Shown here one piece after another: positions 1 to 64,000 of a DNA stretch of 64,000 bases. The stretch is from Allocoprobacillus halotolerans. GTDB lineage: Bacteria; Bacillota_I; Bacilli_A; Erysipelotrichales; Coprobacillaceae. How positions within the stretch are numbered: position 1 is the stretch's first letter; every line of letters begins with the position of its first letter. Under the pieces are notes generated by a model. That model searched no databases. It was not told the DNA's origin and saw only the letters and a program-made list of their open reading frames with translations. The stretch is taken from the NCBI RefSeq assembly GCF_024399475.1, contig NZ_CP101620.1:2275608-2339607 (forward strand), read 5' to 3'. The position numbers and the translations under genes were made by a program.

Positions 1-1582
1 TTGGAATGATTCCCGAAGGACTTGTTTTATTGACAAGTTTGTCATTTATTATTGGAGTGGGAAAGTTAGCACGTAAGAAAGCTTTGATACAGGAGATGGA
101 AGCCATCGAAGCTTTAGCAAGAGTTGATGTTTTGTGTCTTGATAAAACAGGAACTATCACAACTGGAGAATTAAAAGTTGAAAATGTTTTACCAATTAAT
201 TCTCATACTCTTCAAGATATTGAATTTATAATGGGGGTTATGGCTCATGAATGTGATGATGTCAATGCAACGCAGTTAGCACTCCAAAATTATTTTTCTA
301 AGCAGTATCATGTCAAGATTGATAACTCTATTCCATTTTCATCACAACGTAAAATGCGTGCTTTAACGATTGTGGGAAGAGGTAACTATGTTTTAGGGGC
401 ACCTGATTTCTTACTGATGCCTGATGATGAATTTTTGATAGAGGCTGAAAAGTATGCTAGTAAAGGATATCGTGTTTTATTATTAGGACAAACGGATTCC
501 ATTGATGTTTCACAGTCACAAATTGGTGCAGTGAAAGCTATGGCTTTGATTGTTATTTATGATTGTATTCGTCCTGAAGCCAAAGAAACATTACGTTTCT
601 TTGAAAATGCTCATGTTGATATTCGTATTTTATCAGGTGATAATCCAACTACAGTTGCGCGTGTGGCACAATTAGCGGGTTTAAAAGATGGACATCTTTA
701 TATTGATGCTTCAACATTACCTGAAGATGATTTGGAAATGGAAAAAATTGTTTCACATTATCATGTTTTTGGACGTGTCAAACCAGAACAAAAACAACGT
801 ATTATAAAAGCATTACAAGCCAATGGACATGTTGTAGGGATGGTTGGAGATGGAGTCAATGATGTTTTGGCTTTGAAAGATGCTGATTGTGGTATTGCGA
901 TGGCGGCTGGTAGTGATGCTGCTAAACAAGCTGCTCATATTGTATTATTGGATTCTTCATTTGCCTCAATGGTTGATATTGTTAAAGAGGGAGAGCGATT
1001 ATTGCAGATATTGAAAGAGTCAGCTCACTTTATCTTACAAAAACAATTTATTCTACAGTTCTTTGTCTTGTCTTTGCTGGATTACAAATGAGTTATCCTT
1101 TTACCCCTTTACAATTAAGTTTAATCAGTGGATTAGCTATTGGTTTACCAAGCTTTTTATTGACTTTAGAACGTTCTTCATCATTATCATCACAAGGTTT
1201 TTTAAAGCATGTTATTTCAACAGCATTACCATGTGCTTTAACAATGATTATTTATATGCTTTTGATTACTTTTATTGGATATCAGTTTCATTTTAGTGAT
1301 CGTCTATTATCAACATATTATTATCTTGTGGCTGGTTTTATTAGTTTTCTTGTTGTTTTTGTTGTATGTCTGCCTTGGAATCGCTTAAGAGTTATTGTCG
1401 CTAGTGTGATTACTGTTGTTTTCTACTTGATTTTAATGGTTATGCATGATTTCTTTGAAATCAATTCTTTATTTTCTGTGTCGATGCTTTTTATCATTCC
1501 TATTTGTGCAACAACACCTTTTGTTTTGTTTGCATTGAAACGAGGTATTGTTCATATTTATAAATATCTAGGAAAACATTAA
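1..1582 (+). CDS. Cation-transporting P-type ATPase, CtpE-like, 5' truncated by window edge
   Basis: C-terminal part of a P-type ATPase that pumps a cation across the membrane. The visible part starts at the conserved MIPEGLVLLTS membrane segment, then has the phosphorylation motif DKTGTIT (Asp about 46 residues in) and the hinge motif VGDGVND, followed by transmembrane segments. The PEGLVLLTS and ALARVDVLCLDKTGT stretches resemble the CtpE calcium-ATPase branch; the substrate is inferred. The frame breaks in the A-run at 1039-1043: restoring one A joins it to the downstream frame (KTIYSTV..., then MSYPFTPLQ), which carries the last membrane helices to 1582. The stop overlaps the convergent gene's stop by 4 nt. 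Confidence 0.85.
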
Positions 1583-2124
1583 CGTAATAGCTTTAAATTA
1601 TAAACGGAAATATGCGTATTGGTTTTAGAAAGAATTTGTTGGCATTGTTCCTTTGAAAGATCAAAGAGTTTATAAGGATGAATATTAATGGTGGATACAT
1701 AAGCACCACATTTGATTTGAAATGAACATTTCTTATGTAAATAATCAAAAGTTTTATCTTGTAGATAATGATAAAGATCAATGAATGCTATTTCAATCAA
1801 ATCTTCGTTCGTATTAAACATGACCATAAAGAAAAAATTAGATCTTTCATAATAAAGACTAACATCTCCGAAATCAAAATACTCTTTCATTTTTTCCATG
1901 AGATGCTTAGAAACATGAAAATAGAGTTGAGGATATTCTTCAATCAGGTAAGGTATAATTTGAAATTCAATATAAATACCTGTTAAAAAGCGAACGGATT
2001 GGGGAATGTGGAGTTGTTTAAAAAAAGGATAAAGATTTTTTTGATAATCTATATGTTGATAGGAAAAATCTGGATCTAAGATTGGAAATTGATATTGATT
2101 ATGTGTTATATCATATATGTACAT
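1579..2124 (-). CDS. Hypothetical protein, 181 aa
   Basis: Intact reading frame, convergent with the ATPase. No signal peptide or membrane segment is visible; the protein is rich in aromatic residues (Tyr, Phe, His). The C-terminal half (IEIAFIDLYHYLQDK... CGAYVS... VYN) has a faint resemblance to the end of degenerate GGDEF-type domains, but no GGDEF or catalytic motif is present, so I do not assign a function. Coding potential is supported by length and codon use like neighbouring genes. Confidence 0.6.
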   Translation of the reverse strand: MYIYDITHNQYQFPILDPDFSYQHIDYQKNLYPFFKQLHIPQSVRFLTGIYIEFQIIPYLIEEYPQLYFHVSKHLMEKMKEYFDFGDVSLYYERSNFFFMVMFNTNEDLIEIAFIDLYHYLQDKTFDYLHKKCSFQIKCGAYVSTINIHPYKLFDLSKEQCQQILSKTNTHISVYNLKLLR

Positions 2125-2194
2125 TATTACTCACCATATTTATTCTAACATCATGAAAATAAGAAAAATGTCGATTTATGTCATCATTTGTATA

Positions 2195-2220
2195 AATAAG
2201 TCTGAAAGGACTTATTTTTT
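2195..2220 (+). terminator. Hairpin with T-tail, no upstream + strand gene
   Basis: AATAAGTC (2195-2202), loop TGAAAG, GACTTATT (2209-2216), then a T-tract. It sits between two genes with divergent starts, so nothing annotated on the + strand ends here. It may terminate a short transcript or be fortuitous. Confidence 0.4.
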
Positions 2221-2252
2221 GTTTTTTAACATATATATGATTAGGTGAGTCT

Positions 2253-3266
2253 ATGAATCGAAAGAAATATATTGTGATTGGATGTAGTTTATGTCTTTAT
2301 ATCATTATTCTAAAATATATGTTTTCATTGTTTTTTCCTTTTATTTTAGCGATTCTTTGCTTTTTTATATTGAAACCGATTGTTGATCGTATTCAACAGA
2401 ACATACCCCTTCAAAAAAGTGCTATCGGTATTTCGTTATTATTATTTATTTATCTTCTGTTTGCCTTTTTATTGGCTTTATGTATAACCGCTTTATTTTG
2501 TTTATGTATGCATTTTTTTCAAATGCTACCAGTCTATTATGATTCTATTTTTTTACCATTTATTTATAAAACGACAAAACTTTTTCAACAAATATTTTCT
2601 TTTCTGCCACAAGATTTCGTTATCATTTTTCAAAACTGGATTCATCAAAATATGTTAGATCTCATTGCCTTTGCCTCAACATTTATTAAATCCATACCAT
2701 CTTTTTTATTTTCCTTTTTTATGTTTGTGATTTCAACTTTCTTTTTGATGTTAGATTATGAAGATATGAAAGATTGTTTCTTTAAATTAGTTCAAAAAAA
2801 GACCTGTTATCAATTGGCACAACTCAAAAATAAGGTTTTAAAAAGTCTATGGATTTATATCAAATGCCAACTTATTTTAATGATGATTACGTTTTTTATA
2901 TTACTCATTGCATTTTTTATTCTAAAAATAGAGCCAGCATTTCTTTATGCTTTCGCTATTTGTCTATTAGATAGTCTTCCTTTTATTGGTGTTGGGATCA
3001 TCTTAATTCCTATGATCATTCTTTATATTTTTCAAGGTATTTATATAAAAGCCATTTATTTACTTTGTTTATATGTCATCATTAATATGATTCGTAGCTT
3101 TTTAGAACCCCATATCATGAATAAAGAAATGAAAGTTCCAGCTTTTTTATTGCTTGTTTCGATGGTTTTGCATATACATTTTTTTGGTATTGTGGGAATT
3201 GTCCTTTCGCCTTTGCATATGAGTTTTTTATATCAGTATTTTCATAAAAGTGGAGATTTGATATAA
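2253..3266 (+). CDS. AI-2E family (PerM/YtvI-like) membrane transporter
   Basis: A 337-aa protein of the AI-2E transporter family (UPF0118), polytopic exporters or antiporters of largely unknown substrate. Visible hallmarks are an N-terminal pair of helices followed by PIVDRIQ, a central soluble stretch, and the C-terminal signature LPFIGVGIILIPM...RSFLEPHIM. Length fits the family. The ATG at 2253 follows an AGGTGA ribosome-binding site. Specific substrate cannot be read from sequence; YtvI-type members occur widely in Bacillota. Confidence 0.85.
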   Translation: MNRKKYIVIGCSLCLYIIILKYMFSLFFPFILAILCFFILKPIVDRIQQNIPLQKSAIGISLLLFIYLLFAFLLALCITALFCLCMHFFQMLPVYYDSIFLPFIYKTTKLFQQIFSFLPQDFVIIFQNWIHQNMLDLIAFASTFIKSIPSFLFSFFMFVISTFFLMLDYEDMKDCFFKLVQKKTCYQLAQLKNKVLKSLWIYIKCQLILMMITFFILLIAFFILKIEPAFLYAFAICLLDSLPFIGVGIILIPMIILYIFQGIYIKAIYLLCLYVIINMIRSFLEPHIMNKEMKVPAFLLLVSMVLHIHFFGIVGIVLSPLHMSFLYQYFHKSGDLI

Positions 3267-3286
3267 TAAAGCAAGGGAGGAAGATA

Positions 3287-4063
3287 ATGATGCATAAAAA
3301 GTATTTTTTCTTTGATATAGATGGAACATTGACTCATAAACAAACAGGAGAATTAATAGAAAGCGCTAAAATAACGATTCAAAAATTGCAAGAACAAGGG
3401 CATTTTGTTTGTATTGCGACAGGAAGAGCTTATTATAAAACAAAAGAATTTGCAAAAAAAGCTGGTTTTCATCATATTGTCAGTAATGGTGGAGCAGCAA
3501 TTACTATTCATGATCAATTGATTGAAAATAGACCACTTGATCGTCAAAAAGCCATTGCCTTATGCCAGGAGGCGCATCAAAAAGGTTTTGGTTTATTAAT
3601 TTCACCCAATGATAACATTGATGTTATTATGAATGATGAACTATTTATTCAACAGGTTGGTTATCGTCAAGAACCAACACGTTATTTTTATGATTCATCT
3701 TTACAATATCAAGATATTAAGGATTACTACAAAATATATATTGCGATTGAACAAGAACGTGAACAGGAATTGACACTATTGAATTCTTTAGGACATATTC
3801 GTTTTATGAAAGAATATTTAACATATCAACATGATGCTAAAGATGAAGGTATTTTACGAATGTTGGAGTATGTCGGTGGACAAAAAGAAGACGTAGTGGT
3901 ATTTGGTGATGACTATAATGATTTGATTATGTTTAAGCCAGAATGGACATGTATAGCTATGGGAAATGCCTGTGATGCTTTAAAAGAAAAAGCAACTTTT
4001 GTAACGAAGGCAAGTTATGATGATGGAATTGAATACGCTTGTCAGTATTTTGGATGGATTTAA
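3287..4063 (+). CDS. Cof-type HAD-superfamily hydrolase
   Basis: A 258-aa cytoplasmic phosphatase of the HAD superfamily, Cof subfamily (type IIB), which typically hydrolyse sugar phosphates or related small molecules. Motif I is FDIDGTLTH near the N-terminus with the nucleophilic Asp, motif II is the ATGR region, and motif IV is GDDYNDLIMF. An SD of GGAGG at 3276-3280 lies 6 nt before the ATG at 3287 (a second ATG follows directly). It lies 20 nt after the AI-2E gene and may be co-transcribed, although TATAAT at 3262-3267 suggests its own promoter. The exact substrate is unknown. Confidence 0.85.
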   Translation: MMHKKYFFFDIDGTLTHKQTGELIESAKITIQKLQEQGHFVCIATGRAYYKTKEFAKKAGFHHIVSNGGAAITIHDQLIENRPLDRQKAIALCQEAHQKGFGLLISPNDNIDVIMNDELFIQQVGYRQEPTRYFYDSSLQYQDIKDYYKIYIAIEQEREQELTLLNSLGHIRFMKEYLTYQHDAKDEGILRMLEYVGGQKEDVVVFGDDYNDLIMFKPEWTCIAMGNACDALKEKATFVTKASYDDGIEYACQYFGWI

Positions 4064-4070
4064 ATAAGAA

Positions 4071-4106
4071 ATAATTGTATACAATTATACAAAAATATGA
4101 TATACT
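4071..4106 (+). promoter_or_regulatory. Promoter with perfect 18-bp palindromic operator, citrate synthase
   Basis: ATAATTGTATACAATTAT at 4071-4088 is its own reverse complement. It covers the -35 position (TATACA 4078-4083) of an extended -10 promoter, TGA-TATACT (4098-4106), 17 bp away. The core TTGTATACAA recurs on the ilvE promoter. A repressor of the GntR type would fit the GT-AC core, but the protein is unknown. Confidence 0.65.
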
Positions 4107-4136
4107 ATTAGTTATACAGAAAAAGGGGTGAATAGC

Positions 4137-5472
4137 ATGGATAATCAAATTCAAGATTTTTTTGATAAATCATTAATAGAAAATCAAATTGATAATGAAT
4201 TATATCAGACTTATTCCGTAAAAAAGGTTTACGTAATGAAGATGGTACAGGAGTTTTAGTGGGTTTGACAAAAATATCTGATGTTGTGGGATATAAAAAG
4301 GAAAATGGTGAAAAAAGGATGACTATGGAAGTCTTTATTATCGTGGAATAAATGTAGAAGATATTATTCGTTATCCTCAAAAAGAAAAGCGATATTTATT
4401 TGAAGAAATTTGTTTTTTAATTCTTTTTGGTTATTTACCATCACAGGAAGAATTTGAAAGATTTAAAAATATTTTAAGTGAACAGTATACATTACCAACT
4501 CATTATTTGGAAGCCAATATTCTCGGTTTTCCAGCAAAAAATCTGATGAATAAACTCCAACAAGAAGTTTTGATGTTGTATAGTTATGATGATGATCCTG
4601 ATAATGTAGAAATTATTGAAACATTAAATAAAGGTATTAATTTATTAGCTAAAATTCCAAGTATTGTTTGTTATACATATCAAACAAAAATTCATTACTT
4701 TGATGAACAGAGTTTGGTTATTCATCATGTTCAAAAAGATTTAAGTATTGCTGAAATGATTTTATCATTACTACGACCTGATGGGCAATTTACAGCTCAA
4801 GAAGCCCAAACGTTGGATATTGCATTAGCTTTACATGCTGATCATGGGGGAGGAAATAATTCAACTTTTACTAATGTTGTCATTTCTTCAACAGGAACAG
4901 ATATTTATTCAGCGGTAGCGGGAGCTATTGGTTCTTTAAAAGGTCCACGTCATGGTGGTGCTAATTTAGCCGTTAAACAGCAAATGGAAAAAGTTATTGA
5001 AGAAATTTCAGTTCATGCTTCAAATGAAGAGATAGAGCGAATTGTTTGTCGTATTTTAGATAAAGATTTTAATGATAACAGTGGTTTGATTTATGGTATT
5101 GGTCATGCTGTATATACGCTCAGTGATCCTCGTAGTGAAATTTTAAGTGAAAAATGTAAAGAGTTGTCTATTGAAAAAGGCCGTTATGATGAATATATGT
5201 TATATAAACGCTTTGGTGAAATAGCTGTGCAAGAAATATATCGTCGCAAAGGTATTCATGTTTGTACCAATGTTGATTTTTATAGTGGTCTTGTTTATAA
5301 TATGTTAAATATTCCTAGTGATCTCTATACTTTATTATTTGTTGTTGCAAGAACAGTGGGTTGGATTGCTCATAATATTGAAAACAAACTGTATTCTAAT
5401 CGTATTATTCGTCCCGCAACAAAATATGTTGGGGAATTAAAAGAATATCAACCAATTGAAAAACGTTCATAA
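4137..5472 (+). CDS. gltA: Citrate synthase (frame broken by two one-base deletions)
   Basis: Citrate synthase condenses acetyl-CoA and oxaloacetate, the entry to the oxidative branch toward 2-oxoglutarate and glutamate. Restoring one A at 4220-4225 and one at 4311-4316 gives a continuous 445-aa protein from the ATG at 4137 behind AAAAGGGGTG. Family features include ALHADHGGGNNSTF (active-site His), GSLKGPRHGGAN, GIGHAVYTLSDPR and the C-terminal RIIRPATKYVG. No other TCA-cycle gene is nearby, so a glutamate-biosynthetic role is likely (inference). The frame shifts sit in A-runs and match the pattern seen across the window. Confidence 0.92.
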
Positions 5473-5476
5473 AAAG

Positions 5477-5497
5477 CTATCTTTAGATAGTTTTTTT
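5477..5497 (+). terminator. Terminator of citrate synthase gene
   Basis: CTATC-TTTA-GATAG (5477-5490) followed by seven T residues. Confidence 0.8.
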
Positions 5498-5500
5498 ATG

Positions 5501-5530
5501 AAAAAATAATCCAGAATAATCTGGATTATT
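5501..5530 (-). terminator. Terminator of ilvE
   Basis: AATAATCCAGA (5505-5515), loop ATAA, TCTGGATTATT (5520-5530). Read on the minus strand it is followed by a U-tract (A residues 5501-5506), and it overlaps the ilvE stop codon. Confidence 0.8.
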
Positions 5531-6590
5531 TAACCATTTTTGTCCAATGATATTTATCTTCTAATTTACCCCATTGAATACCTGTTAATGTATCATAAAG
5601 TTTTTGGGTTAATGTTCCTGTCTTGAAATCATTAATTGTAATCATTTCACCTTTATAACAAAGTTCTCCAATTGGTGAAATAACAGCAGCAGTTCCTGTT
5701 CCCCAAGCTTCTTTTAATTGTCCAGTGCGACCAGCTTCCATTAGTTCATCAATACTTAAGTCACGTTCTTCAACTTTATATCCCATGTCTTTTAAAATAT
5801 GAATAATAGAATCTCTTGTTACACCTGGTAATACAGATCCCTCTAAAGCAGCAGTAACAACCGTATCATTAATGAGGAACATAACATTCATTGTACCCAC
5901 TTCTTCGACATAACGACGATGAACGCCATCTAACCATAGTACTTGTGTATAGCCGTTTTCTTCAGCTTTTACCTGAGCAGCAATGCTGGCAGCATAATTT
6001 CCACCACATTTTGTAAATCCAGTGCCACCTTTGACAGCTCGTACATATTCATCTTCAACCCAGATTTTGACAGGATTTACACCTTCAGGATAATAAGCAC
6101 CAACAGGTGAAAGAATAATAATAAAACGATAACTGTTTGCTGGATGAACACCAACACCTGGCTGAGAGGCATATATGAATGGACGAATGTATAATGATGT
6201 ATCTGGAGCAGTTGGAATCCAGTCTTGTTCATATTTTACTAAAGCTTCAACTGCTTCTACAAACATGTCTTCAGGCAATTCCGCCATGCAAATACGTTTA
6301 TTTGAGTTAATCATACGTCGAGCATTCATTTCTGGTCTAAATAGTAAGACATCTCCTTGAGGATTACGATAGGCTTTTAATCCTTCAAAAGTTTCTTGGG
6401 CATAATGTAAAACCATTGTTGCTGGATCCATTGCAATTGGACCATAAGGAACAATACGAGCATCATGCCACCCAATGTCTTTATCCCAATCCATCATAAA
6501 CATGTGGTCAGTAAAATACTTACCAAATCCTAAATGATTTTGATCAGGCTTTTCTTTTAATGTTTTTGCTCTTTCGATTTTGATTTCCAT
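5526..6590 (-). CDS. ilvE: Branched-chain amino acid aminotransferase
   Basis: PLP-dependent class IV aminotransferase of the BCAT type, interconverting Leu/Ile/Val and their 2-oxo acids with glutamate/2-oxoglutarate. Visible: FTDHMFMMDW near the N-terminus, QETFEGLKAYR, the PLP-lysine region GFTKCGGNYAAS, and EEVGTMNVMF (E-x-G-x-x-N signature). The frame stays open upstream to 6668, but the start at 6590 (MEIKIERAK) is preferred because a GGGGG SD lies just upstream and the family starts here; the result is about 354 aa, a normal length. It is convergent with citrate synthase and shares an operator motif with it. Confidence 0.93.
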   Translation of the reverse strand: MEIKIERAKTLKEKPDQNHLGFGKYFTDHMFMMDWDKDIGWHDARIVPYGPIAMDPATMVLHYAQETFEGLKAYRNPQGDVLLFRPEMNARRMINSNKRICMAELPEDMFVEAVEALVKYEQDWIPTAPDTSLYIRPFIYASQPGVGVHPANSYRFIIILSPVGAYYPEGVNPVKIWVEDEYVRAVKGGTGFTKCGGNYAASIAAQVKAEENGYTQVLWLDGVHRRYVEEVGTMNVMFLINDTVVTAALEGSVLPGVTRDSIIHILKDMGYKVEERDLSIDELMEAGRTGQLKEAWGTGTAAVISPIGELCYKGEMITINDFKTGTLTQKLYDTLTGIQWGKLEDKYHWTKMVK

Positions 6591-6618
6591 AAAAATCCCC
6601 CTTTTTATAATTAATGAA

Positions 6619-6647
6619 ATTATACTCTTTTTTAATCTTGTATACAA
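6619..6647 (-). promoter_or_regulatory. ilvE promoter overlapping TTGTATACAA palindrome
   Basis: On the minus strand: -35 TTGTAT (6642-6647), 17-bp spacer, -10 TATAAT (6619-6624). The -35 hexamer is part of the perfect palindrome TTGTATACAA (6638-6647), the same core as before citrate synthase. Confidence 0.6.
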
Positions 6648-6765
6648 TATCTTTTTGAGAATACTCATAAAATTTTCATTATATTTTATGAAAATACAAA
6701 TATTATCAAAAATAATTTTATAAAAAAGACAAAAGTTTCTAACTTTTTATGGTTTGTATAGGTGC

Positions 6766-6798
6766 TTTGTTGCAACAAAATTCATTTTCATATATAAT
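6766..6798 (+). promoter_or_regulatory. Promoter with 14-bp palindrome on -35, pcp operon
   Basis: TTGCAA (6770-6775), 17-bp spacer, TATAAT (6793-6798). The perfect palindrome TTTGTTGCAACAAA (6766-6779) covers the -35 box, as a repressor site would. Confidence 0.6.
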
Positions 6799-6813
6799 AG
6801 TGGATATTAGATT

Positions 6814-7088
6814 ATGGGAAATGGATTTGCAGCTTTTTCAGTTATAACAGTGGGAATTGGGATTCCTTTCTTGATTGCACAAGGGGCTAATCCTGTTGTT
6901 GTCGGTGCTTTAGGTTTAACAGCTGGATATTGTGGCACACTTATGACACCAATGGCTGCAAACTTTAATATCATGCCAGCAGCATTATTGGAAACAAAAA
7001 TAAATACGCAATTATTAAATCACAAGTCCCTGTAGCAATTGTGATGTTGATAATTCATATTGTTTTAATGTATGCTTTAGCATTTTAA
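6814..7088 (+). pseudogene. DUF979 membrane protein remnant (C-terminal end only)
   Basis: About 92 codons matching only the end of DUF979 proteins (MGNGFAAFSVIT...AGYCGTLMTPMAANFNIMPAALLE...VPVAIVMLIIHIVLM). Full-length members are several hundred residues and are usually paired with DUF969 and followed by pcp, as here. The N-terminal two thirds and any DUF969 gene are absent, while a strong promoter lies immediately upstream; this looks like an internal deletion. A one-base A deletion at 6996-7000 also shifts the frame near the end. Little chance of a functional transporter remains. Confidence 0.75.
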
Positions 7089-7105
7089 TGAAAGGATGAT
7101 GTGAA

Positions 7106-7747
7106 ATGAAAATTTTGGTTACAGGTTTTGATCCTTTTGGAGGAGAAAAAATTAATCCGGCGATTGAATCAGTTAAGAAATTGCCTGATGAAATTGCAGG
7201 GGCAGAAATTGTAAAATTGGAAATACCAACGGTTTGTCATCAGTCTTTAAAGGTCATAGATGCAGCTATTGCTCAATATGATCCAGATGTGATTTTATCA
7301 ATTGGACAAGCTGGAGGACGCAGTGATATTACTGTTGAAAGAATTGGAATTAATATTGATGATTGTCGTATTCCTGATAATGCAGGTCAACAGATTATTG
7401 ATGAACCTATCTATCCAGATGGACCAGCAGCATATTTTTCTAATTTACCAATTAAAGCAATGGTAGCAAAAATTCAGGAATTACATATTCCGGCATCTGT
7501 ATCTCATACAGCTGGTACATTTGTATGTAATCATGTTTTATATGGTGTCAGACATATGATTGAAACAAAATATCAAGGAAAAAGAAGTGGTTTTATTCAT
7601 ATTCCGTTTTTACCTGAACAGGTCGTTGATAAAAAGAATATGCCAAGTATGAGTTTGGATACAATTGTACAAGCACTTATTGGGGCGATTGAAGTCATTG
7701 CTACAACACAGGATGATTTAAAAGTAACAGGTGGTGCAACACATTAA
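7106..7747 (+). CDS. pcp: Pyroglutamyl-peptidase I (pyrrolidone carboxypeptidase)
   Basis: Cysteine peptidase (family C15) that removes N-terminal pyroglutamate (5-oxoproline) from peptides in the cytoplasm. The 213-aa length is typical. The catalytic triad is visible as E78 (TVERIGIN), C141 (GTFVCNHVLY) and H165 (FIHIPFLP), each offset by three from the usual numbering; the N-terminal VTGFDPFGG signature is intact. It follows the DUF979 remnant, its usual neighbour, and overlaps the next gene by one base (TAATG), so the two are translationally coupled. Confidence 0.95.
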   Translation: MKILVTGFDPFGGEKINPAIESVKKLPDEIAGAEIVKLEIPTVCHQSLKVIDAAIAQYDPDVILSIGQAGGRSDITVERIGINIDDCRIPDNAGQQIIDEPIYPDGPAAYFSNLPIKAMVAKIQELHIPASVSHTAGTFVCNHVLYGVRHMIETKYQGKRSGFIHIPFLPEQVVDKKNMPSMSLDTIVQALIGAIEVIATTQDDLKVTGGATH

Positions 7748-8205
7748 TGATACGTGTCTTTGTATATGGTTCTTTAAGAAAAGGTATGTATAACTATGAT
7801 ATTTATTTAAAAAATCAAAGTGTATATTGTGGTAATGGATACATTCAAGGAAGTTTAATGACAATTACTGGTGTGATATATCCAGCGTTTTTACAAGAAG
7901 GACAGGACTTGGTTTTGGGTGAATTGTATGATGTCGATGAACAGACTTTTAAACGTTTGGATGAGCTAGAAAGCTACTATGGTGAACATTGTCAGGATAA
8001 TGAATATAATAGAGTTTGTCTGGATATTTTGGATAAAGATGGTAAAAAAATAGATCAAGCCTATGTCTATGAATATAACATGGATAATCCACATAATGTT
8101 ACTGTTTTAGGTGAAGATATTTTGGAATTAGATTATGTTCAATATATTCAAAAACAAAAATTAAGAACACAAAGTGTGTTTGATGATGATATGATTCTTT
8201 TTTAA
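7747..8205 (+). CDS. Gamma-glutamylcyclotransferase-like (AIG2/GGCT fold) protein
   Basis: 152-aa GGCT-like protein. The N-terminal VYGSLRKGMYN loop is the substrate-binding signature, and LDELESYYG contains the conserved acidic residue expected for catalysis. Members release 5-oxoproline from gamma-glutamyl compounds. Coupled to pcp, which also releases 5-oxoproline, so a shared role in pyroglutamate metabolism is a reasonable inference; the exact substrate is unknown. Confidence 0.85.
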   Translation: MIRVFVYGSLRKGMYNYDIYLKNQSVYCGNGYIQGSLMTITGVIYPAFLQEGQDLVLGELYDVDEQTFKRLDELESYYGEHCQDNEYNRVCLDILDKDGKKIDQAYVYEYNMDNPHNVTVLGEDILELDYVQYIQKQKLRTQSVFDDDMILF

Positions 8206-8210
8206 AGATA

Positions 8211-8244
8211 AGAGTTTTAAACATTACGTTTAAAACTCTTTTTC
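8211..8244 (+). terminator. Terminator after pcp operon
   Basis: AGAGTTTTAAAC (8211-8222), loop ATTAC-type, GTTTAAAACTCT (8228-8239), T-tract. Confidence 0.85.
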
Positions 8245-8298
8245 ATATTTTCATTGTTAAAAAAATGCGTTATAATGGATAAGTAATGAGGTGAGGGT

Positions 8299-8532
8299 AT
8301 GACTTTAGATGAAATGAGTCCACAGACATTGGTACAGATAGTTGCAGTCAATGGGAAAGGACTTTTAAGGAGACGATTATTAGAAATGGGGCTAACACCC
8401 CATACTTTGGTTAAAATTAGAAAAGTAGCACCAATGGGTGATCCAATAGAAGTCTATTTAAGAAGTTATGTATTGACTTTAAGAAAAGAAGATGCTTCTT
8501 TGATTGAAGTAAAGGCGGTGGAACATGAGTAA
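8299..8532 (+). CDS. feoA: FeoA domain protein, ferrous iron transport
   Basis: 77-aa SH3-like FeoA protein, cytoplasmic partner of the FeoB Fe(II) transporter. Typical features are the [16 protein letters not shown] turn and the [25 protein letters not shown] segment. It overlaps feoB by 8 nt, indicating translational coupling. A TATAAT-like -10 lies at 8271-8276. No clear Fur box could be read upstream. Confidence 0.93.
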
Positions 8533-10532
8533 AAAAATTGCTTTGATTGGAAATCAAAATTGTGGAAAAACAACATTATTTAATGCCTTAACAGGTTCAT
8601 CACAACATGTTGGAAATTTTCCAGGGGTAACTGTAGAGAAAAAACAGGATTCATTAAAAAGCATAAAGATGAATTGGAATTGATAGATTTACCGGGTATT
8701 TATTCATTATCTCCCTATACTTCAGAAGAAATTGTATCTATTCGTTATTTATTGGAAGAAAAACCATGTTTAATTATCAATATCATAGATGCAACGAATA
8801 TGGAAAGAAATCTTTATTTAACAACTCAATTGTTGGAATTAAATATTCCTATGATTTTAGTATTAAATATGATGGATGAAGTTATAGTTAGTGGTAACAG
8901 TATTGATATTGATGGTTTAAAAGAATGTTTAGAAATGGATGTTGTGCCTATTTCAGCAAGTAAAAATGAAGGAATTGAAGATGTCATTACAGCTATTGAA
9001 AATAATTTAAATAAACCATCACATCATATTGATATTTGTCATGGTGTTGTGCATAAGGCCATTCATTCTATTTCTCATATTGTGGAACAAAGTGTACAAT
9101 CTTCACATTTACCATTACGCTATTGTGTGACCAAAATAATTGAAGGTGACGAAGATATGTTTGATCAGTTACGTATTGATCAAGGAGATCGTCATATTAT
9201 TGAGCATATTTTAGAAAAAATGGAGGAAGAAGCAAAAACAGATCGTGAAGCGGCTTTGGTTGATATGCGTTATTCTTTTATAGAAGATGTTTGCCAACAT
9301 ACTGTTTTTATTGAAAGTGAAACCAAGGAGCAAATTCGTTCTGAAAAAATTGATCAGTTGTTAACGCATAAATACTTAGGAATTCCTATTTTTATCTTTA
9401 TTATGTTATTGATTTTCTATTTAACTTTTTCATTAATAGGAGCGCCTTTACAGGATTTGATGGATATGCTTATCAGTCAATTTTCTGATATGATCATTCG
9501 ACTTTTAGAAAAGAATGATGTTGCTTTTTGGTTGCGTTCTTTAGTCGGTGATGGTATTCTTGCCGGTGTTGGAAGTGTTTTATCTTTTTTACCAGTCATT
9601 GTCATTTTATTTTTCTTTTTATCAATGTTAGAAGATAGTGGTTATATGGCAAGGGTGGCTTTTGTTATGGATAAGGCATTAAGAAAAATTGGACTTTCTG
9701 GTCGTTCGTTTGTTCCTATGTTGATTGGATTTGGATGTAGTGTACCAGCGATAATGGCCACACGTACTTTGTCCAGTGATAGAGATCGTAAGATGACTAT
9801 TATTTTAACACCTTTTATGTCCTGTAGTGCTAAATTGCCAATATATGGAATGATTATTGCTGCTTTTTTCCTCATAAGGCAGCGCTTGTAATGATAACAA
9901 TATATTGTATTGGTATATTGGTTGCGATTGTTTCGGCCATATTGCTTAAAAGTACTATTTTTATAGGAGAACCAGTACCCTTTGTTTTGGAGTTACCAGC
10001 TTATCGTATACCAACTCTTAAAAATGTTTATTTAAATGTTTTAGATAAAGCCAAAGATTTTATTCATAAAGCTTTTACTATTATATTTATGGCATCCATT
10101 GTGATTTGGTTTTTACAAAGTTTTAATTTTACATTTGATTTTGTATCTGATAGTTCACAAAGTATGTTAGCAACCATAGGATCTTTTGTCTCACCTATTT
10201 TTGCTCCACTGGGATTTAATGATTGGCGTGCTTCAACGGCTCTTATGACTGGTATTACAGCAAAAGAATCAGTTGTTTCTACTTTAACTGTTTTAACACA
10301 GTCTTCATCTACAGCAGCTTTCAATCAAGCTTTGGTTGGTATTTTTACACCTTTATCTTCTTTTACATTTTTAGTTTTTACAGTTTTATATATGCCTTGT
10401 ATTGCCGCTTTTGCTGCAACGAGACGTGAACTTCATTCGTGGGTGCAGGCAATTTTAACAGTATTGTTTCAAACTGGAATGGCTTATCTGGTAGCGTTGC
10501 TTATTTATCAGATTGGACATTTTCTCATTTAG
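8525..10532 (+). CDS. feoB: Ferrous iron transporter FeoB (two one-base deletions)
   Basis: Membrane Fe(II) transporter with an N-terminal G-protein domain. Starting at the ATG at 8525: G1 [10 protein letters not shown]3 DLPG ([16 protein letters not shown]), G4 NMMD, then the helical bundle and gate domains, with [15 protein letters not shown] and [13 protein letters not shown] typical of FeoB. Frame breaks in the A-run 8639-8644 and the T-run 9864-9869; restoring one base at each gives a continuous protein of about 669 aa, the normal length. No FeoC is visible downstream. Confidence 0.93.
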
Positions 10533-10542
10533 GGGGATTAAA

Positions 10543-11184
10543 ATGGATAAAAATTATGAAACATTATTGCATATCAAAGAAAATCAGTTAATCAAAGCAT
10601 TTGAAAAAAATAATATGAGTTGTATGGTTGTTAAAAATAAAGAAGAACTGCATCATTATTTAAAAAATATTTTAATAGCACAAAAGAAAGTAGCAGTGGG
10701 TGGAAGTGTAACCCTTACTAAGTTAGGTGTCCTTGATTTGATTCAAGAAAGTGATGTTCAGTTTATTGATCGCTATGAAGAAGGATTATCTGATGAACAA
10801 GTTTATGAGAGATTACGTGAAGGGTTATTATCTGACATTTTTATCACAAGCACGAATGCTTTAACGATGGATGGATGTCTCTATAATGTTGATGGTAGAG
10901 GAAATCGTGTATCTGCAATGATTTTTGGGCCACGTGAAGTTTATGTGATTGCAGGATTGAATAAAATTTTTAATAATGAACAAGAAGCGATGACACATAT
11001 TCGTGAGTATAGTGCTCCAGCTAATGCGTTGCGTTTAAATAAGAAAACACCATGTACAAAACTTGGTAGCTGTCAGGATTGTTTCAGTGAAGGACGAATT
11101 TGTTCAAGTTATGTTAAACTTGGTTATCAAGGTCAAAAGAATCGTATACACATTATCATTATTGAAGAAAATATTGGATATTAG
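10543..11184 (+). CDS. LUD-domain (LutC/YkgG-like) protein
   Basis: 213-aa member of the LUD family (lactate utilisation protein C / DUF162). Visible: KKVAVGGSVTLTKLG, LLSDIFITSTNALTMDGCLYNVDGRGNRV and a C-terminal Cys-rich stretch (CTKLGSCQDCFSEGRIC) that could bind metal. The ATG at 10543 follows AGGGGGAT; an in-frame upstream start at 10513 lies inside feoB and is less likely. Solitary LUD proteins without lutAB are common and of unknown function. Probably in the feoAB transcription unit. Confidence 0.85.
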   Translation: MDKNYETLLHIKENQLIKAFEKNNMSCMVVKNKEELHHYLKNILIAQKKVAVGGSVTLTKLGVLDLIQESDVQFIDRYEEGLSDEQVYERLREGLLSDIFITSTNALTMDGCLYNVDGRGNRVSAMIFGPREVYVIAGLNKIFNNEQEAMTHIREYSAPANALRLNKKTPCTKLGSCQDCFSEGRICSSYVKLGYQGQKNRIHIIIIEENIGY

Positions 11185-11193
11185 GTGAAAATT

Positions 11194-12641
11194 ATGAAAA
11201 AAACAGGAATACTTTTTCCTATTTCAGCTTTGCCAAGTGCATATGGAGTAGGGGATTTTGGAAAAAATGCATATCAATTTATTGATAAAATTGCTCAAGC
11301 AAGAATAAAGATATGGCAAATCTTACCCTTGAATCCATTAGGTTATGGTAATTCTCCATATCAACCGTTATCAAGTCACGCAGGAGATGAATTGTATCTT
11401 GATCTTGATACTTTTATTCAAAATGGTTTGTTGAAGGAAGAGGAAGTAAAAAAGAAATATCACAAAATTTATATGTTGACTACACAAAAATCAGAAAACA
11501 AAAACAAGAATACTATCAATTAGCTTTCTCGCGTTTTGTGCCTGATGATGATTATTATGCTTTTGTTGAAAAAAACAAGTCATGGCTCTATGCATATGCA
11601 GTTTTTAGAGTCTTTAAAACATATCATCATGAACGTTCATGGATAGAGTGGGAAGAAGAATATAAAAATTTTCAGCAAGATCAAACATTTTCCTTATTAC
11701 CATTTACAAAAGATATGGATTATCATATGTTTTTACAATATTTCTTTTTCTTACAATGGCAACAATTAAGAAATTATGCCCATCAAAAAAATATTGAAAT
11801 TATTGGTGATATGCCTATTTATGTTGGCTTGGATTCAGCGGATGTTTGGCAGAATCGTGAAAGTTTCTTATTAGAAGAAGATGGAACACCATCTTTTGTG
11901 GCGGGTGTACCACCAGATTATTTTAGTAAATTTGGTCAAAGATGGGGAAATCCTCTTTATGATTGGGAATATTTAAAAAAACATGATTATACTTTCTGGG
12001 TGGAACGTATGAAAGCATCGCAACAAATGTATGATTGCGTACGCATTGATCATTTTAGAGCTTTTGATACTTATTGGGAAATTCCAGCTAGTGAACCAAC
12101 TGCGGTTATTGGAAAATGGATTGAAGGACCTGCTTATGATTTGTTTGATGCTTTATATGCCAAAGTTCAGAATTTATCTATTTTAGCTGAGGATTTAGGT
12201 GATTTAAGAAGTGAAGTTTATCAATTAAGAGATTATTATCATTTAAAAGGAATGTATGTTTTTCAATTCCATTATGCCTCAGATTTTGATTTTTCTAAGG
12301 TCGTTGTTTATAGTGGAACTCACGATAATGATACATTAAATGGCTGGTTAAAAACACTTAAGAAAGCAGAATATAAAAAGTTAGAAACATTATTAAAAGA
12401 TTATTCAGAAACATGGATGTATCAAAAAATCTTGCATTATTGTTTGGATTTAGAGGCTCAAGAAGTCATTATTCCAGTGTGGGATATCATGGGAAAAGAC
12501 AGTGATTGTCGTTTTAATGTTCCTGGGCAAATTGGATCACCTAACTGGGAATACCACTTAACGGATTTTAAAGAATTTGATGTCTATTTAGAACAGTTCT
12601 CTCATATGATAAAAGAGAGTCAAAGGGGTGATGAATCATGA
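11194..12641 (+). CDS. malQ: 4-alpha-glucanotransferase (one-base deletion)
   Basis: GH77 amylomaltase transferring alpha-1,4-glucan segments in maltodextrin/glycogen metabolism. N-terminal FPISALPSAYGVGDFG and QILPLNPLGYGNSPYQ are diagnostic; the catalytic groups are in VRIDHFRAFDTYW, ILAEDLGD and SGTHDNDT. The A-run 11448-11453 lacks one base; restoring it gives about 482 aa, a normal length. The start ATG at 11194 has AGGTG at 11183-11187. Overlaps the next gene by ATGA. No other maltose genes are adjacent. Confidence 0.93.
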
Positions 12642-13903
12642 AAAGAGCGATTGTTTTAGCTGGTGGAGGAGCGAAAGGAGCTTATGAAGCTGGTTTTATC
12701 AAGGCTATTCATGAAGCCAAAATGGATTATCAGATTGTGACAGGAACATCTATAGGTGCTTTAAATGCCTGTTTATTAGCACAAAAGGATATAGATGTTC
12801 TTTTGCATTTATGGGAAAGTATAGATGAAAAAGATGTTTTTGCTGGTGGATTACCTAATTTGGCTGGTGATTTGGAGCATATGTTAGATCAATCTCATCT
12901 TGCTGTATCATTTTTTAAAGCTTATGTGAAAGAAAAAGGTGCAGATATTAGTCCATTGAAACAATTGATAAGAGATTTACTAAACGAAGATAAATTATTG
13001 AAATCACCGATTGATTTTGGTTTATGTACAGTTCATTATCCTTCATTAAAACCATTATATATCACTAAAGAAGAAATGCCACGTCAACATATCTACGATT
13101 ATTTATTAGCCAGTGCCTCATGTTTTCCTTTATTCCCGATTCATCATTTTGCGAATCAATCTTTTATTGATGGAGGCTATTATGATAATGTTCCTATTGA
13201 TTTGGCTTTTGCAATGGGAGCAGATGAAGTGTTAGTTATAGATATGGCTTATCCTGTTAAGCATCCCTATTATCTTCATCGCCCAAATATTCACTATACT
13301 TATCCACCCGTTCCATTGAATGGTTTTATGGATTTTTCAAGGGATTCTCTTGATTGTTTGATGCGCTTAGGCTATCTTCAAGGTCAAAAAACTATGCAGA
13401 AATATGTTGGGAATCGTTATACTTTTTTACCTTTTCAAACTTCATTGTTTGAAACAGTTTATCAAAATGTCTTATATACGGAAAGAAGAATAAGAGAATA
13501 TACAAGTAATAGCAGTAAAGATCATCTTTATCAACAATTTCTTGAAAGCCATTTTCAACAGCCGCTCTCTAAACAGGATTATTTATATGTTCTATTAGAT
13601 TGGATTTGTGAACTGTTAGACAGAGATATTAGTTATGCTTATCATTTTGATATGTTAGTTGATGATATTATAGAGGATTTTCAGGAGTATCAAAAGAGTG
13701 ATTTTTCAGGAATTCTTAATGGTGATTTGCATATTTTAGAACATTTGCATAATCGTGGTATTGTGGGAATGCTTTTACATTTTTTGTTTTATCCTGAACA
13801 TGATAAGATTGGTATGGATAGATTAATGAGTTTATTTGATAAACAATATATGATGGCATTATTTATAAAAATGTTGTATTTAAAAAAACAAAGTCTGTTA
13901 TAG
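12638..13903 (+). CDS. Patatin-like phospholipase
   Basis: 421-aa patatin-family protein (lipid acyl hydrolase). Motifs: oxyanion hole GGGAKGAYEAG near residue 10, nucleophile elbow GTSIG, and the DGG triad (IDGGYYDNVP) with the catalytic Asp. After the patatin domain (about 290 aa) there is a C-terminal extension of around 130 aa with no motif I recognise. No signal peptide, so probably cytoplasmic. Coupled to malQ by ATGA overlap. Its end overlaps the convergent coaX end by 6 bp. Confidence 0.88.
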   Translation: MKRAIVLAGGGAKGAYEAGFIKAIHEAKMDYQIVTGTSIGALNACLLAQKDIDVLLHLWESIDEKDVFAGGLPNLAGDLEHMLDQSHLAVSFFKAYVKEKGADISPLKQLIRDLLNEDKLLKSPIDFGLCTVHYPSLKPLYITKEEMPRQHIYDYLLASASCFPLFPIHHFANQSFIDGGYYDNVPIDLAFAMGADEVLVIDMAYPVKHPYYLHRPNIHYTYPPVPLNGFMDFSRDSLDCLMRLGYLQGQKTMQKYVGNRYTFLPFQTSLFETVYQNVLYTERRIREYTSNSSKDHLYQQFLESHFQQPLSKQDYLYVLLDWICELLDRDISYAYHFDMLVDDIIEDFQEYQKSDFSGILNGDLHILEHLHNRGIVGMLLHFLFYPEHDKIGMDRLMSLFDKQYMMALFIKMLYLKKQSLL

Positions 13904-13914
13904 ACCTTGTTTTT
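13887..13914. terminator. Bidirectional terminator embedded in two convergent gene ends
   Basis: AACAAAGTCT (13887-13896), loop GTTAT, AGACCTTGTT (13902-13911), one mismatch, flanked by an A-run on one side and T-run on the other. It overlaps the last codons of both patatin and coaX. Confidence 0.65.
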
Positions 13915-14688
13915 CATATAAGTTTCTTTTTGTTTTATCATAAATAATTTTTAATCCTTTAAAAGTGAGATCAGCATCATAAATATCAATCATATCTGTT
14001 TCTTGAGCAATCATTCTACCTAATCCACCAGTTGAAATGACTTTCATATCTTGTTGATATTCTTTTTTGATTTGTTTAATTAAATACTCTGTCTGTCCAA
14101 TATATCCAAAAAAACACCAGCTTGCATACTTTTAATTGTATTTTTAGCAATAATACGATCAGGTTTTTTGATTTCAATTTCTGGAAGTTTGGCTGCGTGT
14201 GAAGATAAAGCATTGGCACAAATACCAATTCCAGGAGCAGTCGCTCCACCTAAGAATTCACCTTTATGACTGACAACATCATAAGTTGTTGCTGTGCCAA
14301 AATCAATCACTAAACATGGACCACCATAAGTATAGTAGGCACCAGCCGCATCAACTAAACGGTCAGCCCCCAGTGTTGAAGGATTATCAATACGAATATC
14401 AATGCCAGTTTTCACACCAGGACCAATAAAAATTGGATTTTTGTGTAAATATTTTTTAATACAGTTTGTAAAAGAATAATTGATTTTGGGAACAACGCTG
14501 CTAATGATGATATCTTCAATATCTTGAGTCGATATTGAAGAGGCATTTAAGAAGGATAATAACATAAAACCGTATTCATCAGATGTTCTTTGAAATTTCG
14601 TAGTTAAGCGATAAGTCCCAATTAATGCATCTTGATGATAGATTCCCATTGTAATATTTGTATTTCCAATATCAATAACAATTAACAT
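13898..14688 (-). CDS. coaX: Type III pantothenate kinase (one-base deletion)
   Basis: CoaX phosphorylates pantothenate, first step of CoA biosynthesis. MLIVIDIGNTNITMGIY is the N-terminal phosphate-binding signature; GADRLVDAAGAY and VIDFGTATTYDVV are typical. The frame breaks in the A-run 14108-14114 (minus-strand T-run); one more base restores FFGYIGQTEYL... then VISTGGLGRMI and a C-terminus ending at 13898, about 263 aa. It follows coaBC with a 7-nt overlap, in a pantothenate-to-CoA operon. Confidence 0.92.
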
Positions 14689-15875
14689 TTTTCATCCTCC
14701 CATTGTTTCATTTGATTTAAAATTAAAACAGACAATTCATTTTTAGACATCAATTCATAATGTTGAATATCATCTGGAGTTAAAATACTGACAACATTTG
14801 TATCTCCTTGAAAACCAGCACCTTTTGTTTTTAAATGATTGGCAACAATCATATCACAATTTTTCTTTTTTAATTTTTGTTTAGCATTTTGAATTAAATC
14901 TTGAGTTTCCATCGCAAAACCACAAATAACTTGATGAGAACTTCTTTGTTGACCGATTTTGTAGAGTATATCCTGATTTTTTTGTAATTGTAAAGTGAGT
15001 GTATCATCACTCTTTTTTATTTTTTCTTGGGCAATTGTTTGACAACTATAGTCACCCACAGTCGCTGCCATAATAATATAATCATAATCATGAACACGTT
15101 GCATGATTTCATCGTGCATTTCTTTTGCACTGACAACATCAATCACTTCCACACCATAAGGTTTGGCTAATGATGTTGGACCACTGATTAATGTGACTTG
15201 TGCTCCCAATAAAAAGGCATGACGCGCTAAAGCATAGCCCATCTTTCCACTTGAATGATTGGTAATAAAACGAACAGGATCAATGCTTTCCTGCGTTGGG
15301 CCGGCACTCACTAAGATCTTTTTGTTTTGTAATGTTTTAGGCATCAACATATATTCAATCATTTCTAATAGAACAGATTCATCAGCCAACTTTCCTTTTC
15401 CTACATCACCACAGGCAAGAAGTCCAGCTATTGGTTCAACAAAAACAACCCCTGTATCTTTTAGAATTTGCATATTTTTTTGTGTTATTGCATTTTCATA
15501 CATATGAACATTCATAGCAGGAGCTATTAATTTAGGACAAGTTGCAGCTAGAAAAGCACTTGTCAACATATTGTCAGCCATCCCATAAGCCATCTTAGCA
15601 ATCGTATGAGCACTCGCTGGAACAACCATAAATAAATCTGCATCTTTGACGATATCTATATGAGTAATAATGGCAGGATTTTCATCATCGAATGTATCAA
15701 CATAAACTTTACGTTTTGTTAATGATTGAATACAAACAGGTGTAATAAAACGCGTGGCACTCTCACTCATCATAACTTCAACCAGATATCCTTTTTTTAC
15801 TAAATCACTAATCAACTGAACACTTTTAAAGGCAGCAATGCTACCAGTTATACCAATAATTATTTTTTTAGACAT
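14682..15875 (-). CDS. coaBC: Phosphopantothenoylcysteine decarboxylase / phosphopantothenate-cysteine ligase
   Basis: 397-aa bifunctional Dfp (CoaBC). N-terminal flavoprotein decarboxylase: GITGSIAAFKSV, the PASAHTIAKMAYGMADN segment and PAMNVHMYEN. C-terminal ligase: SAGPTQESIDPVRFITNHSSGKMGYALA and AATVGDY. Full length, intact. It is in the middle of the minus-strand panT-coaBC-coaX unit, which gives vitamin uptake plus three CoA-pathway activities together. Confidence 0.95.
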   Translation of the reverse strand: MSKKIIIGITGSIAAFKSVQLISDLVKKGYLVEVMMSESATRFITPVCIQSLTKRKVYVDTFDDENPAIITHIDIVKDADLFMVVPASAHTIAKMAYGMADNMLTSAFLAATCPKLIAPAMNVHMYENAITQKNMQILKDTGVVFVEPIAGLLACGDVGKGKLADESVLLEMIEYMLMPKTLQNKKILVSAGPTQESIDPVRFITNHSSGKMGYALARHAFLLGAQVTLISGPTSLAKPYGVEVIDVVSAKEMHDEIMQRVHDYDYIIMAATVGDYSCQTIAQEKIKKSDDTLTLQLQKNQDILYKIGQQRSSHQVICGFAMETQDLIQNAKQKLKKKNCDMIVANHLKTKGAGFQGDTNVVSILTPDDIQHYELMSKNELSVLILNQMKQWEDEKC

Positions 15876-15884
15876 TTGATCACC

Positions 15885-16474
15885 TTATTTCTTAATTTGA
15901 ATTAGAATACGTGAAACAATAACCGCAATAATTGTTCCAACAATGGCTTCTAATAAACTTGTTGTCGCAATAAGCGTTAAAAGGTAGGGGAGTAGTTTTG
16001 AAAAGGTCATACCAAGTGCACTAGCATATTGATGACCAAAGAACAGATAAATCCCACCTAAAACAAGAATTGTATTTGTCATTGCTCCTAAAAAGCACCT
16101 AGCCCCATTGCGATGATTGTGTGCTTTTTCAATTTTTCATAAATAAAACCTGCAACATATCCAATGCATACTCTTGGAATAATTGCAACGACCATACTCC
16201 AGAAAGAACCACTGATAAAAGGAGAAAAGACAAAAGATGTAATAGTAGGCTGAATAGTATTGATAACTAAGCTAGATAAGCCAAAAACCAGACCAATCAT
16301 TGCACCTTGTTTTTTTCCTAGAACGATTCCTGCAATAATAACGGGAATATGCAAAGTAGTAGCACGTAACGGGCCAATTGGAATAAATCCTAAAAAGGGA
16401 ATCATAACCATTAAAATCTCAATGGCTATAAAAAGCGACATCAATGCTAAATTCTTTGTTTTTTGTTTATTCAT
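15885..16474 (-). CDS. panT: ECF transporter S component, pantothenate-type (one-base deletion)
   Basis: Small hydrophobic substrate-binding (S) component of an energy-coupling-factor transporter, about 196 aa after restoring one base in the run 16090-16094 (junction GLGAFLGAMTNT). Features: PFLGFIPIGPLRATTLHIPVIIAGIVLGKKQGAMIGLVFG, typical of the pantothenate/COG4684 group, and six or so membrane segments. The start at 16474 is chosen because a strong GTGGAGGT SD precedes it. Substrate assignment rests on family resemblance plus the adjacent coaBC and coaX. The EcfAAT module is not in the window. Confidence 0.82.
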
Positions 16475-16628
16475 TTGTACCTCCACTGTCATTTCGTTAC
16501 CGAATACGACGTTTCTTTATTTTGTAAAAAAGAATAGTTAGTGCTATAAAAGTCACTACTTTCAGCATTCTTTTTTTCATTTCACATTATACATGGTTAT
16601 ATAGACAAAAGCAATCATAGAATATTAT

Positions 16629-16685
16629 CAATAATGATTACTATTATTGAAAAGTTATTGAATTAATTTTTAAAGGGTGTATAAT
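16629..16685 (+). promoter_or_regulatory. Rubrerythrin promoter with upstream inverted repeat
   Basis: TTGAAT (16658-16663), 16-bp spacer, TATAAT (16680-16685). Upstream is a perfect inverted repeat CAATAAT-N7-ATTATTG (16629-16649), similar in base composition to Fur/PerR boxes but not a clear match to either. Confidence 0.55.
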
Positions 16686-16715
16686 GAAAGTAGATGAATA
16701 AGGAGGAAAAAAATT

Positions 16716-17366
16716 ATGGCAAAATGGGTTTGTATAATTTGTGGGTATGTTCATGAAGGAGATGTAGCTCCAGAACAATGTCCTATTTGTAAAGCTCCAG
16801 CTAGTCAATTTGAAAAAGTAGAAGAAAAGAAATCTAAATATGCTGGAACAAAAACTGAAAAGAATTTAATGGAAGCTTTTGCAGGAGAATCTCAAGCAAG
16901 AAATAAATATACTTACTTTGCAGAAATGGCAAGAAAAGAAGGTTTAGAACAAATTGCTGCGATTTTTGAAGAAACAGCGAATCAAGAAAAACAACATGCG
17001 AAAATGTGGTTTGCTGAATTTCATGGGATTGGGGCAACTGATGAAAACTTAGAAGTTGCTGCTGCTGGTGAAAATGAAGAATGGACTGATATGTATAAAC
17101 GTATGGCTGAAGAAGCAAGAGAAGAAGGATTTGAAGAATTAGCTATTAAGTTTGAAAATGTTGGTAAAGTAGAAAAATCACATGAAGCACGTTATTTAAG
17201 ATTATTGAAAAACTATAAAGAGGGAAAAACATTTAAAGGAGATGCACCAAAAGGATGGAAATGTAGACAATGTGGTTTCATCTATGAAGGTGAAGAAGCT
17301 CCTGAAAGATGTCCAACTTGTGGCTATCCAAAAGCTTATTTTGAAAGAATGGCTGAAAATTATTAA
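16716..17366 (+). CDS. Rubrerythrin flanked by rubredoxin domains at both ends
   Basis: 216-aa non-haem iron protein for peroxide/oxygen defence. Domain order: rubredoxin-like (C6, C9, C22, C25), rubrerythrin four-helix diiron domain (about 45-165, with [28 protein letters not shown] and [10 protein letters not shown] supplying Glu/His ligands), then a second rubredoxin-like domain (C183, C186, C199, C202). Classical rubrerythrins have only the C-terminal one and reverse rubrerythrins only the N-terminal one. The SD AAGGAGG precedes the ATG at 16716. Monocistronic with its own promoter and terminator. Confidence 0.93.
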
Positions 17367-17378
17367 TCTAGATGACAA

Positions 17379-17405
17379 AATGGTGAGGGAACTCACCATT
17401 TTTAT
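17379..17405 (+). terminator. Rubrerythrin terminator
   Basis: AATGGTGAG, loop GGAA, CTCACCATT (17379-17400), then T-rich. Confidence 0.85.
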
Positions 17406-17408
17406 TTG

Positions 17409-17437
17409 TTGACACATAATACTATGTAATATATAAT
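17409..17437 (+). promoter_or_regulatory. Consensus sigma-A promoter with dyad in spacer, PadR operon
   Basis: TTGACA (17409-17414), exactly 17 bp, TATAAT (17432-17437). An inverted repeat ACATA-N4-TATGT (17414-17427) sits in the spacer, where PadR-type autoregulators usually bind. Confidence 0.7.
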
Positions 17438-17460
17438 ATAATGCATAAGGAGGTTTTGCA

Positions 17461-17778
17461 ATGGATCCGCAGCTAAAGAAAGGTTTTTTAGAATTTTGTG
17501 TTTTAGCCAGTCTGGTTCAAAAAGATTCTTATGGTTATCAAATTGTAAAAGATGTGAGTGAGTGTATAGAAATTTCAGAATCAACTTTATATCCTATTTT
17601 AAAAAGATTGGAATCAAAACAATTGGTCACAACATATAGTATTGAACACAATCATCGTTTACGTCGATATTATCAAATGACGGAACTGGGAAAACGCCGA
17701 TTATTAGAATTTATGGAACAATGGCAGGATATAGAAAAAATTTATCATTATATTGAAGGAGAGTTGAAACATGACTAA
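17461..17778 (+). CDS. PadR family transcriptional regulator
   Basis: 105-aa winged-helix regulator of the PadR family: FLEFCVLASLVQKDSYGYQIVKDV, SESTLYPILKRLESKQLVT and RRYYQMTELGKRRL are the family hallmarks. Preceded by AAGGAGG. It overlaps the DUF1700 gene by 8 nt, the classic PadR-DUF1700-(DUF4097) arrangement in Bacillota envelope-stress-like modules. Autoregulation is likely from the dyad in its promoter. Confidence 0.93.
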   Translation: MDPQLKKGFLEFCVLASLVQKDSYGYQIVKDVSECIEISESTLYPILKRLESKQLVTTYSIEHNHRLRRYYQMTELGKRRLLEFMEQWQDIEKIYHYIEGELKHD

Positions 17779-18370
17779 ACAAGAATTTATCGCTTTGCTA
17801 ACACAAGCATTAAAAGAAGAAAGCTATGAAACAGTTGTGCAATCAGTATCTTATTATGAAGAAATGATTGATGATTTAATGGAAAATGGTTATAGTGAAA
17901 AAGAAGCTATTCATAAGTTGGGAAAATTAGAAGATATAGTTGCCCAAATGAAAGAAAGCGATGAAATCATTGAAATGAAACCGATTCAAAAAAGTCATTC
18001 GATTGTTTTGATTATCGCTTTGGTTTTGACATTTCCATTATGGGGTAGTCTATTAGCGACTTTTCTCATTTTACTTTTATGTGCATATATGTGTATATGG
18101 TTGATTCCATTTGTTGCCATTATCTTAACAGTCATGGGAGTTATTTGTTTTATCATTGGGATTTTTGGAACATTTCCACTTTTTGTTAAGAGTATGGCAC
18201 TCGGTATAACTCAATTAGGTGTCAGTGCTATTTTTGGTGGTATTGGGATGCTGGGAATCTGGCTTACGATGAAAACATATCATGTTATTACACAAAAATC
18301 TATTCAACTTGCAAAATGGACAAAAAATATCTTTATTTTAATGTTAAGAAAGGTTGGTTACGTATGTTAA
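17771..18370 (+). CDS. DUF1700 (HAAS-domain) membrane protein
   Basis: 199 aa. N-terminal cytoplasmic HAAS-like helices (MTKQEFIALLTQALKEE...YYEEMIDDLMENGYSEKEAIHKLG) followed by about four hydrophobic segments. This family is encoded with PadR regulators and is thought to act as a membrane partner or sensor; mechanism unknown. It overlaps both neighbours, so the three genes form one translationally coupled unit. Confidence 0.85.
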   Translation: MTKQEFIALLTQALKEESYETVVQSVSYYEEMIDDLMENGYSEKEAIHKLGKLEDIVAQMKESDEIIEMKPIQKSHSIVLIIALVLTFPLWGSLLATFLILLLCAYMCIWLIPFVAIILTVMGVICFIIGIFGTFPLFVKSMALGITQLGVSAIFGGIGMLGIWLTMKTYHVITQKSIQLAKWTKNIFILMLRKVGYVC

Positions 18371-18597
18371 AAAATGAATTCATCAGTCGTATTTTATTAA
18401 TAGCATTTGGTTTTTTGATGACAATGGGTATTGTTTTAAGTGGTATTGGTTTTGCTATGGGTGGAGGCATTGATTATTTAAAAGAAGAAGATCATCAATG
18501 GTATCAGCTTGTATCTGTTCAGGATGATTCTATTTATATTGGTCTTTCTTTTAGTGAAGATATGATTATTGGTGGTATTAATATTCCTTTGCCTTAA
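18364..18597 (+). CDS. Short membrane-anchored protein, third gene of PadR module
   Basis: 77 aa starting at the ATG at 18364 (overlaps the DUF1700 stop). One transmembrane segment (ILLIAFGFLMTMGIVLSGIGFAMGG) then about 40 residues ending GGINIPLP. In comparable modules the third gene encodes a DUF4097-type protein of 250-300 aa with a long beta-helix domain; here only the anchor and the first residues are present, so it may be a truncated remnant. No frame extension through the following AT-rich spacer was found. Confidence 0.6.
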   Translation: MLKNEFISRILLIAFGFLMTMGIVLSGIGFAMGGGIDYLKEEDHQWYQLVSVQDDSIYIGLSFSEDMIIGGINIPLP

Positions 18598-18684
18598 TTT
18601 ATTTTTATTAAATTCATTAATATTGAGCGTGAGATAAGTAAATATATTAAGACATTTGTTTAATCAATGATGATAAAGTAAAGT

Positions 18685-18709
18685 GGTGATAGATTTCATC
18701 ACCTTTTTT
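18685..18709 (+). terminator. Terminator of PadR module
   Basis: GGTGAT (18685-18690) and ATCACC (18698-18703) followed by six T. The stretch between 18598 and this hairpin shows no gene. Confidence 0.8.
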
Positions 18710-18765
18710 GTTTTCTTTTAATTGGAAACAGTGTAAAATAAATCTATGTGGAGGAAGAACGATTT

Positions 18766-20122
18766 ATGGAAAGGGAAAAATTTTCATCACGTTTTGGATT
18801 TATTTTAATTTCTGCTGGCTGTGCTATTGGACTAGGAAATGTCTGGCGTTTTCCTTATATCGTAGGAGAATATGGTGGAGCCATTTTTGTTTTGATTTAT
18901 TTATTGTTTTTGGTGATATTGGGTGCACCAATTATGACAATGGAATTTGCGGTAGGTAGGGCCAGTCAAAAAAGTGCTGTGAAAGCTTTTGAAACCTTGA
19001 CCCCTGAACGTAAATGGTGGCGATGGTTTGGTTATTTTCAATCATTGGATAATTATGTCTTAATGATGTTTTATACAACTGTAGGTGGTTGGATGATTTC
19101 TTATTTTGTAAAAATGTTCAAAGGGGAGTTTCAAGGTGTTTCTCCAACATCGGTAGCACAAATCTTTGATCAGTCTTTACAAGATCCTTTTTTACAAGTC
19201 TTTTGGATGTTTTTTGTTGTTCTATTGGGATTTGGTATTTGTTCAATGGGTCTTCAAAAAGGTGTTGAAAAAATGACAAAAATCATGATGTCAGCATTAT
19301 TTTTGTTTTGGTTATTCGTGCAATCACATTATCAGGTGGAAGCAAGGGGTTGGCATTTTATTTAATACCACAAATTGAGATGATTCAAAAACATGGATTA
19401 TTAGAAGTGATTTTTGCTGCTATGGGACAAGCCTTTTTTACTTTGAGTTTAGGTATTGGTGCCATAGCCATCTTTGGTAGTTATATTGGTAAAGAAAGAC
19501 GTTTATTTGGAGAAACGCTTAGTGTTTGTACACTTGATACACTTGTTGCATTTTGTTCTGGGTTAATTATCTTTCCAGTATGTTTTGCTTCGGTGTAAAT
19601 CCAGAAAGTGGTCCTAAACTTGTCTTTGTCACTTTACCAAGTGTTTTTAATGAGATGTGGTTAGGACAGTTCTGGGGATGTTTGTTTTTCTTGTTTATGG
19701 CTTTTGCAGCCTTATCAACAATTATTGCTGTATTTGAGAATTTGATTTGTTTTGGTATTGATCTTTTTGGCTGGACTAGAAAAAAATCTGTAAGTATTCA
19801 TTTGATTGTTATTCTTGTTTTATCTTTACCTTGTGCTTTAGGATATAATATCTTTGCTGATTTTAATCCTTTTGGGCCAGGAACTTTTGTACAAGATTTA
19901 GAAGATTTTTTAGTCACTTATAATTTCTTGCCTTTAGGTTCATTAGCTTATCTTATTTTTTGTACATCAAGATATGGCTGGGGATTTGATGCCTTTTTAG
20001 AAGAAGCAAATGCAGGTAAGGGGATTGTTTTTCCAAGATGGTCACGCATTTATCTTAAATATATCTTACCAGTGATTATTGTTGTGATTGTTATACAAGG
20101 TTATTGGACAATTTTTAGTTAG
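18766..20122 (+). CDS. Sodium:neurotransmitter-symporter family transporter (two one-base deletions)
   Basis: SNF/NSS-family Na+-coupled amino-acid symporter, about 452 aa after restoring one T at 19300-19304 and one at 19589-19590. Diagnostic N-terminus: SSRFGFILISAGCAIGLGNVWRFPYIVGEYGGAIFVLIYL, the sodium/substrate site of TM1. Later VIRAITLSGG, FFTLSLGIGAIAIFGSYIGK and FGVNPESGPKLVFVTLP match the family. The start at 18766 follows GGAGGA. Bacterial members carry amino acids such as Leu or Trp; substrate here is unknown. Confidence 0.9.
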
Positions 20123-20148
20123 ATGTTTTCTAAAGAAAGGATGGGAAT

Positions 20149-20652
20149 ATGACACCAAAAATGCATACATATACAGGTTTGCAAATTGATCCGTTAAAAA
20201 TTTGTGAAACAGATATAAATATTAAAGATATCGCACACGCTTTGAGTTTATTATGCCGTGGCGGTGGACATTTGAATACTTTTTACTCTGTTGCACAACA
20301 TAGTATCAACTGTGCCAAAGAAGCAATGAGTCGAGGGTATCGTCACGATATTGTTTTAGGCTGTTTATTACATGATGCCAGTGAAGCCTATCTTTGTGAT
20401 ATTATTCGTCCTGTTAAACAGTATCTTGATTTGTATTTACAAATTGAAACACAAATCATGAATGTGATTTTTCAAAAATATAATCTTTATCTTTTATTTG
20501 ATGATTTACAGATAATCAAAAGAATTGATGATGAAATGCTTCAACATGAATTATATGAATTGATGAACAATCAAACAAAACCTGTTGATACATTAAAGAT
20601 ACAACCAGATTTAAAAGAAAAAGATTATCGAGAAGTTGAAAAAAATTTTTAG
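20149..20652 (+). CDS. HD-domain hydrolase
   Basis: 167-aa HD-superfamily phosphohydrolase, cytoplasmic. The metal-binding pattern is visible as VAQHSINCA, LLHDASEAYLCD and a later Asp (RIDDEM). The opening (MHTYTGLQIDPLKICETDINIKDIAHALSLLCRGGGHLNTFYSVAQHS) is typical of small YfbR/phage-type HD proteins that often act on deoxynucleotides; the substrate is not established. AAAGGATGGGA SD before the ATG. Confidence 0.88.
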   Translation: MTPKMHTYTGLQIDPLKICETDINIKDIAHALSLLCRGGGHLNTFYSVAQHSINCAKEAMSRGYRHDIVLGCLLHDASEAYLCDIIRPVKQYLDLYLQIETQIMNVIFQKYNLYLLFDDLQIIKRIDDEMLQHELYELMNNQTKPVDTLKIQPDLKEKDYREVEKNF

Positions 20653-20671
20653 AATTATTTCATCAGTTAGA

Positions 20672-20712
20672 ATATGAAAAAAGCTAATTTTGTGCATTAG
20701 CTTTTTTCATAT
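20672..20712. terminator. Bidirectional terminator, HD gene / MFS gene
   Basis: 16-bp arms ATATGAAAAAAGCTAA (20672-20687) and its complement (20697-20712), with A- and T-runs serving both directions. It overlaps the stop codon of the MFS gene. Confidence 0.8.
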
Positions 20713-21896
20713 GATTTAATAAGTGGTCTTTTTGATAAACCGACTTTCTTTCTTAATGTTAAAAACATGACTAGAAAACCTATTAGTGTCATCGTACCAG
20801 CAAAAATTAGCATACTACTTAACCCAAATGTATCTTGTAAAACACCGCCAAAAATATTACCGACGGCAGAACCTAAACCAGTAGACATCATACCAATCAA
20901 TGTTTGTCCCATCATCTGATCACTTTCTTTTAAATAATCATTTACATAATAAGTGATTGTAGCTGTAAAAAGACCATAAGAGAATCCTTGAAACATCATT
21001 CCAATCAGTAAGATTGGTAAAGATGGTGCAAGACAGATAGTGAAATTCCTTATTAAATAAAATCCTGCACTCACTAAAATAAGTGTTTCAGCACGATATT
21101 TTTTTAATAATCTATAGGTTATAGACATGACTGGCATTTCACTGGCAGCCATACAAAAGACAGCAATCCCATATAATGATGTACTTCCACCTAAGTTTTT
21201 AACAATATTAATTAAATAAGTTGATAAAGTTGTAGAGGCTGCTAACATAAAAGCAAAAGCAACGAGAATCATAAAGAAAATACGATAATTTTTGATGATT
21301 GTAAAGGCAGAAGATTGATGTTCTTGTTGATTTTGTTCTTGTATTTGATAAGGAGGCATTGAAAATAAAACCACTAACAATAAAAAACCTGATAATAAAT
21401 GGGTATAAATAATGACGGTTGGATTTAACCATTCAATCAATCGACTCACAACAACAGCTCCAATAGCATAAGAAATAGAGCCTAATCCTCGTGATATACC
21501 AAAATTAATATATTGTCCATCTTTTAAATAATCCATACAAATCATTGATAAAAATGGAACGATAGAAACAACCAAACTCAATAATAAAATATAAAATAAC
21601 ATAATAATAACCAAAGGACTCGTTATAAAATATAAACTGATAAACATGAAAAACATAATGATATATAAAATAAGAATTAATTTTCTAATACTTAAATTTG
21701 GAATTTTTGTAAGCAAAGATGAAATAAATGGTGACAAAAAGATGGATAAAATAGCACCTCCACCACTGACAATACCAATATCAGTATTGCTTAAGCCACG
21801 ATACTGTAAGAAAATTGCAATATAGCCATAAATAGATAAATAAGATACCCAAAAAAGAATATGTAAAAAGTTATATTTCATTTGTAAAGATTTCAT
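20697..21896 (-). CDS. MFS transporter (MFS_1-like)
   Basis: About 399 aa from the ATG at 21896 (AAGGAGG SD upstream; longer open frame to 21962 discounted). Twelve hydrophobic segments; FLQYRGLSNTDIGIVSGGGAILSIFLSPF and DYLKDGQYINFGISRGLGSISYAIG belong to the LacY-like MFS_1 group, often exporters or importers of sugars or nucleosides. It lies 75 nt downstream of the RpiR gene on the same strand and has its own likely promoter (TTGTAT-17-GATAAA, minus strand). Substrate unknown; a sugar is suggested by the neighbour. Confidence 0.85.
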   Translation of the reverse strand: MKSLQMKYNFLHILFWVSYLSIYGYIAIFLQYRGLSNTDIGIVSGGGAILSIFLSPFISSLLTKIPNLSIRKLILILYIIMFFMFISLYFITSPLVIIMLFYILLLSLVVSIVPFLSMICMDYLKDGQYINFGISRGLGSISYAIGAVVVSRLIEWLNPTVIIYTHLLSGFLLLVVLFSMPPYQIQEQNQQEHQSSAFTIIKNYRIFFMILVAFAFMLAASTTLSTYLINIVKNLGGSTSLYGIAVFCMAASEMPVMSITYRLLKKYRAETLILVSAGFYLIRNFTICLAPSLPILLIGMMFQGFSYGLFTATITYYVNDYLKESDQMMGQTLIGMMSTGLGSAVGNIFGGVLQDTFGLSSMLIFAGTMTLIGFLVMFLTLRKKVGLSKRPLIKSYEKS

Positions 21897-21971
21897 TGCT
21901 GTTTCCTCCTTATATAGCGATTTTATCATATCAAAAAATAAAGTATACAAGATTTTTTTCATATTGTGAAA

Positions 21972-22856
21972 CTATTTTCTTTCATCACTGACAGGACTAG
22001 ATAATGGATGTCTGGAATCATTCTTTTTATCATGATCAACTTTATTTTGGATGTTTTGTTCATAATCTTTTTGAAAGATGCATGAAAAAATAATATTTAA
22101 TAAATATTCAATAGAAATTTGTGATGCAAAAGGGGCAATCTTTGTAAAGATTTTTTCTCTTGAACCAATATTTAAAATATAATTGGCATAATGAGATAAA
22201 CGATTATCACCAATTGAGGTTAAAACAATAATAGGTGTGCCTTTTTCTTTAAGTGTTTTAGCAATTTTAATATTTTCATTAGTTTCTCCTGAGTAAGAAA
22301 TAATCATCGCAATATGATCTGTATTGGAATTATAGGATTGAAAAATCTGTTCTCCATGTAAGATCTTTAAGTTCACATTTCGAGAAATACGCATCATTTT
22401 ATGTTGAAAACTCATTGCTGCTAAAAGGGAGTTTCCAGAACCATAAATATCAATATGATTATTATGATAAAGCAATTCAACAATCTTTTCTAACATCGAA
22501 AAATCAATCAATTTAATCGTATCAGCTATCACTTCCTGATATAAAGAAGAAAGTTTATGACAAATCATTGGATAACTATCATTTTGCTGGAAAGGAAAAT
22601 TCACATCAATACGATTAGTATGATGCAAATCATATTGTAATTCAGCCGAATATTTAATTTTAAAGTCATTATATCCTTCTAATCCTAATTTTTTACAGAG
22701 TCTTACAATAGTAGCAGGAGAGGCGTATGTCTGTTTGGCTAAATCTTTCACCGACATACTTAAAACATCATCACCATGATTTAAAATATATCTGGCAATT
22801 TGTTTTTCTGATTGGGAAAACTCTAATTCAAATTCTAATTGTGTCATTATACTCAT
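21972..22856 (-). CDS. RpiR family transcriptional regulator
   Basis: About 294 aa. N-terminal HTH (SEKQIARYILNHGDDVLSMSVKDLAKQTYASPATIVRLCKKLGLEGYNDFK) and C-terminal SIS sugar-phosphate-binding domain (DIYGSGNSLLAAMSFQHKMMR, AMIISYSGETNENIKIAKTLKEKGTPIIVLTS). The start at 22856 is chosen for the GGTGATA SD. Its promoter contains the operator that recurs ahead of both GH1 genes at 29.4 and 31.0 kb, so it is the likely regulator of both and of itself (inference). Confidence 0.92.
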   Translation of the reverse strand: MSIMTQLEFELEFSQSEKQIARYILNHGDDVLSMSVKDLAKQTYASPATIVRLCKKLGLEGYNDFKIKYSAELQYDLHHTNRIDVNFPFQQNDSYPMICHKLSSLYQEVIADTIKLIDFSMLEKIVELLYHNNHIDIYGSGNSLLAAMSFQHKMMRISRNVNLKILHGEQIFQSYNSNTDHIAMIISYSGETNENIKIAKTLKEKGTPIIVLTSIGDNRLSHYANYILNIGSREKIFTKIAPFASQISIEYLLNIIFSCIFQKDYEQNIQNKVDHDKKNDSRHPLSSPVSDERK

Positions 22857-22872
22857 TCTTATCACCAAAACT

Positions 22873-22901
22873 ATTATATCATGAAACAAAGTTTCATAGA
22901 A
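22873..22901 (-). promoter_or_regulatory. rpiR promoter with ATGAAAC-AAA-GTTTCAT operator
   Basis: Minus-strand -10 TATAAT (22873-22878) with a weak -35 at 22896-22901. The palindrome at 22881-22897 fills the spacer, consistent with autorepression. Confidence 0.7.
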
Positions 22902-22975
22902 GTTTACATTTTAAAGTTTTATATGAAGCTATAAATATGGTAAAATAAATAAGAACAAAAAAGGAGAAAGTATTT

Positions 22976-23643
22976 ATGGATTTAAAAGAAGTAATCAAAC
23001 AAAGACATAGTGTTCGTCAATATTTAGATCAACCTTTGGCTATAGAAGATATAAAAGCATTGAAAGAAAAAATTCAGGAGTGTAATCAAAAAGTGGTTTA
23101 CATATTCAATTCATAACAAATGAACCTAAAGCTTTTCAGAGTCAAATGGCTCATTATGGAAAGTTTGAAGGCGTTAAAAACTATATTGCCTTAGTGGGAA
23201 AGAAAAGCAAAGATTTAGAAGAAAAATGTGGTTATTATGGTGAACAACTTGTTTTATTTGCACAACAGCTTGGATTCAATACATGTTGGGTAGTTCTCAC
23301 ATATAAGAAAATGCGTTCTCGTATGCAAATAGAACCAGATGAAAAGTTAGTGGCTGTGATTACAATTGGTTATGGCGCCAATCAAGGAAAACCACATCGT
23401 AGTAAAACTATTCAGGATGTTGTGAAAAGTGATGAAGAGTTGCCTGATTGGTTTTGCAATGGGGTGACTTATGCCCTTTTAGCACCAACTGCTTTAAATC
23501 AACAAAAATTTGAATTGTCTTACAATCATCATAAAGTCTTTTTAAAAGCTAAGCGTGGTTTTTATACACGTATTGATTTAGGAATAGTAAAATATCATTT
23601 TGAAATTGGAGCAGGACAAGAACATTTTGAGTGGGATGAATGA
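22976..23643 (+). CDS. Nitroreductase-fold protein (one-base deletion)
   Basis: About 222 aa after restoring one A in the run 23088-23092 (junction CNQKSGLHIQFITNEP). FMN-dependent nitroreductase-like family of the tandem half-fold type: KQRHSVRQYLDQPL at the N-terminus, then YYGEQLVLFAQQLGFNTCWVVLTYKK and LLAPTALNQQKFEL. A ferredoxin or flavin partner is not adjacent. The ATG at 22976 follows AAGGAGAAAG. It is divergent from rpiR and 16 nt upstream of vanR; function in this context is unknown. Confidence 0.85.
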
Positions 23644-23659
23644 AAAAGAGGTGAATATA

Positions 23660-24352
23660 ATGAATGAAAAAATACTTGTTGTTGATGATGAAAAGGAAAT
23701 TGCTGATTTATTAGAATTTTATCTAACCAATGAAGGCTTTGAAGTTTATAAATTGAATAATGGACAAGATGCTTTATCATGCATTGATAATCATCCCATC
23801 GACATGGCTATTTTAGATATTATGCTCCCTGATATTGATGGTTTCCAGATTTGTCAAAAAATAAGAGAACATTATTTCTTTCCCGTTATGATGTTAACCG
23901 CAAAAATTGAAGATTTGGATAAAATTATGGGATTGACACTAGGAGCTGATGATTATATTACAAAACCATTTAATCCATTAGAAGTTGTAGCAAGGGTTAA
24001 AACGCAGCTGAGACGTTATAAAAAATATAATACAATGACAAAGACAAAAGAAACTACGGAATATGATATTCGAGGTTTAAGCATTAATAAGGAAACACAT
24101 AAATGTTATTTATATGGACAGCTCATAGATTTAACACCGATTGAATTTGATGTTTTATGGTATTTATGTTCTAAGCAGGGAAAAGTTGTTTCAAGTGAAG
24201 AGCTATTTGAAGCTGTGTGGAAAGAAAAGTATATTGATAATAATAATACAGTTATGGCACATATTGCTCGTTTAAGAGAAAAATTAAATGAATCAACAAA
24301 AAAACCAAAATTTATTAAAACAGTATGGGGAGTGGGGTATCAAATTGAATAA
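23660..24352 (+). CDS. vanR: VanR-like response regulator (OmpR family)
   Basis: 230-aa OmpR/PhoB-type regulator. Receiver: ILVVDDEKEIADLL, phosphoacceptor Asp in MAILDIMLPDIDGF, Thr in MMLTAKIED and Lys in ITKPFNP. C-terminal winged helix: SSEELFEAVWKEKYIDNNNTVMAHIARLREKLNE...KTVWGVGYQIE. The ATG at 23660 (AGAGGTGA SD) is preferred over the upstream in-frame start. It overlaps the kinase gene and heads a VanG-type gene set, so it is the probable activator of vanG. Confidence 0.88.
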   Translation: MNEKILVVDDEKEIADLLEFYLTNEGFEVYKLNNGQDALSCIDNHPIDMAILDIMLPDIDGFQICQKIREHYFFPVMMLTAKIEDLDKIMGLTLGADDYITKPFNPLEVVARVKTQLRRYKKYNTMTKTKETTEYDIRGLSINKETHKCYLYGQLIDLTPIEFDVLWYLCSKQGKVVSSEELFEAVWKEKYIDNNNTVMAHIARLREKLNESTKKPKFIKTVWGVGYQIE

Positions 24353-25427
24353 ATCAAAACAATTATTAAGAAAAGCTATGATACGTATTATTATTTATGC
24401 TTTTATCTATACTTTTGGATTATTAGGTGTGATTGTGATTGGGTGGCAATTGGCATCTCGAATAACATGGTATAATAGTAATCCAATTTATGAGTTCCTG
24501 ATATTGATTCAAAATGGTTTGATTATTTTATTACCCGTTTTATTAATATGTGGTTATCTTGTGATTGTCTTTTTTGAATTAAGAAAACCCTATACCTATT
24601 TAGATGAACTGGCTTATGGTATTCAAGAAATCAATAATCGTTCAACATATGCCATTCGTTTAGAAGATGATGAATTAAAAGAATTGAATGATTTATTGAA
24701 TCAAATCAAATCTGAAATTGAATTTAATGAACAGGCAGCAAAAGTTGCTGAACAAAAAAAGAATGATTTAATTGTTTATTTAGCACATGATTTAAAAACA
24801 CCTTTAACATCAATGATTGGATATTTGATGATTCTTAAAGATGAAAAAGAACTTCCTCAAAAATCTCATGATCATTATGTAGAAATAGCCTTGGATAAAG
24901 CACAAAGATTAGAAGATTTAATCAATGAGTTCTTTGAAATCACACGTTTTAATTTAACACAACAAGCTTTAGAAATTTCTCAAATTGATCTTGTGAGAAT
25001 GTTGGAACAACTCATTTATGAATTTAAACCAATGTTTCAAGAGAAGAATCTCAACTGTGAATTACAAGCACCAAAATCATTGGCTATCAAATGTGATGTA
25101 CAAAAAATGCAACGTGTTTTTGATAATCTATTGAAAAATGCTGTAAACTATTGTTTTGAAAATAGTACAATCCATATTCAATTGACAGAAGAAAAACAAG
25201 GTTATCATATTGTTTTTGAAAATAGTGGCTATACGATTCCACAAGCAAAGCTTGATCATATTTTTGAACAGTTTTTTCGATTGGATCAATCACGTGGAAC
25301 GAAAACAGGTGGAGCAGGGCTAGGGCTTTCTATTTCTAAAGCAATCATTGAACAGCATCAAGGAACAATTCAAGTTCAAAGTTATGATGAAAAGATTATT
25401 TTTGATGTCTTTTTACCTCAGTTGTAA
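24345..25427 (+). CDS. vanS: VanS-like sensor histidine kinase
   Basis: About 360 aa from a TTG start at 24345 overlapping vanR by 8 nt (SD GGGGAGTGGGG; the next ATG is 24378). Two transmembrane segments near residues 15-35 and 55-80, a HAMP-like linker, H-box LAHDLKTPLTSMIGYL, N-box FDNLLKNAVNYC and G-box GGAGLGLSISKAIIEQHQG. Short extracellular loop, as in VanS-type sensors of cell-wall stress. Paired with vanR and followed by vanG. Confidence 0.88.
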   Translation: MNKSKQLLRKAMIRIIIYAFIYTFGLLGVIVIGWQLASRITWYNSNPIYEFLILIQNGLIILLPVLLICGYLVIVFFELRKPYTYLDELAYGIQEINNRSTYAIRLEDDELKELNDLLNQIKSEIEFNEQAAKVAEQKKNDLIVYLAHDLKTPLTSMIGYLMILKDEKELPQKSHDHYVEIALDKAQRLEDLINEFFEITRFNLTQQALEISQIDLVRMLEQLIYEFKPMFQEKNLNCELQAPKSLAIKCDVQKMQRVFDNLLKNAVNYCFENSTIHIQLTEEKQGYHIVFENSGYTIPQAKLDHIFEQFFRLDQSRGTKTGGAGLGLSISKAIIEQHQGTIQVQSYDEKIIFDVFLPQL

Positions 25428-25491
25428 GAAAATTTTAAGAATTTATTAATGAAATCGTAAGTGGAAGATAGGGAAATATTTAAAAAGAAGA

Positions 25492-25536
25492 TTTTCTATT
25501 TTGATAGAATGAATTTATCAAAATAGAAAATTTTTT
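25492..25536 (+). terminator. Strong hairpin terminator/attenuator between vanS and vanG
   Basis: Perfect 16-bp arms ATTTTCTATTTTGATA (25492-25507) and TATCAAAATAGAAAAT (25516-25531), then T-tract to 25536. It ends only 6 nt before the vanG SD (25543-25547), leaving no room for a promoter downstream. Confidence 0.8.
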
Positions 25537-25555
25537 ATTTATGGAGGATAAAAAG

Positions 25556-26604
25556 ATGAAAAAGAAAATTGCAGTCATTTTTGGAGGTCAATCAAGTGAA
25601 TACAGTGTGTCATTAGAATCAGCCTATTCTGTTTTATCGCATATTGATCAAGAAAAATTTGATGTTTATATGATTGGGATTACATCACAAGGTGAATGGA
25701 AACATTTTGAGGGTGATATAACCTTGATAAGAGATAATCAATGGAATAATGCGGCTTTAAAAGAAGTTATTTTTTCTAAAAATTGTGTATTAGAAATTAA
25801 AAATCAAAATATTCAGAAAGTCAAAATAGATGCTGTGTTTCCTATATTACATGGAAAAAATGGGGAAGATGGTTCGATTCAAGGGGTGATTCAGTTGTCA
25901 GGTATACCTTTGATTGGCTGTGATGTTTTATCATCAGCTTTATGTATGGATAAGTATCGTGCACATGAACTTGTAAAAGGGGCAGGTATTCGTGTTCCCA
26001 AAAGTGTTTATATAGATGGATGGCAAGAATATGTTTTTAAAAAAATCAGATTCTTCAATTACAATTACCTATTTATGTTAAACCCGTTAGGTCTGGATCA
26101 TCTTTAGGTATTTGTCGTTTAGAAAGTTTTGAGCAGTTAGATAAAGCGATTCAAAAAGCTTTCTTACATGATTTACATGTCTTGATTGAAGAAGAAGTGA
26201 AAGGTTTTGAAATTGGTTGTGCTGTGATGGGCAATGATACGCTTTTGACAGGACGTGTAGATGAAATTGAATTAAGTTCAGGATTCTTTGATTTTGATGA
26301 AAAATATACCTTGGAAACATCAAAAATTCATGTACCTGCTCGTATTAGTCCGGCCTTAGAAAACCAAGCACAACAACTGGCTCAAAATATTTATCGTATT
26401 TTAGGTTGTCGTGTGTTTGCTAGAGTGGATATGTTTTTAACAAATGACCAGCAATTTGTTTTTAATGAAGTCAATACAATACCAGGTTTTACGGCTCATA
26501 GCCGTTATCCAATGATGATGGAAAAACAGGGGATTTCTTTTCAAGAATTATTAACACAATTGATAGAAATGGGGATGCAAAATGCAAATCAAAGAACTAT
26601 ATAA
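25556..26604 (+). CDS. vanG: VanG-like D-alanine:D-serine ligase (one-base deletion)
   Basis: ATP-grasp ligase of the D-Ala-D-X type that makes altered peptidoglycan precursor termini. Restoring one A in 26039-26045 gives about 349 aa (junction KNQILQLQLPIYVKPVRSGSS). Similarity to VanG is direct: FGGQSSEYSVSLESAYSVL, FPILHGKNGEDG, SALCMDKYRAHEL, GRVDEIELSSGFFDFDEKYTL and FNEVNTIPGFTAHSRYP. Followed by vanXY and vanT, so D-Ala-D-Ser is the expected product (family knowledge). SD GGAGG at 25543-25547. Confidence 0.9.
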
Positions 26605-27328
26605 AAAAGATATTTATCGGGGAAATTTGATTCTTGTTAATGATCAATATCCAGTGCGTTTACCAGTTATTCAATTAGAATCATGGATGGATTCAACATA
26701 TCAGAATCAAAAAACAGTCAGTTATTTATTGAAACAATGTTTTTGTAAATTAGGATTAAAAGATGAAATTGTGTTGACAAGTGCTTATCGTACTTTTCAA
26801 GAACAACAACAGCTTTACGAAGGATCTTGTAAAGAAAATGGTAGAGTATGGACCAAACAATATGTCGCGAAAGCTGGACATAGTGAACATGAAACAGGAT
26901 TGGCTATTGATTTATCTATTCGTCATGATCAACAAAATATGATTTGTCCTGATTTTCCATATGATGGAATTGCTAAAAAATTTCGTGATATTTGCAAGGA
27001 TTATGGTTTTATTGAAAGATATCCTCAAGATAAAGAAAAGCATACGCATATAGCTAGAGAATCATGGCATTTTCGTTATGTTGGTTTTCCTCACTCATAT
27101 ATTATGCAAAAAGAGAATTTATGTCTGGAAGAATATCATCAATTTTTGAAACAATATTCTCTTTATCAACCATATATTTATGTGATTAAAAATAAATTAT
27201 TTGAAATTTTTTATGTACCAATGATCCAAGAGAAAACTGTTATAGCTTTAAAAAATGAAGCACTCTATCAAGTGTCTGGAAATAATCATGATGGATTTAT
27301 TGTGACAGTCTGGAGGAAACAAGTGTGA
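26582..27328 (+). CDS. vanXY: VanXY-like D,D-peptidase (M15)
   Basis: 248-aa zinc peptidase of family M15. Metal ligands are visible in KAGHSEHETGLAIDLS (His, Asp) and the catalytic Glu/His in ESWHFRYVG. No signal peptide or N-terminal membrane segment, which favours a cytoplasmic VanXY-type dipeptidase/carboxypeptidase that removes D-Ala-D-Ala precursors rather than an exported VanY. Overlaps vanG by 23 nt and abuts vanT. The C-terminal 70 residues are not needed for the M15 core. Confidence 0.85.
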   Translation: MQIKELYKKDIYRGNLILVNDQYPVRLPVIQLESWMDSTYQNQKTVSYLLKQCFCKLGLKDEIVLTSAYRTFQEQQQLYEGSCKENGRVWTKQYVAKAGHSEHETGLAIDLSIRHDQQNMICPDFPYDGIAKKFRDICKDYGFIERYPQDKEKHTHIARESWHFRYVGFPHSYIMQKENLCLEEYHQFLKQYSLYQPYIYVIKNKLFEIFYVPMIQEKTVIALKNEALYQVSGNNHDGFIVTVWRKQV

Positions 27329-28326
27329 AAAAAGGTTATCCAGTGATAGATTTTTTAAGAGTGATAGCAGCTATTTTTGTTATCGCTATTCATATTTATC
27401 CATTTGCCTCGATTTCACCTTTTTTAGATTTTATATGTACACGGGTTGTGGGTAGGATCGCGGCTCCATTCTTTTTTATGGTGATATCATTTTTCTTGTT
27501 TCAATATGGTTATCCTACTTATAAGCATATCAAAAAAACAATTCTTTCTTTATTGAAATGGTATGGCTATGCCATTATGATTTATATTCCTTTAATGCTT
27601 TATAATCATTATTTCACGCAACCACATTTATACTTAGAAGTCATAAAAGATTTATTCATTGATGGTACATTTTACCATTTATGGTATTTTCCAGCAGTTA
27701 TAGTAGGACTGATCATTGTTCTTCTCTTGAAAAAAGGGCTAGTACTACTAGCATGGGGAATTGTTGTGATTTTATATATAGTTGGATTAATGGGTGATAG
27801 TTATTATGGCATGATTGTTCATATACCAGCTTTACAAACCTTTTATGATTATTTATTTGTATATATGGATTATACCAGAAATGGTTTGTTTTTTGCGCCT
27901 ATGTTTTTAATGCTGGGAAGTGTTATAAGTGAAGAATACTCTATTCATCAAAAGACATTTATTTTTACGGGTTGTATAAGTTTTGTATGTATGTTTATCG
28001 AATCTTTGTTATTGCATACAATGACTTCAATAAGACATGATGCGATGTATGTATTTTTACCTGTTGTTTGTTTTTGTCTATTTTATTTATGTATTCAATA
28101 TCAGGGCAACAGACATCCGCTTTGTCAAAAATTATCCCTATATGTTTATATCTTTCATCCATTGATGATTGTTGTGGTAAGGATGATAGGAAAGTTTACA
28201 CATCTCATGGTCTTTGTAGATAATAATTTTATTCAATTTTTACTTGTTGTTTGTGGTTCATTTGGTGTGGCTTACATGATTGTTTATTTATTGGAAAGGA
28301 AAAATGGATATGGTAGAAAAGTATAG
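27325..28326 (+). CDS. vanT: VanT N-terminal-type membrane acyltransferase domain, separate gene
   Basis: 333-aa polytopic protein of the acyltransferase-3 type: GYPVIDFLRVIAAIFVIAIHIYPF at the N-terminus and about ten hydrophobic segments. In VanT serine racemases this domain is fused in front of the racemase and is linked to L-serine uptake. Here it ends at 28326 and the racemase starts in another frame at 28304. GTG start, SD GGAGG at 27312. The shift direction differs from the one-base deletions elsewhere, so I take it as a genuine split, with a two-base loss not excluded. Confidence 0.8.
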   Translation: MKKGYPVIDFLRVIAAIFVIAIHIYPFASISPFLDFICTRVVGRIAAPFFFMVISFFLFQYGYPTYKHIKKTILSLLKWYGYAIMIYIPLMLYNHYFTQPHLYLEVIKDLFIDGTFYHLWYFPAVIVGLIIVLLLKKGLVLLAWGIVVILYIVGLMGDSYYGMIVHIPALQTFYDYLFVYMDYTRNGLFFAPMFLMLGSVISEEYSIHQKTFIFTGCISFVCMFIESLLLHTMTSIRHDAMYVFLPVVCFCLFYLCIQYQGNRHPLCQKLSLYVYIFHPLMIVVVRMIGKFTHLMVFVDNNFIQFLLVVCGSFGVAYMIVYLLERKNGYGRKV

Positions 28327-29428
28327 CGATAGTCATAGAAGTTGGATTGAGATTGACCTATCAGCGTTAAGATATAATGTAAAACAATTATGTCGTTTTC
28401 TTGACACTCAGGAACAATTTATGGCTGTTGTGAAAGCAAATGCTTATGGTCATGGAATGATACGTATTTGTCAGGAATTAAATGCTATAGGTATAAAACA
28501 GTTTGCAGTAGCAACACTAGGAGAAGCCATTATATTAAGAAAACATCATATTGAGGGTGAAATATTGATATTGGGATATACAGATCCACAAAATATTGAA
28601 GAGATTAGACATTATCATTTAACACAGACATTGATTGATGATCATTATGCCTATCTTTTAGAACAACAACATGTCCACATTCAAGTTCATCTTGCCATTG
28701 ATACAGGCATGCATCGTCTAGGTGTAGAAAGTTTAGAAACTCTCAAGAGGATTTTTGAATATTCCTATTTACATATCACAGGAGTATTTTCACATTTATG
28801 TGTTTGTGATGAAATCACTCCAGAACGTCAAGATTATACATATCAACAAATTGAATCTTTTCTACATAATATTCAACAACTTCAAAAAGCAGGTTATGAC
28901 ATTGGTAAAGCACATCTTTTAAGTAGTTATGGTTTATTACATTATCCTCAATATTGTTTTGACAATGTCAGAATGGGAATTTTAATGTATGGGGTAGATT
29001 CGTCATTTCCTAAACAAACTATTTGTTCTTTAAAACCAGTTCTTTCATTAAAATCAAAGATTGTGTTGATACGAGAAATTAAGAAAAATGAAACTGTTGG
29101 TTATGGTCGTAGCTTTCAAGCTCAACATGATATGAAAATAGCTGTTGTGCCAATCGGTTATGGTGATGGTTTACCACGTCTGCTTTCTAATCAGGGACAT
29201 GTGATAGTCAATGGACAGTATGCTCCTATTATAGGACGTATTTGTATGGATCAGATGATGATAGATGTCAGTGATATAACTGATATACAAGTAGAAGATA
29301 TAGTGACTGTTATTGGAGAAGATAAAATCAGACAAGATGTTGAAACATTAGCCAAACAGACTCAAACGATTTCTAATGAAATTTTATGTTGTTTAAGTCC
29401 TCGTTTGCCAAGAATTTATAAATATTAA
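28304..29428 (+). CDS. vanT: VanT-type serine racemase domain (alanine racemase fold)
   Basis: 374 aa, fold-type III PLP racemase. PLP-lysine in AVVKANAYGHGM; MHRLGVE, GYGDGLPR and GRICMDQMMIDVSD follow in order. Near the C-terminus the sequence TISNEILC has Asn (codon 29375-29377, residue 358) where bacterial alanine racemases have a conserved Tyr (Tyr354 in Geobacillus); this Asn is the reported mark of VanT serine racemases. SD GGAAAGGA before the ATG at 28304, overlapping the membrane-domain gene by 23 nt. Probable substrate L-serine. Confidence 0.85.
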   Translation: MDMVEKYSDSHRSWIEIDLSALRYNVKQLCRFLDTQEQFMAVVKANAYGHGMIRICQELNAIGIKQFAVATLGEAIILRKHHIEGEILILGYTDPQNIEEIRHYHLTQTLIDDHYAYLLEQQHVHIQVHLAIDTGMHRLGVESLETLKRIFEYSYLHITGVFSHLCVCDEITPERQDYTYQQIESFLHNIQQLQKAGYDIGKAHLLSSYGLLHYPQYCFDNVRMGILMYGVDSSFPKQTICSLKPVLSLKSKIVLIREIKKNETVGYGRSFQAQHDMKIAVVPIGYGDGLPRLLSNQGHVIVNGQYAPIIGRICMDQMMIDVSDITDIQVEDIVTVIGEDKIRQDVETLAKQTQTISNEILCCLSPRLPRIYKY

Positions 29429-29433
29429 TATTT

Positions 29434-29516
29434 TATGAAACATAGTTTCATATTAATGATGCATTTTATATAAATTATGAAACTATTTTATAAAGTAACA
29501 AAAAGATATTTACTCT
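29434..29516 (+). promoter_or_regulatory. RpiR-type operator region before first GH1 gene
   Basis: TATGAAAC-ATA-GTTTCATA (29434-29452), a half-site TATGAAAC (29476-29483), TATAAA (29489-29494) and TTTACTCT (29509-29516). All four elements recur at the same spacing before the second GH1 gene. Confidence 0.75.
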
Positions 29517-29567
29517 ATAGTCAATATCTTTTAAAATGCAATTGTAAAAGAAATGGAGGACTTATCA

Positions 29568-30965
29568 ATGATGAAATTACCTAAAGATTTTTTCTTTGGT
29601 GCAGCAATGTCTGGACCACAAACAGAAGGAAGTTATAATGTAGGAGGAAGACTTCGTTCTTATTGGGATATGTATTCTGATATGGAAATTAATGCTTTCC
29701 ATAATAATGTCGGTTCTTATGTAGGAAATGATATGTATCACAAATATGAAGATGATATCAAGTTATTAAAAAGTATGAACTTTGAATCATTTAGAACATC
29801 AATGCAATGGACTAGATTATTAGATCAAGATGGAAATATTAATCCAGAAGGAGCAAAATGGTATCATCAATTAATTGATTGTGCGAATGAAAATGGTATT
29901 GATATTTTTATGAATATGTATCATTTTGATATGCCTGAATATTTAGTAAAACGTGGTGGATGGCAAAATCGTGAAGTTGTTGAAGCCTATGCAAATTTTG
30001 TAAAAAAAGCAATGGAAGAATTTGGTGATAAGATTAAATATTGGTTTACATTTAATGAACCAATTGTTGAACCTGAACAACAATTTTTACATGGTGTATG
30101 GTATCCATATCAAAAAGATTTTAAACAATCTATTAATGTACAGTACAATATTACTTTAGCTCACTGTTTAGCTGTGATGAATTTTAGAAAACTTCAAAAA
30201 GAAGGAAAAGTAAGAGCGGATGCTAAAATTGGTATGATTAACTGTTTTGCACCACCTTATACAAAAGAAAATCCGACTCCAGAAGATTTGGAAGCAGTGA
30301 GAATGACAGATGGTTTACACAATCGTTGGTGGTTAGATGTTGTGGCTCATGGTCATTTACCTGAAGATGTTTTAGATACTGTTGAAAATGATTGGAAAGT
30401 AGAATTGAATCGTCGTGTTGGAGATGAAGCCATTTTAGCACAGGGAAAAGTAGATTGGTTAGGATTTAACTATTATCAACCAACACGTGTTCAAGCACCT
30501 GATTCAAAATTTGATGAAAATGGTTTACCATGTATTTCAAAACCATATATCTGGCCAGAAAGAAAAATGAATGTTCATCGTGGATGGGAAATTTATCCTA
30601 AAGGAATCTATGATTTTGGTATGAAAATTAAAAAAGAATGTCCTGATTTACCTTTCTTTATTTCTGAAAATGGTATGGGTGTTGAAGGTGAAGAAAAATT
30701 CATGGATGAAAATGGTGTGATTCAAGATGATTATCGTATTGAATTTGTTAGAGATCATTTGGAATGGATTGCAAAAGCTATTGAAGATGGAGCTAACTGT
30801 TTAGGTTATCATTATTGGGGAGCTATTGATAACTGGTCTTGGTGTAATGCCTTTAAAAACCGTTATGGATTTGTTAGAGTTTGTCTTGATGATGGATATA
30901 AACGTAAAGAAAAGAAATCAGCAAACTGGATCAGAGAAGTTGCTCGTACAAAAGAATTTGAATAA
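29568..30965 (+). CDS. GH1 glycosidase, probable 6-phospho-beta-glucosidase
   Basis: 465-aa family GH1 (alpha/beta barrel). Acid/base in WFTFNEPIVE, nucleophile in FISENGMG, opening LPKDFFFGAAMSGPQTEG. Near the end GAIDNWSWCNAFKNRYGFV has Ser where non-phospho GH1 enzymes carry Glu, which favours phosphorylated substrates; the usual Lys two residues before the Tyr is Asn here. Start 29568 follows GGAGGA. Operator for the RpiR regulator lies upstream; a PTS transporter is not adjacent. Confidence 0.88.
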   Translation: MMKLPKDFFFGAAMSGPQTEGSYNVGGRLRSYWDMYSDMEINAFHNNVGSYVGNDMYHKYEDDIKLLKSMNFESFRTSMQWTRLLDQDGNINPEGAKWYHQLIDCANENGIDIFMNMYHFDMPEYLVKRGGWQNREVVEAYANFVKKAMEEFGDKIKYWFTFNEPIVEPEQQFLHGVWYPYQKDFKQSINVQYNITLAHCLAVMNFRKLQKEGKVRADAKIGMINCFAPPYTKENPTPEDLEAVRMTDGLHNRWWLDVVAHGHLPEDVLDTVENDWKVELNRRVGDEAILAQGKVDWLGFNYYQPTRVQAPDSKFDENGLPCISKPYIWPERKMNVHRGWEIYPKGIYDFGMKIKKECPDLPFFISENGMGVEGEEKFMDENGVIQDDYRIEFVRDHLEWIAKAIEDGANCLGYHYWGAIDNWSWCNAFKNRYGFVRVCLDDGYKRKEKKSANWIREVARTKEFE

Positions 30966-30971
30966 TAGATT

Positions 30972-30999
30972 AAGATTGTCTTAACGGACAATCTTTTTT
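30972..30999 (+). terminator. Terminator of first GH1 gene
   Basis: AAGATTGTC (30972-30980), loop TTAACG, GACAATCTT (30987-30995), T-tract; directly abuts the next operator. Confidence 0.85.
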
Positions 31000-31081
31000 A
31001 TGAAACATTGTTTCATATTATATGAATAAAAAGTGAGTTTTATGAAACTTCATTATAAATTAAGTAGACTTCATTTACTCT
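30999..31081 (+). promoter_or_regulatory. RpiR-type operator region before second GH1 gene
   Basis: TATGAAAC-ATT-GTTTCATA (30999-31017), half-site TATGAAAC (31041-31048), TATAAA (31054-31059), TTTACTCT (31074-31081). The offsets (42, 13 and 33 nt) equal those at 29434-29516. Confidence 0.75.
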
Positions 31082-31132
31082 TAAAACGATTTGTTATAAA
31101 ATAAAAGATAGAGGAAAAAGGAGGAAATTATA

Positions 31133-32545
31133 GTGGAAAAGAAAATGCCAAAAGGTTTTTATTGGGGTGGTTCAGTATCATCATTCCAAACTGAAGGAGC
31201 AAGAAATGAAGGAGGAAAAGGTGTTTGTATTTATGATGTGAGACCTATGAATCCTGAATTTTCTGATTGGAATGTAGCAATTGATGAATATCATCGCTAT
31301 GATGAAGATATTGCATTAATGAAAGAAATGGGATTTAATTTTTATCGTTTTTCAATCTGTTGGTCAAGAATTATTCCTAATGGAACTTTGGATGAACCTG
31401 TTAATGAAGAAGGTGTGAAATTTTATAATGAATTAATTGATAAATTATTGGCTGCTGGTATTGAACCAATGATTACTTTAGTTCATTTTGATATGCCTTA
31501 TCATTTGGTTAAAAATTATAATGGGTTTGCATCTCGTTATGTTGTGGACTGCTTTGAAAGATATGCGAGAGTTTGTATTGAAAGATTTGGAGATCGTGTG
31601 AAACATTGGATGAGTTTCAATGAACAAAATTTACATGGCATGATGTTAAGAGTTTCTAATGCTGAAGAAATTCCTGAAGGTGTCAGTGAAGCAAAACATT
31701 TATATCAAGTGAATCATAATGTTTTCATTGCTCACTGTAAAGCTGTGAAAGCTTTAAGAGAATTACAACCTGATGCTAAGTTCTGTGGTATGGCTGCTGT
31801 AACAAATATTTATCCATACACAAATACACCTAAAAATAATTTATTTGCATGGCAAGCTTATCAATATATGAATGGTTTCCATGTTGATGTTTTTGCGAAA
31901 GGTAAATACCCTGATTATATGGTGGCATATCTTGAAAATAGAGGATGGATGCCTCATTTTGAAGAAGAAGATGAAGAATTATTAAAATATACAGTAGATT
32001 ATATTGCATTTAGTTATTATCGTTCTAATACAATTACTGAAGGTGAATTTGATTTAGATAGACCATATCATGAAGTTGTCAATGAACATATTATTAAAAA
32101 TCCTCATTGTGAAGCTAATGAATGGGGATGGGAAATTGATCCAATTGGATTTAGATGGACATTAAATGATTTACACAATCGTTCTAATTTACCTGTCTTT
32201 GTCTTAGAAAATGGTGTAGGTTGGCGTGAAGATATGACTCAAGAAGAAGTTGATGCCATGTTAGCTGCTGGAAAAACAATTGAAGATGACTATCGTATTA
32301 ACTATCATAGAGATCATATTAGAGAAATGGAAAATGCGATGTTTGAAGAAGGTGTACCATGTTTAGGATATATTACATGGGGACCAATTGATATTCTAGC
32401 AAGTATGTGTAATATGGATAAACGTTATGGTTTTGTTTATGTTAATAGAACAAATAAAGATATTAGAGATTTAAAACGTATTCCTAAAAAATCATTCTAT
32501 TGGGTTTCTAAAGTCTTTAAATCTAATGGAGAAGATTTAGATTAA
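31133..32545 (+). CDS. GH1 glycosidase, probable 6-phospho-beta-glucosidase (second copy)
   Basis: 470-aa GH1 enzyme paralogous to the preceding one but clearly diverged. MPKGFYWGGSVSSFQTEGA opening; acid/base in WMSFNEQNLHG (Gln replaces the usual Pro after Glu), nucleophile in VLENGVGW. NMDKRYGFVYVNRTN and RIPKKSFYWVSKVF near the C-terminus resemble BglA-type 6-phospho-beta-glucosidases (K-R-Y). GTG start at 31133 behind AAGGAGG, since the next ATG is too far from the SD. Same operator architecture as its neighbour. Confidence 0.88.
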   Translation: MEKKMPKGFYWGGSVSSFQTEGARNEGGKGVCIYDVRPMNPEFSDWNVAIDEYHRYDEDIALMKEMGFNFYRFSICWSRIIPNGTLDEPVNEEGVKFYNELIDKLLAAGIEPMITLVHFDMPYHLVKNYNGFASRYVVDCFERYARVCIERFGDRVKHWMSFNEQNLHGMMLRVSNAEEIPEGVSEAKHLYQVNHNVFIAHCKAVKALRELQPDAKFCGMAAVTNIYPYTNTPKNNLFAWQAYQYMNGFHVDVFAKGKYPDYMVAYLENRGWMPHFEEEDEELLKYTVDYIAFSYYRSNTITEGEFDLDRPYHEVVNEHIIKNPHCEANEWGWEIDPIGFRWTLNDLHNRSNLPVFVLENGVGWREDMTQEEVDAMLAAGKTIEDDYRINYHRDHIREMENAMFEEGVPCLGYITWGPIDILASMCNMDKRYGFVYVNRTNKDIRDLKRIPKKSFYWVSKVFKSNGEDLD

Positions 32546-32557
32546 ATATTTTAAGTA

Positions 32558-32595
32558 AAAAGATTCGTTATCATTTATAGCGAATCTTTTGTTAT
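32558..32595 (+). terminator. Terminator of second GH1 gene
   Basis: AAAAGATTCG (32558-32567) and CGAATCTTTT (32581-32590), used also by the convergent pseudogene. Confidence 0.8.
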
Positions 32596-33095
32596 GGCTA
32601 TATCTTTTTGAAGATGGTTAAATATAATTTGCAAAGCAGAATCAATAGAAATATTTTTATCAAATATATATTCATTTATTTGGGAAAGTAAATCTTTTCC
32701 TATTCACCATCTACGCATTTCCTTTTCTCCAAACTCCAATTTTTTATCCCTTGTTTGATGATGTTTTAAAGTTTCATCAAAAGAAAGATCATAATAATAG
32801 GCCAAAATATCTGATTGATAAAGTTGTAAAGCTATTTGAAATAATGGTTCATACCAGTTACTATTGAAAATACCTTCAAAAATAGTATATTCACAATGCT
32901 AAAAACCATATTGAATCAATTCAGTAAGGAGAGGGATGGATAAATTATTCTTACCATCTCCAACCCATAACATTTCATGTCTAACCATATCTTGAGAAAT
33001 AAGTAAAGTGTTTCTTCCTAATTTTTTTGTAATAGTTTTGCTAGAGTGGATTTTCCATTTCCAGAATTACCACGCATAATAATAAGAGTAGGCAT
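32575..33095 (-). pseudogene. P-loop kinase (AAA_33/zeta-toxin-like) pseudogene
   Basis: Conceptual 173-codon protein with Walker A (MRGNSGNGKSTLAK), then LISQDMVRHEMLWVGDGKNN, CEYTIFEGIF and FDETLKHHQTR, as in small P-loop kinases of the AAA_33 group. Broken by a one-base deletion in the run 33022-33028 and by two in-frame stops: TAG between YGF and HCEY, and TGA after MRRW. The stops are substitutions, not homopolymer errors, so this is a real pseudogene. SD-like AAGGA precedes the ATG at 33095. Confidence 0.8.
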
Positions 33096-33194
33096 ATAGA
33101 AATATCCTTTTTCTTTTATTTTACATTCAATGATAGATAAAGTAAAATGTTTATAATGAATGATAGAATAAAGATAGGGAATGATAAAAGATAA

Positions 33195-33518
33195 ATGAAA
33201 GAAAGTAGACTTTTTAAAATACTATATTATTTATTGGCACATAAACAAGCAACAGCTGTTGAATTAGCACAAGAATTTGAAGTATCAGTGAGAACGATTT
33301 ATCGTGATATTGATAATTTGAGTGGTGCGGGTATTCCTGTTTATGCATTGCAAGGTAAAGGTGATTATTTATTAGTAGAAACATCACTCCCACATAATCA
33401 CGTTCTTTATTCTTATATATTATCTTTTGGTGAGCATGTGGAAATTATCAAACCACAAGAAATAAGAGAAGAAATGCATAACCATTTAAAAAAATTACAA
33501 GAAAAATATAACACATGA
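33195..33518 (+). pseudogene. WYL-type DeoR-like regulator with internal deletion
   Basis: 107 codons. Residues 1-58 are an HTH (RLFKILYYLLAHKQATAVELAQEFEVSVRTIYRDIDNLSGAGIPVYALQGKGDY), then directly VETSLPHNHVLYSYILSFGEHVEIIKPQEIREEM, which is the C-terminal end of WYL-domain regulators of about 300 aa. The central WYL part (roughly 190 residues) is missing, with the frame kept. It could still encode a small DNA-binding protein, but the ligand domain is lost. Confidence 0.75.
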
Positions 33519-33570
33519 CATATGGTGTCAAGTTCTGTTTTGTATAATTGTCTTGAAAGGAAGATGATAT

Positions 33571-33936
33571 ATGAAATATGAGTGGAGAAAACATGAAAAA
33601 GAAGTATATGGAATGAAACAAACACCAATGGTGATAGAAGTGCCTGCTCAACAATTTATTATGATTGATGGTATTAGTAATCCTAATCATCAAGCATTTT
33701 CTGATCAAGTGTCAGCGTTATTTTCATTGGCTTATGCTATAAAAATGGGGTATAAAAATATTCAAGATTATACCGTTTATCCTTTAGAGGGAATATGGCG
33801 ACAAACACAAGATAACGAGAAATTGGATAAAAATTTATTAGAATATACATTAATGATTCGTCAACCTGATTTTATAACACAGGATATGTTTTTTGAATCT
33901 TTAGAAAGAGTCAAAAGAAAAAGCCTAATCCTTTAT
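33571..33936 (+). pseudogene. GyrI-like small-molecule-binding protein, 5' part (split by IS)
   Basis: N-terminal part of a GyrI-like protein: YEWRKHEKEVYGMKQTPMVIEVPAQQFIMIDG, LFSLAYAIKM, YTVYPLEGIWR and MIRQPDFITQDMF. A one-base deletion in 33918-33922 hides the natural continuation (VKRKKPNPL), which is then cut by the IS element after the target sequence CCTTTAT (33930-33936). The remainder resumes at 35625. It follows the WYL-type regulator, a common pairing. Confidence 0.85.
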
Positions 33937-33954
33937 ACAATGTCATTAAGTTAA
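33937..33954 (+). repeat. Left terminal inverted repeat of IS
   Basis: ACAATGTCATTAAGTTAA, exact reverse complement of 35607-35624. Confidence 0.95.
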
Positions 33955-33960
33955 GCTTAA

Positions 33961-34006
33961 AGAACCTCAATATTGATATTTCTAAAATATTGAGGCTCTT
34001 TTTTTA
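33961..34006 (+). terminator. Terminator hairpin just inside left IS end
   Basis: CCTCAATATT (33965-33974) and AATATTGAGG (33986-33995) plus T-run; would stop transcription entering the element. Confidence 0.75.
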
Positions 34007-34036
34007 TTTTTCTATTGACAAACTGTAAGGTTTGTG

Positions 34037-34077
34037 GGGCTAAAAATTATAATGTTCTATAATTTTTAGCCCTTTTT
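34037..34077 (+). terminator. Second terminator hairpin ahead of transposase
   Basis: GGGCTAAAAATTAT (34037-34050) and ATAATTTTTAGCCC (34059-34072), 14-bp stem, followed by TTTTT. Confidence 0.75.
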
Positions 34078-34107
34078 AGTAGATGTGTTTTTTAGGAGGT
34101 ACTTATC

Positions 34108-35425
34108 ATGTTGAATCAATCAAAATCTAACATCTACTATTCACCAAGTATTATCAAAAACAACTTGGACAAATCCATTGATTTTACTCTTGAGGGCATC
34201 CAAAACTACTGCCCTGATCCCGTTTCCAATTTTACCGCAATCGCAAGATTACTGCCAGAACACTAATCGAATGCATTATGAACTTCTCCAGTCATTCCAC
34301 TGTCTGTGAAATGTCAAACTTCTTTTATGACATTAAGGATATGCCTTCTCCTTCCGCTCTCTGTCAGCGAAGAAGTTTGCTGGATCCTGTCATCTTTAAG
34401 CGTATCAATCAGCTGTTTCTGTCAAGTTTTGATAATTATGCCACCATCAATGGCTATCGCATACTGGCTCAGGATGGTTCTGACATCAACATCCCTTTTG
34501 AGGATGATGATACCAAAATTCTTTATAACTCTCTTGGCAGCCCCTGCTGTCAGTATCATATCAACGCTCTATATGACTGCCTGAATCACGTCTTTCTCGA
34601 CTGGAGTATTGATTCGGCAACGAAAAAGCAGGAATGCGACGCCCTCATCTCCATCATCAATAATGGGCATTATCCTAGAAATGCTATATTTACTGCTGAT
34701 CGTGGCTATGAGAATTACAATCTGTTTGCCCATTTCATTGAAAACAATCTCAAGTTCGCCATTCGTGTCAAGGATATCAATACAAAAAGTGGCATCATGA
34801 CAAACATATCTACACCTGAAGGCTCTTTTGACATGACTGTCACACGCACATTGACAAGACTTCAGACAAAGGAAATAAAAGCCAACAAGGAAAAATATGT
34901 CTTTGTTCCTTCTACATCCAAATTTGATTTTTGGGTCCAACTCAGGATTATTATGAAATGACACTTCGCATCGTACGTTTCGAAGCCACTGAAAACAACT
35001 ATGTGACAATCATCACGAACCTTAGCGAAGATGAATTTTCGCTTGATGACTTCAGGGAGCTGTACCACTTTCGCTGGAATGAGGAAACAGCCTTCAATAA
35101 GGTAAAGAATACACTTGGAATGATTTATTTCCATGCAAGAAAAAGACAGCTGATCCAGCAGGAAATCAATGCAACATTCCTGATGTATAATGTTTCTGAA
35201 ATCATCATCAATAATATTGAGATGAAACAGAACTGCAGATACCGCTACAAGGCGAATTTTGCCAATGCAGTGACAAACATACGATTGTATCTCAGGGATC
35301 TATTGGAAGAAGATGTTCTTGTTTCAAGAATAAAAAAATTTCTGGTCCCTGAACGACCAGAAAGATCATATAAACGTTCTATAAAACCGAAATCAGTCAA
35401 ACCGTTTAATAATAGAACGTCCTGA
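34108..35425 (+). CDS. IS4-family DDE transposase (two one-base deletions)
   Basis: About 439 aa after restoring one C at 34235-34236 and one T at 34928-34932. DDE catalytic groups: LAQDGSDI, FTADRGYENY and the YREK signature of IS4-family enzymes in YHFRWNEETAFNKVK (Y-x2-R-x3-E-x6-K all present). SD AGGAGGT 7 nt before the ATG at 34108. Both frame breaks are of the homopolymer type seen in host genes, so the enzyme is probably intact. Confidence 0.9.
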
Positions 35426-35606
35426 CATGATTCATTATAGCACGTTATTTTAGAATAACAAGAAATTTTTTGAGCTAAATGTTTAGTTCTTTTCGAGTGC
35501 GCATGAAATAGATAAAATAAGTTTATAGTTTCGAAATATTCTAAAAGGTACCAACTCTCAATTGAATTGATACCTTAACTTAATCGTTATGATTGCATAC
35601 TATCCT

Positions 35607-35624
35607 TTAACTTAATGACATTGT
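35607..35624 (-). repeat. Right terminal inverted repeat of IS
   Basis: Reverse complement of the left end, followed directly by the CCTTTAT target duplicate (35625-35631). Confidence 0.95.
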
Positions 35625-35855
35625 CCTTTATATGAAAATATTCATTTTGAAAAAGTACATGATGGTAAATGTATCCAAATATTACATATTGGTAGTTTTG
35701 ATGATGAACCAGTATCTTTTCAAAAAATGGATTTATATATAAAGGAAAATGGGGTGAAACGTATTGGTGATTTACATAGAGAAATATATTTAAGTCATCC
35801 TCAACGCGTTCAAAAAGAACGTTTCAAAACAATTTTACGTTATTTTGTAGACTAA
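35625..35855 (+). pseudogene. GyrI-like protein, 3' part (split by IS)
   Basis: After the IS the frame resumes as PLYENIHFEKVHDGKCIQILHIG...FDDEPVSFQKM...LHREIYLSHPQRVQKERFKTILRYFVD, the C-terminal domain of GyrI-like proteins. Removing the IS and one target copy joins it seamlessly to the 5' part. Confidence 0.85.
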
Positions 35856-35889
35856 AAATTCCCCTTATTTTGATTGATGAGGAGAAATA

Positions 35890-36997
35890 TTATTTTATAT
35901 AGGTTTGAATAAATTGAGATATATTTTTATTTTTTAAAGAAACTGCTTTTAGAAATGTTTGCGTATCTTTTGTTGTGATACGATCAAATGTTTGTAAAAG
36001 TATTTTTATATTGTCAATACTAAATTTTTGATAAATCTGATAATAAATGTTTGTACCTGTTTCATGAACATCAGCTGGTCTATGACCATCAAGAGGCTTT
36101 AATGATGGAGGCAATGAATGGGTAAGAAAACGAGAAATAGACTTTTGAAATAATTCAGGTTCATTTTCTAATTCATATAATAATGCTGACCATTCAGCAT
36201 GTGTTTTATTTAACTAATCTTCCCATGATTGCGTATTTGCTCCACAAGCATAAGCGTGAGCCATTTCATGGGCTAAACGATGAAGTTCTTCATCAATGTT
36301 TTGAGAAAGTTCGCTAAATACAATCAGATGATCACGTTTGTATCCACCGATTTGATATTTTTCTGGTAAAAAGACGATTGTTGTATCTTCAATTGCGTTT
36401 CTTGAATAAAGTTGAAGATAATATTGTCTGATAGCTGCATATTTTTGAATGAATTTTTCCATTTTAACTTGATAATGTGGTTCAAAATAATAAAGTTGAA
36501 TTCCATCGTTTTCAATATGATATGTATCTTGACAAACCAAAATGATATTACAATCTTTAAAGGTTTTTGATGTTTGGTCATGTAATACCGGCATTTTTGA
36601 TCAGGCATATAAGTTCCATTAATAAGTTGATAAGTATCATCATGATAAAGAAAAATATCATAATCTTCAAGAATATCAAAATCAGTAGGATACCAGCCGT
36701 TATAATAACTAAAATGATAAATGTTTTCTTGCATAAATAAAAAATAGCCATCTAATGATCCATGATAATGAAAGGAAAGATGCCATCTGTTAAATGATGA
36801 AATTGATACTTTGTCATTGCTGGATGAAATAATAATAAGCATTGTTCCTCAATTTCTGGTGTTATGATTTTCTCATTGTTTTTAAATTGTGTGATTGAAA
36901 GAGAAGATGCTAAAGCAAATGAAAAATCAGCTTTTTGAACATGAATTTGACAAGTGACATTAATTTTTTGATTGATAATTTGTATATGAAGTTCCAT
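35890..36997 (-). pseudogene. M1-like zinc metallopeptidase domain protein with in-frame stop
   Basis: Conceptual 369-codon protein (MELHIQIINQKINV... start 36997). HExxH is in LAHEMAHAYACGANTQSWED, followed by an in-frame TAG and then LNKTHAEWSALLYELENE. Restoring single bases at 36771-36773 and 36594-36598 joins three frames into one. The TAG (at the place where a Trp would suit: WED-W-LN) is a substitution, so the gene is probably inactive or makes a C-terminally shortened protein lacking part of the metal site. No signal peptide. Confidence 0.7.
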
Positions 36998-37064
36998 AAT
37001 AACACAATCCTTTCTATATTTTCATTATTATATAATTTTATGGTGTGAAAGTAAAATAAAAACT

Positions 37065-37138
37065 TTAGCACATTCCTCTTGACAGTGCTAAAAGATAGGT
37101 GTAATATACTATTAGCACAAAAAACACGAGAGTGCTAA
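37065..37138 (+). promoter_or_regulatory. htpG promoter with two CIRCE-type operators
   Basis: TTAGCAC-N13-GTGCTAA occurs twice: 37065-37091 and 37112-37138; the right arm of the second is the full GAGTGCTAA. The promoter is TTGACA (37079-37084), 17-bp spacer, TAATAT (37102-37107). The first operator covers -35, the second the start region; both match the HrcA site. Confidence 0.85.
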
Positions 37139-37154
37139 TGAAGGAGATGTAATT

Positions 37155-39049
37155 ATGGCAGAAAAGAAACAGTTTAAAGCTGAGTCACAAAGATTATTGG
37201 ATTTAATGATTAATTCTATTTATACACATAAGGAAATCTTTTTAAGAGAATTGATTTCTAATGCAAGTGATGCTTCTGATAAATTATATTATAAAGCACT
37301 AACTGAAAATTTAAATGGTATCTCAAGAGAAGATTTATCTATTCAAATCGTGATAAATAAAGATCATCGTATGTTATCTATTATTGATCAGGGAATTGGA
37401 ATGAACGAAGAAGAATTAGAAGAACATTTAGGAACAATTGCTAATAGTGGTTCTTTTGAATTTAAAAAAGCTTTAGAAAAAGGACAAGATGATGTTGATA
37501 TTATTGGACAATTTGGTGTTGGTTTCTATTCAGCATTTATGGTTGCTCATAAAGTAGAAGTCATTTCTAAAAAATATGGTGAAGATCAGGCATATATCTG
37601 GGAATCTGATACAAGTGATGGTTATACAATTAAACCTATAGATTACCCAAATTATGGAACTAGAATCAATTTATATTTAAAAGATAATACGGATGATGAA
37701 AACTATGATCAATACTTAGATGAATATGAAGTTCAAAGATTAGTTAAGAAATATTCAGATTATGTGCATTATCCAATTCAAATGGATATGACAACTTCTA
37801 AGAAAAAAGAAGATAGTGATGAATATGAACAAGTCATTGAGCATAGAACATTAAATTCAATGGTTCCATTATGGAAAAGACCAAAGAAAGAAATTACACA
37901 AGAAGATTATAATGAATTCTATAAAGATAAATTTAATGATTTCAGTGATCCAATGTGTGTTATGCATAACAGTGTAGAAGGAACAATCTCTTATGATTCA
38001 CTATTATTTATTCCTTCAAAGCCACCAATGAATTATTATTCACAAGATTATGAAAAAGGTTTACAACTTTATTCACGTGGTGTCTTTATTATGGATAAAG
38101 CCAGTGATTTAGTGCCTGAACATTTTAGATTTGTCAAAGGATTAGTTGATTCACAAGATTTATCATTAAATATTTCTCGTGAAATGTTACAACATGATCG
38201 TCAATTAAAAGTTATTGCTGATAAAATTGAAAAACGTATTCAAAGTGAACTTGAAAAGATGTTAAAGAATGATCGTGAAAAATATGAAGAATTCTTTAAG
38301 AGCTTTGGATTACAATTAAAATTTGGTATTTATAACAGCTATGGTATGTTGAAAGATAAGTTACAAGATTTATTGCTTTATTATAGTGCTAACCAAAAGA
38401 AAATGATTACTTTTTCAGAATATGTTGAAAACATGAAAGAAAATCAAAAGGAAATCTATTTTGCTAGTGGTGAAAGCTATGATAAGATTGATTTATTACC
38501 AACTGTTGAAATGGTGAAAGATAAAGGGTTTGATATTCTTTATATGATTGATAATGTTGATGAATTCTGTATTCAAATGTTAAGAGATTATAAAGAAAAA
38601 CCATTTAAAAATATTAATCAAGGTGATTTAGATATTGATAGTGAAGAAGAAAAGAAAGAATTAGAAAAGTCAATGAAGATAACAAGGATTTATTATCTTC
38701 ATTAAAAGAAATCTTAAAAGATAAAGTTCAAGATGTTAAAGTATCTTCACGTTTAAAAACGCATCCAGTATGTTTAGTCAGTGGTGAAGGTGTTTCTTTT
38801 GAAATGGAAAAAGTTTTGAATCAAATGCCTGATGGACAAAATATTAAAGCTGGAAGAATTTTAGAAATCAATCCAAATCATGCAATTTTTACAGCGTTGC
38901 AATCTTTATATGAAAAAGATCAAGATAAGATTAAAGATTATGCATCGTTATTATATGATCAAGCTTTATTGATTGAAGGATTTACAATTGAAGATCCAGT
39001 TGCATTCTCTAATAAAGTTTGTCAATTAATGGTAGATGCTAATAAATAA
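37155..39049 (+). CDS. htpG: Hsp90 family chaperone HtpG (one-base deletion)
   Basis: About 631 aa. GHKL ATPase N-terminus: QRLLDLMINSIYTHKEIFLRELISNASDASDKLYYK, IIDQGIGMNEEEL and GQFGVGFYSAFMVA; middle domain SLNISREMLQ. The frame breaks in the A-run 38665-38668; restoring one A gives EKVNEDNKDLLSSLKEILKDKVQDVKVSSRLKTHPVCLVSGEG and the C-terminal dimer region ending at 39049. AAGGAGATG SD. Its control by CIRCE-like sites indicates HrcA regulation rather than the uncontrolled or class-III pattern in Bacillus subtilis. Confidence 0.95.
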
Positions 39050-39121
39050 TTATGAAAGGAACAGTTTTATGTGAACTGTTTCTTTTTTTACGATATAATA
39101 ACAACAAAGGGGATGAATGAC

Positions 39122-39915
39122 ATGAAAAAAGAATTTTCATTTTGATAGCGATATCTTTTACAATGTTATTATCAGCTTGTCAAAAATAAGACAATACACC
39201 AAAAGAAGATGTGACTTTATATCGCTTTGCTGATTATTATTCATGGTTTTTAGGACAGGAATATTATCAAGATGTTATGAGTTATAGGAACAATGATAAA
39301 ACAATTGAAATCAATTCTAAGTATGGTAACTCAGCTTATCGTATGGAAGTGAATGAGGATTATTCAACGATAACAATTCAAATCAGTGATAAACATTTTC
39401 AAGATGTTTTGATAAAACAAACTTTTGAATATGGTGGCAATCTTTTAGGAGTAATCAGCATTGTTAATGCCAATCGTGTATTAGTGACAAAAGATTGTAA
39501 CAGTGCGGTTGATATTCATATTGTGAATGCCAATCGTTAACATCAAGTTGCACAGGCATTGTTTCCTTATGAATCTATTCAAATCACATCTCAAGACTGG
39601 CAAAGAAGTTTGATGGAGGATGTAGAAATATCATCACAAAAGGAAGGCTATTCAAGAGTTTTGGCTCAAATCGTTGAAATCAATGATCAACGGATTCTTT
39701 TTAGACCATTAGAAAATAATCTTTATACTGATGAACAACTATGTTTATGTTTAGAAAGTAATTATGCCAAAGATGTGCATTTGGCTTATCAGTTTCAAAA
39801 GGGTGATGAGGTTTATTTGACTCTAAATGGAAAATATGTTTTGCATGATGATGGGGATAATATCAATGATATTGCACCACTATCCATTATTTCAACTCAA
39901 TATATCAATGAATAA
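39122..39915 (+). pseudogene. Lipoprotein pseudogene
   Basis: Conceptual 264-codon protein with a lipoprotein signal (MKKRIFILIAISFTMLLSACQK, lipobox LLSAC) after restoring one A in the run 39125-39130. Two in-frame TAA codons follow: just after CQK and after the second IVNANR. The rest (DVTLYRFADYYSWFLGQEYY..., ...NINDIAPLSIISTQYINE) has no motif I recognise. Two stops by substitution make this a genuine pseudogene. The peptide IVNANR occurs twice, 19 residues apart. Confidence 0.7.
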
Positions 39916-39967
39916 TGGCTTTACAAATAACAATCGTTCAGTTTATAATAGAAATAGGTGATAAAAT

Positions 39968-40507
39968 ATGGAGTTACAAGACGTTTTAGAAAAAAGGAAA
40001 AGTATCAGAAGACATTATCTTAACAAAAATATTGATGAAGATGTATTAGAACAGTTAATTGGGGCAGCTATTTTAGCGCCTTCATGGAAGAATTCACAAG
40101 TGACACGTTATTATATTGCTAAAAGTGAAGAAGCAAGAAAAGCAGTGAAAGATGCATTGCCTGAATTTAATCAGGAAAATGTGGGAGATGCGCCTGTGTT
40201 TATCGTTTCAGCGATTATTTTAAATCGTTCTGGCTATAATAGAGATGGAACACCAACTAATGAATTAGGAAATGGATGGGGTTATTATGATTGTGGTTTA
40301 CACAATATGAATCTTTTATTAAAAGCCACTGAACTTGGTTTATCAAGTCTTGTTATGGGCATTCGTGATGAAAAAGCAATTCAAACATTTTTTGAAATTC
40401 CTGATAATCAATCAGTTGTCAGTGTTATTGCTTTAGGCTATGATGATGGTCAAAAAGTAGAAAGACCACAACGTAAGACTTTTGAAGATATTGTTGTAAT
40501 GAAATGA
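39968..40507 (+). CDS. Nitroreductase family protein
   Basis: 179-aa FMN-dependent nitroreductase: VLEKRKSIRRHYLNKNIDEDVLEQLIGAAILAPSWKNSQVTRYY at the FMN-binding N-terminus, LNLLLKATELGLSSLVMG and a C-terminal VVSVIALGYDDG. Complete and intact. Overlaps the next small gene; oxidoreductase substrate unknown. Confidence 0.9.
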   Translation: MELQDVLEKRKSIRRHYLNKNIDEDVLEQLIGAAILAPSWKNSQVTRYYIAKSEEARKAVKDALPEFNQENVGDAPVFIVSAIILNRSGYNRDGTPTNELGNGWGYYDCGLHNMNLLLKATELGLSSLVMGIRDEKAIQTFFEIPDNQSVVSVIALGYDDGQKVERPQRKTFEDIVVMK

Positions 40508-40515
40508 GGATGAAT

Positions 40516-40749
40516 ATGATAATTTTATATATTATAGGTGGATTCTTAGGGTTAATTGTAGCTATATATTTGCTTGATCGTAGAGAAAAGATGTCAGCAA
40601 AAATTAAAGAAATCAAAGAACAAAAAAAGGAAATTGAGGCTATAAATCAGCAATTAGATGAACTTCAATATCAATTAGATGTGATGGAAGAACCCATTCA
40701 AAAAGCGAATCAAATCAGTTCACAGATATTATTTTATATGAAAAAATAG
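40516..40749 (+). CDS. Small membrane protein with coiled coil
   Basis: 77 aa from the ATG at 40516. One N-terminal transmembrane helix (MIILYIIGGFLGLIVAIYLLD) and a long charged coiled coil (KIKEIKEQKKEIEAINQQLDELQYQLDVMEE). Function unknown. The ORF can also start at 40504 or 40510, but the AGGA at 40507-40510 best serves 40516. Confidence 0.6.
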   Translation: MIILYIIGGFLGLIVAIYLLDRREKMSAKIKEIKEQKKEIEAINQQLDELQYQLDVMEEPIQKANQISSQILFYMKK

Positions 40750-40767
40750 TGTAAGAATAAAAAAGTA

Positions 40768-40795
40768 TTGACATGTTTATGCAAATGCATATAAT
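40768..40795 (+). promoter_or_regulatory. Promoter of T-box/ABC transporter operon
   Basis: TTGACA (40768-40773), 16-bp spacer, TATAAT (40790-40795). Confidence 0.75.
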
Positions 40796-40804
40796 AAAAG
40801 CATA

Positions 40805-41040
40805 TAAAAAATTCGATGAAAAAGAGAGTAGTTTAAACAAATATCAAGCGAGCTGATGTTGGTGTAAGATCAGTATAGGCGTTTAAATGAACCGCACTTT
40901 GGAGAACGATATCTGAAATTAAGTAGGGTATTGAGTGAATCTGCTTTAAGGATAGAGGTGGATATATCTTAGATATATCAAAAAGAGTGGTACCGCTGAA
41001 ACATTTCGTCTCTTAGTTTGACTAAGAGGCGTTTTTTTAT
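40805..41040 (+). promoter_or_regulatory. T-box leader, specifier aligned to CGC (Arg)
   Basis: Conserved CACTTTGGAG of the specifier helix at 40895-40904, T-box motif AGAGTGGTACCGCTGAAA (from about 40984), terminator CGTCTCTTAG / CTAAGAGGCG with T-run (41007-41038). Using the tyrS leader in this window as ruler (TAC directly before ACTTTGGAG), the specifier here is CGC (40893-40895), an Arg codon; a CAC (His) lies two nt downstream. Confidence 0.85.
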
Positions 41041-41141
41041 AGGGAGGGGATATTATTTGATAAGGATGATTTTACGGTAGGATTAATAAAAAAATAAGAA
41101 TAAAAATGAAATAAAAATAAAAAGAAAGAAGAGGGAAAAAG

Positions 41142-41926
41142 ATGAAAAAATTATTTAAAGGATTATTAGTTGCCGCTATGGCATTAACAGTTACAGCTTG
41201 TGGAGGAAATGATAATGGTGCTGACAATACAGCTGATTCAAAAAAGAAGTGAAAGAAATTAATATTGCGGTTTCTCCAGATTATGCACCATATGAATCAT
41301 TAGATACAGAAGGAAATATTGTGGGATTTGATCCAGATATGATTGCATTATTTCCAAGTTATTTAAATGATGAAAATACTGAATACAAATTTACATGGCA
41401 TCAAATGTCATTTGAAAATATTGTGACTCAAGTTCAAAGTGGACAAGTTGATTTAGGAGTTTCAGGTTTTACTTATGATGAAGAGAGAAAAGTAGAATGG
41501 TCTAAGCCATATACTGCAACTGCTCAAGTTGCTGTTGTTAATAAAAATTCTGATATTAAAACAGTTGATGATTTAGAAGGAAAAGTTATTGCAGCACAAA
41601 GTGGTGCTACAGGTGAAGATGCGGCTAAAAGTATTAAAAATGCAAAAGTTGTTTCAGTTTCTAATGTTCAAGAAATCTTTAGTGCATTAACAAGTCAACA
41701 ATATGATGCTGTTGTTGTGGATTTAGCTGTTGCTCAAAATTATGTTAAAGAACAAGGTTTTGTTATGTTAGAAGAATCATTACTTGATGAAAAGAATTAT
41801 ATTATTGCTAAAGAAGGAAATACTGAAATGATTAACATGGTTAATGGATGTTTAGATAAATTCTTAGCGAGTGATGATTATTCAAAATTATGCGAAAAAT
41901 ATGGTTTAAAACAATTAGAAGAATAA
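41142..41926 (+). CDS. Amino-acid ABC transporter substrate-binding lipoprotein (one-base deletion)
   Basis: About 261 aa. Signal peptide with lipobox (LTVTAC), then, after restoring one A in 41240-41245, INIAVSPDYAPYESLDTEGNIVGFDPDMIALFPSYL and GFTYDEERKVEWSKPYTATAQ, as in family 3 polar amino-acid binding proteins (Arg/Lys/His/Gln group). The first gene of the T-box operon. The specificity is suggested by the leader's Arg codon, not by binding-site residues. Confidence 0.9.
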
Positions 41927-41945
41927 AAAAGAAAGGGGATAGATC

Positions 41946-42629
41946 ATGTTTACTGCATTTTGGGATATAATGACCATCGAGAACTTTATATATCTTTTTA
42001 AAGGGGCAATGGTGTCATTAAGTATGGCAGCTCTATCCCTTTTTATAGGTTTGATTTTTGGTGTGCTGGGGGCTTCTGCAAAAATATCAAAAAATAAATT
42101 TTTAAGAATTCTTGGTAATATTTATGTAGAAGTGATTCGTGGAACACCGATGTTATTACAGATTTTATTGATTTTTAATGTTGTGCCAATCATTATTACA
42201 CAAATAACAGGTAATGTTTTTAGGATGGATTATTTCTTGATTGGTGTTGTTGCGATGAGTATTAATAGTGGTGCTTATACAACAGAATTGATTAGAAGTG
42301 GTATTAATGGTGTGGATAAAGGACAATGGGAGGCTTGTGAAACTTTAGGGTTATCTCGTTGGCAAACCATGCGTTTGGTTATTTTACCTCAAGCATTTAA
42401 AAGAATTGTCCCTCCATTAATTAGTGAGTTTATTACTTTAATTAAAGATTCTTCTTTAGTCAGTGTAATTGGAGCTGTTGAATTATTGAATTCGGCAAAA
42501 GTTTTAGGAAATCAATATTACGAATTTATGTCACCATATTGTATTGCTGGGGTTTATTATTTAGTGATGACATTAACGATTTCATATATAGCAAAGAGAT
42601 TAGAAAGGAAGTTGGCACTCAGTGATTAA
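41946..42629 (+). CDS. Amino-acid ABC transporter permease
   Basis: 227-aa permease of the HisM/ArtQ type: about five membrane helices and the EAA loop ([37 protein letters not shown]). AAAGGGGAT SD. Overlaps the ATPase gene by 8 nt; operates with it and the lipoprotein as one uptake system. Confidence 0.93.
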
Positions 42630-43350
42630 GGTTGAAAATATCGTCAAACAATTTAATAAATTAAAAGCTGTTGATGGCGTTTCTTTGGAAATCAAAAAAG
42701 GTGAAATCGTTTGTTTGATTGGTCCATCTGGCTCAGGAAAAAGTACAGTTTTAAGATGTATCAATGGCTTAGAAAAACCAGAAAGTGGACAGATTTATAT
42801 TCAAGATGAATTACTTGATGAAAAGAATAAAGAGTCATATAAGAACTTAAGAAGTTTAATGGGATTTGTTTTCCAGCATTTCAATCTTTTCCCTAATATG
42901 ACAGTTTTAGAAAACTTAACTTTAGCACCTATTCAAGTGATGAATAAAAGTAAAGAAGAAGCACAGGAAATTGCCTGTAAATATTTAGAAAGAGTTGGAC
43001 TTTTGGATAAGAAAGATGAATATCCAAATAAATTATCTGGAGGGCAAAAACAAAGAGTTGCTATTGCTAGAAGTTTGTGTATGAATCCTCAGATTATGTT
43101 GTTTGATGAACCAACAAGTGCATTGGATCCAGAAATGGTTATTGAAGTGCTTGAAGTTATGCAAGAATTAGCTAATGAAGGAATGACAATGGTTGTTGTG
43201 ACACATGAAATGGGATTTGCGCGTACAGTTGCTGATCGTGTGATTTTTTTAGAAGATGGAAAAATTGTTGAAGAAAATAATGCTGAGGAATTCTTTAAAC
43301 ATCCTAATACACAAAGGGCTCAAGAGTTCTTGAATAAGGTTATGCATTAA
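42622..43350 (+). CDS. Amino-acid ABC transporter ATP-binding protein
   Basis: 242 aa: Walker [11 protein letters not shown]-loop [18 protein letters not shown], signature [15 protein letters not shown], Walker [14 protein letters not shown] and H-loop [12 protein letters not shown] start overlapping the permease stop. Typical GlnQ/ArtP-group member. Confidence 0.95.
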
Positions 43351-44488
43351 TGAAAATTAATGAATTTAAAGTAGAAACGTGGATGACTGATCATGAAAAT
43401 GACTGTCAATATAATTTGACAGAAACATGTGTGTCATCCTTATCTTTATCAGATCTTCAACAATTCGTCAGTGAAAATATTGTCGAGTCAATGATGTCTA
43501 TGAAAATGGACTATGGACCAATTGTTGGTTCTAAGCGTTTAAAAAAGCCATTTTATCATTATATGAACAAGGTGATTTAGAGAATATTACGATAACACAT
43601 GGGGCAATTAATGCCAATGAATTGGTATTAATGAGTTTATTAGAGGCTGGTGATCATATTGTCAGTTTATTTCCAACCTATCAACAGATGTATGATTTCC
43701 CATTATCTTTAGGTTGTGAAGTTTCTTTGATTCATTTAAAGGAAGAAAAGAACTGGTTACCAGATATTGAAGATTTTCGTTCTTGTATGCAAAAGAATAC
43801 CAAAATGATTTGTTTAAATTCACCTAACAATCCAACTGGAACAACTATTCCAATACCATTAATGAAAGAAGTCATTGCTCTTGCAAAAGCATATGATTGT
43901 TATATCTTGTGTGATGAGATTTATCGTGGTGTTGATACTGAAAACCAAGAATTATATCCATCATGGAGTGATTATTATGATAAAGCGATTGTAACACAGA
44001 GTTTGTCTAAAGTCTTTTCTTTTGCTGGATTAAGACTGGGATGGGTTAAAGGGCCTAAAGATGTGATTGATTTGATTAATTATCGTCGTGATTATCATAT
44101 TATCAGTTCTGGGCCATTGGATGATTATTTGGCTTGTCTTGTTTTGGAAAATAAAGATGTGATTTTAAAACGTAGTATTGCTATTTGTCAAAGAAATAAA
44201 GATATTTTAAAACAATGGTTAGCACAAGAGCCACTTGTATCATGTGTTATTCCAAGACATGGAACGGTTTGTTTTTTACATTATCATTTGGATATCCCAT
44301 CTGCTTATTTCTGTGAAAAATTACAAGAAGAAACAGGGGTATTCTTTGTACCAGGCAGTGCCTTTGATAAAGAATATCATTTAAGATTTGGATTTACACA
44401 AGATGAAAAAACAATGAAAGAAGGTTTAATGACTTTCTCACATTGGTTAAGACAGTTTGATCAAAAGCCTATTGAAGTAATTTTATAG
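43350..44488 (+). CDS. Class I/II PLP-dependent aminotransferase (one-base deletion)
   Basis: About 379 aa after restoring one A in 43541-43546. Opening VETWMTDHENDCQYNLTETCVSSLSL; PLP region CLNSPNNPTGT, LCDEIYRGVD and SLSKVFSFAGLRLGW with the Schiff-base Lys. This distinct group (WMTDHE... LTETC) has relatives annotated as capreomycidine-synthase-like, acting on arginine derivatives; together with the Arg T-box it may use an amino acid brought in by the transporter (inference). Starts one base inside the ATPase stop (TAATG). Confidence 0.85.
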
Positions 44489-44497
44489 GCTTTTTTT
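44463..44497. terminator. Bidirectional terminator between aminotransferase and flippase
   Basis: AAAAGCCTAT (44463-44472) and ATAGGCTTTT (44485-44494), runs on both sides; overlaps the ends of both convergent genes. Confidence 0.8.
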
Positions 44498-45793
44498 CTT
44501 TTTATAGACAAGTTGATAAACAAAGTAGAAAGAGAAAACAAGTGTTGAAAACAAACCAATTAACATAACTATTGCAACACTTTCAACCTGAAATCGAGGG
44601 ATTAAAATAATCAAACAAACAAGTTCAATCAAAACTTCAAAAGTACTCATCATAAACATTTCTTTATTTTTATTAAATGCTTGAAGGGTTGCGCTTAAAG
44701 GTGTTTGTAAATAAATAATAGTAAAAGGAATACACATATACTGGAGGTATTGATAACCATTTGGGGTATTGTACATAATCTGTAGGCAAATATCACCATA
44801 AAAATAAAATAATAGAGTAAATGGTAAACTGATGAGAAAGCAGATAAGAATACCATAGAAAACATGTTTTTTTAGAGCTGTTGTACGTTGATAGGCAATA
44901 TCTTTATTTAAAATAGGGAGTAGTAATCTTAAAACAACATTATTGAAAAAAGTAGGAGTGACTAATAATGAAATCACATATCCATTGATGATGGCATATT
45001 GAAGATGAATTTGATTTTCATTGATATGCAGTTTTGTGAGAATAGAAACCAGTAAAATAGGTTCTAAAAAGTTATAACACACATGTAAGAGCCTTGAACC
45101 TGTTAAAGGCAATGCAATATTCATCATATCCTTAAAAATAAAATGTTCTTGAAAATAAGCGATGGGATGATAATGCCAATTGACTCTTCTTTTAAGACGA
45201 AACATTAAAAAAAGAATGGAAGTGAATTCTCCAATACTCATTGCAAGAATTGCGATAGCAACAAGATAAGTCATGGCTAAATGAGAAAAATAACGAATGA
45301 CAAAATAAGTAAAGAGGATACGTGCCAGTTCTTCTAAAAATTGTGCCAATGATAGATTCCATACATCTTCCTTACCTAAATAATAATTTTTGATAATACC
45401 ACTGATTCCTACTAAAGGAATAAAGGGGAGCATACAAAGTAGAGGTAAATACGCTTGACTTTGTTTTAGAAAATATACAGCAATAATTTTTGAAAAACAT
45501 AAAAGTGTACCCATGATACATAAACAAGTTACAAAGCAGATACATATGGCTGAAATGATGACTTTTTTATTGTCGTAACGAGGATGTGAGACAAGGCGAA
45601 AGACGGCTGAAGGTACAGAAAATTGTGCTAAGGTAATACATAAAGATAATGTTGGAATAACCAAAATATAGAGAGCCATTCCATTTTCATCTAAAAGGCG
45701 AGATAAAAGCATGCGATTGAGTAAAGAAAAGACTTTTGTGATAAGAGTACTGCTGGTTAATATGAGAAATGAATTAATCAATTTTCTTTTCAT
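44483..45793 (-). CDS. Lipid-linked polysaccharide flippase, MurJ/SpoVB-like
   Basis: 436-aa MOP-superfamily flippase with about 13-14 membrane segments: INSFLILTSSTLITKVFSLLNRMLLSRLLDENGMALY opening, GIIKNYYLGKEDVWNLSLAQFLEELARI and QTPLSATLQAFNK. The SpoVB type in Bacillus subtilis neighbours comN and secDF, and here comN is the divergent neighbour. Intact. Predicted to flip a cell-wall lipid intermediate or related precursor. Confidence 0.88.
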   Translation of the reverse strand: MKRKLINSFLILTSSTLITKVFSLLNRMLLSRLLDENGMALYILVIPTLSLCITLAQFSVPSAVFRLVSHPRYDNKKVIISAICICFVTCLCIMGTLLCFSKIIAVYFLKQSQAYLPLLCMLPFIPLVGISGIIKNYYLGKEDVWNLSLAQFLEELARILFTYFVIRYFSHLAMTYLVAIAILAMSIGEFTSILFLMFRLKRRVNWHYHPIAYFQEHFIFKDMMNIALPLTGSRLLHVCYNFLEPILLVSILTKLHINENQIHLQYAIINGYVISLLVTPTFFNNVVLRLLLPILNKDIAYQRTTALKKHVFYGILICFLISLPFTLLFYFYGDICLQIMYNTPNGYQYLQYMCIPFTIIYLQTPLSATLQAFNKNKEMFMMSTFEVLIELVCLIILIPRFQVESVAIVMLIGLFSTLVFSFYFVYQLVYKKKKSL

Positions 45794-45872
45794 AAAATAC
45801 TTCCTTTATTGTCGAATTTCCTTTATAATAAATATGTTGAAGATTTAAAAAATATGTTAGGAAGTGCAGTCA

Positions 45873-46160
45873 ATGGAAATCAATATGAAGAATAACTTGC
45901 CATTAGATATTCTTTTTTTAATTCGTATAAAAGCTAATGAATTTAAAAATGAAGGTGTTCATGAAATTAATAGCTATGATATTAAAGATTATCTTTATTC
46001 TATTAAATGGAAAGATGTGGAGACAAAAGCTATGTGTGATGTTATAGATGATATTATGTCATTACGTTTTTCTGAGGTTTTTGATTATTTAAAAATGAAA
46101 GTCATTAAAGAGGCTTCAACAATGAATATTGATGATTTTAGTGACTTAATTGCCAAATAA
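45873..46160 (+). CDS. comN: ComN-like post-transcriptional regulator
   Basis: 95 aa, small acidic protein: LDILFLIRIKANEFKNEGVHEINSYDIKDYLYSIKWKD matches the ComN/YrzD family. In Bacillus subtilis ComN lies next to spoVB and acts on comE message localisation. ATG at 45873 chosen with AGGAAG at 45859-45864. The divergent flippase gene is consistent with synteny. Confidence 0.8.
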   Translation: MEINMKNNLPLDILFLIRIKANEFKNEGVHEINSYDIKDYLYSIKWKDVETKAMCDVIDDIMSLRFSEVFDYLKMKVIKEASTMNIDDFSDLIAK

Positions 46161-46176
46161 TATAACCATGATGAAA

Positions 46177-46212
46177 TCCTCTAACTTTGATTGTTGTTAG
46201 CAGGACTTTTTT
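46177..46212 (+). terminator. Terminator of comN
   Basis: TCCTCTAAC paired with GTTAG-C-AGGA (46196-46205), then T-run. Confidence 0.65.
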
Positions 46213-46303
46213 ATTTTTAATGGGTATGGGCTTGATAGGCAGAATATTTGAAATTAAAAATAAGTATATGTTATAATTAATCCATATGATTTAAAGGAGA
46301 TAG

Positions 46304-47934
46304 ATGTTAGTTATGAAATATAAAATCATAGAGCCACTGCATTATCAACAGATTCAGGCTCAATATCATGTCAATTCTTTATTGGCAAAAGTCATTGAAA
46401 GTCGTCATTATGATGAAAAAACACTTAAAGATATGATGAATCCACGTTTGATTTATCACGATTTTTCATTATTTGAAGAAGCTGATATGACTTTAGAAAG
46501 AATTCATGAAGCCATTGAACAACAAGAAAAAATTTGTGTTTATGGTGATTATGACTGTGATGGTATTTTAGCCACAGTCATTCTGGTACAAGCTTTTTGG
46601 AATTGGGAGTTGAAGTGGGATATCATATTCCCCATCGTTTTGATGATGGCTATGGTTTGAATGTTAAGCGTGTGGAACAAATGGCTCAAAAAGGTTATTC
46701 TTTAATTATTACAGTTGATAATGGTGTGAAAGCTTTTGATGCTGTGGAAAGAGCAAACGAATTAGGGATAGATGTTATTATTACTGATCATCATCAATTT
46801 GATCAAGACTTACCTGATGCTTGTACATTTATTCATACAAAATTATCTCCTGATTATCCTTTTAAAGAAATTTCAGGTGGTTTTGTAGCATATAAATTAG
46901 CGAGTGCCCTGTTAGGACATCAAGACAAATATTTGTTTTGTTTGGCAGCTATTACAGCTATTTCAGATATGATGCCATTGTTGGATGAGAATCGTTCTTT
47001 AGTCAAAAGAGCTTTGATGTTTATGAAGGAAGCTAAATACCCTTCTTTAGAATTATTATTAGGGGATCAACAAACTTATTCCACACAAAGTATTGGTTTT
47101 GTGATTGCACCTAAAATCAACTCTTTTGGTCGCTTACCTGAACTATGTTCACCGAATGTTCTGGTTAAATATTTCTTAAAAAATGCGCCACGTGAATATA
47201 TGATGAAAGTGGCTCAAATGGCCTCGTCTTTAAATACCAAAAGACAAACCTTGACTAATCAACAATATGAATTAGCTAAAAAAGAAATGAATGATGATTT
47301 TTTGTGTTGGGCAAGTGATCAAGTTCATGAAGGAATCATGGGATTGATTGCTGGGAAATATACACGTGAATATGAAAGACCAAGTTTTGTAATGAATTAT
47401 GATCGTCAAAAGGGAATATATAAAGGCAGTGCAAGAAGTGTTGAAGGTTTTTCTTTGCATCAGTTTTTTACAGAGCATCAAGACCAGTTTGTTGTATGTG
47501 GAGGACATGCTTTGGCTGGAGGATTTACAGTGGATGAGGCTCATTATGATTCGTTTTGTCAATGTGTTAGTGCGGCTTTGCAAGGACATCATTTACAACC
47601 AACGACTTCTGTGTTACAGATTGATGAAAATGATATTCATTTATCAAGTGTTGAATCTCTTTCATTACTTGAACCTTTTGGTATGAAAAATGAAGAACCA
47701 CTCTATTTATTAAAAAATGTTCCTGTTGCTAAGGTGCAACAATTAGGGCAAGGAAAACATTTAAAAATGGAAAGTCAATTTCCACATAGTAAAATGTCTA
47801 TGCTATATTTTCAACATGGTGATTTATATGGCGAATTAAAAAATATAAAAACAGTGAACGTGATTGGAACACTTCAAATCAATGAATATCGTCATCAAAA
47901 AAGTTTGAATTTTATTATTAAAGATATCGTATAA
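46304..47934 (+). CDS. recJ: Single-stranded-DNA exonuclease RecJ (one-base deletion)
   Basis: DHH-family 5'-3' exonuclease acting in recombination and repair. Catalytic motifs: VYGDYDCDGI and DHHQFDQ, C-terminal DHHA1 (SARSVEGFSLHQFF ... CGGHALAGGFTV). The T-run 46594-46598 lacks one base; restored length about 543 aa. Start ATG 46304 with AAAGGAGA; MKYKIIEP could begin at 46313. Part of the conserved recJ-apt-rel order. Confidence 0.93.
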
Positions 47935-47993
47935 TATCTTTATAAAAATGATAGATTTTGTTATAATAGACAAATAAGGAGGGCTTTTAAGCT

Positions 47994-48505
47994 ATGGATT
48001 TAAAAAAGTATATTAAAGATATTCCTGATTTTCCAGAACAAGGTGTAATCTTTAGAGATGTGACACCACTCTTGGCTGATAAAGATGCTTATCAAGAATC
48101 TATTCGTTTATTATGTGAGTTTGTAAAAGAGAAAAAGTGGATGTAATTGTTGGACCTGAGGCAAGAGGTTTCTTGTTTGGATGCCCAGTTGCTTTAGCAT
48201 TAAACTGTGGATTTGTTCCAGTGAGAAAACCAGGTAAATTACCTCGTGAGGTGATTAGCCAATCATATGATTTGGAATATGGTTCAAATGAAATCCAAAT
48301 GCATAGTGACAGTATTCAGCCAGGTCAAAATGTTTTGATTGTGGATGATTTATTAGCTACAGGAGGAACTGTTGAAGCTGCCATATCTTTAATTGAAAAA
48401 ATGGGTGGAAACGTTGTAGGAGCTGCTTTTTTGATTGAACTTGAAGCTTTAAAAGGGAGAGAACTTTTAAAAGAATATGACGTTTATTCAGTCTTAAAGT
48501 ATTAA
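47994..48505 (+). CDS. apt: Adenine phosphoribosyltransferase (one-base deletion)
   Basis: 170-aa salvage enzyme making AMP from adenine and [38 protein letters not shown] motif [13 protein letters not shown]. Restoring one A in 48132-48136 joins EKK with [22 protein letters not shown]. Sits between recJ and rel as in many Bacillota. Confidence 0.95.
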
Positions 48506-48527
48506 AAGGGACGCAGTCTCTTTTTTT
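48504..48527 (+). terminator. Small hairpin with T-run after apt
   Basis: AGGGAC (48507-48512) pairs with GTCTCT (48516-48521), plus A/T runs; could also modulate read-through to rel. Confidence 0.6.
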
Positions 48528-48550
48528 ACATAGTAAAGGAGGAAAGATAT

Positions 48551-50761
48551 ATGAAATATAAAGGTGCACATGATCAAGTAACGTTTGATGATGTATTAGA
48601 AAGTTGTTCGACTTACATTACCAAAAAAGAAAGTATTGATTTGATTCAAAAAGCTTATGATTTTATCATGGTGAAACATGAGGGACAAAAGCGTAAAAGT
48701 GGAGAACCTTATACCATTCATTTGATCTGGGTTGCATATATTTTGACGACTTTACAAACCGGACCAACAACGATTGCAGCAGGGCTTTTACATGATGTTA
48801 TGGAAGACTGCGATGTGCCTCATGATGAAATGGTAGAACGATTTGGTGAGGAAATTACAAGTCTTGTTGAAGGCGTAACAAAAATTAATAAAATGCCTTT
48901 TAAAGATGAAGCCGATGTCTATGCTGAAAATCATCGTAAGATTTATATTGCTATGGCAAAAGATATTCGTGTCATTTTAATTAAGTTGGCTGATCGTTTG
49001 CATAATATGCGTACTTTACAATATATGCCACCAGCTAAACAACAGCGTATTTCCAGAGAAACATTGGAAGTCTATGCACCGATTGCTCATCGTTTAGGGA
49101 TTAATGATATTCGTATTGAGTTAGAAGATTTATGTTTACATTATTTAGATCCAAAAGCCTATCTTGAAATATCTGAGTTATTAGAACAAAAACGTAGTGA
49201 ACGTCGTGAATCGGTTGAAAAAATGATGAAATCTGTAGAAACATTATTGGATGAAAATCATATTGAATATCGTATTAAAGGACGTGCTAAACATATTTAT
49301 AGTATCTATAAAAAAATGGTTATTAAACATAAACGTTTTGATGAACTTTATGATTTAAATGCATTGCGTATTATTTTAAAAGATAAAATGAAATGTTATG
49401 AAGTTTTAGGAATTATTCATGATCATTATCGTCCGTTACCAGGACGTTTTAAAGATTATATAGCGATGCCTAAGCCTAATATGTATCAATCTTTGCATAC
49501 TGCTGTGATTGGTGAAGATGGGCATATTTTTGAAATTCAGATTCGTACTGAAGAAATGGATGAATTGGCTGAACGTGGGATTGCCTCACATTGGCGATAT
49601 AAAGAAGGCAAAGACTATTCATCGAAACTAGAACAAAAAGATATTGTTGAAAAATTACAGTGGTTAGGAGATTTTATCACTTTAAGTGATGAAATTAAAG
49701 ATGGAGATGCTAAAGAATATTATGATTCTTTAAAACGTGATATTTTTGAAGCCAATGTCTACGTCATGACACCACAAGGAAAAATTGTTGAATTGCCTAA
49801 TGGGGCGACACCAATTGATTTTGCTTATCGTATTCATACAGAAGTTGGACATCATGCCGTTGGAGCGATTGTCAATAATGTGATGGTTCCTATTAATACC
49901 AAATTAAAAACTGGTGATGTTTGTGAAATAAAAACAAATAAGAATTCTGGGCCAAGTGAAGACTGGTTAAAATTTGTCAGAACTGCTGGTGCCAGAAATA
50001 AAATTAGACAGTATATCTCAAAGAAAGATGCTGAAACACAAAAAGAAGCGATTGAAGAAGGGAAAAAATTATTAAAAGAAGAAATTCGTAAGCGTGATTT
50101 GGATGAAAAGAAATTTATGGATCCAGAAACTTATAAAGCTTATTTTGGTTCTTTTGGTGCTAGAAATTTCGATGATTTAATGTTGGTTATTGGTAAAAAA
50201 CAAGCAATGGCTTCAACGCTTATTGATAAAGTTTTACCAGCAAAAACTGGTTTCTTTGATAACCTTTCTAAAATTCTCAAGAAAAACAACAATGCTTTAA
50301 AAAATCAAAAGAAAAGCAGTTTAGGAATCAGTGTCAAAGGTGTGGATGGATTAAAGGTTCAATTATCTAAATGTTGTAATCCAATACCAGGTGATGATAT
50401 TGTTGGTTATGTTTCTAAAGGTCAGGGAATTAAAGTCCATCGTGCAGATTGCCCAAACCTAAAAGGAGTGGAACAGGGACGTTTGATTGATGTTTATTGG
50501 GATTATACCAATATCATGCAAAAACGTTTTGAAGTAGATATTGATATTCGTGGTTTAGATCGTCCAAATATGTTGAATGATATTATTACCGTATTAGGAC
50601 AAGTGAAGGTCAACATTTTAAATATTAATGCTGGTGTTGAAGATACTGAAGCACGAATTCAGTTGAAACTTTCTGTTGAAAATGCAGAACTATTACAATT
50701 AACTATTGATAACTTAAATAAAATACAAGGTGTTTATAGTATCACAAGAGTGATTCATTAA
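48551..50761 (+). CDS. relA: Bifunctional (p)ppGpp synthetase/hydrolase, RelA/SpoT (Rsh) family
   Basis: 736 aa, intact. HD hydrolase (YTIHLIWVAYIL, LLHDVMEDC), synthetase (FKDYIAMPKPNMYQSLHTAVIG), TGS (VYVMTPQGKIVELPNGATPIDFAYRIHTEVGHHAVGAIVNN) and a C-terminal ACT-type domain. Both catalytic domains look complete, so it should both make and degrade the alarmone. Normal length. Confidence 0.95.
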   Translation: MKYKGAHDQVTFDDVLESCSTYITKKESIDLIQKAYDFIMVKHEGQKRKSGEPYTIHLIWVAYILTTLQTGPTTIAAGLLHDVMEDCDVPHDEMVERFGEEITSLVEGVTKINKMPFKDEADVYAENHRKIYIAMAKDIRVILIKLADRLHNMRTLQYMPPAKQQRISRETLEVYAPIAHRLGINDIRIELEDLCLHYLDPKAYLEISELLEQKRSERRESVEKMMKSVETLLDENHIEYRIKGRAKHIYSIYKKMVIKHKRFDELYDLNALRIILKDKMKCYEVLGIIHDHYRPLPGRFKDYIAMPKPNMYQSLHTAVIGEDGHIFEIQIRTEEMDELAERGIASHWRYKEGKDYSSKLEQKDIVEKLQWLGDFITLSDEIKDGDAKEYYDSLKRDIFEANVYVMTPQGKIVELPNGATPIDFAYRIHTEVGHHAVGAIVNNVMVPINTKLKTGDVCEIKTNKNSGPSEDWLKFVRTAGARNKIRQYISKKDAETQKEAIEEGKKLLKEEIRKRDLDEKKFMDPETYKAYFGSFGARNFDDLMLVIGKKQAMASTLIDKVLPAKTGFFDNLSKILKKNNNALKNQKKSSLGISVKGVDGLKVQLSKCCNPIPGDDIVGYVSKGQGIKVHRADCPNLKGVEQGRLIDVYWDYTNIMQKRFEVDIDIRGLDRPNMLNDIITVLGQVKVNILNINAGVEDTEARIQLKLSVENAELLQLTIDNLNKIQGVYSITRVIH

Positions 50762-50795
50762 TTCATAAATGGAAATTTCCATTTATGAATTTTTG
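50761..50795 (+). terminator. Perfect palindrome terminator after rel
   Basis: Arms ATTCATAAATGGAAA and TTTCCATTTATGAAT meet without loop at 50761-50790, followed by TTTTT. Confidence 0.75.
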
Positions 50796-50817
50796 GAGAT
50801 ATAAAGGGGGGATATGG

Positions 50818-51026
50818 ATGAAATTATCAGAAAAAGCAATTATGATAGCTATTGTAACATTTGTTGTTTTTATTCTTGGAACAATGTTATTAGGAAATCT
50901 ACTAGGAATTATCTTTTCTGGTGGGGAAGATGCTATTAATTCTTTTTTTATTTTTTACTAGCAGGGGAAGCCTTATTGGCTTCATTACTTGTAGGATGTA
51001 CTTATTATATGGTAAAAAAGAAATGA
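50818..51026 (+). CDS. Small DUF-type membrane protein (one-base deletion)
   Basis: About 69 aa after restoring one T in 50943-50949. Two membrane segments: AIVTFVVFILGTMLLGNLLGIIF and LLAGEALLASLLVGCTYYMV, linker GGEDAINSFFYF. GGGGGG SD before the ATG at 50818. No family recognised; the first gene of an accessory cluster inserted after rel. Confidence 0.6.
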
Positions 51027-51217
51027 TTTAATCAATTTTAATGGATTGAGAAGATTTGCATTTATCATCTATAAAAAATTAAAAAATCATGATAAAAAGA
51101 AGATAAATTTTAAAAAAATATTTTCATAATACGAAAATGAAAAGGCTTCCAATTTTATAAAAAATGTGTTATTATATAGATGAAGAAAAGGAAAGGAAAT
51201 GAAAGGAGGTCTTAAAG

Positions 51218-51337
51218 ATGATGAAAGAAAAATTAGAAATGAAAACTTTATATTTAGGACCTAAGTTCATGGAAAATCTAAATCTTCCAAAAGAATATAG
51301 ATTAGAAAGAGATCTTCTACCCCCTAACATATGTTAG
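51218..51337 (+). CDS. Orphan 39-aa peptide, ends in Pro-Pro-Asn-Ile-Cys
   Basis: Very strong SD (AAAGGAGGT, 51202-51210) 7 nt before ATG ATG at 51218/51221. The peptide starts MMKEKLEMKTLYLGPK, has no membrane segment and finishes with LLPPNIC and a TAG. Unlike AgrD it has no amphipathic leader plus charged tail. A one-base error in the C-run near 51326-51331 could change its end. It lies 560 nt before the LytTR regulator and has its own upstream -10-like TTATTATATA. Confidence 0.5.
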   Translation: MMKEKLEMKTLYLGPKFMENLNLPKEYRLERDLLPPNIC

Positions 51338-51767
51338 GCCTGGTAAAGATAGGCCATAGATATAAAAAAGTTCATGATATAATAAAGAATGATTTCAATG
51401 GGTGAATGAGAAAGGTTGATAATTATTTGATTCATTAATTTAAATTATATGAAATTGATGATAAATAATGAATTGAAGATATTTGATATAAAAAAGTATG
51501 AAATATAAATTATCAAGGAGTAAAAAAAGACATAGAAATATCGCTTTATCGAAAATATGGAAACATTAGTCATGAGATTATCAATATGGAAATAAGTTTT
51601 ATTGAATATTTCTAATGATATGTATGAAATAAGTTGTAGAAAAAGAAATAAAGCAATAAGACAAGTGGAAGTAATGATAAGAAAATAGATAATTGAGTGT
51701 CATCGTTATTTATAATATTCATATAAATGAATCACATTGAAGATAATATTTCTTCTTTAAATAATAG
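51338..51767. other. AT-rich stretch without convincing gene
   Basis: No frame longer than about 35 codons and no RNA motif I recognise. Short translations such as NYQGVKKDIEISLYRKYGNISHEIINMEISFIEYF look coding-like and could be remains of a degraded gene. The interval ends at a terminator at 51768, so it may be transcribed as a 3' extension of the peptide message. Confidence 0.4.
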
Positions 51768-51800
51768 ATAGAAATCAAGAATTATCTTGATTTCTATTTT
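51768..51800 (+). terminator. Terminator before LytTR operon
   Basis: ATAGAAATCAAGA (51768-51780), loop ATTA, TCTTGATTTCTAT (51785-51797), T-rich tail. Confidence 0.8.
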
Positions 51801-51834
51801 TATTGTTGTGTTTTTTCCAAAAATAACATAAACT

Positions 51835-51864
51835 TTGTCAAATATGTCATTAAATTGATATATA
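51835..51864 (+). promoter_or_regulatory. Candidate promoter of LytTR operon
   Basis: TTGTCA (51835-51840) and TATATA (51859-51864), 18-bp spacer. Confidence 0.5.
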
Positions 51865-51903
51865 AGCAAAAAATAGTTAGAATAAAAAACTAGGGTGATA
51901 TAT

Positions 51904-52596
51904 ATGCTGAGATTAGCTGTCTTTGATGATCAAGAGGAACATTTGAATTATATTGTAGAAGTATTATCCAATGCTTTGGATAATACAAATTTAACTTTTG
52001 AAATAAAAACAATGATTCAGTGTGATTCTTTATATGCGCTTCTAGACTTAGAGACAATTCCTTTTGATTTCCTTTTTATAGATATTTGTACACAAGAAGG
52101 GACAACTTTAGATTTTACAAGAACGATGTATCAAAAATATCCAGATATCCAAATTGTTTATATAACGAACTATGATAATTACTATAAAGATATTTTTTAT
52201 TCATCTGTATTTTATTATGTTGAAAAGAAAGATTTGTCTTTAAAGATTGATCAAATTATTGAGAAAATATTAGATTATTATGCATCAAAAAAGTTCATGA
52301 TTCATACAAAAAATAAAGATATTTATTTTCAACAATCGCAAATTATGTATTTAGAAAGAAAATTAAGAATGACTTATATTGAAGATTGTTATGGTGAAAT
52401 TTATACATGTAACGAAAAATTATCTGATTTGGCTTTGCGTTTAAATCATCGCTTTATTAGAGTTCATGAAAGTTATATTGTCAATTCTGATTATATTGCT
52501 GTGATGAAAAGAACATCTATTGAACTAACAAATGGTAAAGAGATTCCTGTCAGCCGTAAATATCATAATCTCTTAAAAGAAAGGCTGTTCTTATGA
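51904..52596 (+). CDS. LytTR-family response regulator (AgrA/ComE type)
   Basis: 230 aa. Receiver with phosphoacceptor Asp in FLFIDICTQEG, Thr in VYITNYDNY and Lys in YYVEKKD; LytTR DNA-binding domain with KNKDIYFQQSQIMYLERKLRMTYIED and HRFIRVHESYIVNSDYI. ATG at 51904 after AGGGTG. Its stop overlaps the next gene (ATGA). Members usually control peptide-based signalling or membrane-protein modules. Confidence 0.92.
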   Translation: MLRLAVFDDQEEHLNYIVEVLSNALDNTNLTFEIKTMIQCDSLYALLDLETIPFDFLFIDICTQEGTTLDFTRTMYQKYPDIQIVYITNYDNYYKDIFYSSVFYYVEKKDLSLKIDQIIEKILDYYASKKFMIHTKNKDIYFQQSQIMYLERKLRMTYIEDCYGEIYTCNEKLSDLALRLNHRFIRVHESYIVNSDYIAVMKRTSIELTNGKEIPVSRKYHNLLKERLFL

Positions 52597-53415
52597 AAAA
52601 AGACATTTATTTGCATCTAAAAAATTAAGATATTACTATTTTACTTTGTGCCTTATGTTTTTTGTTTTTGGTGTTATGAATTATATCATCATGTTTTATT
52701 TTAAATATATATATAACATGTTTGATCCTAATATTTTTACTTTTATTACCTCGCTCGTATCTATTATAGTAGGATTCATTTTTATTTTCGTTATTTATCG
52801 TATAGGACAATACTATCGAAATCTTTATGATTTTTTCTTTCGTCAAATCATCAATCTTATTTACAGGAACAAACAGATTTACAAGATAATTTTCAATATA
52901 TAGAAAAACAGTATTATGAAAATATCTATCAGGAATTAAAAAGGCTGGAAAAGGATGATTTTCATCAAAGAATGTTATCTTTAGAAGAAGTCATTCAAAC
53001 ATATAAAAATACCTATTCTCGAAATATGATTATTAATAGTTTGTTGTCCTATAAATTTCAAACACCTCAATATCAACATATATCTATTTATACAAATATT
53101 CATGTGCCATCAAAGTCTTTTGTATCAGATATTGATTTATCAGCATTATTATTTAATTTAGTAGATAATGCTTTAAAAGGCGCAAGCCAAACAACGCAAC
53201 CAGAAATCTATTTATCTATGGAAGAAAAATATCGTTGTTTAAAAATTCATATTCATAATAGTTATATTAAAAATCAAACGGTTTTACCTCGTCATCATGG
53301 ATATGGTATAAAAATTATGAAAGATATTGTTGAAAAATATCATGGTGAGATGATTATAACGAAAAATCATCATTTTGATGTGATGATTTATCTATATGAG
53401 GAGGATGGTTTATGA
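52593..53415 (+). CDS. GHKL ATPase-domain kinase-like protein lacking canonical H-box (two one-base deletions)
   Basis: About 274 aa after restoring one A in 52619-52624 and one T in 52860-52862. Two N-terminal membrane helices, a coiled region, then the GHKL ATPase (NLVDNALKGA; HHGYGIKIMKDIVEKYHG). Where AgrC-type kinases have R-H-D-x-x-N-H the sequence reads LEKDDFHQRML, so the phosphoacceptor His is absent or displaced. It overlaps both neighbours by 4 nt. Best described as the ATP-binding partner of a split kinase, or an inactive kinase. Confidence 0.8.
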
Positions 53416-54284
53416 TTTTTGTCTATTCTTTAATTATGTGGTTCGATTTTTCTTTTTGTTTGGTATATTATACAAAATCTTTTTTTCAACCAAAATATAA
53501 TTTGATGAAATCATTTCTTATATCCCTTATTATCCATTTGCCTTATTCCATTCTTTCATGGTATGGGACATATTTAAGTTATTATCATTCATCACAGGAA
53601 ATCTTATTAACAATCGTTGGATTTATAGCGTTAATCTTTTTGTATGTTTCAAGACAGATATATCTTTGTTTTTTAACAGACGCCCATTTTAAAGGGGGAC
53701 TTATTTTTCAATTTATATATCTTTTTATGAATATTATACGTTTAGGATTTGAAGATTTGACAATGTTTATAGGTGGAATTTTCTTACAGTCACATCAGCT
53801 TGTCTATTTAGATTTGATTTATAAAATCATTTCTTTAATTGCCTTGTATTATTTTACAGGTGTGTTATATCAAAAGGTCAATATTATTTTCTTTAAAATG
53901 AAAACTGTTTTTGTCTTTGTTTTAGAGTTCTTTTTTATACAATGTTTGGGTGCGTTTGAATCTGTTTTGATAAATTTACTTGCTTTTGTTTTGAATATGA
54001 TTTTGTTGTCTGTTTTATTAAAAGAGATTGACCGTGATTATGGATTAAAAACATATCGTGAAGCGATTGATTATCAAAATCAAAGAATTTCATCCATGTT
54101 AGAAAAGCAGAGTCAATATAATGAAATCTTGTCTAAAATCAGACATGATGAAAATAATCATTTATTAACATTACGTTTGTTGTATCAACAAGATCCAAGT
54201 CAGGCCAAATCTTATCTCCAACAATGGCAAAAAGATATTGAAGAAAAGAGAAATGCAAATCTTTATCAAGAAAAACAGGATTGA
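53412..54284 (+). CDS. Sensor-type protein with H-box but no ATPase domain
   Basis: 290 aa. Six or so transmembrane helices (residues 1-210), a coiled coil (DYQNQRISSMLEKQSQYNEIL) and an AgrC-like H-box SKIRHDENNHLLTLRLL, followed by about 35 residues and a stop. The C-terminal GHKL ATPase expected of AgrC kinases is missing, and a promoter for the next operon starts immediately after. It complements the preceding gene, which has an ATPase but no H-box. Confidence 0.8.
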   Translation: MIFVYSLIMWFDFSFCLVYYTKSFFQPKYNLMKSFLISLIIHLPYSILSWYGTYLSYYHSSQEILLTIVGFIALIFLYVSRQIYLCFLTDAHFKGGLIFQFIYLFMNIIRLGFEDLTMFIGGIFLQSHQLVYLDLIYKIISLIALYYFTGVLYQKVNIIFFKMKTVFVFVLEFFFIQCLGAFESVLINLLAFVLNMILLSVLLKEIDRDYGLKTYREAIDYQNQRISSMLEKQSQYNEILSKIRHDENNHLLTLRLLYQQDPSQAKSYLQQWQKDIEEKRNANLYQEKQD

Positions 54285-54286
54285 AC

Positions 54287-54315
54287 TTGATTTTTATGAA
54301 TGAATCTTTTATAAT
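54287..54315 (+). promoter_or_regulatory. Promoter of hisS-aspS operon
   Basis: TTGATT (54287-54292), 17-bp spacer, TATAAT (54310-54315). Confidence 0.75.
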
Positions 54316-54325
54316 GATGTCAATC

Positions 54326-54517
54326 CGTTGAAGAAGATTAAATAGTGATAATCTTGTAGAGAGTCTGTGGGTGGTGAAAACAGATAGAGGAAGCTATGGG
54401 ACACTTTGGAGGAAGTTATGAAAGTAACCGTCAGTCGCGTTAAGACATAAGAGGGCATACAATGTATGAACTAAGGTGGTATCACGTTTTGAACGTCCTT
54501 AGAGAGGACGTTTTTTT
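54326..54517 (+). promoter_or_regulatory. T-box leader of hisS-aspS
   Basis: CACTTTGGAG at 54402, T-box AAGGTGGTATCACG (54473-54486) and terminator AACGTCC / GGACGTT with T-run (54492-54517). Aligning with tyrS, the specifier is GAC (54400-54402, Asp), with CAC (His) two nt later. Confidence 0.85.
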
Positions 54518-54538
54518 ATTTATAAGGAGGGAATAAAG

Positions 54539-55818
54539 ATGGCATATAAAGCACCAAGAGGAACAGTAGATATTTTACCTGCGCAATCAGGAAAATGGCA
54601 GGAATTAGAACAATTGTTAAGAACAATTTGTGCAAATTATAATGTAAAAGAAATGAGAACACCGGTATTTGAACATACAGAGTTATTTAACCGTGCAGTT
54701 GGAGATACAACGGATGTTGTATCTAAAGAAATGTATACTTTTGAAGATAAAAAAGGGCGTTCAATGACATTAAGACCTGAAGGAACAGCCGGAATTGTCA
54801 GAGCTTATGTTGAAAATAAGTTATATGGGTTACCAGAAAAGTTACAGAAGATTTATTATATGGGACCAATGTTTCGCTATGAAAGACCACAAAATGGTAG
54901 ACAAAGACAATTTCATCAATTTGGTGTAGAAATGTTAGGTGTGGAATCACCTTATGTTGATGTTGAATGTATGTTGATGGCTATTACAGTTGTTGAGGCA
55001 TTAGGTTTAAAAAATATTCAATTACATCTCAATTCATTAGGTGATCAAGAATCACGTGATGCTTATCGTGAAGCTTTAAGATTACATTTTAAACCAGCTT
55101 TAAATGAATTGTGTCATGACTGTCAAATGCGTTATGAAAAAATCCTTTACGTATTTTAGATTGCAAAGTGGATAAAGTACATCCATTAATGGAAACTGCA
55201 CCACGTACAATTGATTATTTAAGTGAAAGTGCGAAAGCTCATTTTGATAAAGTCTGTGCTTTATTAGATGATTTAGAAGTGGATTATGTTGTAGATACAA
55301 ACTTAGTGAGAGGTTTGGATTATTACTCACACACAGTTTTTGAAATTATTTCTGATGATCCAAAACTAGGTGCTGGTTCAACTGTTGGTGGTGGAGGTCG
55401 TTATAACGGTCTTGTTGAAGAATTAGGTGGACCACAAACACCAGGTGTTGGTTTTGCATTTGGAATGGAAAGATTAATGATTGCTTTAGGTAATGAACCA
55501 CAAGAGGAAGAAGGTATTGATGTATATATTATGCCTTTAGGTAGTGAAGCCAAAGATTTAGCTATGCAGATTATTACAATGCTTCGTGCCAATGGTTTTA
55601 CTTGTGATATGGATCAATGTGATCGTGGTTTAAAAGGACAATTTAAATCTGCAGATCGTTATCACGCTCATTTTTCAATGATTATTGGTGATGAAGAAGT
55701 GCAAAAAGAAGTTGTCAATATGAAATGTAATCATTCTAAAGAACAAGTGGAAGTTCCATTAGAAAATATTGTTGAATTTATTGAAAATCATTTTGAAGGA
55801 GAACACACACATGAATAG
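54539..55818 (+). CDS. hisS: Histidyl-tRNA synthetase (one-base deletion)
   Basis: Class II synthetase, about 426 aa once one A is restored in 55137-55142. Motifs: PRGTVDILPAQSGKW, motif 2 FRYERPQNGRQRQFHQFGVEMLG, histidine-A LVRGLDYYSHTVFE, motif 3 GFAFGMERLM. AAGGAGGG SD. Overlaps aspS by 8 nt. Confidence 0.95.
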
Positions 55819-57573
55819 AACACATAATAATGGTGAATTACGTATAGAAAATGTTGGTGAACAGGTTGAATTAATTGGTTGGGTAGCAAAAAGAGAAATT
55901 TAGGTGCTTTGGTTTTTATTGATTTAAGAGATCGCTATGGGATTACACAGGTGATTTTTGATGAATCATTTGAAGAACAAGTCAAAGAAGTCAAAAATGA
56001 ATATATTTTATCAGTACGTGGGACTGTCATTGAAAGATCATCAAAAAATCCTAAATTGCCTACTGGAGATATTGAAATTCAAGTATCAGATTTTACAATT
56101 GTGAATACTGCTAAATTAACACCAATGATTGTTAGTGATGAAACAGATGCCTTAGAAGAAAAAAGAATGCAATATCGTTATTTGGATTTAAGACGTCCTA
56201 TCATGCAAAAAAATATCATGACAAGACATCGTATTACAAAAAGTATCCGTGATTATTTAGATGGTTTAGATTTTGTGGATATTGAAACACCTTACTTAAA
56301 TCGTTCAACACCTGAAGGAGCAAGAGATTTCTTAGTACCATCACGTGTGCATAAAGGATCATTTTATGCATTACCACAATCACCACAATTATTTAAACAA
56401 TTGTTGATGGTAGCTGGCTTTGAAAGATATTATCAAATTGCACGTTGTTTTAGAGATGAAGATTTACGTGCAGATCGTCAAATCGAATTTACACAGGTTG
56501 ACGTAGAAATGAGTTTTATGTCAACAGACCAGATTCTTGAAATTGGTGAAGGTATGATTCAAAAATTAATGAAAGATGTCAAAGGTATTGATGTAGAATT
56601 ACCTTTAAGACGTTTAACATGGCATGAAGCGATGGAAAGATATGGAATTGATAAACCAGATACACGTTTTGGTTTAGAATTAGTGAATTTAAATGAAGTT
56701 GTCAATGATGTGGATTTTGCAGTGTTTAAAAATGCATTAGAAGCAGGTGGACATGTTAAAGGGATTAATGTTGTAGGGGAAGCTGCACAGTTCTCTCGTA
56801 AAAAGATTGATCAGTTAACAGAATTAGCCAAAACATATAAAGCCAAAGGTTTAGCGTGGTTAAAAGTTAATGATGATGGTGTTCAAGGACCTATCGCAAA
56901 ATTCTTTAATGAAGAACAGCTTACAAGATTATTAAAGGCAATGGATGCTCAAAGCCAAGATTTACTTTTATTTGTTGGTGATGTGAAATATGAAGTTGTT
57001 TGTGATGCTTTAGCTGCTATTCGTAATTATTTAGGAAAAGAATTGAAATTATATGATCCAAGTACATTTGACTTCTTATGGGTTGTTGATTTCCCAATGT
57101 TTGAATATGATGATGAAACACAAAGATATTATGCTAAACATCATCCATTTACAAAACCTAAAGATGAAGATTTAGATAAATTAGAAAGTGATCCAGAACA
57201 TTGTTTAGCTGACGCTTATGATATTGTCTTAAATGGATTTGAATTAGGTGGGGGATCACAAAGAATCTATGATCAAAGTGTTCAAGAAAGAGCTTTTAAA
57301 GCTTTAGGATTTACACAAGAACAAATTGATGCTCAATTTGGATGGTTTGTAGAAGGATTGCAATATGGAACACCTCCTCATGGTGGATTTGCATTAGGAT
57401 TAGATAGACTTGCCATGTTATTATGTGGTTGTGATTCATTAAGAGATGTGATTGCTTTCCCTAAAAATACAAGTGCAACTTGTCCAATGTCAAAAGCACC
57501 AACACCTGTTGCAGACAGTCAATTAGATGAATTAGGAATAGGGGTGAATGACAATGAATCAAACGAGAATTAA
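55811..57573 (+). CDS. aspS: Aspartyl-tRNA synthetase (one-base deletion)
   Basis: Class II bacterial-type enzyme, about 587 aa. Restoring one A in 55888-55892 joins the N-terminal anticodon-binding OB domain ([28 protein letters not shown]). Motif 2 FRDEDLRADRQIEFTQVDVEMSF and motif 3 GFALGLDRLAMLLCG are intact, with the GAD insertion domain between. Paired with hisS under the T-box. Confidence 0.95.
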
Positions 57574-58636
57574 TCGTGTTTTAAAACAAATGGAAGAAAG
57601 AGGGATGGATCATTTGATTATCAGCGATCCTAGCTCTATTGATTATTTAATTGGTTATGATAATCATCCAGGTGAAAGAATGTATGCTTTGTTGTTATCA
57701 TTAGATGGTAATCATACACTTTTCTTAAATCGTTTATTTTATTTGGACCAAGAATTAGATTTAGATATTGTCTGGTATGCTGATATAGAAGATGGACCAG
57801 CCAAGATTGCTGAAAAATTGCAAAATGGACATGTTGTGGGAGTTGATAAAAATTGGGAAGCCAAATTCTTAATGCGTGTGATGGAACTTGCAAGTGAAGA
57901 ATGTTGTTTTGAATTGGGTTCTATCTGTGTGGATTATGTCCGTATGCATAAAGATGAACATGAAATTGAATTAATGAGAAAATCAAGTTTACTTAATGAC
58001 CAGGCCATTGATCAGGTGATTCAATTATGTGCGAAAGGAATGTTAACTGAAAAACAAATTGGTTTACAACTTGATGGTATTTTCCAATCATTAGGTTGCA
58101 GTGGTATTTCATTTGAACCCATTATTGGATATGGTCCTAATGGTGCTGATGGACATCATGGTTGTGATGATTCGACTTTAAAACCAGGAGATAGCATTGT
58201 TATTGATATGGGTGGTTTATATCAAGGATATTGTAGTGATATGACAAGAACAGTATTTTATAAAGAGGTTTCTGAGAAACAAAGAGAAGTTTATGAATTG
58301 GTTAAAAAAGCTAATGAAACAGCAGAAACGATGATAAAACCAGGTGTGAGATTATGTGATATTGATAAAGCAGCTAGAGATGTGATTAGTAAAGCGGGTT
58401 ATGGACCAAACTTCAATCACCGCTTAGGACATTTTATTGGTAAAGATGTTCATGAATACGGTGATGTATCTGCATCTTTTGATATGGAAGTACAACCAGG
58501 TATGATTTTTTCTATTGAACCAGGTATCTATATTCAAGGGGAATTCGGTGTCAGAATTGAAGATTTGGTTTTAGTCACAGAAGATGGTTGTGAAGTTTTA
58601 AATCAGTATTCAAAAGACTTAATGATTATTGGTTAG
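57554..58636 (+). CDS. M24 family Xaa-Pro aminopeptidase/dipeptidase
   Basis: 360 aa. Metal ligands of the pita-bread fold: IDMGGLYQGYCSDMTRT (two Asp), NHRLGHFIG (His), FSIEPGIY (Glu) and GVRIEDLV (Glu). N-terminal creatinase-like domain. ATG at 57554 preferred, with GGGGTG SD inside the end of aspS. Prolidase versus aminopeptidase P specificity cannot be set from sequence alone. Confidence 0.9.
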   Translation: MNQTRINRVLKQMEERGMDHLIISDPSSIDYLIGYDNHPGERMYALLLSLDGNHTLFLNRLFYLDQELDLDIVWYADIEDGPAKIAEKLQNGHVVGVDKNWEAKFLMRVMELASEECCFELGSICVDYVRMHKDEHEIELMRKSSLLNDQAIDQVIQLCAKGMLTEKQIGLQLDGIFQSLGCSGISFEPIIGYGPNGADGHHGCDDSTLKPGDSIVIDMGGLYQGYCSDMTRTVFYKEVSEKQREVYELVKKANETAETMIKPGVRLCDIDKAARDVISKAGYGPNFNHRLGHFIGKDVHEYGDVSASFDMEVQPGMIFSIEPGIYIQGEFGVRIEDLVLVTEDGCEVLNQYSKDLMIIG

Positions 58637-58658
58637 AGTGAAAAGCTCTAGCCTTTTT
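58631..58658 (+). terminator. Terminator of M24 peptidase gene
   Basis: GGTTAGAG (58631-58638) with CTCTAGCC (58646-58653) and T-run; overlaps the stop. Confidence 0.65.
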
Positions 58659-58663
58659 AAAAC

Positions 58664-58698
58664 AAAAAAGCTATGAAATGCAAATGACATTCCATAGC
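58664..58698 (-). terminator. Terminator of minus-strand small gene
   Basis: GCTATGAAATG (58670-58680) and CATTCCATAGC (58688-58698), one mismatch; U-tract on the minus strand. Confidence 0.65.
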
Positions 58699-58706
58699 CT
58701 GATTGA

Positions 58707-58844
58707 TTATTCTTGAGCATTTGAATTTTCTTTGTATTTTTCACTCAATAATCCATCTTCACCACTATAACTCGCTTGTTGATTTTGGTTATATCCTTTG
58801 TATTGGTTTTGTTTTTGTTTGTTTTTAGATTTCTTGTGACTCAT
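58707..58844 (-). CDS. Small basic Lys/Gln/Asn-rich protein
   Basis: 45 aa from MSHKKSKNKQKQNQYKGY; a GGAAAG SD is suited to this start, while an open frame to 58889 lacks one. Low complexity, no motif, probably soluble and disordered. Own terminator supports expression. Function unknown. Confidence 0.5.
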   Translation of the reverse strand: MSHKKSKNKQKQNQYKGYNQNQQASYSGEDGLLSEKYKENSNAQE

Positions 58845-58974
58845 AAATTTCTTTCCTTTCTTTCTATTGACATTATTAGTTTGTGTCAAATTGCAAAAAA
58901 TATAAAAAAATAAAAGGATAGAGGATACTTTTTTTAAAATTTATGCTAGAATAAAAGACGAGGTGAATAAGATT

Positions 58975-60285
58975 ATGTATTATTTTATTGGTATAAAAGG
59001 ATCTGGTATGGCATCACTTGCAACAATTTTATTTGATTTAGGATATGAGGTTGCTGGAAGTGATATTGATAAATATATTTTTATTGAAGAAGATTTAAGA
59101 AAAAGAGGAATTCCTATTTACTCTTTTGATAAAAATAATATTAAAGATGGTTATGATGTAATTATTGGAAATGCTTTTGATGAATCTAATGAAGAAGTGA
59201 AAGCAGCATTGGATAATCCACAAGTTAAAACACATACGTATTATGATTTTTTAGGAAATTTAATGGATCAATATATTTCTATTGGTATTGCAGGAACGCA
59301 TGGAAAAACAACGACAACAGGAATGGCTTATCATTTGTTTAAGGATTTTGATAAAACATCAGTTTTAATTGGTGATGGAACAGGTCATGCTGTAGAAGAT
59401 AGCAAGTATTTTATTGCTGAAACATGTGAGTATCAAGATCATTTCTTACATTATTATCCAACTTATGCAATTATTAATAATATTGAAATGGATCATGTGG
59501 ATTATTTCCATTCAATGGAACAATATGAAAAATCTTTTGAACAGTATGCTAATCAAGTTAAAGATACGGTAATTATTTGGGGTGATGATCCACATTTACC
59601 ACATCTTCATTATCAAAAACGTGTTTTAAAATTTGGAATAGGTGAAAAAAATGATGTGATTGCAAAAAATATTATTAATAATGATCATGGTTTATCATTT
59701 GATGTTTATATTCATCAAGAATTGTTTGGACATTTTGCATTGCCATTTTATGGAATGCATATGTTATATGATTCTTTAGCTGTCATTACTTTAGGGTATT
59801 TGGAAAATATGAGTGCTGAATATATTCAAGAACGTCTTTCTACATTCGATGGTGTAAAACGTCGTTATACAGTGAAGACAGTTGGGAATAATGTGTATGT
59901 GGATGATTATGCACATCATCCAACAGCGATTCGTTATGTCATTGAAGCAACACGTTCTCGTTATCCACATAAAAAGATTGTGGCGATTTTCCAGCCTGAT
60001 CGTTTTTCAAGAGGACTAAGATTTGCAAAAGAGTTTGCTGAGGCAATGGATTTAGCCGATTATCCATTCTTTGTCCATTTTCCAGAAAACGCCAAGAAAG
60101 AACCTGATATTGATATTGATATTTATGATATTGCTAAATACAATCCACGTGCAAAAGTCATTCACGAAGATGAAGCGGCAGTTCAAGAATTAGGTCAATA
60201 TGAAAATGTTGTGTATCTTTTTATGAGTAGTAAAGATATTTATAAACTTGAAGATCAAGTGATTGCTTATAAGGAATCTCAATAG
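58975..60285 (+). CDS. murC: UDP-N-acetylmuramate--L-alanine ligase (MurC)
   Basis: 436 aa. N-terminal GIKGSGMASLATILFDLGYEVAGSDI, ATP motif GIAGTHGKTTTT, DDYAHHPTAI and FQPDRFSRGLRF. AGGTG at 58961-58965 leads to ATG 58975. Followed by ytxG, ytxH and ccpA as in Bacillus subtilis. Peptidoglycan precursor synthesis. Confidence 0.93.
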   Translation: MYYFIGIKGSGMASLATILFDLGYEVAGSDIDKYIFIEEDLRKRGIPIYSFDKNNIKDGYDVIIGNAFDESNEEVKAALDNPQVKTHTYYDFLGNLMDQYISIGIAGTHGKTTTTGMAYHLFKDFDKTSVLIGDGTGHAVEDSKYFIAETCEYQDHFLHYYPTYAIINNIEMDHVDYFHSMEQYEKSFEQYANQVKDTVIIWGDDPHLPHLHYQKRVLKFGIGEKNDVIAKNIINNDHGLSFDVYIHQELFGHFALPFYGMHMLYDSLAVITLGYLENMSAEYIQERLSTFDGVKRRYTVKTVGNNVYVDDYAHHPTAIRYVIEATRSRYPHKKIVAIFQPDRFSRGLRFAKEFAEAMDLADYPFFVHFPENAKKEPDIDIDIYDIAKYNPRAKVIHEDEAAVQELGQYENVVYLFMSSKDIYKLEDQVIAYKESQ

Positions 60286-60348
60286 GGTTATCTTTCAATA
60301 ACGTGTAATTTATGGTATAATATGGAAAATTGACAGAAAGGAGTATTT

Positions 60349-60660
60349 ATGGATGCAAAATTAATATGCTATTGCATTTTGATATTATCAGGGGCTTTTG
60401 CTTTATTGAGTTTAGGTCTATTACTGATAAGAATGTCTTTAGCTGTCAAAGAAACAACTGTTTTAATGACAATGTTAGAAACAACCATTCAAAAAGTTGA
60501 TCATATTTTAGATGATATCAATAATAAAATGGAGATGCTAAACGCACCTGTTGAATTAGTGAGTGGAATATTTTCTAGAGGTGGCATGAAATCTGGTTTA
60601 TTTGGTGTTTTAGGATTTTTAACTTCATTTTTTAGAAGAAAAAATAGAAAAGAAAGGTGA
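60349..60660 (+). CDS. ytxG: DUF948 (YtxG-like) membrane protein
   Basis: 103 aa, one N-terminal transmembrane helix (LICYCILILSGAFALLSLGLLLI) and a helical region with ETTIQKVDHILDDINNKMEML. Same family and gene place as YtxG, near murC. Function poorly known. Confidence 0.8.
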   Translation: MDAKLICYCILILSGAFALLSLGLLLIRMSLAVKETTVLMTMLETTIQKVDHILDDINNKMEMLNAPVELVSGIFSRGGMKSGLFGVLGFLTSFFRRKNRKER

Positions 60661-60665
60661 GAAAA

Positions 60666-61148
60666 ATGAAATTAGGAAAGTTTTTAGTTGGTTTAGGTAT
60701 TGGGGCTGTTGCTGGATTATTGTTAGCTCCTAAAAAAGGGAGTGAATTAAGAGAAGATATCAAACGTGAATCTTTAAAGGCTTATGATAATTTAAAAAAC
60801 ATGACAAAAGAAGATGTAGAAGCTTTATTAGGTCAAACAATTGAAACTGTCAAAAAATCAGTAGATGAATTTGATATGGATACTTTTAAAGCAACAACAA
60901 AAGACAAATTATATGAATTAGAAGCAAAATTAGAAGATTTTGCTCAAAAGGTTAAAGATAGTGATCAATATCTAACAATTCGTGAAGGTGTTGTTGATCT
61001 TACAAAAAAAGTCAATGATAAAATTGAAGAAGTAAAAACAAAGGTTTTAGATTCATCATTAGATGATCAATACTTTGAAGCTTTTGAAGATGAAATCGAA
61101 AATGTTGAAGAAAAATTAGATGAAATGATTGAAGAAATCAAAGATTAA
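60666..61148 (+). CDS. ytxH: YtxH-like protein
   Basis: 160 aa. Begins MKLGKFLVGLGIGAVAGLLLAPKKGSELREDIKRE, the YtxH signature with a membrane helix and GxGxxxGLLLAPKKG, then long coiled coil. ATG at 60666 with AAAGGTGAG. Follows ytxG directly. Confidence 0.85.
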   Translation: MKLGKFLVGLGIGAVAGLLLAPKKGSELREDIKRESLKAYDNLKNMTKEDVEALLGQTIETVKKSVDEFDMDTFKATTKDKLYELEAKLEDFAQKVKDSDQYLTIREGVVDLTKKVNDKIEEVKTKVLDSSLDDQYFEAFEDEIENVEEKLDEMIEEIKD

Positions 61149-61151
61149 TTT

Positions 61152-62168
61152 ATGGGAAAGAATGTAACGATTTATGATGTTGCTAGAGAGGCAGGGGTTT
61201 CTCTAGCAACAGTTTCACGTGTTATCAATGGTTCAAGTGTTGTGAAACCTAAAACACGTGATAAAGTTCTTGAAGCAATTCAACGTTTAGATTTCAAACC
61301 TAATCAAATTGCAAGAGGTCTTGCAACAAGCAAGACGACAACAATTGCCATTGTTTTTCCACAATCTCTATTTGCTCATGTTAAGGATATGATTGGAGGC
61401 ATTGGTGATACAAGTCGTCGTTTAGATTATAGTGTCAGCATTTATACAACGGATGAAATAGGTGATGGAAATCCTATTGAAACAGTCATCGAAAAAGTTG
61501 TGAAATCACGTGCTGATGGTGTTATACTTTTTAATAATGAAGAAATTGAAAAAGAAATTACTTTAGTTAATAAATATAAAATACCAGCAGTTGTCATTGG
61601 AACACGTGTGACTGGTGACTATATGGGATCAATTTTTGCTGATGCGAAGAAGATTGCCTATGAGGTGGTTGATCGTTATTTGGCTCAAGATAAAAGTGAT
61701 ATTTTATTTGTTTCACCAAAACAGAATTTAATTAATGTTGAAGAAATGATTGTAGGTATTCAAGAAGCTTATCAAAAATATCATATGAATTTTGATGCTA
61801 CAAAACAGGTTGTTAGAACATCATCACATTATGAAAAAAGTTATCCGCAATTTTTAGAATATTTTAAAAATCATAAACATGATCTTGTTTTTACAAGTTA
61901 TGATAAAGAAGCTGTGGCTGTTGTCAATGCTGCCATTGATAATGGTATTCAAGTGCCAGATGAAATGGATGTTATTGGTATGATGAATACAAGTTATGCT
62001 TTAATTTGTCGTCCATCTTTAACTTCTATTCATGTTCCAGTTTATGATATGGGCGCTTTAGCAGTACGTTTATTAACAAAGATTTTAAATGAAGAAGAAA
62101 TTGAAGATAAGGCAGTTGTCATTCAACATTTATTAATGCCACGTGACACAACAAAGAAAGACTTCTAA
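61152..62168 (+). CDS. ccpA: LacI-family regulator, CcpA
   Basis: 338 aa. N-terminal LacI HTH (VTIYDVAREAGVSLATVSRVINGSSVVKPKTRDKVLEAIQRLDFKPNQIARGLAT) and periplasmic-binding-like domain. The ytxH-ccpA order equals the CcpA locus of Bacillus; catabolite control by HPr-Ser-P would be expected. Starts 3 nt after ytxH; SD not obvious, so coupling is likely. Confidence 0.85.
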   Translation: MGKNVTIYDVAREAGVSLATVSRVINGSSVVKPKTRDKVLEAIQRLDFKPNQIARGLATSKTTTIAIVFPQSLFAHVKDMIGGIGDTSRRLDYSVSIYTTDEIGDGNPIETVIEKVVKSRADGVILFNNEEIEKEITLVNKYKIPAVVIGTRVTGDYMGSIFADAKKIAYEVVDRYLAQDKSDILFVSPKQNLINVEEMIVGIQEAYQKYHMNFDATKQVVRTSSHYEKSYPQFLEYFKNHKHDLVFTSYDKEAVAVVNAAIDNGIQVPDEMDVIGMMNTSYALICRPSLTSIHVPVYDMGALAVRLLTKILNEEEIEDKAVVIQHLLMPRDTTKKDF

Positions 62169-62187
62169 TTGATTTAGAAGTTTTTTT
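62162..62187 (+). terminator. Terminator of ccpA
   Basis: CTTCTAA and TTAGAAG plus T7; overlaps the stop codon. Confidence 0.8.
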
Positions 62188-62202
62188 CAAAGGGGAGTAT
62201 TT

Positions 62203-63452
62203 ATGTATGTTAAACAATTTTTTATGGATTTGAAATTCAATATATGTTTTGTCTTAAAATGGGTTTTGATTGCGTTGTTTTTAGGAATAACTTGTGGGGT
62301 TGTTGGCGCTTTGTTTCATATTTCTATTGATTATGTGACAGAGTTTCGTTTGTTCCACTCATGGATGGTTTGGGGATTACCGATTGGTGGCTTGTGTATT
62401 GTTTATTTGTATCGTTTGGTTCATTTAACGAATGAACCAGGAACCAATACGATTATTCAATCCGTCCGCCAACAAGACCATGTTCCAGTATTATTAGCTC
62501 CAGCTATTTTTCTAGCAACGGTGATTACACATTTGTTTGGTGGTTCAAGTGGGCGAGAAGGTGCAGCTTTGCAGATTGGCGGTTCATTAGCAACTTCCTT
62601 TGGTAAGCTAATCCATGCAGATCAACGTGAAATGTCAATGTTGATTATGTGTGGGATGAGCGCTGTCTTTTCCGCACTATTTGGCACACCATTAACCGCG
62701 ACCTTGTTTTCCATGGAGGTCGTTAGTGTAGGCGTCTTTTATTATGCGGCTTTAGTCCCTTGTTTATGTAGCAGTTTGATTTCATTTGGGATTGCACAAT
62801 GTTTTGGCTGTCAACCAACTTTTTATGCTTTGTCCATTCCTTTTCAATTAACGCCGTTATTCGCTTTTCAACTGGTTATCTTTGCTTTGTTGATTGCTAC
62901 AGTATCTATTCTTTTTGTCTTGATGATGCATTATAGCCATAAATGGTTTCATTACTATTTTGATAATCCTTATTTACGAGTTGTTGTTGGGTCTGGATTC
63001 TTAATGATTCTTGTTTTGTTTTTTCATAATCGTTATTTAGGGGCGGTATGGATGTTGTTGAGTCTGCTTTATATGATCAGGTTTTACCCTATGACTTTTT
63101 CTTAAAAGCGCTTTTTACAGCTATTACAATTGGTTGTGGTTTTAAAGGTGGAGAGATTGTTCCAACATTTGTGATTGGTTCAACATTAGGATATGTCTTA
63201 GCTATGTTGCTTAGTTTTGATCCTCATTTAGGAGCAGCTATTGGAATCGTCGGGATGTTTTGCTGTGTCATTAATTCTCCTTTGACAAGTCTAATGCTGG
63301 GCGCAGAAATGTTTGGCATTGAATATTTAACTGCTATGGCGATTGTTGTAGCGTTTTGTTATGTGCTATCTGGTTACTTTAGCTTATATCAGGCACAAAA
63401 GATTGTTTATTCTAAAACATCAGTGGAATTTATTAATCAAAACGCAAAGTAA
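62203..63452 (+). CDS. ClC-family anion transporter, probably of the CLC-F type (one-base deletion)
   Basis: About 416 aa after restoring one G at 63045-63046 (junction YLGAGMDVVESALYDQ). Motifs: NEPGTNTIIQSV where ClC-ec1 has GSGIP; GGSSGREGAALQIGG; and GCGFKGGEIVPTFVIGS. The latter two resemble the bacterial fluoride-exporting CLC-F subgroup rather than chloride exchangers, but this is inference. No fluoride riboswitch is seen in the 34 nt leader. Confidence 0.82.
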
Positions 63453-63461
63453 AAATTTAAG

Positions 63462-63490
63462 TTGACTTCAATTTGAAAATCTAATATTAT
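63462..63490 (+). promoter_or_regulatory. Promoter of tyrS
   Basis: TTGACT (63462-63467), 17-bp spacer, TATTAT (63485-63490). Confidence 0.75.
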
Positions 63491-63498
63491 ATACATAA

Positions 63499-63716
63499 GC
63501 GTTGAAGAAGACAAGTAATTATAAATGCATGTAATAGAGAGTCTATGGCTGGTGGAAATAGATCAGAGTTTATAATGAATACACTTTGGAGCAGCTAAAT
63601 GCAAAGTTTAGCCGGTGGCAACATCGTTATCAATCAAGAGTGTATGCGTAAGCATAAATAAAGGTGGTACCGCGAGAATTCGTCCTTTGTGATGGATTCT
63701 TTTTTTAATAAAAGGA
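63499..63716 (+). promoter_or_regulatory. T-box leader of tyrS, specifier TAC (Tyr)
   Basis: Stem I region from GTTGAAGAAGAC, specifier TAC (63580-63582) directly before ACTTTGGAG, T-box AAGGTGGTACCGCGAG (63661-63676), terminator GTCC/GGAT-type hairpin with T-run to 63707. Tyr agrees with the gene, so it is a ruler for the other two leaders. Confidence 0.9.
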
Positions 63717-63724
63717 GGATATTT

Positions 63725-64000
63725 ATGAAAATTTATGATGAATTGGTATGGCGTGGTTTAATTAAAGATGTCAGTTCACCTGATATTGAAGAAAAATTAA
63801 ATGAAGGAGGAATGACATTTTATATTGGAACGGATCCAACTGGTGACAGTTTACATATTGGACATTTTTCATCTTTCTTAATTAGTAAAAGATTAAAAGA
63901 GGCTGGTCATCATCCTATTTTATTAGTTGGAGGAGCAACAGGGTTGATTGGTGATCCTAAACCTGATACAGAACGTCCAATGATTACTAAAGAAGAGGTT
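63725..64000 (+). CDS. tyrS: Tyrosyl-tRNA synthetase, 3' truncated by window edge
   Basis: First 92 codons. YDELVWRGLIKDVSSPDIEEKLNEGGMTFYIGTDPTGDSLHIGHFSSFLISKRLKEAGHHPILLVGGATGLIGDPK has the HIGH motif and typical N-terminus. AAGGAGG SD. Cut at the window end. Confidence 0.93.
   Translation, partial: MKIYDELVWRGLIKDVSSPDIEEKLNEGGMTFYIGTDPTGDSLHIGHFSSFLISKRLKEAGHHPILLVGGATGLIGDPKPDTERPMITKEEV

Follow-up and report, generated by a model that had tools for sequence, protein, structure and literature searches.

Does the locus at positions 51904-54284 of the window, the 64,000-nucleotide stretch of Allocoprobacillus halotolerans DNA analysed here, encode a histidine kinase whose phosphoacceptor and ATPase lie on different proteins? 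In AgrC-type kinases, the H-box histidine is phosphorylated by the ATPase domain, and the phosphate then passes to a regulator. A preliminary description of the locus had reported two overlapping kinase-like genes with complementary missing parts behind a LytTR regulator, and had offered two readings, a split kinase acting in trans and the decay of a tandem pair. We regard the locus as probably coding for a split histidine kinase of the AgrC/HPK10 type, phosphorylated in trans, together with a LytTR regulator, and as belonging to a type of system in which the ATPase is probably often shared. Its features are as follows.

51904..52596, + strand: LytTR-type response regulator, 230 aa (PF04397, 4e-15)
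52593..53415, + strand: gene for a putative membrane-anchored GHKL ATPase subunit without H-box, lying in three successive frames, with an intact homologue in the sister species G003
53155..53172, + strand: N-box NLVDNA of the ATPase (from the translation)
53296..53307, + strand: G-box HGYG of the ATPase (from the translation)
53412..54284, + strand: gene for a putative receptor/phosphoacceptor subunit, an intact ORF of 290 aa without ATPase
54141..54161, + strand: H-box RHDENNH of the sensor (from the translation)

The regulator does precede the pair, as described, and overlaps the ATG of the ATPase gene (52593) by 4 nt. Its receiver match is weak and falls below the Pfam cut-off; in an alignment of 22 family regulators, the acidic pair, the phosphoacceptor Asp, the Thr and the Lys are all present in it, and the acidic pair, Asp, T/S and Lys occur in 22/22.

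The 290-aa sensor follows the AgrC-type order, with a membrane part of about 6-7 predicted hydrophobic helices and then RHDENNH, a motif of the RHDxxNH kind. IRHDENNH occupies residues 243-250, placing His 245 at the phosphoacceptor position. The stop codon lies 45 residues past this histidine, and no ATPase was found downstream in any frame up to hisS, which follows behind a T-box-like leader at 54300-54538 (seen by eye). The sensor thus matches the earlier account of a multi-helix protein with an intact H-box and no ATPase. AlphaFold predicted a helical hairpin around the H-box with pLDDT 70-80 there, in a model that is weak, like that of the ATPase, because both were built on two-sequence alignments, and in which the sensor membrane part has low confidence. 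Behind its H-box, the window sensor retains a second helix; the window system is among the more divergent members of the family described below.

The first kinase-like gene is less straightforward. Reading from its ATG at 52593 reaches a stop 11 codons on; a second frame is open over the transmembrane part (52646-52903) and a third over the GHKL part (about 52852-53415). Two one-base frame changes therefore break the gene, one near the start and one at about 52835-52905. The preliminary description, which did not mention these breaks, had joined the three frames into one protein, as the stop, the transmembrane part and the GHKL part sit in successive frames. Its assignment of membrane helices and a GHKL domain holds for the domain (PF14501, 1.3e-13 in a Pfam scan of the 3' frame); no single open frame in the window carries both. 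It had also placed EKDDFHQ at the phosphoacceptor position, and this does not stand: the motif aligns past the first helix, near the loop, and not at the H-box. The 4-nt overlap of the two genes, an ATGA at 53412-53415, was confirmed.

Frame breaks are not confined to this gene. Within one stretch of about 18 kb, recJ, apt, hisS, aspS and a chloride-channel gene are also broken, and all five are intact in G003. Some of this set are essential genes in bacteria. The five breaks lie at about 46600, 48130, 55140, 55890 and 63045, and the assembly appears to contain frequent one-base errors. Because conserved and partly essential neighbours are similarly broken, sequencing error is the most likely cause of both breaks in the ATPase gene. 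An assembly of this quality also invites the suspicion that the pair is an artefact, one ordinary kinase gene split by sequencing or assembly errors. However, in the window the ATPase half comes first and the receptor half second, an order that a frame shift in one kinase gene cannot produce; most ATPase halves have two transmembrane helices of their own; and the layout recurs with intact frames in independent assemblies. For the family, the artefact reading is already contradicted, and overall we regard it as extremely improbable.

The same pair is present in Massilimicrobiota timonensis An13 (G003), which belongs to the same genus as the window genome. There, relA and hisS flank the pair as they do in the window genome, and the ATPase and sensor genes again overlap by 4 nt. 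The G003 sensor has 285 aa, is 47% identical to the window sensor across its length and ends at the same point. The G003 ATPase (P0004) is intact, with 247 aa, about 50% identity to the window fragment and a PF14501 match of 2e-19; it has no H-box, and a non-His residue aligns with the phosphoacceptor position. The regulators at the two loci share 67% identity. Between the window and G003, dN/dS was 0.49 for the GHKL frame and 0.48 for the sensor, which shows the same level of constraint on the broken frame and on the intact gene. Complementary halves, as first described, are thus found again in G003 at 47-50% identity, and the split recurs in 21 genomes (below); only the picture of two complete overlapping genes fails in the window, where the first is broken over three frames. 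Full-length kinases at both positions, named beforehand as the refuting result, were looked for in relatives, and none were found.

In G003, a gene for an IS-type transposase separates the regulator from the ATPase gene (L007 8655-9773). The ATPase beside it has one predicted N-terminal transmembrane helix; its start may be truncated, since most relatives have two. Searches with the window sensor gave no match in the other three genomes of the genus. A peptide-pattern scan of genome contigs matched only the An13 locus when the two-sequence sensor alignment was used, and nothing when a single sensor was used. Apart from split systems, the GHKL kinases examined in the genus were full-length except for two, one spread over two frames in G000 (L020) and one ending at a contig edge (L023).

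A second split system lies about 6 kb from the first in G003, in the opposite gene order (L007 196-1831): a LytTR regulator, a multi-helix sensor that ends 24 residues past the His of RHDIIN, and a GHKL protein with two transmembrane helices and no H-box. Two loci in G001 (L019 and L056) are split operons of the same kind. With the parts of this second system as queries, three-gene operons with all frames intact were recovered in other genera, and then in a second family. Across this order of gut bacteria, in which 315 genomes were searched, the split layout was found in 21 genomes from 13 genera and two families, and 44 sensors, 22 ATPases and 22 regulators were annotated. Each system combines a LytTR regulator and one membrane-anchored GHKL ATPase lacking the histidine with one to four multi-helix sensors; the frequent pairing of one ATPase with several sensors had no place in the preliminary description. 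With R for regulator, A for ATPase and S for sensor, the layouts include the following.

R-A-S: G129, G065
R-S-A: G035, G037, G041
R-A-S-S: G107, G236
R-A-S-S-S: G066, G081
R-S-A-S-S: G089
S-S-R-S-A: G058
S-S-S-S-A-R: G010
S-A-R: G019, G041
Regulator and ATPase frame-broken, then four sensors: G308

Neighbouring genes are separated by 20 nt or less in 53/58 cases and overlap in 17/58. In G237 (L169), the regulator and ATPase lie at 3559-5159 and the sensor at 15695-16570, about 10 kb off, next to a very large surface-protein gene; the parts of a system can therefore be dispersed. The G035 regulator (L119 252-785) is shortened and has an odd C-terminal sequence, for which an insertion and a contig chimera are the two candidates.

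Sensors, which diverge fast, were identified from their position, helices and H-box. The short ATPase subunits scored at least 150 bits against the ATPase profile and full-length kinases about 145 bits or less, a gap that is partly built in because the profile was made from family members; the exceptions were G019, whose subunit reached 141 bits, and the frame-broken copy in the window, at 126 bits. Wider samples comprised 395 genomes of the class and 392 of the phylum, order members included, and G065 came up in the class-wide list only. Outside the order, the stronger profile matches in these samples were frames of at least 340 aa; lower in the lists stood a few short frames of 222-274 aa, and the one examined has its own histidine. 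A candidate from another order, L167, was ruled out as a split ATPase because its ATPase frame contains KFHDLKHQ. Another fifteen loci, chiefly short GHKL frames, were also considered; those that could be classified are ordinary kinases with an H-box in the same frame (for example RHDYHN), several of which served as controls. L113 was rejected as a chance match.

Across the family, the division of parts is the same. HDxxN/H is present in 44/44 sensors, one of which has HDxxH, and the sensors end 9-46 residues past the H-box histidine, the short-tailed ones just 9-26 residues past it. The pattern [RKNQH]HDxxN/H fell within the last 60 residues in 44/44 sensors, compared with 0.06% of shuffled sensors. 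Conversely, the N-box NxxDN(A/G) and HGxG are each found in 22/22 intact ATPase subunits. At the aligned H-box column, His stands in 16/16 full-length control kinases and a different residue in 21/22 ATPase subunits, with the caution that single placements are approximate because the column falls in a divergent helical region. The exception is a subunit of G041 with KHD (G041a, L116 5139-5978), possibly an intermediate in the loss of the histidine; in the G237 ATPase, EHD occurs eight columns upstream. Phosphoacceptor histidine and ATPase domain are thus carried by separate, linked gene products in shared operons. The HPK10/AgrC arrangement of sensor, H-box and ATPase in one polypeptide is seen neither in the window or G003 nor in the wider family. 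As read from the aligned sequences, both the division of parts and its conservation are features of the family.

In fourteen pairs, dN/dS was 0.08-0.29 (one further pair was saturated), values below 1 that indicate purifying selection on the split parts. These values bear on the second of the original readings, that complementary losses reduced one or two full-length ancestral kinases to these genes. The broken frame of the window ATPase and the transposase gene between regulator and ATPase gene in G003 are what such decay might leave. However, both halves are intact in G003 and about twenty further genomes, the identical parts are missing every time, and the window sensor is itself intact. 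With both halves conserved and dN/dS below 1, decay is contradicted for the family and could apply to the single window copy only; we consider it very improbable.

The ATPase subunits fell into three groups, and an AU test did not reject a single clade (p 0.57), a result compatible with one or with several origins of the split. The solved structures closest to their profile are the AgrC kinase modules 4bxi and 6e52, which also match in fold. Pfam scans of the system proteins gave GHKL, LytTR/receiver and weak SPOB_a matches only, and none of the CheA domains P1, P3 and P5. AgrC/ComD (HPK10) with AgrA/ComE resemble the systems described here in the multi-helix membrane sensor, the RHDxxN H-box, the PF14501-type GHKL domain and the LytTR regulator. 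AgrC, however, is one polypeptide, whereas in these systems different genes encode the H-box and the ATPase, and the latter is anchored in the membrane on its own.

With H-box and ATPase on different membrane proteins and their genes coupled, a membrane hetero-oligomer with trans-phosphorylation is the simplest explanation. In the proposed mechanism, the 290-aa membrane protein would serve as both receptor and phosphoacceptor, its ligand being a peptide or other small molecule by analogy with AgrC. The receptor and the membrane-anchored ATPase without histidine would assemble in the membrane, the ATPase domain would phosphorylate the receptor H-box in trans, and the phosphoryl group would then go from the receptor to the LytTR regulator. 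Of the split kinase acting in trans that was first suggested, the architecture is strongly supported by the conserved halves; phosphorylation in trans is an inference from that architecture. The KHD of G041a and the frame-broken state of the window ATPase as sequenced count against the split-kinase reading. A further counterpoint is that the short-tailed sensors hold the first helix alone; a normal dimerisation domain has a second, which here must be supplied from elsewhere, by the ATPase subunit, or else be dispensable.

The receptors could alternatively act on the regulator as phosphatases or relays, with the ATPase as a pseudokinase-like allosteric partner in the manner of RocA and CovS, and with phosphate supplied by a complete kinase elsewhere or by acetyl phosphate. 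HDxxN motifs serve dephosphorylation as well, and several full-length GHKL kinases are present in the genomes. A precedent exists in group A Streptococcus, where RocA, a membrane protein that resembles histidine kinases but does not need its own histidine, acts as a pseudokinase through CovS (PMC7028121). The RocA catalytic domain, however, is degenerate and lacks several usual residues (PMC7028121), and it partners a complete kinase, CovS. In the family described here, no RocA-like loss of nucleotide-binding residues is seen, the N- and G-boxes of the ATPase halves being intact in 22/22, and the partner has no ATPase; receptor, ATPase and regulator genes, moreover, remain together. We therefore judge the phosphatase or relay alternative unlikely, and retain the split kinase as the preferred reading.

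Kinases divided over two proteins have precedents. In Rhodobacter sphaeroides, CheA3 and CheA4 form a bipartite chemotaxis kinase, active only together (PMC3591291). There, too, phosphoacceptor and ATPase lie on different proteins; the pair, however, has P1 to P5 CheA architecture, is soluble and bound to a chemoreceptor cluster, and acts on CheY6, unlike the AgrC-type membrane receptors found here, which go with a LytTR regulator and of which several often accompany one ATPase. Hik36/Hik43 (PilL-N/PilL-C) of Synechocystis, a split CheA homologue and, with Rre6, a two-component system (PMC7656254), likewise spreads a kinase over two genes with one regulator, but is no membrane receptor, and its genes are non-adjacent by locus tags (slr0073, slr0322). 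The paper on CheA3/CheA4 also reports that artificially split EnvZ stays active, predicts split receptor kinases from domain counts, and as of 2013 counts 1556 HisKA proteins without a HATPase domain in SMART (PMC3591291); archaeal HisKA proteins without HATPase appear in a 2018 census (PMC5847659). Such proteins resemble the sensors here in joining a sensor to an H-box domain without ATPase, in several copies per genome, but they are of the HisKA type with PAS/GAF sensors, and the portions of these two papers that deal with them describe no linked ATPase subunit lacking the histidine (PMC5847659; PMC3591291). Our literature search, which covered few subscription papers, returned no natural split AgrC-type receptor kinase or multi-receptor form, and the word 'split' is absent from a 2025 review of two-component systems (PMC12471899). 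Split CheA kinases are thus already known; of a natural split AgrC-type family with several receptors, no report was found in the literature searched.

Where a single ATPase gene is found with two to four receptor genes, those receptors are probably alternative inputs to one common catalytic subunit, the ATPase. Tandem sensors within one operon are 20-70% identical and all have the H-box, which suggests that the arrangement of several receptors and one ATPase is maintained and is not fresh duplication. Receptor multiplexing, in which one membrane catalytic subunit would serve several receptor-phosphoacceptors and one LytTR regulator, seems to us to stand at even odds. If so, inputs would be gained by adding receptor genes without extra kinases, a logic like that of a receptor with a detachable kinase, for which the literature searched offered no description among bacterial receptor kinases. 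The conserved operons, in which an ATPase goes with one, two, three or four receptors, make up a natural series with parts of assay size. They would allow tests of how a histidine kinase works with acceptor helix and ATPase on separate chains, and of whether splitting yields the switch-like responses predicted by theory. The analysis also suggests a role as phosphoacceptor receptors for proteins of gut bacteria that match no Pfam or NCBIfam family above cut-off.

Secreted proteins with Big_2, LRR, RCC1 or Fn3 domains flank several of the operons (L102 1897-10062, L104 219-11072, L118 7196-8302 and L164 688-2442) and are possible candidates for regulated targets.
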